Source of the DNA: a virus
IMG/VR virus record: IMGVR_UViG_3300040801_004979
Coordinates: 1 to 26,692 of that record
Length of the DNA: 26,692 nucleotides
Strand: one strand, 5' to 3'
Under the pieces are notes generated by a model that was not told where the DNA came from, made no database searches, and saw only the letters and a program-made list of their open reading frames with translations. Both the position numbers and the translations under genes were made by a program. This document shows, piece by piece, positions 1-26,692 of this stretch (positions are counted from its first letter, which is position 1; each line of letters begins with the position of its first letter).

Positions 1-117
1 ACTGGTTATGCTAACATAAAATGCAAAGAATGCAAGAAGATTGATGATAAAAAAGTATTGGCAGACGGTATAGAAATTGAATTTGATGAAGAAATAAATG
101 AGCCGTATGCGTACTAA
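1..117 (+). CDS. 3' end of a hypothetical protein with a CxxC motif
   Basis: The first reading frame is open from the window edge to a TAA at 115-117 and gives 38 residues of C-terminus. It contains a Cys-x-x-Cys pair (CKEC) followed by an acidic tail ending EPYAY. The CxxC could be half of a zinc ribbon whose other half lies outside the window. No function can be assigned. A perfect inverted repeat begins 5 bases after the stop, which supports this as a real gene end. Confidence 0.55.
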   Translation, partial: TGYANIKCKECKKIDDKKVLADGIEIEFDEEINEPYAY

Positions 118-121
118 TGCA

Positions 122-153
122 GTTCTAAAAGCTTTTTTAATTGCTTTTAGAAC
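122..153 (+). terminator. Perfect 11-bp hairpin after the partial gene
   Basis: GTTCTAAAAGC (122-132) is exactly complementary to GCTTTTAGAAC (143-153) around a 10-base T/A-rich loop. It lies just after a stop codon, so a terminator is the simplest reading. The T tract does not follow directly: the next T run is at about 165-171. Termination may therefore be weak, or the hairpin may act in mRNA processing. Confidence 0.5.
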
Positions 154-222
154 CAGTTGTAAAGCGTTTTTTCACCTGACTTTATTTTAATATATTTATT
201 GTTTAATTGTAAATTAATTATC

Positions 223-519
223 ATGGCAAATCAAAAAACATTTGAACCAAACGATTCTTTTCAAATAAATAGTTTTGTTAAGGAAATTATAGTGCAGATA
301 AATAATGCTTACAGAATTAACTACAGGCACCCCGATAATGTAATTATTCACATAAGCAGGGAGAGTGAATTGCACGATGAGTTTAAAAAATTTACATCAA
401 AAGATATAGATTTTTCGGAAAGTAAATACAGAATTAAAGGTGCTGAGGTAATTTTAGCCTACAATATACACCCTAATGATATAAGGGTAAGTTATAATAA
501 TACAATACGAATCAACTAA
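223..519 (+). CDS. Small hypothetical protein (98 aa)
   Basis: ATG 223 (protein starting MANQKTFEPND) is preferred to the upstream TTG at 199. The eight extra residues are not convincing, and an ATG preceded by an AT-rich stretch is the usual Bacteroidota pattern. The protein is soluble, mixed alpha/beta in appearance, with an acidic middle and no Cys motif, signal peptide or membrane segment. No family is recognised. It lies between the hairpin at 122-153 and a small membrane protein gene 11 bases downstream, so the two probably share a transcript. Its position among small early genes makes a regulatory or host-takeover role possible, but nothing in the sequence shows one. Confidence 0.6.
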   Translation: MANQKTFEPNDSFQINSFVKEIIVQINNAYRINYRHPDNVIIHISRESELHDEFKKFTSKDIDFSESKYRIKGAEVILAYNIHPNDIRVSYNNTIRIN

Positions 520-530
520 ATTTTATAATT

Positions 531-890
531 ATGAGACACAAAGCCTTATCAACAATTGCATTTATATCAATTATTACGGCTATTTTAATAGCGTGCGCTG
601 CTGTTATTGGTATATTTTATTCAATAGCAGCTGAACAGCCAATTATTTTATTAGTATCGGTGCTTTCTCTATTAATTTTTCCTTTAATATTTGCGGGGTT
701 TGGTGAATTAATATATTTATTTATAAGCATTGAGAAAAATGTGCGAAAATTTCATGAACAAAACGCTAAATCACTGCCGAAACAAAGAAAAATAAGTGAT
801 GAACATGCCCAAAAAATAGCCACCTGGTTACAGAAAAACCCAGGTAAAACCGTTGATGATTTTTACACTCATTTTGGAATTAAAGATTAA
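531..890 (+). CDS. Small membrane protein with two transmembrane helices
   Basis: The protein has 119 aa. Residues about 7-32 and 38-66 are strongly hydrophobic and form two membrane helices, followed by a charged cytoplasmic-type tail (about 70-119). The tail ends in a segment resembling a small helical DNA- or protein-binding module (AQKIATWLQKNPGKTVDDFY). No family is recognised. Candidates include a superinfection-exclusion protein or a holin-like protein, but the position is far from the lysis genes at 18485-19512. The 3' end of the gene contains the -33 box of the promoter that reads into the next transcript. Confidence 0.6.
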   Translation: MRHKALSTIAFISIITAILIACAAVIGIFYSIAAEQPIILLVSVLSLLIFPLIFAGFGELIYLFISIEKNVRKFHEQNAKSLPKQRKISDEHAQKIATWLQKNPGKTVDDFYTHFGIKD

Positions 891-903
891 TTTGATACAT
901 TTG
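873..903 (+). promoter_or_regulatory. Bacteroidota-type promoter (TTTG-N19-TACATTTG)
   Basis: TTTG at 873-876 and TACATTTG at 896-903 are 19 bases apart, which matches the Bacteroidota primary sigma consensus (TTTG ... TAnnTTTG). Transcription would begin near 909-912. That leaves a leader of about 165 bases before the ATG at 1077. Confidence 0.65.
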
Positions 904-951
904 CCCCTGAGTTTCAGTTAAACATTCAGGGCAAAACTCTGAATCATTTTT
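903..951 (+). other. Two competing hairpins and a T run at the start of the leader
   Basis: GCCCCTGA (903-910) can pair with TCAGGGC (926-932), with GTTT/AAAC (911-914/920-923) stacked inside. Alternatively GAGTTT (909-914) pairs with AAACTC (934-939), followed shortly by a run of seven T at about 947-953. If transcription starts near 910 only the second, terminator-like form is available to the RNA. This is either a weak attenuator or the terminator of the upstream gene. Confidence 0.4.
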
Positions 952-962
952 TTAAAGATAAA

Positions 963-1049
963 GCAAAGCTGCTATGGTGGTGCTAACGAAAGAAAGCACT
1001 GGTTCAACGCCCGGCGTTTAACTGGAACTCACACCTAAGGCAGCTTTGC
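963..1049 (+). ncRNA. Three-way-junction structured leader RNA
   Basis: A perfect 10-bp outer stem, GCAAAGCTGC (963-972) with GCAGCTTTGC (1040-1049), closes a domain extended by GGTG/CACC (about 975-978 with 1032-1035). Inside are two hairpins: GTGCT/AGCAC around a purine-rich loop, and a longer one containing AACGCC-C-GGCGTT extended by flanking GGTT/AACT pairs. The region is noncoding, lies downstream of a consensus promoter and ends 27 bases before the regulatory gene at 1077. A cis-acting leader element is the first guess. A stand-alone RNA is also possible. I do not recognise the family. Confidence 0.5.
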
Positions 1050-1076
1050 CCATTTATTAACTTAAATTCTTTTAAT

Positions 1077-1589
1077 ATGAGTTCCAAAAAGAATGAAAGC
1101 AAAACCATGAGTTTTGCAGTAACCGAAAATCTTTCGGTTGGGGTTTTACCCCACACACAGCATGAGTTTTTAATGAGTACTGAAAACGTTTCTATGGGTT
1201 ATGGAATTAACCCAAATTCTCTCCGGTCTCATGCATCCAGAAACAAGGATGAATTAATAAAAGGCAAACATTTTATTAAGGCCGTTGAAATTTTCAACGA
1301 CCTGCCGCACGGTGTTCAGCCACAAGCAACATTCTGGACAAAAAGAGGGGTTGTGCGGTTAGGTTTTTTTATTAAAAGCGAACGTGCTAAAATGTTCCGC
1401 AATTGGGCTGAGGATTTAGTTATTAATGTTACCGGGCACAAGCTACCTGCTTTGCCCGAAACTCCTAAAAAAAGGCATAACCGCCTAACTACTCAAAGGC
1501 TGTTAAACATTATGGTTGATGTAGCCAAAATTGATGACAGAGAGGTACGATTAAGCATTACCAACAAATTAATGGAAGGGGAGGCGTAA
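1077..1589 (+). CDS. Phage regulatory protein (Bro-N / ORF6N-like antirepressor type)
   Basis: The protein has 170 aa. Residues about 25-115 fit the DNA-binding domain of phage antirepressor-type regulators of Bacteroidota: an N-terminal segment ending in a helix that mentions only certain residues as non-start positions (PNSLRSHASRNKDELIKGKHF), then FWTKRGVVRLGFFIKSERAKMFRNWAEDLV. The latter is the familiar 'converts to W-T/K-R-G-V ... R-A-x-x-F-R-x-W' signature of ORF6N and Bro-N proteins. The basic C-terminus (about 120-170) may carry the effector or oligomerisation part. The family usually acts at lysogeny or lysis switches, or controls phage promoters. It follows a long structured leader, so it is probably regulated post-transcriptionally. 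Its stop overlaps the next ATG by one base (TAATG). Confidence 0.65.
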   Translation: MSSKKNESKTMSFAVTENLSVGVLPHTQHEFLMSTENVSMGYGINPNSLRSHASRNKDELIKGKHFIKAVEIFNDLPHGVQPQATFWTKRGVVRLGFFIKSERAKMFRNWAEDLVINVTGHKLPALPETPKKRHNRLTTQRLLNIMVDVAKIDDREVRLSITNKLMEGEA

Positions 1590-1798
1590 TGATAACCAAA
1601 TTTGTTGAAAAAAAGAGCGATTTAACCCGTTTGGCCGCACGCTGTTATTTTACCCAGCATTACCGTACGCGGTTAAATTGTAATTGCAAAACAGGCGAAA
1701 ACCGCCGCAATGGTATTTTAATTGCCCGTGGCTGTGTAATTTTGGTTAAGCTAATTAAATGTAAACGGTGTGCAAAGGAGGTAAACCATGCAAAATAA
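1589..1798 (+). CDS. Small basic Cys-rich hypothetical protein (69 aa)
   Basis: The ATG overlaps the previous stop by one base, so the two genes are translationally coupled. The protein is basic and has Cys residues in CNC (about 31-33), a lone Cys (about 49) and a C-terminal CKRC (about 58-61). The last pattern suggests a small zinc-binding module, possibly nucleic-acid binding. Position and size recall small translational or transcriptional regulators such as Mu Com, but the sequence match is not good enough to call it. The downstream gene starts inside its last codons. Confidence 0.45.
   Translation: MITKFVEKKSDLTRLAARCYFTQHYRTRLNCNCKTGENRRNGILIARGCVILVKLIKCKRCAKEVNHAK
1775..1782 (+). promoter_or_regulatory. 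Strong Shine-Dalgarno sequence
   Basis: AAGGAGGT lies 5 bases before the ATG at 1788. It is the only near-perfect Shine-Dalgarno noticed in the window, where starts otherwise follow AT-rich or coupled contexts. It decides the start of the gene at 1788. Confidence 0.55.
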
Positions 1799-2021
1799 TT
1801 GTTCAAATGCGGCGTTATGTTCATGTAACCCACAAAATAAAACCATGGACATACAAGCATTAACCAGATTTTTTAAAAAAGAGATAACCAGTAATGAACT
1901 TAAGGTGGTAATTACACAAGCCCAGCAAATTATAAGCCAGTGTAAAACCCACCCCGATAACACCGACCCCGATGAGGTTATTTATTGGTTAGATAAATTT
2001 AAAACACTGCTTAAGCAGTAA
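1788..2021 (+). CDS. Small hypothetical protein (77 aa)
   Basis: The start at ATG 1788 is supported by the AAGGAGGT just upstream. The N-terminus carries three Cys in NNCSNAALCSC, and the rest is a helical, mixed-charge protein (about 20-77) rich in Lys, Gln and Asp. An internal ATG at residue 20 (MDIQALTRFFKKE) could be an alternative start that removes the Cys-rich head. No family is recognised. It is the last gene of the + strand transcript and ends directly in a strong terminator. Confidence 0.5.
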   Translation: MQNNCSNAALCSCNPQNKTMDIQALTRFFKKEITSNELKVVITQAQQIISQCKTHPDNTDPDEVIYWLDKFKTLLKQ

Positions 2022-2057
2022 AACAAAAAGCCCGGCAATTAGCCGGGTTTTTTGTTT
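2021..2057. terminator. Bidirectional rho-independent terminator between convergent operons
   Basis: The stem AAAGCCCGGC / GCCGGGTTT (about 2027-2036 and 2042-2050) has a 5-base loop, AATTA. It is followed by a T run on the + strand and preceded by an A run that serves the - strand. The terminator overlaps the stop of the + gene at 2019-2021 and the stop of the - gene at 2057-2059, so both transcripts end here. Confidence 0.9.
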
Positions 2058-2593
2058 TAATACGTTTCTATGTCGGTAGGCAACTCCTCCTCCTTTTGCT
2101 TTACCTGTATGGTAGCTTTAATATCCTCAGGTTCGGCATCGGTATAACTTTCGGTAGTAACCTCATCAATAAAACACTGGTAATTTTGTATATGGTACCT
2201 AAAAAACGGTGTTATGTTTGGGTTTTGGCCTACATACCTTAAAGCACTTGTATTTTGCGCCCTAAAGCCTTTTAAAGCTTTTTGCAGGGCTTTTAAAAAC
2301 TTAATGTATTTCAGCCCCTCGGTTAACCGGTTGCTAAACCCCTCGGTACCTGCACCGGGGTTTTGTAGTACATGAAAAAACAGGGCAAGCCTTGCCGCCT
2401 CGTTTTCATTTGGCTTTTGCTCGCTCCAACTAACAAATACCGCCGGGTAAAATATTTCAAACCCTTCGGGGTTATCGGGCTGCCCCATATTAATATCAAT
2501 GGTTCTCGGGTAGCTTACGCCCTGGTTGGTGAATAAGGCTTTTGTTGTGGTCTTATCAAAGTGCGCTGTTAACGCTTCATAAAAAATATCCAT
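2057..2593 (-). CDS. Possible tail terminator / tail completion protein
   Basis: The protein has 178 aa, read from ATG 2593, five bases beyond the upstream stop. A GTG at 2626 would add 11 residues that only overlap the preceding gene. The layout resembles tail-terminator proteins of the Mu gp37 / neck group: an N-terminal helix (MDIFYEALTAHF), a beta segment with a central W (YPAVFVSWSEQ), a helix-rich middle and a late strand with YQCFIDEVT. The C-terminus is long, acidic and variable. This is the last gene of the head/tape-measure operon, directly after the gpG-like gene. The role is inferred from position and fold-like pattern, not from a clear motif. Confidence 0.5.
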   Translation of the reverse strand: MDIFYEALTAHFDKTTTKALFTNQGVSYPRTIDINMGQPDNPEGFEIFYPAVFVSWSEQKPNENEAARLALFFHVLQNPGAGTEGFSNRLTEGLKYIKFLKALQKALKGFRAQNTSALRYVGQNPNITPFFRYHIQNYQCFIDEVTTESYTDAEPEDIKATIQVKQKEEELPTDIETY

Positions 2594-2597
2594 AGTT

Positions 2598-3113
2598 TTA
2601 ACCTTTAATTGCTTTGTTAATTTCACTAACCCCCAACCTTACCAGCCGGGCTTGCAAAACGGCACTTGCCCCAATAAACTGCCTTTGTGGTATATGTTGG
2701 TTAATGGTGCGGGTATGGCTTTTTACCCGGTGCGATTTACGCGTTACGCCCCCGCTACGTGTGTGGGCAGCAATGTTTTGTTTTACCTGACCACGGAAAC
2801 CCTCATTGTGTACGCGCGCCCAAGGTACATCGGTACCAATTACCGCCCGGTGGCTGTCAACATGCACTACCCTAATGCTGCGGCGCAACCTGCCAGTATC
2901 AATTAGTATAGCCCGCTGACCCCGGCGTTTGCTCTGCTTTTGCCAGGCGGGTTTACGTGGTTTCCAAGGCTGCGTGGTGTAATCTACCCAATTTTGTTTC
3001 CTGAACCGCTCTTTGCTAAAGTTAACGGCCTCGGTGGCTGCCCGCCTTGGTAATTTATTAGCGGCGGCAGCAACGCGGTCGAGCATGGCAAAATATTCAC
3101 GGGTTTCGTTCAT
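2598..3113 (-). CDS. Phage virion morphogenesis / tail completion protein (Mu gpG-like)
   Basis: The protein has 171 aa and is very basic. It shows the family pattern: an N-terminal helix, a middle ILIDTGRLRRSI (about 69-81), VIGTDVPWARVHNEGF (about 91-106), a basic region rich in Ser, His and Arg, and IPQRQFIGAS (about 141-150). In the Mu gpG / virion morphogenesis family such proteins act at head-tail joining or tail completion. Its ATG overlaps the stop of the tape-measure gene (TAATG), so the two are coupled. The basic segment at about 107-140 is longer than usual and may bind DNA or the tube end. Confidence 0.75.
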   Translation of the reverse strand: MNETREYFAMLDRVAAAANKLPRRAATEAVNFSKERFRKQNWVDYTTQPWKPRKPAWQKQSKRRGQRAILIDTGRLRRSIRVVHVDSHRAVIGTDVPWARVHNEGFRGQVKQNIAAHTRSGGVTRKSHRVKSHTRTINQHIPQRQFIGASAVLQARLVRLGVSEINKAIKG

Positions 3114-5185
3114 TAGTAGCTCATTTCAACATTACGTACAACACGCATCATCATATCGGTAAACCACTTTTCAAGTTCCTCGGCATCCATATTCTCCAGC
3201 TCGGTGTTTTGCGTGTTAATACCACCCTTAACAAACGAATCAATATTAACCGTAATGTTCCTTATTTGCTTTGCGCTGCCAGTAATTTTAGTAATTTGTT
3301 TTTCACCTGGTGAGCTTCCATCATCTTCGGTTGTTGGAGCAAAAGGATTATCGCTACTGCCATCAAAATATGAATTATACAAATCACTGTATGATTTTAT
3401 TGCCTTGGCATCATCTTTTCGTAATTTACTTAGCTGTTTAAACTGATTAATAATTGTGTCGTAAGGGATGCCTGTTACTGCCGATAAACTCTCAGCTTCT
3501 TTTAGCTGCTCCTGTTTAAAGTTTCCGTTTTCCCAAATAAGTGAATTTGCTTTTTTTGAATACTCCTCTAAACCGGCTATCCACGAACTTAAGGGTGCTT
3601 TATCGGAAACAAATGTTTTTAAATAGTTTTGTTCCCGTTTCATCTGATTGTCGATGATAGCGTTTATTTTCTCCTGTTTGGCCTTTTGTGCTAACTGGTT
3701 TCTTATGGCCTCGGTAACTGCATTTTGAGCCCTGGCAATATCCCAAAGCGAGCTTTTTTCAGTTAAAAGGTTTGGCAGGTACTCTCCATACTGTGTATTT
3801 ATTCGTTCAATTAAATAGCGGCGTGTTTCGCTGCCCTCGTTGGTGTTTTTTAAGGCTTCAAATAACGAAATGGCCTCACTTTGTGTTTTGTTTAAATTAT
3901 CCTGGAAGTTTTCATAAGTGCCGCCTAATTGTTCAATAACCTTATCATAACTAACTATTTCAGCCCTACTTTGCTTAAAATTTTTTATAAGTTTTGGAAT
4001 TTCTTTGGTAATCCAGTCCAGGCCTTTAATTATTGAAGGCAATATTTTCTCGCCCATCTTAATCATTATGGTATTTAGCTGGTTATTAAAAATGGTTTTC
4101 AGCGTGTTGAAATCGCCTTTTGCATTTTTCAAAGCTTCATCCATGCTAAAAGAACTCGAATCATAAGCATTCATGGTATTAAAAAAGTCATCGGCGCCAG
4201 TTTTTAGTTTAACAAACAAATTGCGCAAGCCTTCGGGGCCGCCAATTTTATTTATTAAGGCATCAATGGCCTCCGGGCTCATGCTTTTAAACTGCACCCT
4301 TACTTCTGATAATACTGCACTTAAATCGCGCATGTTGCCATTTGCATCGTACATGCTTATGCCAATGCTTTTCAAGCCTTTTATTGTGCTTTGTTGCGTA
4401 AGCCCCTCAAAGGCTGTTTTGGTCATTGTAGCCGCTGTTTGGCTATTTTTGGCAATGCTGGTAAAGGCGGCAAATATTTTGTTAGCCGTGTCAACATTTT
4501 GCCCGGCACCAGCCGCCGCCCCGGCAAATTCGGTCTGCACTTTTGCCAGTTCGTCAAAGGTGGTAATACCCACCTGTACCGTTTTGGCATTACTGGCCAG
4601 CAGGTTATCAATATCACTTACGCCAAGGCCAAAAGCCTTCATGGCTTTTACGGTTTGGTTCACCGCATCGGGCAACCTAGCACCTGTGGCAAGGCTAAAA
4701 TCACCCACTTTGCGGGTAATATCGGCCACATCGTTTCCAAACAGGCCGGTAGCACTCTGTATATCGTAAAAAGCCTTGGCGGTATCGCCCGCCGCCTGCC
4801 CGGTGGCCATGCTAACATCGAGTATTTTATTACGGTAAGCATCAAGCTCGTGTTGTGGTTTATCGAGGTTTAATTGCTGTATGGGCAAAAACTCGTGGTA
4901 AAAATCGCCAGCGGCCGTGGTGGCATTACTAAAAAGTGCGGTTAGGCCTATTACTGCCGCACCTGCCAAAACAATGGGGTTTTTTATTAACCTAAAGGCG
5001 TTGCCAATTAAAGGTACCTCATTTGCCACCGACTTTATGTTGCTTACCGCGGATGCTTTAAAGTCGGCAAAACGCCTTTTCATCTCGCTTACTGAACTGT
5101 TAACCGATTTTTTTGCCCGGGTAATACCCGTGGCCATGCGGTTTTTTAGTTCCAGTATCAGTTCAATTTTACTTTGTCCGTCCAT
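3113..5185 (-). CDS. Tail tape measure protein (TP901 / PhageMin type)
   Basis: The protein has 690 aa. The N-terminus is a basic amphipathic helix region (1-60), followed by a membrane-type helix (about 70-86). Residues about 95-310 carry the conserved tape-measure core (MATGQAAGDTAKAFYDIQSATG, LPDAVNQTVKAMKAFG, GITTFDELAKVQTEF, KTAFEGLTQQSTIKGLKSIGISMYD). The rest is coiled coil, with a variable C-terminus. At about 0.15 nm per residue, the length predicts a tail near 100 nm. In most contractile-tail phages this gene follows the tail chaperones. Here it is on the opposite strand, between the gpF and gpG-like genes. A small RNA gene overlaps its upstream leader from the other strand. Confidence 0.9.
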   Translation of the reverse strand: MDGQSKIELILELKNRMATGITRAKKSVNSSVSEMKRRFADFKASAVSNIKSVANEVPLIGNAFRLIKNPIVLAGAAVIGLTALFSNATTAAGDFYHEFLPIQQLNLDKPQHELDAYRNKILDVSMATGQAAGDTAKAFYDIQSATGLFGNDVADITRKVGDFSLATGARLPDAVNQTVKAMKAFGLGVSDIDNLLASNAKTVQVGITTFDELAKVQTEFAGAAAGAGQNVDTANKIFAAFTSIAKNSQTAATMTKTAFEGLTQQSTIKGLKSIGISMYDANGNMRDLSAVLSEVRVQFKSMSPEAIDALINKIGGPEGLRNLFVKLKTGADDFFNTMNAYDSSSFSMDEALKNAKGDFNTLKTIFNNQLNTIMIKMGEKILPSIIKGLDWITKEIPKLIKNFKQSRAEIVSYDKVIEQLGGTYENFQDNLNKTQSEAISLFEALKNTNEGSETRRYLIERINTQYGEYLPNLLTEKSSLWDIARAQNAVTEAIRNQLAQKAKQEKINAIIDNQMKREQNYLKTFVSDKAPLSSWIAGLEEYSKKANSLIWENGNFKQEQLKEAESLSAVTGIPYDTIINQFKQLSKLRKDDAKAIKSYSDLYNSYFDGSSDNPFAPTTEDDGSSPGEKQITKITGSAKQIRNITVNIDSFVKGGINTQNTELENMDAEELEKWFTDMMMRVVRNVEMSY

Positions 5186-5217
5186 TTGCGTTTATATTAA
5201 AAAGTTTTGTATATTTG
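5185..5217 (+). promoter_or_regulatory. Bacteroidota-type promoter for a small RNA
   Basis: TTTG at 5185-5188 and TATATTTG at 5210-5217 are 21 bases apart, close to the Bacteroidota consensus. No + strand gene follows. Two hairpins ending in a T tract do follow. The -33 box lies at the first codons of the tape-measure gene on the other strand. Confidence 0.6.
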
Positions 5218-5222
5218 TACTG

Positions 5223-5284
5223 TTCCAAGAGGTTCGGCCTCATGGAAGCAAAAACCCGGGTTACCCTTAGTAATTCGGGTTTTT
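5223..5284 (+). ncRNA. Small two-hairpin RNA ending in an intrinsic terminator
   Basis: Hairpin 1 is TTCCA-a-GAGGT / GCCTC-a-TGGAA (5223-5233 with 5237-5247), with a TCG loop and one A/A mismatch. Hairpin 2 runs AAAAACCCG, two G that make G-U pairs, then TTAC (5250-5264), pairing with GTAA-TT-CGGGTTTTT (5270-5284) around the loop CCTTA. It ends in a T run. The two G-U pairs exist only if the + strand is transcribed; on the - strand they become A/C mismatches. The RNA would be about 60 nt. It lies opposite the junction of the gpF-like and tape-measure genes and is antisense to the last codons of the former. Confidence 0.6.
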
Positions 5285-6550
5285 ATATTTAATAATTTCA
5301 CCACCATTTTCAATCCACACCTGCTTTATAGTTTTACTTTGTTTGAAAATACCGTTCACCGGTTTATATAAATCATCTAAAGGCAAGGCTTCAACAATTT
5401 TTAAATAAATGTTTTTGCATTGTTTTGATTTTTCGTAAATGCTTTTCTGTATTCGTTTATAGGTTGGTTTATTTACCCACTTCAATTCAAATAGCTGATT
5501 GTTTATTAGTGCATCGGGGTTTTTGCCTTTTACAAAATCATCGGTTTTATACAACAGTTTTCTTAAATCATTGGCACCAGTATCAATAATAGGTAAAAGC
5601 TTTATCTTATAGCCATAATCGGCCAATGTTTCGGCCATGGCTACATTTTGCGCCTGTTCACTTATTCCGTGCAGAATGTGTAAATCAACCTTGCCGTTTG
5701 TTTCAGGGTTACGGTAAACATTTTTGTAGGCCACATCGGGCGGCAAGCTTTGCATGCTTTTCCTTAACACATTAGCCGGCACACCATTATAATACGGGTG
5801 TGCTTTTGGAAAAACAAGCCCGCTTTCGGCCAAATTGGTTTGAAACATTTTGGGTACCGGTACCTTTGGAATAAAGCTTGTTTCGTTGGCTGTGCTGGTA
5901 CTTAACTGGTTTGCACTGCAACGGCATCCCCACCCATTTGGGGGGTAATACCTACGCCAAAACTCATCAATAATTTTGCGTATAATGCCATCTAATAGTT
6001 GATGCTCAGGCCTTACGTTGCTATCGCCAGCGGTATCGTATTGCAGATAGGGCATTTCATCGGCATTCGCGGTATATTCTGCCCACCTTGCCGCCATGGT
6101 GCTACTACCAACAGCCTGGTTATATTCTGTTTTTAACCACGTATTGTTATATTGCCCATTAATGCGCTTGGCTTCATCCTTAAACTGGTCGAAAGTTCGG
6201 GCTTTCCCAGCTTCATCAACCAAAGCCATTGTAGTATCGCGCAATTGCTGGTAGTTTTTACTGGCCGAGAATTGCCAAACATCGCGGGTGAGGCGCGTAA
6301 GCATTTTGGCATCGGGCGTGGTAAAATCAATGGTATCGAAGCTTTTACCAAAACCTGAAAACATAGCTCCTTCAACAGCAGAACCAACTACTTTAAGCAA
6401 ACGCTTATCGATGGTACCCGTTTTTATTTTTCCGGCATATACATCATCAATAATGCGGCGAAGCTCTTTATTCATCTTTTTGCTAAAGTTGGGTGGTAGT
6501 TCAGCCTCGTCCTTAATGCCCCCGCACTTTGGGCAGGTGTCGGCATACAA
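5267..6550 (-). CDS. Mu gpF-like head morphogenesis protein with C-terminal nuclease-like domain
   Basis: The protein has 427 aa from TTG 6550. There is no ATG or GTG upstream in frame before a stop, and the reading frame stays open for about 65 bases upstream, so the true start is uncertain. An N-terminal CPKCGG is followed by helical segments. The MuF core is at about 170-212 (RPEHQLLDG ... YYPPNGWGCRC). After a linker (about 255-290), residues about 290-427 form a second domain: AETLADYGYKIKLLP, then NPDALINNQLFELKW, with D346 and E355-x-K357 in a PD-(D/E)xK arrangement. Similar C-termini occur in contact-dependent toxin nucleases and MuF polymorphic toxins. The MuF domain acts in capsid assembly. 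The nuclease role is inferred. No immunity gene lies beside it. Confidence 0.8.
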   Translation of the reverse strand: MYADTCPKCGGIKDEAELPPNFSKKMNKELRRIIDDVYAGKIKTGTIDKRLLKVVGSAVEGAMFSGFGKSFDTIDFTTPDAKMLTRLTRDVWQFSASKNYQQLRDTTMALVDEAGKARTFDQFKDEAKRINGQYNNTWLKTEYNQAVGSSTMAARWAEYTANADEMPYLQYDTAGDSNVRPEHQLLDGIIRKIIDEFWRRYYPPNGWGCRCSANQLSTSTANETSFIPKVPVPKMFQTNLAESGLVFPKAHPYYNGVPANVLRKSMQSLPPDVAYKNVYRNPETNGKVDLHILHGISEQAQNVAMAETLADYGYKIKLLPIIDTGANDLRKLLYKTDDFVKGKNPDALINNQLFELKWVNKPTYKRIQKSIYEKSKQCKNIYLKIVEALPLDDLYKPVNGIFKQSKTIKQVWIENGGEIIKYKNPNY

Positions 6551-6600
6551 TTCGGGCTTATTTTCGGGAGTAATGGCCGCCCCTGGCTCTGTATTACTCC

Positions 6601-7818
6601 CTACCGAAAATTTGCCGATAAACCACCGGTAGTTTGTTTTTGTTTACGCCCTTTTATAGGTATGTTAAAGGTTTTGCTAACCCAATCATCATCAATTTCG
6701 TAATGGTTGAGTGCATCGCTAACAATTTCCCAATGTTCTTTTAACCCGAGCTCCTCGGTGCGGTCGAAAACAAAACGGTCGCCATCGGCCATTTTTATGC
6801 CCCAGGCATTTAACATTGGGGCAATTTTTTGCACGGTAAATTCAATCATACGGCGGTCGCTTTCGGCTATTTTTTCATCCAAGGTGCGTTCATGCACTTC
6901 GCTTTGGCTGCGTGAGCTACCATCATCGCTAATCATTGTACCGCCAACAATACGCTTGCTTATTTCGGCATTGGTGGTAATAATTTGCTCTTGAAAAACC
7001 TTGTGCGGGTCGCCTTTGGTGCTGGCATCGTGTATCTGTATTTTTGTGCCCTCGGGTAAAACAGCCTGTGCTGCCTGCCCTAATTGACTCAACATTTCCT
7101 CAATGGCATCCAGCTTTTTAGTGTCGGTTTCCATGGTTTCAGCGGTAACCATGGGAATGCCAAAACGCTCGCTAAAATCAGCCCAAACCTGTTGGGCGTT
7201 TCTTTTCCAAATAAGCTGTGGAACAATATCGTTTAAAATACCAAACAAATTGTTGGTTTTAAGCTCAACAATTCGGCTGGAAAATTTGGGATCGGTGTAG
7301 GTAATAAACTTATCGCCCAGGGCTTCAAAATAAACCCGGCCAAGTTGTGGGCAAACATTACGGCGGGGAATAATATTAAAAGTCAGCTTTTCAGTATCAA
7401 TAAGCTCGGCCACCGTGTAACCCTTGTAAACGGCATCGAGTAAATGTTCCATAAGGTTATAAAACCACTCACTTTGAAACTGGTCGGTAGCCTCATCGTT
7501 AGGTTCACCGTTTTTATTCATTACAAAAAAGCGGGTACCCATAACCGCAGCTTTTCTAATTTGAATGTTAGACATGAGGTGGCCATCCGTCATCAGGTTT
7601 TCGTACATATCCTGTAACAAACTCCAACGGGGGTTTTCAGGGTCGCTGGCTGCCTGAATGGCTTGCCTCCACTTTTCAATATCGGCGCGGCTACGGTCGG
7701 TAAATTCGTCAACCAGTTGGGTTATAATATTTTTAGTTGAAGCTTTACCCGCAGCAGCAGGACTTTTGGTTTTTATAGCCCCCCAAAGGTAGCTTTTGGT
7801 AATAAATTCTTTAGCCAT
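6601..7818 (-). CDS. Portal protein (DUF935 / Mu gp29-like)
   Basis: The protein has 405 aa. It forms the ring at the capsid vertex through which DNA is packaged. Family landmarks include the N-terminal helix pair ending in ENLMTDGHLMSNIQIRKAAVMG (about 73-94), an E-F-like core GYTVAELID and FNIIPRRNV, the stem/wing WADFSERFGIPMVTAETMETD (about 220-240), and the C-terminal crown with IVGGTMISDDGSSRSQSEVHERT (about 292-314). Length is slightly below Mu gp29 (about 510 aa), mainly at the C-terminus, which ends in a basic, low-complexity KGRKQKQTT segment. Its ATG overlaps the stop of the gp36-like gene (TAATG). A 50-base gap, unusual in this operon, separates it from the gpF-like gene. Confidence 0.85.
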   Translation of the reverse strand: MAKEFITKSYLWGAIKTKSPAAAGKASTKNIITQLVDEFTDRSRADIEKWRQAIQAASDPENPRWSLLQDMYENLMTDGHLMSNIQIRKAAVMGTRFFVMNKNGEPNDEATDQFQSEWFYNLMEHLLDAVYKGYTVAELIDTEKLTFNIIPRRNVCPQLGRVYFEALGDKFITYTDPKFSSRIVELKTNNLFGILNDIVPQLIWKRNAQQVWADFSERFGIPMVTAETMETDTKKLDAIEEMLSQLGQAAQAVLPEGTKIQIHDASTKGDPHKVFQEQIITTNAEISKRIVGGTMISDDGSSRSQSEVHERTLDEKIAESDRRMIEFTVQKIAPMLNAWGIKMADGDRFVFDRTEELGLKEHWEIVSDALNHYEIDDDWVSKTFNIPIKGRKQKQTTGGLSANFR

Positions 7819-8255
7819 TAGTATCGGTTATTTGTTTGTTCGTACCTGCTTTTTATTCTTACATCATATACCGGCTGATCGTCTTCATCTTTTATAACCG
7901 GTAAATTAGTAGCTTCGCCTTTTTGCACAGCCTTAAGCCATTCAAGGGCATCGGCATAGCGGTCAATTCGGGTTTGTGGTATATTGTTGCCACCCTCTTT
8001 TGTCCAAAGGTGGTAAAGGGCCATGTCAATCACAGTCATAACAATAAACTGGTCGCGGGTATCGGCCTCTCCATCGGCAGGAGCGTCAATAAAAATCAGA
8101 TCGAGATCGTACCTTCCACCTAAATAGTTTTTCATTTGACTAATGGCCATGTTCACGGCTTTAGCCAGCTTGGTTTTTTCGGTGGTTTCATCAATCACCT
8201 GGTTTATCTCTGCCCTTATCTGAACTTCATAATCAGAATCTTTAATAAATGCCAT
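7818..8255 (-). CDS. Head-tail connector-type protein (DUF1320 / Mu gp36-like)
   Basis: The protein has 145 aa. The pattern fits the DUF1320 family: an N-terminal MAFIKDSDYEVQIRAEI helix, a helix-loop-helix centre (about 30-60), then the family-typical segment QFIVMTVIDMALYHLWTK (about 70-88) followed by IPQTRIDRYADALEWLKAVQKGEATN. The last motif resembles gp6-type connector proteins that add a ring below the portal. In Mu the gene lies after the capsid gene, while here it is between large terminase and portal. It starts one base after the terminase stop. Confidence 0.75.
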   Translation of the reverse strand: MAFIKDSDYEVQIRAEINQVIDETTEKTKLAKAVNMAISQMKNYLGGRYDLDLIFIDAPADGEADTRDQFIVMTVIDMALYHLWTKEGGNNIPQTRIDRYADALEWLKAVQKGEATNLPVIKDEDDQPVYDVRIKSRYEQTNNRY

Positions 8256-8256
8256 A

Positions 8257-9780
8257 TCAATATCGGTGTTTAGAGTTTGCTCTTAAGCTTTGTTTTGTTC
8301 GTATGCGGGGTGCAAACGCATCGGTTCGCACGTAAGTCGCCAGTTTATTAATTGCCTGTTCATCGGCATCGGGACTATCATCATGCGTTTTATAGCCCGG
8401 TTCAATTCCCTTTAGTTGTTGAATGCCTACCTGTACATCGTTGTTGGGCTTTAACTTTTCATCGTAATAAATACGATTGTTTTGATAGTAAGGCATGAGG
8501 CCGGAAACAATACGATCGTATTTGTCCATACGTGGGCGTTCGGTAACAATAATATTTAAAGGCCTTTTCATTTCCAGTTCAACCACTTTTAAAGCATCAC
8601 GTAGGGGGTCATTCCAAAACTGGCTCTCAACATGCCAGTGTACTACCACTGTGGGGGGTAAACCCTCCTCATAGTCGTACATAAAGCGTATGGCCTCCAC
8701 CATTTTGCATTGCTTAACAAAACCACCCAAAAGCCAAAATTGCCGACCAGTTAACGCCCAAACTTTAACAGCATTAAAGTCGCTTTTGCCCGAAAAGGCC
8801 ACATCCCAAAAACCAATAATAAGGCTAAAGCTGTTTAACCTCGGTGTTTTGGCGTATTGTATCATTTCATCAGTAAACAACTTTCCCTCGGTGTGCTTTT
8901 CGTGGTTATATTCGGCACGTGCGGCAAGTGCGCCAATATCATCCTCTACCTCTTTATAATAATGGGGTGGGTATTTTTCTTTCCAGGCGGGTTCGTATGT
9001 TTCCTGATTGTAAGCTTTAACTTCGTGTACCTTCCAGTTGGGGTGACGTTCCTCTAACTGGTTTTGGATGGAGCGGGGCCAGGGGTCATTATTAGGCTGC
9101 AAATATCGCCTCGTCTCGCCATCCATGGTAGGTATCAAATCACGCTCTATCCAGCGTACAACATCATCCTGCCTCTTTGGGTTTCGGCTGGTGTCTTTAT
9201 CTTCTAAATCATCGGGAATGATAAGATTAGGCCTTTTTTTGCCCTTGCGTAACCCACGTGGGCTTTGCCCCATGCCCAGCGATTTTCCAATAAAATTACC
9301 ATCACGGGTTGAAAAATCACCATCAGCCCAGCTGCCTTCCAGTTTTTGTTCCCCAAAATCGTGAATAAGCAATTGGTTGGCATCAAATTCGGCCTGCAAG
9401 TCGCTAAGTAGTATTGTTCCTTTATCGTAATTATTACCAACAATAACAACATAAATTTCCTCCCCGTTTATCCAAAGCCATAAAGGTATAAGTGTATCAC
9501 AAACCACCGATTTTGCCAAACCACGCCCCCAGCGCACTAAAAAACGGCAGGTTTTATCTTTTTTTACCTTATTTGCTAAATCGGCATGAAACCATGGCGT
9601 TTCGGCATCGGCATAATGCTTGAAGTATTCACGGACAAAATAAGAAAAATCTTTTTTCGCCTTTTCAATTCTTAGTAATTGTTCGGTCCGGGTTTCGCTG
9701 GCCACAATACTACCGCCCGACTTAATTACGCCAAGTTTCTCTTTATATCGTTTTAATGCATCGCGGTCCTGTAATTTCAT
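8257..9780 (-). CDS. terL: Terminase large subunit
   Basis: The protein has 507 aa. It is the motor and nuclease that packages and cuts concatemeric or integrated phage DNA. The ATPase half has a Walker A-like segment RWGRGLAKSV (about 83-92) and a Walker B NLIIPDDLED (about 185-194). The nuclease half has FWDVAFSGKSDFNAV (D326) for the first metal ligand, ESQFWND (E385) and the final HDDSPDA (about 466-472). The Walker A lacks the classical GxGKS order, as in several terminases of this branch. Gene order with the small subunit upstream is normal. It is followed by connector and portal genes. Confidence 0.9.
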   Translation of the reverse strand: MKLQDRDALKRYKEKLGVIKSGGSIVASETRTEQLLRIEKAKKDFSYFVREYFKHYADAETPWFHADLANKVKKDKTCRFLVRWGRGLAKSVVCDTLIPLWLWINGEEIYVVIVGNNYDKGTILLSDLQAEFDANQLLIHDFGEQKLEGSWADGDFSTRDGNFIGKSLGMGQSPRGLRKGKKRPNLIIPDDLEDKDTSRNPKRQDDVVRWIERDLIPTMDGETRRYLQPNNDPWPRSIQNQLEERHPNWKVHEVKAYNQETYEPAWKEKYPPHYYKEVEDDIGALAARAEYNHEKHTEGKLFTDEMIQYAKTPRLNSFSLIIGFWDVAFSGKSDFNAVKVWALTGRQFWLLGGFVKQCKMVEAIRFMYDYEEGLPPTVVVHWHVESQFWNDPLRDALKVVELEMKRPLNIIVTERPRMDKYDRIVSGLMPYYQNNRIYYDEKLKPNNDVQVGIQQLKGIEPGYKTHDDSPDADEQAINKLATYVRTDAFAPRIRTKQSLRANSKHRY

Positions 9781-9782
9781 GT

Positions 9783-10280
9783 TTATTTAAAAGTTAGTGA
9801 TACATCGTTTAAGTGGCGTTCCTGAAAGTCGAGTGTTTTCATGTAAAGCTTAATATCTTCTTTGCGTAATGCTTCAAAAACCATGTCCATAACATTCAGG
9901 TAGGTGCTAAGTGTAACCTGGTTCTCTTTGTCAACGTTTTCAAGCGTTTTGTTCCATTTGCTTACGGCATCATCAACCTTTGCAATGATTGTCCGTAGCT
10001 CGGTGCAGCGTTCTATGTCGCTATCGCTTTCGGCCTGTTTTAATTGTCGGCCCAATTCAATTCGTTGCTCACTTAAATCGTTAATAATTTGCTTAATGTT
10101 GTTGGTGCGGTTGCTGGGGTTTGCAACCCTGGCACTCCGGGCTTGTTTCCAACCAAACTGGTTTACCCACTTGCTTAATGTAGCTTCGCTAACGTTAACC
10201 ATGCCGCTAATTTCCTTGGCATCCTTACCCTGATCGACATAGAGTATACGTGCTACTTTTTTTTCCTTTTCCTTGGCCAT
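9783..10280 (-). CDS. Probable terminase small subunit (HTH protein)
   Basis: The protein has 165 aa from ATG 10280. A TTG at 10301 would add seven residues and is less likely. Residues about 15-45 (VARILYVDQGKDAKEISGMVNVSEATLSKWVNQFGW) form a helix-turn-helix of the kind seen in small terminase subunits. A Ser/Asn-rich linker and a long coiled-coil region (about 60-160) for oligomerisation follow. Mu has an analogous small packaging protein beside the large terminase. The gene is the first of the - strand operon, with its start 178 bases from the divergent protease gene, so it probably shares its control region. Confidence 0.7.
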   Translation of the reverse strand: MAKEKEKKVARILYVDQGKDAKEISGMVNVSEATLSKWVNQFGWKQARSARVANPSNRTNNIKQIINDLSEQRIELGRQLKQAESDSDIERCTELRTIIAKVDDAVSKWNKTLENVDKENQVTLSTYLNVMDMVFEALRKEDIKLYMKTLDFQERHLNDVSLTFK

Positions 10281-10284
10281 GTTA

Positions 10285-10422
10285 CACTTATTTATATGCA
10301 AAGGTGGGTTAAAGTGAAATGAAAAAGTAAAAACGTTGCCATGCTGGCGTAAATAATTGACAGTATGACAGTTATATTCTTATTTGTGTACAAATAGATT
10401 TAATATTGCACTCAAATAAGTG
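10285..10422. promoter_or_regulatory. Divergent late control region with palindrome
   Basis: This stretch separates the two divergent structural operons. TATTTGT-GT-ACAAATA (10381-10396) is a near-perfect 16-bp palindrome. Each half reads TATTTG in its own direction and so could serve as part of a -7 box on either strand, with TTGACA at 10357-10362 as a possible upstream box for the + direction. CACTTATTT (10285-10293) and AAATAAGTG (10414-10422) form a 9-bp inverted repeat at the edges. GACAGT is repeated directly at about 10359-10371. No perfect TAnnTTTG box is present, which fits a promoter that needs an activator. Confidence 0.5.
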
Positions 10423-10458
10423 ATGTTTAAAAATCAAAATCATGTAAAACTCTTTTGA

Positions 10459-11577
10459 ATGTTTTTGCTCGAAAAAAAAGGAAATAAGGCAATACTTACC
10501 GTTTATGGTTATGTGGGTGAATATTATCTCACCTATGAAAACATAATGCGGGCCATTAAGGAAATAACCGATGAAGGTTATCAAAATTTAGACTTTCACC
10601 TACACAGTTATGGGGGTTTGGTTTTTGATGGAAACCTTATTTACAATGCCCTGGTAGCTTTCAATGGCCAAATAGATATGTACATTGATGGTGTGGCCGC
10701 CAGCATGGGTAGTGTAATTATGATGGCCGGTACCCGAATTTTCATTGCCGAAAATGCGTACATAATGATACATGCCCCCAGCGGGGGTGCTTATGGTAAT
10801 GCAAAAGACCTTGAAAAGTACGCAAAACTACTCCGCAGTATTGAAAAAGACTTCACTAAAAAACTGATGGAGCGTACCGGAAAAACCGAGGAAGAGGTTA
10901 AACAATGGTTAGATGGCGATAATTGGTTTGATGCGGATGAGGCAGTTAGTGAAGGCCTTGCCGATGAAACATTTTCGCCAAAGGTTAAAGACATTGCAAA
11001 ACTTGACAAAGAGGAAGTGGTAAACTTAGGGGCTAAGGGAACCTTTGAAAAATTCGCCGCCCTCACCAAACCTATTGATAATCCAAAAATCAAACAAATG
11101 GACAAAAAAGCTTTGATTGCCCGTTACGGCTTAACTGACGTAACCGAGCAAAATTCCGATGAGGAAGTAATGGCCGCCATTGATAAAAAAATGGAAGCTG
11201 AGCGCACAAAGGCCAAAAAGGCTGAGGATGATTTAAAAGCTCAGCAAAAAAAGGCGATCGAAAATGCAGTTGATAACGCCGTAAGTGCCGGTAAACTCAA
11301 AAAGGAAAAACGCGACGAGTACATTACCCGTGGCGAGAAAATTGGCCTTGATGAGTTGAATGCCATTTTTGCCGATATGCAGGTTTACGAACCTATTACC
11401 GGTAAAATTAAAGGCAAAGACGGTAAAGAGGAGAAACCGGATGCCAGTCGTGAGGATTGGGATTGGGATAAGTGGCAAAAAGAAGACCCTGACGGGTTGG
11501 AAGCCCTTGCTAAAAAAGACAGCAAAGCCTTTAATGCGTTGTATAAGGCTAAATATAAAACCAACGCACCTGAGTAA
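10459..11577 (+). CDS. ClpP-like prohead protease with C-terminal scaffold
   Basis: The protein has 372 aa. The N-terminal domain (about 1-175) is of the ClpP / S14 type. DGVAASMGS carries the nucleophile Ser82, IMIHAPSGG carries His105, and the DNWFDADEAVSEGLAD segment offers Asp153 as third residue, as in ClpP. From about 200 the chain becomes Lys/Glu/Ala-rich and coiled coil (about 230-285), then ends in an acidic, Trp-containing tail. That pattern fits a fused scaffold, as in phage protease-scaffold genes where the protease matures the capsid and degrades the scaffold. Mu gpI/Z is comparable in role. The capsid gene follows 20 bases later. Confidence 0.85.
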   Translation: MFLLEKKGNKAILTVYGYVGEYYLTYENIMRAIKEITDEGYQNLDFHLHSYGGLVFDGNLIYNALVAFNGQIDMYIDGVAASMGSVIMMAGTRIFIAENAYIMIHAPSGGAYGNAKDLEKYAKLLRSIEKDFTKKLMERTGKTEEEVKQWLDGDNWFDADEAVSEGLADETFSPKVKDIAKLDKEEVVNLGAKGTFEKFAALTKPIDNPKIKQMDKKALIARYGLTDVTEQNSDEEVMAAIDKKMEAERTKAKKAEDDLKAQQKKAIENAVDNAVSAGKLKKEKRDEYITRGEKIGLDELNAIFADMQVYEPITGKIKGKDGKEEKPDASREDWDWDKWQKEDPDGLEALAKKDSKAFNALYKAKYKTNAPE

Positions 11578-11597
11578 TTAACCAAAAAATTAGTAAA

Positions 11598-12662
11598 ATG
11601 AAAACTAAATTAATTTTATCTATCCTGTTTTCGCTTTTAGTTGCTGTATTCCCTGCCCCGGCAATTGGTACAGCTTTAAATATGTCGCCTGCTGTTATTG
11701 CCGGTGGTTTGTTTGCCCTGCAGTTTGTTCCTATGCAAATGTCGGGTTTAACCATGGCTGGTGTTTACCGTGAGGTATGGACAGGAGCAGTTAAAGAAGA
11801 AATGAGTAAATTGGAGGATGCCTCATTTCTTGAAGGTATAGAAGATTATTCTCGGTACGTGAGTAATGTAGGTAACGAGAACCAGGTAATTCACCTTGTT
11901 TATATGGGTGTGCTGCCGGAGGTATTAATTAATAATACCACCTATCCTATACCCATTCAAACCTTAGACCAGGAGGATATATCAATTAACCTGGATAAAT
12001 ACCAAACTAAAGCTACTCCTGTAACCGATGATGAGCTTTTTGCATTAAGCTATGATAAAATAGCTACCGTTAAGGGTAAGCATTCAAAAGCCATTACCCG
12101 CACCAAGTTTAAAAAGGCTATTCATAGCGTTGCCCCTGCCGATGCAAGCAAATCAGCTATGCCCGTAATTGTAACTACTGGTGAAGATGATGGTACCGGA
12201 CGTAAAAAATTAATTCCGGCAGACTTGTTAACACTAAAGCGCAAACTGGATGATTTGGAAATCCCAGATGAAGGCCGCCGTTTGGTTCTCTGCGCCGAGC
12301 ATGTTAATGACTTATTGACACAAGACCAAACCTTTAAGGAGCAGTACTACAATTACACCACTGGCAAAATTGCAAATGCTTACGGTTTTGAGCTTTACAC
12401 TTACTCAGGTAACCCTTATTACACTGTAGCAACTAAGGTAAAGCTTGCCTTTGGGGCAGTGCCGCAGGCAACTGATGAACGTGCCTCTATATTCTTTTCA
12501 TTAGAACGCGTGGCAAAAGCCTCTGGTTGGGTGAAAATGTATTACAAAAAGGCCGAGACTGATCCGGAAAATCAGCGTAACCTTATGAATTTCCGCCACC
12601 ACTATATTGTAATGCCAACCCGCGAGGAAGGCCGTGGCGCAATTATTTCAGCAAAAGTTTAA
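11598..12662 (+). CDS. Major capsid protein with hydrophobic N-terminus
   Basis: The protein has 354 aa. It is placed as the HK97-type major capsid by position directly after the protease/scaffold. The body fits: GVYREVWTGAVKEEM (about 55-69), YSRYVSNVGNENQVIHLVYMG, a central spine-helix region about 190-240 (DLLTLKRKLDDLEIPDEGRRLVLCAEHVNDLL), and C-terminal strands. The first about 50 residues are strongly hydrophobic, with two segments (about 4-24 and 32-47), and look like a signal or membrane sequence. I recall similar heads in Bacteroidota phage capsid proteins. They may be removed by the prohead protease or bind the inner membrane during assembly, which is inference. Confidence 0.75.
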   Translation: MKTKLILSILFSLLVAVFPAPAIGTALNMSPAVIAGGLFALQFVPMQMSGLTMAGVYREVWTGAVKEEMSKLEDASFLEGIEDYSRYVSNVGNENQVIHLVYMGVLPEVLINNTTYPIPIQTLDQEDISINLDKYQTKATPVTDDELFALSYDKIATVKGKHSKAITRTKFKKAIHSVAPADASKSAMPVIVTTGEDDGTGRKKLIPADLLTLKRKLDDLEIPDEGRRLVLCAEHVNDLLTQDQTFKEQYYNYTTGKIANAYGFELYTYSGNPYYTVATKVKLAFGAVPQATDERASIFFSLERVAKASGWVKMYYKKAETDPENQRNLMNFRHHYIVMPTREEGRGAIISAKV

Positions 12663-12672
12663 AAACTGATAT

Positions 12673-13119
12673 ATGAAAAAATTAATTCAATTTACATTGA
12701 TAGCCATGCTCGCCATGGTTATCAATACTAAGGCACAGAGTTATGATGTGCAGTTTGGAAAAACAGACACGTACCGTTCAATTTACACCACCGCTGCTGA
12801 CACCATCAACGGCGTTGATGAGGTAAGCAAGGTGTTCAAAGTTGACAAAGGGTATCAGTATAATTACACCCTCCAAATGAGCGGTGATACCGTGTTTGTT
12901 GGTGATTCAACGGTGTTTAATGCCTATGGCAGCATTGACGGCAAAAACTGGTTTGCCATGCAAAATGTTACCTGGCACATGTCAACGGCCGATACTGTGA
13001 TACTGTTTAATAGTAACAGCAAAGTAGGCTGGCGATTTATTAAGGGAACAATGAAAGGCTATGGGGCAACAAACCGCGCTAAACTTAACCGATTGTTTTT
13101 ACAAATAAACCGGGACTAA
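12673..13119 (+). CDS. Signal-peptide protein next to the capsid gene
   Basis: The protein has 148 aa. Residues 1-22 are a clear signal peptide (basic MKK, a hydrophobic core, then a likely cut after NTKAQS). The mature part (about 23-148) is beta-rich, with repeated T/V/Y segments and Trp at intervals (GKNWFAM, NVTWHMST, KVGWRFIK), as in a small beta sandwich. It sits ten bases after the capsid gene in the structural operon, where a head decoration or stabilising protein would be expected, yet an export signal is odd for such a role. It may be a virion protein with an uncleaved head or a secreted product. No family is recognised. Confidence 0.65.
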   Translation: MKKLIQFTLIAMLAMVINTKAQSYDVQFGKTDTYRSIYTTAADTINGVDEVSKVFKVDKGYQYNYTLQMSGDTVFVGDSTVFNAYGSIDGKNWFAMQNVTWHMSTADTVILFNSNSKVGWRFIKGTMKGYGATNRAKLNRLFLQINRD

Positions 13120-13122
13120 TTT

Positions 13123-13374
13123 ATGAGCAGCAACCAGGATAGTCGCGTAGTGGATAAGAATAAGCTCACACAGCGTGAGCTTCTTATCCTGCTCAGCAAC
13201 CAGATGGACACGGTTACTGATGATGTTAAGGGCCTCAAAAAAGAGACTCCTGAATTGCGCGACCGGGTTACTAAAATTGAGACAAGAATGGTAGTGACAG
13301 CAGCCGCGTTTGGTGCGCTGTCCATTGCCATAACAATTGCAATTAACTTTATAAAACTGTTTACAAATGGTTGA
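13123..13374 (+). CDS. Coiled-coil protein with C-terminal membrane helix (XhlA-like)
   Basis: The protein has 83 aa. Residues about 12-52 are a heptad-rich helix (LLILLSNQMDTVTDDVKGLKKETPELRDRVTKIETRM) and residues about 55-80 form one hydrophobic helix. The plan is that of XhlA/haemolysin-type small proteins, which work with holins in lysis or anchor virion parts. Its place, between the capsid-side gene and the sheath, is far from the endolysin at 18485, so a lysis role is uncertain. Codons about 11-22 contain a long hairpin. The TGA stop overlaps the next start by eight bases. Confidence 0.6.
   Translation: MSSNQDSRVVDKNKLTQRELLILLSNQMDTVTDDVKGLKKETPELRDRVTKIETRMVVTAAAFGALSIAITIAINFIKLFTNG
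13152..13189 (+). repeat. 15-bp imperfect hairpin inside a coding region
   Basis: GGATAAG, a 3-base bulge AAT, then AAGCTCAC (13152-13169) pairs with GTGAGCTT-CTTATCC (13175-13189) around a five-base loop. It lies in codons about 11-22 of the XhlA-like gene. Such a strong stem early in a coding sequence could slow translation or mark a processing site. Confidence 0.55.
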
Positions 13375-13717
13375 TAAAAATAAAAAACTCGAAGGCCTTA
13401 ATGCATCGCTTACCAAGGCTGAGGATAAACTTAAAGCGGCAAAAACCGAAAAGGAAAAGGCCGATGCCCAAAAGGCAGTTGATGCCATTAAAAAGTCAAT
13501 TGATGAGTTGCAAAACACATCGGACAATAAGGGAACTAAAGCGAACGATAAGGCTAAGCGTGAGTTAGCCATGATGGACAAGTACAAGGTTAATGAGTTA
13601 TTCATTAACACAGATGGTCAGTACTTTACCAGTAAGAACCTTGCCGAAAATTCGGTAAAGGATAAAAAGGCAATTAAGACCATCACCCGCGAGAATGTTG
13701 AATCAAAAGCTAAGTAA
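13367..13717 (+). CDS. Coiled-coil hypothetical protein
   Basis: The protein has 116 aa. Residues about 5-50 are almost entirely a Lys/Glu/Ala coiled coil (LNASLTKAEDKLKAAKTEKEKADAQKAVDAIKKSIDELQ). A polar linker and a small C-terminal domain (about 68-116, with KVNELFINTDGQYFTSKNLAEN) follow. That last part resembles short connector or fibre-base modules in which a residue-rich loop follows a helix, but no family is recognised. The start overlaps the upstream gene, and the sheath gene begins two bases after its stop, so it is part of the structural operon. A joining or scaffold role is possible. Confidence 0.6.
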   Translation: MVDKNKKLEGLNASLTKAEDKLKAAKTEKEKADAQKAVDAIKKSIDELQNTSDNKGTKANDKAKRELAMMDKYKVNELFINTDGQYFTSKNLAENSVKDKKAIKTITRENVESKAK

Positions 13718-13719
13718 TT

Positions 13720-14991
13720 ATGGCTAACCTAAGGGGAGTAATAGTAAATAAAGGAGCTGTTGGAGCTAATGTTGAGAACCTTGACGGGGCATCGGCATTG
13801 CTTATAAATGCTCCTGCCATTGCTGCCGGTGGAGCTATACTGGGCATAACCCAGGGTGAGGTATATGAGTTTGAAAAGCTTAAGGATGCCGAGGACCATG
13901 GGATAAATGCCGCTTTTGACACCGACAATGATGTTAGGGTTTACCGCCACATTAAAGAATTTTACCGGATGGCCGGTGAAGGAACAAAGCTTTACGTGAT
14001 GTTCGCAGATGTGGCTAAGGATATGGAGACAATGATAACTGACCACGGTCACGATTTAATTGTTGGAGCTAATGGTAATATCCGATATTTGTCTGTTGGT
14101 TATAACCCACAGGCAGGTTATACGCCTGTTTATGTTGATGGTTTAGAGGAGGTTGTTAAAAACGCAATTGCAGCGGCACAAACCCTTGCTGATTGGAGTT
14201 TTAGCACCGACCGTCCGCTAAACGTGTTTATTGAAGGGCGTGGTATTGACGGCACCGCCGCAGCCATGCAAGACCTTAAAGATATACAGGTAGCAACCGT
14301 TGTACAGGAGTACAACAATGTTAGCCTTGTTATTGGACAGGATTGGGATTATGCCGAAACACTTACCGGTGAAGCTCAAAATATGTCCGACATTGGAACG
14401 TTTATGGGAACCAAGGCAGGTATACCTGTTAACGCCCATCCGGGAGAGGTGGAAAACCTCGATATTTCGGACAGCAAAAAACTGGTGTGGTTAACCGCTG
14501 GGTTAAGCAACCACACAAAATTAACCGCTGCCGAGGATGATTTACAAGCCTATAACGATAAGGGGTATATTTTCGGTATTAGTTATACTGGAATTACAGG
14601 TTACCGGTGGAACGATGACCATGTATGCGCTCCTGTTATAATTGATAACGAGGATAATATGAACATTCACACCATTGCCATTGGTGCAACGGTTAATAAG
14701 CTGGCAAGGCTTATTCGCCAAAACTTGTTACCTAAGGTTAAAACTACTGTTCCGGTTGATACCGAAACGGGAAAACTACCTACTGGAATGGTGAAGTACT
14801 TTGAAGGGTTTGCCAACCGCCCGTTTATTGAAATGCTCGCCAATGGCGAAATTTCAGGCGGCGAGGCAATTGTTGACCCTGCTTCTGATTTGCTTACCGG
14901 GAATAAAGAATTATTGGTAAGTTTTAATATGGTGCCTACCGGAGTTGTGGGACAGGTAAAAGCTACTATTAACATTAAAAGAACCTTGTAG
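13720..14991 (+). CDS. Tail sheath protein (DUF2586-type)
   Basis: The protein has 423 aa. It forms the contractile outer layer of the tail. The N-terminus (LRGVIVNKGAVGANVENLDGASALLINAP) and middle (ADWSFSTDRPLNVFIEGRGIDG, about 165-187) fit the Bacteroidota sheath family. The C-terminal part (about 300-423) shows the typical nested domain with IHTIAIGATVNKLARLIRQNLLPKV and a final strand segment VGQVKATINIKRTL for the inter-subunit handshake. The gene is followed two bases later by the tube gene, the usual order in contractile tails. Presence of sheath plus tube makes this a myovirus-type particle. Confidence 0.8.
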   Translation: MANLRGVIVNKGAVGANVENLDGASALLINAPAIAAGGAILGITQGEVYEFEKLKDAEDHGINAAFDTDNDVRVYRHIKEFYRMAGEGTKLYVMFADVAKDMETMITDHGHDLIVGANGNIRYLSVGYNPQAGYTPVYVDGLEEVVKNAIAAAQTLADWSFSTDRPLNVFIEGRGIDGTAAAMQDLKDIQVATVVQEYNNVSLVIGQDWDYAETLTGEAQNMSDIGTFMGTKAGIPVNAHPGEVENLDISDSKKLVWLTAGLSNHTKLTAAEDDLQAYNDKGYIFGISYTGITGYRWNDDHVCAPVIIDNEDNMNIHTIAIGATVNKLARLIRQNLLPKVKTTVPVDTETGKLPTGMVKYFEGFANRPFIEMLANGEISGGEAIVDPASDLLTGNKELLVSFNMVPTGVVGQVKATINIKRTL

Positions 14992-14993
14992 TT

Positions 14994-15413
14994 ATGACAA
15001 TGATAAAAAGAAACGGGAAGGCTTTTGATAGCGGCGATGTAAAAATAGCCATGTTTGGTAGCGTGAGTTACGAGGTGACTGAAATAGCCTACAATACCGA
15101 ACAGGAGCATCAAAAAAATTTTTCCCTGGGTAGCAATAAAGCGTCAAGTTGGTCACGCGGTAATATTGATGATAGTGCTACTATAACCATGCGTTTGGCA
15201 AGCATATCAGCCATTGAAAAAGCCGCAGGTGGTAGTCTGTTGGACATTAAGCCATTCGATATAAACGTAACCTTTGTGAACGAAAACAACGACATTGTTA
15301 ACGATACGTTAACGGTGAAGTTTATGAACCAGGGCCGTGATGTTGGAGGTGATATGGATTTGAAAAAACAGTTCAATCTATTTGTGCTCGACATTGACTA
15401 CAACAATTTTTAG
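14994..15413 (+). CDS. Tail tube protein
   Basis: The protein has 139 aa. It forms the inner hollow tube that stacks on the baseplate and is pushed through the envelope at contraction. It is beta-rich, with few Cys or Trp and alternating strands (DVKIAMFGSVSYEVTEIAYNT; DDSATITMRLASISAIEKAAGG; INVTFVNENNDIVNDTLTVKFMNQG). The segment AIEKAAGG between strands is characteristic of the alpha helix in tube folds. It directly follows the sheath, and a terminator lies 42 bases after its stop. Size matches phage tube subunits (about 120-170 aa). Confidence 0.75.
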   Translation: MTMIKRNGKAFDSGDVKIAMFGSVSYEVTEIAYNTEQEHQKNFSLGSNKASSWSRGNIDDSATITMRLASISAIEKAAGGSLLDIKPFDINVTFVNENNDIVNDTLTVKFMNQGRDVGGDMDLKKQFNLFVLDIDYNNF

Positions 15414-15454
15414 ATAAAAGGAAGAGCCGCATTGCGACGGCACGTAAATAAGCA

Positions 15455-15489
15455 AAGCCTCTCTCTCATGGTATTGAGAGGCTTTTTTT
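15455..15489 (+). terminator. Rho-independent terminator between tube and chaperone genes
   Basis: AAGCCTCTC (15455-15463) pairs with GAGAGGCTT (15476-15484) around a 12-base loop, followed by seven T at 15483-15489. A smaller GCCG/CGGC hairpin lies just upstream (15426-15441). Partial termination here would give more sheath and tube mRNA than chaperone and baseplate mRNA. Confidence 0.8.
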
Positions 15490-15525
15490 AAAAAAAAGTT
15501 ACACACATTTAAAACTATCTGTAAA

Positions 15526-15885
15526 ATGGTTGACACGAAAAAAGAAGTTAAGGCTGAAAGCCTACCGAATGGCGTCACCGCCGAAATGATTAAAAGTTGG
15601 AAAGAACGCTATGGCGAAAAAAAGGTAAAAATTGCAACGTTAAAGGATGATGATGATGTATTCCCACCTTTTGACGTTGTAATTCGCCGCCCAGGCAGGG
15701 TTGAAATGGGCGAATTTGAGAAGTGGTATGATAAAAAACCGGATAAGGCAAAAGACATACTTATCAAAAGTTGTTTACTTTCTCATAAAGATGAGGTTTC
15801 GGAGGATGAGGATAAGTTCCTTCATGCATTTAACGCCATTGCCGAGTTGTTGCCAATTTCTAAGGCAACAATAAAAAACTCATAG
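15526..15885 (+). CDS. Tail assembly chaperone (short form)
   Basis: The zero-frame product has 119 aa. It starts with a charged region (about 1-45), then a helical core (about 55-119) with GEFEKWYDKKPDKAKDILIKSCLLS and EDEDKFLHAFNAIAELLP. It plays the role of the lambda gpG or Mu gp41-type chaperone that coats the tape measure during tube assembly. It ends at TAG 15883-15885, right after a slippery heptamer, and a -1 shift extends the protein (separate entry). Unlike in most tails, the tape-measure gene does not follow. The upstream terminator at 15455-15489 and a 36-base AT-rich leader separate it from the tube gene. Confidence 0.8.
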   Translation: MVDTKKEVKAESLPNGVTAEMIKSWKERYGEKKVKIATLKDDDDVFPPFDVVIRRPGRVEMGEFEKWYDKKPDKAKDILIKSCLLSHKDEVSEDEDKFLHAFNAIAELLPISKATIKNS

Positions 15886-16103
15886 AGCATTACCCTGTCA
15901 TTGATTCGGTTAACGATTCAGAGGCATCATTAAGATGGGTAGCAAACTTTTGCAGGCAGGGTAATGCTTTAATAAGCTTTTATTTAAATGTTCCATTCCC
16001 CGAAAAACTAACCGATGATGAGTGGATGGAAAAAATGAGGCAAATTGACTGGTTAGCAACAAACGGATATTTAGGTACAAAAAATGGCACGAATAACAAT
16101 TAA
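15526..16103 (+). CDS. Tail assembly chaperone, -1 frameshift long form (gpGT-like)
   Basis: Ribosomes slipping back one base at A AAA AAC (15873-15879) continue in the -1 frame to TAA 16101-16103. The product is about 192 aa, with 118 shared residues plus 74 new ones. The extension reads as coding: LIEHYPVIDSVNDSEASLRW, then FCRQGNALISFYLNV, PEKLTDDEWMEKMRQIDWLA. It has no start of its own, so frameshifting is the natural way to make it. In lambda and many other phages the long form is made at a few percent and links the chaperone to tube subunits. The extension overlaps the start of the next gene at 16084 by 20 bases. Confidence 0.85.
15873..15968 (+). promoter_or_regulatory. Programmed -1 ribosomal frameshift signal
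   Basis: The slippery heptamer A AAA AAC (15873-15879) lies in the correct phase relative to the zero frame (ATA AAA AAC). After a 6-base spacer comes AGCATTACCCTG (15886-15897), which pairs perfectly over 12 bases with CAGGGTAATGCT (15957-15968). The enclosed region is 59 bases. Heptamer, spacer length and downstream stem are the classical combination. The zero-frame stop (15883-15885) sits in the spacer. Confidence 0.85.
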
Positions 16104-16722
16104 CGACATATTTGACCGATACAACAGCGCTTTTGGTTACACAGCCATGAAAATAGCCCCACGGTTAATTCAGGCTGGATTCATTAAGCCAAAACGATTC
16201 CTAAATGTTCCTGTTTATAATAAGGCATCCAGTGCTTATGCCGAAATGATATTTCAAAATTTGGTAACCGGTGGTGTTTACAGCTTTGGTGTAGATGAAA
16301 TGGAGGGAGGCACACCGGCTTTACCTTTTTTGCAGAGCAAACCAACGAACCGCCGTTTTATGGCACCTCCGCCAATGATTTCATTTAGTCGTGGCAAACA
16401 TGTGGTTAGAACCCCAATTGACCGCAGTAACAACGATGTGATTGAAAACTTTGGTAATAAGCCTTATGAAATGCAATTGCAAGGCATTTTAATTGATGCC
16501 GATGAGCATCAATACCCGGGCGATTTGTTAAATGAGGTCCATAATATGTTTGAGGCACCTGGTACCTATAAGGCTATCGGGGACATATTCAATGACCTTA
16601 ATATAACCGAGGTGTTTTTTGACGGCGGTTTTGATATTGGTTTTGTAGAGGGTTTTGTTGATACCGTTAAATTTAAAGTAAAAGCCATTGCTGTTGAACC
16701 CGCTGAATTTTTATTGACATGA
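16084..16722 (+). CDS. Tail/baseplate protein (DUF6046-like)
   Basis: The protein has 212 aa. It has an N-terminal helix (INDIFDRYNSAFGYTAMKIAPRLIQAG), a Pro-rich middle (SKPTNRRFMAPPPMISFSRGKHVVRTP, about 84-110) and the block NDVIENFGNKPYEMQLQGILIDADEHQYPGDLLNEV (about 118-153). That last block is similar to the inner-baseplate proteins of Bacteroidota phages which connect tube and hub (LysM-type gp53/DNA-circulation counterparts). The usual tape measure is missing immediately before it. Coupled by ATGA to the hub gene. Role inferred from family memory and position. Confidence 0.6.
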   Translation: MARITINDIFDRYNSAFGYTAMKIAPRLIQAGFIKPKRFLNVPVYNKASSAYAEMIFQNLVTGGVYSFGVDEMEGGTPALPFLQSKPTNRRFMAPPPMISFSRGKHVVRTPIDRSNNDVIENFGNKPYEMQLQGILIDADEHQYPGDLLNEVHNMFEAPGTYKAIGDIFNDLNITEVFFDGGFDIGFVEGFVDTVKFKVKAIAVEPAEFLLT

Positions 16723-17675
16723 GCCTGTATTACGAACCAAATAGCCGCGTAAAAGTTGGAAATGTTGTTTTTAACAACGTTAACAAGGTGGTTATTACCG
16801 AGAGCGTAAAGGAAATGGGCGATAATGCGGTAATAACTTTGCCCCGCACATATAAAAAGCTAAATGGTAAAAGTGTTCTCGACTATTTAAGCGAAGGCGA
16901 TAAGGTTACTATTGAATTGGGAATAGATGGTAAATATTACGAAGAATTTACAGGCTATTTGGATGAAATAAGCAGCGATGTTCCCTTGCAATTACATGTT
17001 GATGATGGGTTTTATCCGCTTAAGCGAAACAACTTTACAATTAGCTGGGATGAAATAACCTTGAAAAACCTTTTAAATTACATTGCGCCAGGTTATACTA
17101 TTAATGCACCTGATGTTAATTTAGGAGCTTTTGAAATTAACAGTGCAAGCACTTACCGGGTATTAACAGCGTTACAACAGCAGTATGGTTTTTATAGTTA
17201 CATGAGAGGTAAACAGCTAAATTGCCAGTTTGCTTTCGATGTTAGGGGTTCGGGTAAAACACACCGCTATAAAATAGGCAACAATGTAAAAAAGAATAAC
17301 CTGAAATATCAAAGGGCCGAGGATGAAAAGGTAAAAATAAGAGGAATTGCCAACCAGCGTAATGGACAAAAACTAACATATGAAACCGGGAGCCAGGAGG
17401 TAAATGTTTCGGTCCGGACATTAAATTTTGGTAACATTAACCTGGAACAGTTAAAGAAAAACGTTGAAGAAACTTACAAACGATTAGCCTTTAATGGTTA
17501 CAAAGGCAATATTATTGGTTTTGCCATGCCCCGAACGCACGCGGGCGATACCATGAATATTATTGATGATAATGAACCCGACCGTGAAGGGAATTACCTT
17601 ATAGAAAAAACGGTGATTAAATACGATTTAAAAGGCGGGTTTGAACGCCAAAACACATTAAGCTTTAAGTTATGA
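16719..17675 (+). CDS. Baseplate hub protein (gpD / Mu gp44-like)
   Basis: The protein has 318 aa. Its beta-rich, repeated-domain plan matches tail hub proteins: an N-terminal beta domain (NSRVKVGNVVFNNVNKVVITES, then GDNAVITLPRTYKKLNGKSVLDYLSEGDKVTIELGIDG), a segment YEEFTGYLDEISSDVPLQLHVDDGFYPLK (about 74-102), a central domain with LLNYIAPGYTINAP and TYRVLTALQQQYGFYSY, and a C-terminal domain ending in a final strand EKTVIKYDLKGGFERQNTLSF. In this group the hub forms the trimer that the tube and spike attach to. It overlaps genes on both sides by four bases, consistent with tight co-translation with the spike gene. Confidence 0.75.
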   Translation: MSLYYEPNSRVKVGNVVFNNVNKVVITESVKEMGDNAVITLPRTYKKLNGKSVLDYLSEGDKVTIELGIDGKYYEEFTGYLDEISSDVPLQLHVDDGFYPLKRNNFTISWDEITLKNLLNYIAPGYTINAPDVNLGAFEINSASTYRVLTALQQQYGFYSYMRGKQLNCQFAFDVRGSGKTHRYKIGNNVKKNNLKYQRAEDEKVKIRGIANQRNGQKLTYETGSQEVNVSVRTLNFGNINLEQLKKNVEETYKRLAFNGYKGNIIGFAMPRTHAGDTMNIIDDNEPDREGNYLIEKTVIKYDLKGGFERQNTLSFKL

Positions 17676-18187
17676 GTGGAGTTAGCATTTTTGAAATGGC
17701 CGTACGCAAAATTATGAACGACAATTTACCGATGTTTGCCAGTGAGGGAACGGTAAAAAGCGTGGATAAAGCAAATAACACGTGCACGGTTGAGCGCGAA
17801 GGTATGGCCACTTTAAATAATGTAAGGCTTAACGCTATTCTTGAAGCAGGTAATGAGGTAATTACCATCTACCCACAAGTTGGAGCAAATATTATCTGCT
17901 TAATTATTGAAGATAATGCCACCGATGCCCTAATGATTGCCACAAATAAAATTGATGAAATAATTATTAACGGCGGCACAAATGGCGGTTTGGCGATTAC
18001 TCCTGAGTTGGTTACACAGCTTAACAAAACCAATGAGGTAGTTAATGTTATTGTTGATGCAATAAAAAACTGGACAGTAGCGCCAAGTGACGGAGGTGCA
18101 GCACTTAAAACGTACTTTGCCGCAGCAATTGGCACGAAGTCGGTTGGCAATTTTGAAAATGTTGAAAACGAAAAAATTAAACACTAA
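17672..18187 (+). CDS. Baseplate spike / assembly protein V-like
   Basis: The protein has 171 aa. Residues about 22-90 fit an OB-fold (TVKSVDKANNTCTVEREGMATLNNVRLNAIL ... VITIYPQVGANIICLIIED), as in the N-terminal domain of P2 gpV and Mu gp45. The second half has beta-helix-like repeats (IDEIIINGGTNGG) and then a helical end. These spikes trimerise below the hub and pierce the outer membrane. No His-x-His metal tip motif is obvious, so the tip may be supplied by another protein. It overlaps its neighbours by one to four bases. Confidence 0.7.
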   Translation: MSGVSIFEMAVRKIMNDNLPMFASEGTVKSVDKANNTCTVEREGMATLNNVRLNAILEAGNEVITIYPQVGANIICLIIEDNATDALMIATNKIDEIIINGGTNGGLAITPELVTQLNKTNEVVNVIVDAIKNWTVAPSDGGAALKTYFAAAIGTKSVGNFENVENEKIKH

Positions 18188-18492
18188 TGCCCAGGAGCGA
18201 TATTTTACTAAACGATGATTATAGCTTAAAGTGCGTAAATGGCGATTTTGCCACTGGCGACAGCGATGCGCAAAACGTTGACCTTTTGCTCACCTCCACA
18301 AAAGGCAGCTTTAAAGAATCACCTGCGGTAGGAGTTGGCTTAATTAACTTTTTAAAAAAGAACGTGAGCTCACTTCGCGAAATTAGGCGCGAAATTATGG
18401 TTCAGCTTCAAAACGATGGTTACAAAGCCAGCAACTTTGAAGTTGATGAAAATGGAGAATTTACAATTGATTATGAACCAAGTTATGAGTGA
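18187..18492 (+). CDS. Baseplate wedge protein (gpW/gp25-like)
   Basis: The protein has 101 aa. It shows the Mu gp46-type pattern: a start MPRSDILLNDDYSLKCVNGDFATGDSDAQNVDLLLTSTKGSFKESPAVGVGL, then a helix (about 56-80, REIRREIMVQLQNDG) and a terminal strand EFTIDYEP. In this family the loop GSFKESPAVGVGL is close to the conserved EPR/SP-type turn of gp25. It nucleates the wedge and binds the sheath. The TGA overlaps the endolysin ATG by eight bases (18485). Confidence 0.7.
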   Translation: MPRSDILLNDDYSLKCVNGDFATGDSDAQNVDLLLTSTKGSFKESPAVGVGLINFLKKNVSSLREIRREIMVQLQNDGYKASNFEVDENGEFTIDYEPSYE

Positions 18493-19126
18493 AATACTTA
18501 AAATAGCATTTAGTCAGTTGGGTACAAAAGAAATAAAAGGCCCCAAACACAATCTGACTATAGTTAAATATGCCCATGAAATAGGAATAAACTGGATAAA
18601 CGATGACGAAACCCCCTGGTGTGGAGTTTTTCCAAATTGGGTATTAAAAAAAGCAGGCTTAAAATATTTGAGCAGTGCAGTTGCCCGCGATGCCTTAAAG
18701 TTAGGCCTACCAGTTAGCGACCCAAAGCCAGGCGATTTGGTGATATATTGGCGTGAAAGTATTGAAAGCTATAAAGGGCACTTAGGTTTTTTTCTTGGGT
18801 ATTCTCAATCGGGCGAAATATTTACACTTGGAGGCAACCAAAGCAATATGGTATCAATTGCCCCATATTCGGCAAATATGGTGTTAGGTTTTAGACGGGT
18901 TGAATTTAACGAAATGACCTTCATTCCTGATTCACCCATTGTTTTTGGCGATACAGGCAACCATGTACAACAGCTGCAAAAGCTGCTTAATTTGTACCCT
19001 GATGGCATTTATGGCGCACGTACCTCGGCAGGTGTTAACGAATTACAAAAAAAAGCAGGTTTAGAAGTAACCGGCTATTACGATATTGATACACAAATTT
19101 ATTTAACCTCAAAACTACAATCATGA
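18485..19126 (+). CDS. Endolysin: amidase/peptidase domain plus peptidoglycan-binding domain
   Basis: The protein has 213 aa from ATG 18485. An upstream ATG at 18416 only overlaps the wedge gene in another frame. The catalytic domain (about 1-135) has Cys46 in TPWCGVFPNWVLKKAG, His99 in KGHLGFFLG and Asn118 in LGGNQSNMV. That is the NlpC/P60-CHAP-type layout of TIGR02594-like phage lysins. Residues about 152-210 form a PG_binding_1 domain (DTGNHVQQLQKLL, PDGIYGARTSAGVNELQKKAGL). It cuts peptidoglycan at lysis, or locally at infection if carried on the tail. It overlaps the wedge gene and is followed by a holin-like gene. Confidence 0.8.
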   Translation: MSEILKIAFSQLGTKEIKGPKHNLTIVKYAHEIGINWINDDETPWCGVFPNWVLKKAGLKYLSSAVARDALKLGLPVSDPKPGDLVIYWRESIESYKGHLGFFLGYSQSGEIFTLGGNQSNMVSIAPYSANMVLGFRRVEFNEMTFIPDSPIVFGDTGNHVQQLQKLLNLYPDGIYGARTSAGVNELQKKAGLEVTGYYDIDTQIYLTSKLQS

Positions 19127-19512
19127 AAATACCATTTATAAAAGGTAAAGTTGAAGCGGCTGATATTTTTAAAGGGTTTCGTGATGGCGTTGATGCCATG
19201 GCATTTACAAAAGAAGAAATTGCCGGGCTAAATGTAAAATTAGCCGATAAGCTGGCCGATTATGCAAAAGATACATTGTCGGAAAATACCGAACGTTCAA
19301 AAACCAGACGTTTTTTAGCAAAATTCATCACCTTCAACTTTTTTGGTGCTTTTTGGCTTTTGGTTGTATTGCTTTTGCTTGGTAAAAATATCGACTTAAT
19401 ATTAAAGCTTATTGGCGCATTCAACCTTGGCACTCTAATGTTAATGGTTGGCGCATTTTTCTTTGGCGGCTACTACCTTAAGCAGTACCAAAAAGAGAAA
19501 AAAAATAAATGA
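19123..19512 (+). CDS. Holin-like membrane protein
   Basis: The protein has 129 aa. A soluble N-terminus (about 1-60) ends in a basic TERSKTRRFLAKF motif, followed by two hydrophobic helices (about 68-86 and 92-117) and a Lys-rich tail. The SxxRRxLA segment before the membrane helices is typical of the 3TM/GTA holin group. Its ATG overlaps the endolysin stop (ATGA), so a holin-endolysin pair is likely. This places a lysis cassette inside the baseplate gene series. Confidence 0.65.
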   Translation: MKIPFIKGKVEAADIFKGFRDGVDAMAFTKEEIAGLNVKLADKLADYAKDTLSENTERSKTRRFLAKFITFNFFGAFWLLVVLLLLGKNIDLILKLIGAFNLGTLMLMVGAFFFGGYYLKQYQKEKKNK

Positions 19513-20006
19513 ATGAAACGGTAAAACATAGCGGTGAAAGTATAATTGATGTGGCTATACGTGAGTATGGACACATTCATGGGCTTTACAATTTGATAAA
19601 AGATAATGCCCTTAGCTTTTCATCAGATGTTTTACCTGGTTCGGTTTTAATGGTTGATGAGGATGCCGATTTTAGTGAATTGCCCGAAGTAGAAATTAAG
19701 GTAATAAAATCAGCTGCCCCCAACTACATTACCGTTGAGCCTAATCAAAACATTTACGATTTGGCAATACAAGAAACTGGCGATATAAGCGGTATTGTCG
19801 ATTTAGTAAAATCGAATAATATAAGCTTTTCATCACAGGTTATTGGAGGTGAAAAATTCATTAAGCCGGGTGTAATTTCAAAAGTCCTGGTAAATTATTT
19901 GAAATACAATAAACCAGCTACAGGTAGTGAAGTGTTGGTTAATAATACACCCGTGAAAGAAGGAATTGGATATTGGAACATTGAAGTTGATTTTATAGTT
20001 AGTTAA
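19509..20006 (+). CDS. Tandem LysM-like baseplate protein
   Basis: The protein has 165 aa. Two similar units are visible: IDVAIREYGHIHGLYNLIKDNALSFSSDVLPGS (about 13-45) and IYDLAIQETGDISGIVDLVKSNNISFSSQVIGGE (about 81-114). Each resembles a LysM-type repeat as found in tail proteins of the gpX/gp53 kind, which join tube and hub. The C-terminal part (about 115-165) is beta-rich. The duplication is internal and in tandem. The gene overlaps the holin-like gene by four bases and is followed by a small gene 10 bases later. Confidence 0.65.
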   Translation: MNETVKHSGESIIDVAIREYGHIHGLYNLIKDNALSFSSDVLPGSVLMVDEDADFSELPEVEIKVIKSAAPNYITVEPNQNIYDLAIQETGDISGIVDLVKSNNISFSSQVIGGEKFIKPGVISKVLVNYLKYNKPATGSEVLVNNTPVKEGIGYWNIEVDFIVS

Positions 20007-20016
20007 AATTAAAGTT

Positions 20017-20208
20017 ATGAATTTACCAAATAAATCAGGTTTTTATTGGGCTAAAACAAGAGGAATGAAATGGTTTAAGGCTATTGTTCAAGTCTATGGT
20101 GAATCGCCATTTTTTAAAATAAATGGATATGATTTTCGCCATGATAAAAAATTTAGTGAACTAAGCGAAATTGATGAATTCGGTGAAGTAATTAAAGAAA
20201 TAGAATAA
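20017..20208 (+). CDS. Small hypothetical protein (63 aa)
   Basis: The sequence starts MNLPNKSGFYWAKTRGMKWFKAIVQVYGESPFFKING. The aromatic pattern GFYWA ... W ... V.V.G..PFF is common in short phage and mobile-element proteins, but their function is unknown to me. It ends acidic (EIDEFGEVIKEIE). The stop overlaps the next ATG by one base (TAATG), which supports expression within the baseplate operon. Confidence 0.55.
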   Translation: MNLPNKSGFYWAKTRGMKWFKAIVQVYGESPFFKINGYDFRHDKKFSELSEIDEFGEVIKEIE

Positions 20209-21035
20209 TGGCACGAACAGTAAAAGAAATACATCAGGGAATATTAGACAGCATTGCAGGTGATGCAATATTAAATACCGAATTAAACAGCGGCAGTAAG
20301 GTGGCTATTTACAGGCTTTTTTCTTTTGTTATAGCAACTGCTATTTGGTTACACGAGGTTTTATTCGATGAACACAAAGCGGAGGTTAACAGCATATTGG
20401 CCACTAAACAGACACACAACCTAAACTGGTATGCCGAAAAAGCCAAGATGTTTGAATATGGCAACGCCTTGGTTCCTGATTCTGATTATTACGACCCCAT
20501 TGATGAAGAGGCGCAAATTGTGAGCCATGCCGCTGTTGATGAAATAAACGGTACTTTGTTTATGAAAGTTGCTAAAGATAATGAAGATGATTTAGCACCG
20601 CTTTCAACCGCTGCACCCGATGAACTTACACCATTTACCGAGTACATTAAAACGGTTAAAGATGCGGGTGTAAAGATTAATATTGTAAGCGATAATGGCG
20701 ATGACCTTAAAATGGTTGTTGATATATGGTACGACCCATTGGTTATTGATGAAGAGGGTAAACTATTGATCAATTCAAGCAAAGAACCCGCTAAGGATAC
20801 CATTAAAAACTATATTAAAAACATTCCTTTCAATGGTGAGTTTATACCGGCTCATTTGGTTGATGCCTTACAAACTACTGAAGGAATTGATATACCCGTT
20901 TTAAAATCGGTTGAAACACGATTTGGAACCAACGACTTTGCCGTTGTTGATGGTAAGGTTGTGCCAAATGCTGGCTATTTAGTTATTGCTGATGAAGATT
21001 TAACCATTAATTATATACCAAATGTTCGAGGTTAA
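20208..21035 (+). CDS. Baseplate J-like wedge protein (Mu gp47-like)
   Basis: The protein has 275 aa. The N-terminal helical part (MARTVKEIHQGILDSIAG, then SKVAIYRLFSFVIATAIWLHEVLFDEHKAEV, about 29-59) and the second half (VVDIWYDPLVID, DTIKNYIKNIPFNGEFIPAHLVDALQTTEGI) match the Bacteroidota form of baseplate J. These proteins form the outer wedge that triggers sheath contraction. They are smaller than P2 gpJ or Mu gp47 in the central domain. The gene overlaps its downstream partner by 14 bases. Confidence 0.7.
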   Translation: MARTVKEIHQGILDSIAGDAILNTELNSGSKVAIYRLFSFVIATAIWLHEVLFDEHKAEVNSILATKQTHNLNWYAEKAKMFEYGNALVPDSDYYDPIDEEAQIVSHAAVDEINGTLFMKVAKDNEDDLAPLSTAAPDELTPFTEYIKTVKDAGVKINIVSDNGDDLKMVVDIWYDPLVIDEEGKLLINSSKEPAKDTIKNYIKNIPFNGEFIPAHLVDALQTTEGIDIPVLKSVETRFGTNDFAVVDGKVVPNAGYLVIADEDLTINYIPNVRG

Positions 21036-21498
21036 TTGGAGTAAGGTTATAAATTGGTTAATGCCACCTGAATTAAGGACGGCTTTTAATCTGAACTTTT
21101 TAAATGCCCTTTTATTCCCATTTAAAGAGCTTAATAATACGTTTAAATCTTTTAGAGATGAAAACATATATAAGCTTAATCATACCGGACAAGTCTGTTA
21201 TTTAAAAGGTGCTTTAAACGATTCTTTTGATGTTGACCAAAGGCGAATCCGTATTGAGGATGCTGGCGGCGAAGATGTAACTTTATTAAGTCTTGATAAT
21301 GACCAACAGCCATTAATAATTGATGATGATGCAACGGGCGCATTCATTGTGCATAATGATAGTGCTTATAATGGTGGTAGTTGGGATTTTATTGTGGTCA
21401 TTCCTTATGCTTTTAGTTCAAGTGAAGTTTACAGATTGATAGCCTTGGTTGATTATTACAAATTAGCGGGTAAACGCTATGATATTATTGTTGGATAA
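21022..21498 (+). CDS. Baseplate/tail protein I-like (Mu gp48-like)
   Basis: The protein has 158 aa. It begins FEVNWSKVINWLMPPELRTAFNLNFLNALLFPFKELNNTFKSFRDENIYKLNHTGQV, the form seen next to baseplate J in Bacteroidota phages, where this position is taken by gpI/gp48. The rest is beta-rich (RRIRIEDAGGEDVTLLSLDNDQQPLIID ... WDFIVVIPYAF). It probably bridges the wedge and the tail fibres. The start at 21022 overlaps the end of the J-like gene in another frame, as in coupled pairs. Confidence 0.65.
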   Translation: MFEVNWSKVINWLMPPELRTAFNLNFLNALLFPFKELNNTFKSFRDENIYKLNHTGQVCYLKGALNDSFDVDQRRIRIEDAGGEDVTLLSLDNDQQPLIIDDDATGAFIVHNDSAYNGGSWDFIVVIPYAFSSSEVYRLIALVDYYKLAGKRYDIIVG

Positions 21499-21512
21499 CT
21501 AATAAAAAAACT

Positions 21513-22259
21513 ATGAATACAATTGATTTAGATGGCAAACGTGACTTTCCTTTTACAACCAATGTGCTAAAATTTATGCAAGATGCAACTGCTATTCTTG
21601 AAAAAATGGCGGCATTTGGTGGCGATAATTTTATATTAAGTGGATGCGATGTTAATGGTGCAAACTCTCGTAGTTCGGGCTTTTTAGTTCTAAATGGCTT
21701 GGTTATGCCTTTTTTGGGTGGTACAGTACAGGCTACTATCAAAATTGTTAAAACAGACACTCAAATAACAGTAGCTGAAGGAACCCGTGACGAAACGGTT
21801 TATCATGCTGAATTTGGCAGTACAACAACACCTGGTTACCAATTTGATTGGGATACCATTGAAGCCAATAAGTTTGACGGTCTTGTTGATTTGACCGACC
21901 GTTTGGTAATTGCCGAGGCTGAGCTTGACAATATTAGTTATTCGAGTGAAAACCCTAGTATTACATGTACGACATCAAGCGCAAGCATAACCAAAATTTA
22001 TGCACGTGCCAATAAGTCGCAAAAGCTTACAGTACTTAATACAAAATTTAACTATGCGCATTCAGGTGAAACAAATCCACGTTTTCAATTTAGTTTTGTA
22101 GCTGCCAATGCCATTACCGATATGGAGTTTAAAGTGTGGGAAGCTAATTACGGCAATTGGCATACTGCCAAGATAGTAGGAAAAACTCCTTTGCTTATTG
22201 AAATTGAAGGAACATTCCAAACAGCAATATTTCTTATAAACATAGCATTAGGCGAATAA
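21513..22259 (+). CDS. Fibre-base or baseplate-attached structural protein
   Basis: The protein has 248 aa. The start MNTIDLDGKRDFPFTTNVLKFMQDATAILEKMAAFGGDNFILSGCDVNG and FLVLNGLVMPFLGG are similar to the proximal fibre proteins of Bacteroidota phages. The middle (TVQATIKIVKTDTQITVAEGTRDETVYHAEFG) is beta-rich. The second half (about 140-248) looks like a beta-sandwich distal domain (ISYSSENPSITCTTSSASITK, NPRFQFSFVAANAITDMEFKV). It follows the gpI-like gene and overlaps the next fibre gene by one base. The exact role is inferred from position. Confidence 0.55.
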   Translation: MNTIDLDGKRDFPFTTNVLKFMQDATAILEKMAAFGGDNFILSGCDVNGANSRSSGFLVLNGLVMPFLGGTVQATIKIVKTDTQITVAEGTRDETVYHAEFGSTTTPGYQFDWDTIEANKFDGLVDLTDRLVIAEAELDNISYSSENPSITCTTSSASITKIYARANKSQKLTVLNTKFNYAHSGETNPRFQFSFVAANAITDMEFKVWEANYGNWHTAKIVGKTPLLIEIEGTFQTAIFLINIALGE

Positions 22260-23044
22260 TGGCAAAACAATCAATAAATACCATAAAGCAATGGTTTAAA
22301 ACTAGTCTTAAACCAACTCAACAACAGTTTTGGGATTGGTTAGATTCGTTTAGGCATAAGGATGATAAGGTTCAGCCTGATGAGGTTGACGGCTTACAGA
22401 ACTTACTTGATGCTAAGGTTGATAAAAAGGATGTTGTGGAACCCGAAGTATGGGATAACACCAAGGCTTACGTTTACGATGCCGAAACCCAGCAATATGT
22501 AAGTTTTCAGAACGCAGCAAGCGAAAACCTGCAATTTAAGGTTGAAGGCTTTTACCGCTTACTTGCCGATACCGCCGCAGGGGAAAGCCCCGAAAGCCAC
22601 CCGGCAAAATGGGCATACCAAGGGCAAACCATTGGTGAAATAACTATAGGTGACATTCAAGGCTTAACCGAAGCTTTGGGTAATAAAATTGAAACATCGG
22701 AAAAAGGTGCTAACAATGGCGTGGCAACTTTGGGTGGTGATGGTAAGTTAACAGCAAGCCAACTACCCGAAATACAATCAGGCGGCTCAGCCGACCTACT
22801 ACGCCTATCAGAAAACCCAACTTACAACGCCGGTGGCTCAGTAAAAATAATAAAGTACTCCTATGTTTCCGACCCAACAAAATACTACGAGGAACGCTTT
22901 GCCTATGCCAATGGCCTAGCAACCAAAATTGAAATAAAAGACGACATCGCAGCAACATGGATACAAAAAACCGACATATACAACGGCTCAGGCCAGTTAC
23001 AAAAACCAACCATAGCAACAATTACAGCGTGGACAATAACATAA
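22259..23044 (+). CDS. Tail fibre protein, proximal
   Basis: The protein has 261 aa. The N-terminus INTIKQWFKTSLKPTQQQFWDWLDSFRHKDDKV is a recognisable fibre-attachment segment in Bacteroidota phages. The middle carries a carbohydrate-type module (WDNTKAYVYDAETQQYVSFQNAAS ... HPAKWAYQGQ, about 62-121), then a short collagen-like linker (GANNGVATLGGDGKLTASQLPEI). From about residue 176 the codons turn rich in A and C and poor in T and G, unlike the first part. The C-terminus resembles a small beta domain (KIIKYSYVSDPTKYYEERFAYANGLATKIEIKDD). Confidence 0.65.
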   Translation: MAKQSINTIKQWFKTSLKPTQQQFWDWLDSFRHKDDKVQPDEVDGLQNLLDAKVDKKDVVEPEVWDNTKAYVYDAETQQYVSFQNAASENLQFKVEGFYRLLADTAAGESPESHPAKWAYQGQTIGEITIGDIQGLTEALGNKIETSEKGANNGVATLGGDGKLTASQLPEIQSGGSADLLRLSENPTYNAGGSVKIIKYSYVSDPTKYYEERFAYANGLATKIEIKDDIAATWIQKTDIYNGSGQLQKPTIATITAWTIT

Positions 23045-23057
23045 GTAAGTAACGTAA

Positions 23058-23077
23058 AGACGTACTACAGTACGTCT
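23058..23077. repeat. Perfect palindrome AGACGTACT-AC-AGTACGTCT
   Basis: A 9-bp perfect inverted repeat with a 2-base centre lies between two genes. It resembles the short GTAGAGACG...CGTCTCTAC-type palindromes that recur between genes in some Bacteroidota and cyanobacteria. That comparison is from memory. No T tract follows, so it is not a good terminator. Confidence 0.6.
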
Positions 23078-23093
23078 CCAAAAAGATAAAACT

Positions 23094-23354
23094 ATGATAC
23101 AATTAACAGCAGAATTACAATACGACAAAACCAAACCCTTCACCGAACAAACCGATGAAGTACAAGCCCACATTAACGAGCAAATGAAAGCCGAAAGCGA
23201 AAAAACGCCTAACACCTATTGCGGACGAATAGAAAGCGAAAAGTGGAATAAAGTCACTTACGAAATTGTACGCACCTACAACTATTTAGCCAACGAAACG
23301 GCTAAGAATTGCTTTGCTCTTAAGAATACAGTAATAACCATTAATACCTTATAA
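23094..23354 (+). CDS. Small hypothetical protein (86 aa) near tail fibres
   Basis: The protein starts MIQLTAELQYDKTKPFTEQTDEVQAHINEQMKAESEKT. It is polar and helical, with one CGRIESEKWN segment and a hydrophobic-poor C-terminus. No family is recognised. Its codons are, like the end of the preceding gene, rich in A and C. The palindrome at 23058-23077 lies just upstream. A fibre chaperone or accessory factor would fit the place. There is no direct evidence. Confidence 0.55.
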   Translation: MIQLTAELQYDKTKPFTEQTDEVQAHINEQMKAESEKTPNTYCGRIESEKWNKVTYEIVRTYNYLANETAKNCFALKNTVITINTL

Positions 23355-23356
23355 TT

Positions 23357-24688
23357 ATGCATGTTTGGAATATTATAGATGGTGATATTTACGTAAGCAA
23401 AAACGGTGATGATGTTACTGGTGATGGTTCAATGGCTTTGCCTTATGCATCAATAAATAAAGCTACTGATGTAGGTGTTGATGGTGATAAAATTGTAATT
23501 GGTACAGGTCTTTGGCAAGAAGCTAGAGGTACAAGTACTAATAAATACCAATTTATAGGCGATGGTCAGGTAGTGTTTGATTATTCAGGAGGTAGTTATT
23601 TCCTTCCTTGGCTCAACTTAATTACGGGAAGTGATACTATTGAGAGTATAATAATTAACAACGATGGTGTAGATTTAGCAATATATAATACAAGTTCTAG
23701 GGGGTTTGTACATGATTCTGATAAGTTCCCAACTTACATTAATTGCCATATTGATAACATAGGTATTAATCAAAATACTACTGCGTATAAATCAGTTTTT
23801 GTAAATGCAAAAGGCTGCAAAATAAATACAATAGAACAGAAATATAATGTCCCAAACAAATATTTCAATTTATACCTTACTAATTGTACTGTATTTAGAT
23901 TCAATTTTCCATACGCTGTCCATGCATTTATTCAGTATTATAAATTTATAAATACTATACTACACAACTACGAAGTGCAGTTAGCAAACAACCAAATAAT
24001 TACACAGCTTTGTGCTTATAATTTAATTAGTGTTGTTGCTTCCAATGCTAATGTTAGTTATCTTGATAGTACAAATTATTTAGGACTTGACCCAAAGTAT
24101 AACAACGAAGCCATAGGCGATTACACCTTAAAGCCTAATTCTCCATGCTTATTTGCAGGTAAAAATAATTCAACAATTGGAGCTTATGGTTTAGGGTATT
24201 CCTTTGATGCCAATAGTTTAGAATTTACAAAAGAAGGTGGTGCTGTCTTTAGTCAAACAACTTCGGTTGATGATATTGTACGCACATCGCAAACTATTAA
24301 CGGCATTACTCGCTTTCTATTCCAAATGAGTGCAGGTCACGCTTCAGGCAATATTGAAAGTGCATGGATTGATTTGCAAGCAATTCGTTACTTGCTTATT
24401 ACTCGCATATTTGCAAATCTTATTTACAACGCATCGGGTGTAGCAACTTCACGCCCTGACAACTTAGAAGCGGCTGGCGAAAAGGCTGTGTACTATGATT
24501 TTGATTTGAAGTTTTGTAATGAAGAAAGTGAAAAAGCTGCTGCAACATTTAAAAATGTTATTTGGAACAAAGCCGTAACAATTGACAATTCCGACCGTGG
24601 TAACGCTGACCCCGCATTTGTAGCAAGTGAAGCAAAGTATATTTCAGCTCGTTTTGTTAAGATTAAACTTTATATGACCGAAGCCTAA
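23357..24688 (+). CDS. Tail spike / receptor-binding protein with beta-helix start
   Basis: The protein has 443 aa. Residues about 10-65 (DIYVSKNGDDVTGDGSMALPYASINKATDVGVDGDKIVIGTG) form the typical entry into a right-handed parallel beta helix, as in pectate lyase-like tailspikes. Repeats of short I/V/N strands continue to about 280, and SPCLFAGKNNSTIGAYGLGYSF is a typical end cap. Residues about 285-443 are a different, mixed domain (FTKEGGAVFSQTTSVDDIVRTSQTINGITRFLFQM). It probably contacts surface polysaccharide. No catalytic residues could be assigned. Bases are T and G rich again, unlike the gene before it. Confidence 0.65.
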   Translation: MHVWNIIDGDIYVSKNGDDVTGDGSMALPYASINKATDVGVDGDKIVIGTGLWQEARGTSTNKYQFIGDGQVVFDYSGGSYFLPWLNLITGSDTIESIIINNDGVDLAIYNTSSRGFVHDSDKFPTYINCHIDNIGINQNTTAYKSVFVNAKGCKINTIEQKYNVPNKYFNLYLTNCTVFRFNFPYAVHAFIQYYKFINTILHNYEVQLANNQIITQLCAYNLISVVASNANVSYLDSTNYLGLDPKYNNEAIGDYTLKPNSPCLFAGKNNSTIGAYGLGYSFDANSLEFTKEGGAVFSQTTSVDDIVRTSQTINGITRFLFQMSAGHASGNIESAWIDLQAIRYLLITRIFANLIYNASGVATSRPDNLEAAGEKAVYYDFDLKFCNEESEKAAATFKNVIWNKAVTIDNSDRGNADPAFVASEAKYISARFVKIKLYMTEA

Positions 24689-25551
24689 TGGATACTCCAA
24701 ATATTACAAAGCCCTCAAATATTACCAAAACCAGCTTTACAGCCCACTGGCAAACGGTTGATACTGCAACAAAGTATTATTTAGATGTTGCCACCGATGC
24801 CGCTTTTACTTCATTTGTGGCAGGCTATCAAAACAAAGAAGTGGCTGTAAACTATGATGCTGTAACAGGCTTAACCGATACTACACATTATTTCTATCGT
24901 GTAATTGCGGCCAATGCCGATGATAGTGATGTAAGTGCTTTTAGTTATTCAATGGAAGTTGTTACAGGCTTCTTTATTGGTGGTATGAGCATTGAGTTTG
25001 GTAATTTAGTTGCAGATTTATTCAATGTACAAGGAATAACAATAGAGGTCTCAACCGACTTTAATTTTCAGGCTATAATTAGAGATAAGGACGGCAATAA
25101 AGTCAATTCAGCTAAATGCTTATTAATATTAGAAGGCTGGACTGATAAAGGAGCATGGAACCCAAATACCGACCCAGACCCGGCAACGCCAACCGAAGGT
25201 GATTATTACACCATTTCCGCTACAGGTGAGAATGATATTACAGGCGAAATCGAAGAGTTTACTACAGTTGATTTATTGGTGTACTACCAAGGTGTGTGGG
25301 CTATAAAAAAGCGTGCTCATGTTTATTCAGATGCTTTTGGTGTGGCTAATATGAATGTGTTTTATTTGGTTGACAATCTTTTTATAGTTGAAAAATCAGG
25401 CTATCAAATAGAGAAACAAACATTGAACTATGTTGCTGGTGAGCATCAATATGATTTGATATTGTTTCCTGTTATTTCAACAGTACATACCAGCAAAGGG
25501 CATGCAGTAAGCCACAAGCCCAACGACAGAACCAATAAACATTTTAATTAG
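24688..25551 (+). CDS. Fn3-domain virion protein
   Basis: The protein has 287 aa. Residues about 3-92 form a fibronectin type III domain (SNITKTSFTAHWQTVDTATKYYLDVATDAAFTSFVAGY, then NYDAVTGLTDTTHYFYRVIAAN). The second part (about 95-287) contains a beta-rich domain resembling carboxypeptidase-like or Ig-like modules (FNFQAIIRDKDGNKVNSAKCLLILEG; AFGVANMNVFYLVDNLFIVEKSGYQIEKQTL). Fn3 domains are common at the outer end of phage tails and assist cell-surface binding. It overlaps the spike gene stop by one base and is the last gene of the late operon before the methylase. Confidence 0.65.
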   Translation: MDTPNITKPSNITKTSFTAHWQTVDTATKYYLDVATDAAFTSFVAGYQNKEVAVNYDAVTGLTDTTHYFYRVIAANADDSDVSAFSYSMEVVTGFFIGGMSIEFGNLVADLFNVQGITIEVSTDFNFQAIIRDKDGNKVNSAKCLLILEGWTDKGAWNPNTDPDPATPTEGDYYTISATGENDITGEIEEFTTVDLLVYYQGVWAIKKRAHVYSDAFGVANMNVFYLVDNLFIVEKSGYQIEKQTLNYVAGEHQYDLILFPVISTVHTSKGHAVSHKPNDRTNKHFN

Positions 25552-25593
25552 TAATAAGGCTGCTCGCATTATTAACTTTTAAAATCTTTACGT

Positions 25594-26484
25594 ATGAGAG
25601 GTGTGACAACCAAAAAAGCGTACACAAGTGCGCCTTTGCCTTTTATGGGGCAAAAAAGACGTTTTTTAAAGCAATTTAAACAAGCTTTAAATGAGTTTGA
25701 AACGGCAACATTATTTGTTGATTTATTTGGCGGCTCAGGCTTGTTGAGCCATACAACCAAACAGTACCGATCCGATGCAATTGTTGTGTACAACGACTAT
25801 GACGATTATCATTTACGGCTATTGAATGTTCCTTTTACTAACCAAATGCTCGAACACATTCGCACATTAGTAAAAGGTAGTCCTGAAGATAAGAAGCTAC
25901 CAAATGAGTTTAAAGAGCAAATTGTTCAGTACGTAAAGGGTCAGGAAGAAAAGCACGGCTTTGTTGATTACATTACGTTATCAAGTTCCTTGCTATTCAG
26001 TATGAACTATGCTACCACCATTACAGGGCTTGAAAAGTCCACGCTATACAATTGTGTACGTAAAAGCAATTACAATGCTACTGGCTACCTTGACGGCTTA
26101 CATGTTGTTAAAAGCGATTACAAAGAACTATTCAATAAATACAAGAACATTGATAATGTTGTATTCATTGTTGACCCTCCATACTTATCAACTGAGGTAG
26201 GCACATACAACAATTATTGGCGTTTAGCCGATTATTTAGATGTATTGAAGGTATTAAAAGAAAACTCATACTTTTATTTCACGTCAGATAAGTCTTCAAT
26301 TGTTGAGCTATGCGAATGGCTTGAAAAGAATTTGGAGGCAAACAACCCATTTGAAAATAGTGTTAAGTATGAAATGCCTGTAAAAGTGAATCACAATGCG
26401 GGCTATACTGACATAATGCTGTACAAGAATGTAAGCACCACAGCACCACTCATTAAGCCTGATTATTGTTCGGATGTAACTTAG
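25594..26484 (+). CDS. DNA adenine methylase (D12 class)
   Basis: The protein has 296 aa. It transfers a methyl group from S-adenosylmethionine to N6 of adenine. Motifs are in alpha-class order: PLPFMGQKRR (about 14-23, target/AdoMet motif X), FVDLFGGSG (about 41-49, AdoMet-binding motif I) and VDPPY (193-197, catalytic motif IV). The target recognition region lies between about 75 and 185. No restriction enzyme gene is beside it, so it is a solitary methylase. It may protect phage DNA from host restriction or alter gene control, a role comparable to Mu mom at the right end of that phage. The gene is 42 bases after the Fn3 gene. Confidence 0.85.
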   Translation: MRGVTTKKAYTSAPLPFMGQKRRFLKQFKQALNEFETATLFVDLFGGSGLLSHTTKQYRSDAIVVYNDYDDYHLRLLNVPFTNQMLEHIRTLVKGSPEDKKLPNEFKEQIVQYVKGQEEKHGFVDYITLSSSLLFSMNYATTITGLEKSTLYNCVRKSNYNATGYLDGLHVVKSDYKELFNKYKNIDNVVFIVDPPYLSTEVGTYNNYWRLADYLDVLKVLKENSYFYFTSDKSSIVELCEWLEKNLEANNPFENSVKYEMPVKVNHNAGYTDIMLYKNVSTTAPLIKPDYCSDVT

Positions 26485-26487
26485 GGT

Positions 26488-26598
26488 ATAAAAAACCCGG
26501 ACGGGATAAGTTGTCACACTTCTTCGCACAGAAAAACCAGCAAAGACACCCATCCGGGCAATGCTTTAAGTCTTATGCTGGTTCGTAAGAAGTGTGAC
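26488..26598 (-). ncRNA. Structured RNA of about 110 nt with predicted pseudoknot
   Basis: Read on the - strand. The 5' arm GTCACACTTCTT (26524-26513 as complement partner) pairs over 12 bp with AAGAAGTGTGAC (26587-26598). Inside, AACCAGCA-AAGAC (26535-26547) pairs with GTCTT-a-TGCTGGTT (26570-26583). The apical loop holds CCCATCCGGG (26549-26558), which can pair over 9 of 10 bases with CCCGGACGGG (26496-26505) near the 3' end and so forms a pseudoknot. Six A on the + strand (26490-26495) give a T tract at the RNA 3' end. A TATCTTTG box lies just upstream. I do not recognise this family. Confidence 0.65.
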
Positions 26599-26602
26599 TT
26601 CA

Positions 26603-26610
26603 CAAAGATA
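26603..26610 (-). promoter_or_regulatory. -7 box TATCTTTG for the - strand RNA
   Basis: TATCTTTG (26610 down to 26603) matches TAnnTTTG and is placed so that transcription would begin at about 26598, exactly at the outer stem of the structured RNA. The -33 side is weak (TTTA at about 26633-26637). On the + strand TATATTTG at 26621-26628 could serve a divergent transcript, but nothing after it is complete in the window. Confidence 0.55.
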
Positions 26611-26646
26611 GAATTTTAATTATATTTGTGGTGTAAAATTTTAAGT

Positions 26647-26680
26647 ACAATTCGATTTAAAAAGTGGCACAATTCGATTT
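26647..26680. repeat. 12-bp direct repeats spaced 22 bp apart, near the possible phage right end
   Basis: ACAATTCGATTT occurs at 26647-26658 and at 26669-26680, 22 bases start to start, which is two turns of the helix. That is the spacing of repeated MuA/Tn7-type transposase sites at element ends. The position just after the methylase gene fits. No other copy was noticed in the window. Confidence 0.5.
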
Positions 26681-26692
26681 GCTGATTATATA

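Follow-up and report, generated by a model that had tools for sequence, protein, structure and literature searches.

Does the short gap between a methyltransferase gene and the right end of a Mu-like phage hold a gene for a noncoding RNA, and what could such an RNA do? The question was raised by a preliminary description of the window, that is the whole analysed stretch of 26,692 nucleotides (IMG/VR virus record IMGVR_UViG_3300040801_004979, positions 1 to 26,692), in which a compact, pseudoknotted minus-strand RNA with its own promoter had been proposed from the letters. The comparison with related phages supports this proposal, and we consider it probable, with good confidence, that a small structured RNA with the fold set out below is encoded here on the minus strand.

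The right end of the window and its fold

The window covers the right-hand portion of a Mu-like Bacteroidota phage: matches to the Mu portal and Mu F proteins were obtained together with a terminase-sized open reading frame and tail genes. The head and packaging block (2057-10301; terminase, Mu portal, Mu F and neighbours) lies on the minus strand and the later tail and right-end genes on the plus strand, a similar inversion being present in the hankyphage. At 5267-6550 (minus strand) a Mu F-like head protein continues into a C-terminal domain similar to the toxin domain at the C terminus of CdiA (Pfam CdiA_C; the E-value of 1.6e-5 narrowly misses the cut-off of that family), possibly a polymorphic toxin on a phage head protein. 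A Dam-like adenine methyltransferase is encoded at 25594-26484 (plus strand); hankyphages have homologs of it at their right end under the annotation DNA methyltransferase. The right end of the phage is located at 26647-26690 (plus strand), with ACAATTCGATTT repeats at 26647-26658 and 26669-26680 and the terminal GATTATA, and the final bases of the window can be aligned with the very end of Winogradskyella phage Peternella_1. All features of the RNA sit on the minus strand between the methyltransferase stop codon and the ACAATTCGATTT repeats. The methyltransferase gene is convergent with the RNA, its stop codon being 5 bp from the T tract of the latter.

The RNA of about 109 nt was placed at 26490-26598 (minus strand) by two covariance models (R1 and R2, see below), the z-score of the fold and covariation in relatives; the first base of P1 was taken as the inferred 5' end. 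A Bacteroidota-type -7 box of the form TAnnTTTG (TATCTTTG, 26603-26610, minus strand) precedes P1 by 4 nt. Taken alone the box is weak evidence; the motif occurs 24 times in the window against 42 occurrences expected by chance. The nested stems of 12, 8 and 5 bp that had been described were all found in place on the minus strand. P1 pairs GTCACACTTCTT (26587-26598) with AAGAAGTGTGAC (26513-26524) in 12 of 12 positions, P2 pairs AACCAGCA (26576-26583) with TGCTGGTT (26535-26542) in 8 of 8, and in the upper part of P2 (stem 3) AAGAC (26570-26574) pairs with GTCTT (26543-26547) in 5 of 5; P1 and P2 covary in the family. This nested fold has -42.5 kcal/mol compared with -27.2 ± 3.7 kcal/mol in shuffled sequences (z=-4.1) and is better than 200 of 200 shuffles. 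The loop-to-tail pairing, described as 9/10 bp, comprises 10 pairs including one G-U between the apical-loop strand CCCGGATGGG (26549-26558, minus strand) and the 3' tail strand CCCGTCCGGG (26496-26505, minus strand), with a duplex energy of -23.2 kcal/mol, and likewise covaries in the family. The T tract was present as T6 (TTTTTT, 26490-26495, minus strand) directly after this helix. An overlapping open reading frame of 81 amino acids (26308-26553, minus strand) does not explain the element: among its relatives, length and stem sequence differ while the pairing is kept.

The claim that the RNA is unrecognised held in database and literature searches. Rfam 15 gave no match in the window at the gathering score, only unrelated weak matches in the region of the element at E<=10 (best E=6.1), and no credible match to the RNA in the loci of six relatives at E<=1. 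A weak match to Rfam RT-17 (28.5 bits, cut-off 40.4) was noted away from the RNA in a Parabacteroides prophage (L014, 572-665), just upstream of a reverse transcriptase of the type found in diversity-generating retroelements (DGR). The passages searched of the hankyphage papers do not mention the RNA, and it is undescribed in the literature searched, where an unnamed prediction may stand in the supplementary tables of a human-microbiome RNA survey (PMC8040213). With no relative found in Rfam or the literature searched, the RNA family is apparently new, which refers to the family and not to a functional kind.

Relatives and covariation

With R1, a covariance model based only on the window sequence, weak matches sharing its architecture turned up close to the methyltransferase gene in related phages. 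A DNA pattern built from the conserved loop and tail of these matches was found in 36 viral contigs, 35 of them with box, P1, P2 and loop:tail pairing; the match in L112 was spurious. A second model (R2), made from 14 pattern-derived sequences with the window left out, recovered the window element over the full model length (26 bits, E=5e-4 over 26.7 kb). The window copy thus belongs, as a divergent member, to a family of RNAs of about 110-160 nt near the right end of Mu-like Bacteroidota phages, an extension beyond the preliminary description. An exact-pattern scan from the letters of the window had no matches, because the stem and loop sequences drift, and in a DNA similarity search of the window element against phages only the R-end repeats matched (Peternella).

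Co-varying base changes, on which the preliminary description had made its proposal depend, were abundant among the relatives in all stems and in the pseudoknot. In the 14-sequence alignment 93% of the cells pair, 85 cells are double-changed compared with 30 ± 4 after shuffling, and pairing drops to 36-46% when the structure is slid by 1-3 columns. For 72 non-redundant members, the own arms of each sequence were compared with arms exchanged between members. Mean scores for own and swapped arms were 12.3 and 6.6 for P1, 13.0 and 6.6 for P2, 9.2 and 7.1 for the loop:tail pseudoknot, and 7.2 and 5.2 for a further helix, P3. Automatic helix detection did not succeed for a few rows (L016, L017, L081), and the effect is to depress these means, not to inflate them. 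For each of the four helices 0 of 2000 permutations attained the observed sum, counts that are not probabilities since related sequences are not independent. On the sequences compared, the covariation argument is carried by the number of different arm sequences. An alignment of a distant clade (A7), in which P1 was badly aligned, was left out of model building, and the pair counts of alignment A6 were not used because about 25 of its rows were opposite-strand; the 14-sequence and 72-member tests were used.

P3 had not been noticed before and is present in most relatives: bases just before the 3' arm of P1 pair with bases just after it (GTTAATA...TATTAAC and many variants). Its mean length in the family is 7-8 bp, and a remnant of about 4 bp is left in the window. 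For a further possible helix, P4, in which the tail would pair with bases beyond the T tract, the signal scarcely exceeded that of permutations (1/5000), and the wobble pairs favour the opposite strand. Family-wide, a short complement of the pseudoknot tail often lies 3' of the T tract (e.g. GGAGGCTTTTTTACCTCC); the window has GGGT...ACCC at this place. Loop and tail form the most conserved region while the stems drift freely. The pseudoknot occurs in sequence variants such as CCCCCGGTC/GGCCGGGGG in the hankyphage, CCTCCAAC/GTTGGAGG and the 14-bp pairing AAGAGCATCCGGTT/AACCGGATGCTCTT in L022. The latter element (1780-2010, minus strand) is the most diverged member seen, has a different loop sequence and T7 after the pseudoknot, and was missed by R2.

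The pairing also identified the strand. Allowing G-U pairs lengthens the pseudoknot helix in 67 of the 72 sequences, whereas allowing A-C, the G-U of the opposite strand, does so in one; since this G-U usage fits the minus strand, the minus strand is the functional one. A functional plus strand, acting as structured 3' UTR of the methyltransferase mRNA in the window or as 5' leader in the relatives, is thereby made very unlikely. Late read-through would transcribe the element, and the complement folds in part, with weak R1 and R2 scores on the opposite strand. But the G-U pairs orient P1 and P3 as well as the pseudoknot to the minus strand, to which box and T tract also belong, and on the plus strand R2 scores are far lower and the descriptor introduced below found none.

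Distribution, promoter box and probable terminator

Occurrence was recorded in 80 methyltransferase-bearing IMG/VR viral contigs. R2 detected the RNA in 62 of them and an independent descriptor (box, P1, P2, pseudoknot and T tract) in 71; in the controls the descriptor matched 0/80 opposite strands, 0/80 shuffled sequences and 3/258 other phage stretches. Automated detection by either method amounted to 76, and with L036, L054, L056 and L064 recognised by eye the RNA was present in 80 of 80. Each phage with a match had one RNA locus, and in all related phages inspected the RNA lay close to the right end. Carriers include the hankyphages p00 and jmh42/43/47/51/72/79, a Parabacteroides prophage (L014), a transposable phage of P. 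gingivalis (L135), Winogradskyella phage Peternella_1 (L008) and Flavobacterium phage fF4. The stretches searched of Haemophilus phage SuMu, Moraxella phage Mcat3 and a Helicobacter prophage, which have related methyltransferases, contained none, and among 296 Bacteroidota genomes 2 had the RNA.

The RNA is not a product of chance, because four helices covary, the box is equidistant in the relatives and the RNA occurs in all 80 contigs; it is very likely functional because it was kept there while the stems changed and stayed paired. A chance inverted repeat, a MITE or a part of the transposon end, as a perfect 12-bp inverted repeat near a phage end might suggest, has a negligible probability: arms of different sequence occupy corresponding places in all contigs with one copy per genome, covariation contradicts it, no target-site duplication is visible, and the true R-end repeats lie outside the RNA, at 26647-26690. 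That the RNA itself might be a transposon end, a reservation of the preliminary description, is thus removed.

In relatives, the RNA and the first gene of the right-end cargo module usually diverge from each other, 4-48 nt apart; the adjoining cargo genes code for an 80-aa protein (hp44), a methyltransferase or a thymidylate synthase. In the hankyphage it lies unannotated between Avd and hp44. The window copy is atypical in location as well as in loop sequence: it is not divergent from a cargo gene within about 50 nt, adjoins the R-end and is the only one of 72 with the RNA clearly downstream of the whole methyltransferase gene. Divergence from a cargo gene is the usual, not the universal context, and no structural criterion. 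In P. gingivalis phage012a (L135, 877-997) the RNA overlaps the annotated start of an 'acetyltransferase' CDS, which suggests that this start was annotated too far upstream. The position directly after reverse transcriptase and Avd in the hankyphage and in the Parabacteroides phage could point to an RNA component of a diversity-generating retroelement or retron. This is exceedingly unlikely, as most distant relatives carry the RNA too, among them phages with no reverse transcriptase match nearby (L002, L006, L017, Peternella), no such reading frame is apparent in the window, and the annotated template repeat of p00 is a feature separate from the RNA.

The TAnnTTTG box that had been described just upstream of the RNA recurs with unchanged spacing in relatives, and 71 of 72 members have it immediately before P1. 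This count includes pattern-derived members, which were anchored on the box, and R2-found members, whose selection did not depend on it. The family has a weak -33 element: TTG stands at 19-nt spacing in only 9 of the 72. At the other end, the pseudoknot of 8-14 bp adjoins the T tract, and the 8 nt after its tail contain on average 6.3 T. The last 14 nt before the T tract reach a mean local folding energy of -2.1 kcal/mol in the family versus -21.9 kcal/mol for the loop:tail pairing. Since the pseudoknot is the only strong helix adjoining the T tract, it is plausibly the terminator; pseudoknot and terminator would be one element, as had been supposed before, and the comparative evidence agrees.

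In members whose P1 is as short as 7-8 bp, the RNA may be interpreted as a pair of hairpins, one loop trapping the 5' end (P1) and the other the 3' tail (pseudoknot). With a long P1, P1 and P3 should be sterically exclusive, which suggests two states. With a linker of 7 nt, it appears impossible for P1, P2 and pseudoknot all to form fully in one straight stack, and the RNA would have to bend or to adopt alternative states. These alternatives, P1 or P3 and loop hairpin or pseudoknot, suggest that conformational switching is possible.

Promoter and terminator fold could also serve mainly in cis, as a boundary that blocks late-operon transcription from entering the right-end cargo module or, in the window, from leaving the phage end, the RNA product being dispensable. 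The arrangement would suit such a boundary: the RNA strand is opposite to the late operon in the relatives, the distance of 4-48 nt was found wherever a divergent cargo gene was identified, and in the window the RNA is the last element before the R-end. Promoter collision, however, needs no four covarying helices with G-U usage restricted to the minus strand, and the plus-strand copy of the window element has no T tract after its stems. A mere boundary is therefore distinctly unlikely.

Possible roles and comparison with known systems

Among the functions considered, we rank a trans-acting regulator first, a protein decoy or anti-defence RNA second and the cis-boundary third; a machine part is the boldest reading. 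We tentatively favour a trans-acting regulatory RNA of the phage, made in the lysogen or straight after entry. The host polymerase would likely transcribe the RNA independently from the host-type TAnnTTTG box a few bases before the first helix. In the computed fold, P1 closes the 5' end, P2 bears the apical loop and the 3' tail pairs with that loop; with P3, as in most relatives, both ends are locked into hairpin loops, which likely renders the RNA stable. Transcription is likely terminated by the loop:tail helix, formed on emergence of the tail from the RNA polymerase, together with the T tract. The RNA may then act in trans by base pairing or protein binding. Its expression in the lysogen or early after entry is assumed, with uncertainty, from the host housekeeping type of the box.

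A base-pairing target was sought at gene starts. AGAGGTGTGACAAC at the methyltransferase start (25597-25610, plus strand) matches the 3' side of P1 in 13 of 14 positions; partly complementary to the 5' arm of the RNA, it is a possible antisense site. For 5'-arm targets at gene starts there was no general enrichment, own-genome sites being no better than those for foreign arms, so that a base-pairing role in trans lacks direct support, and a general antisense control RNA was not supported by this own-versus-foreign test. Suggestive sites are isolated: besides the methyltransferase start of the window, two early genes of L099 (995 and 1779 in phage orientation) have AAGTGAGATT directly before the ATG, a perfect 10-nt complement of the 5' arm of the L099 RNA; most other phages have no such pairs. 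In hankyphage jmh43 (L134, 1455-1470) the RNA spacer (TTTTTTAGACAACAAA) matches the repressor and early control region in 15 of 16 nt beside a palindrome GTCTAAGAAACTTAGAC, perhaps by chance, as the match is not kept in the hankyphage variants jmh47/72.

Protein binding could as well make the RNA a decoy or anti-defence RNA, with the loop/tail pseudoknot binding a host nuclease, defence sensor or RNA chaperone after expression from the host promoter right after entry. The conservation of loop and tail among freely drifting stems would fit, and the cargo region beside a methyltransferase is a typical anti-restriction position. On the other hand, occurrence in every member speaks for a core function in the phage instead of a host-specific counter-defence; we hold a decoy or anti-defence role to be unlikely. 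Equally doubtful is the boldest reading, that a core RNA of Bacteroidota transposable phages, with both ends pseudoknotted into its own hairpin loops, is a machine part or switch and its 3' pseudoknot a new kind of terminator. Such an RNA might multimerise by swaps of 5' arm and loop or toggle between P1 and P3 on partner binding, e.g., in transposition, packaging or the choice between lysis and lysogeny.

Whichever role applies, the phage group with this RNA spans gut, oral and environmental hosts, and the whole group seems to depend on an unannotated RNA. Hankyphages are among the most widespread gut phages. Every hankyphage examined carries the unannotated RNA gene. These phages have been sequenced, induced and RNA-sequenced, with stranded RNA-seq data of B. 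thetaiotaomicron jmh43 (E-MTAB-14274) cited in PMC12135933.

The phage RNA has parallels among known systems. ColE1 RNAI, CopA and Tn10 RNA-OUT are short, highly structured control RNAs with their own promoter, in which loop pairing is central. Like them, the phage RNA is encoded on the element whose spread it may control; unlike them, it has a different fold, is not located opposite a replication or transposase gene, and no conserved antisense target was found. RNAs associated with diversity-generating retroelements (template repeats, Rfam RT-1 to RT-19) share with it the place beside reverse transcriptase and Avd in hankyphages, whereas the phage RNA also occurs without a reverse transcriptase nearby. 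The prohead RNA of phi29 is likewise of about 120 nt, phage-wide and near the genome end with long-range loop pairing, but the two have no sequence or Rfam similarity and the promoter of the phage RNA is of the host type. To our knowledge, no RNA is known to take part in the headful packaging of Mu-like phages.

Closest in position is the com-mom system of Mu and SuMu, in which an RNA-level regulator stands beside a DNA-modification gene in the same right-end slot. In the Mu-like Haemophilus phage SuMu, com followed by a methyltransferase occupies this slot. Com is a protein and SuMu has no R2 match, whereas the Bacteroidota phages have an RNA gene there; by analogy, an RNA that replaces a protein regulator is an attractive idea. 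Intrinsic (Rho-independent) terminators finally share with the phage RNA a G+C-rich helix followed by a T tract. In the phage RNA, unlike in these terminators, this helix is formed by loop-to-tail pseudoknotting, and the isolated tail folds only weakly, at the mean energy given above; the family may offer a natural example of transcription being terminated by a pseudoknot instead of a hairpin.
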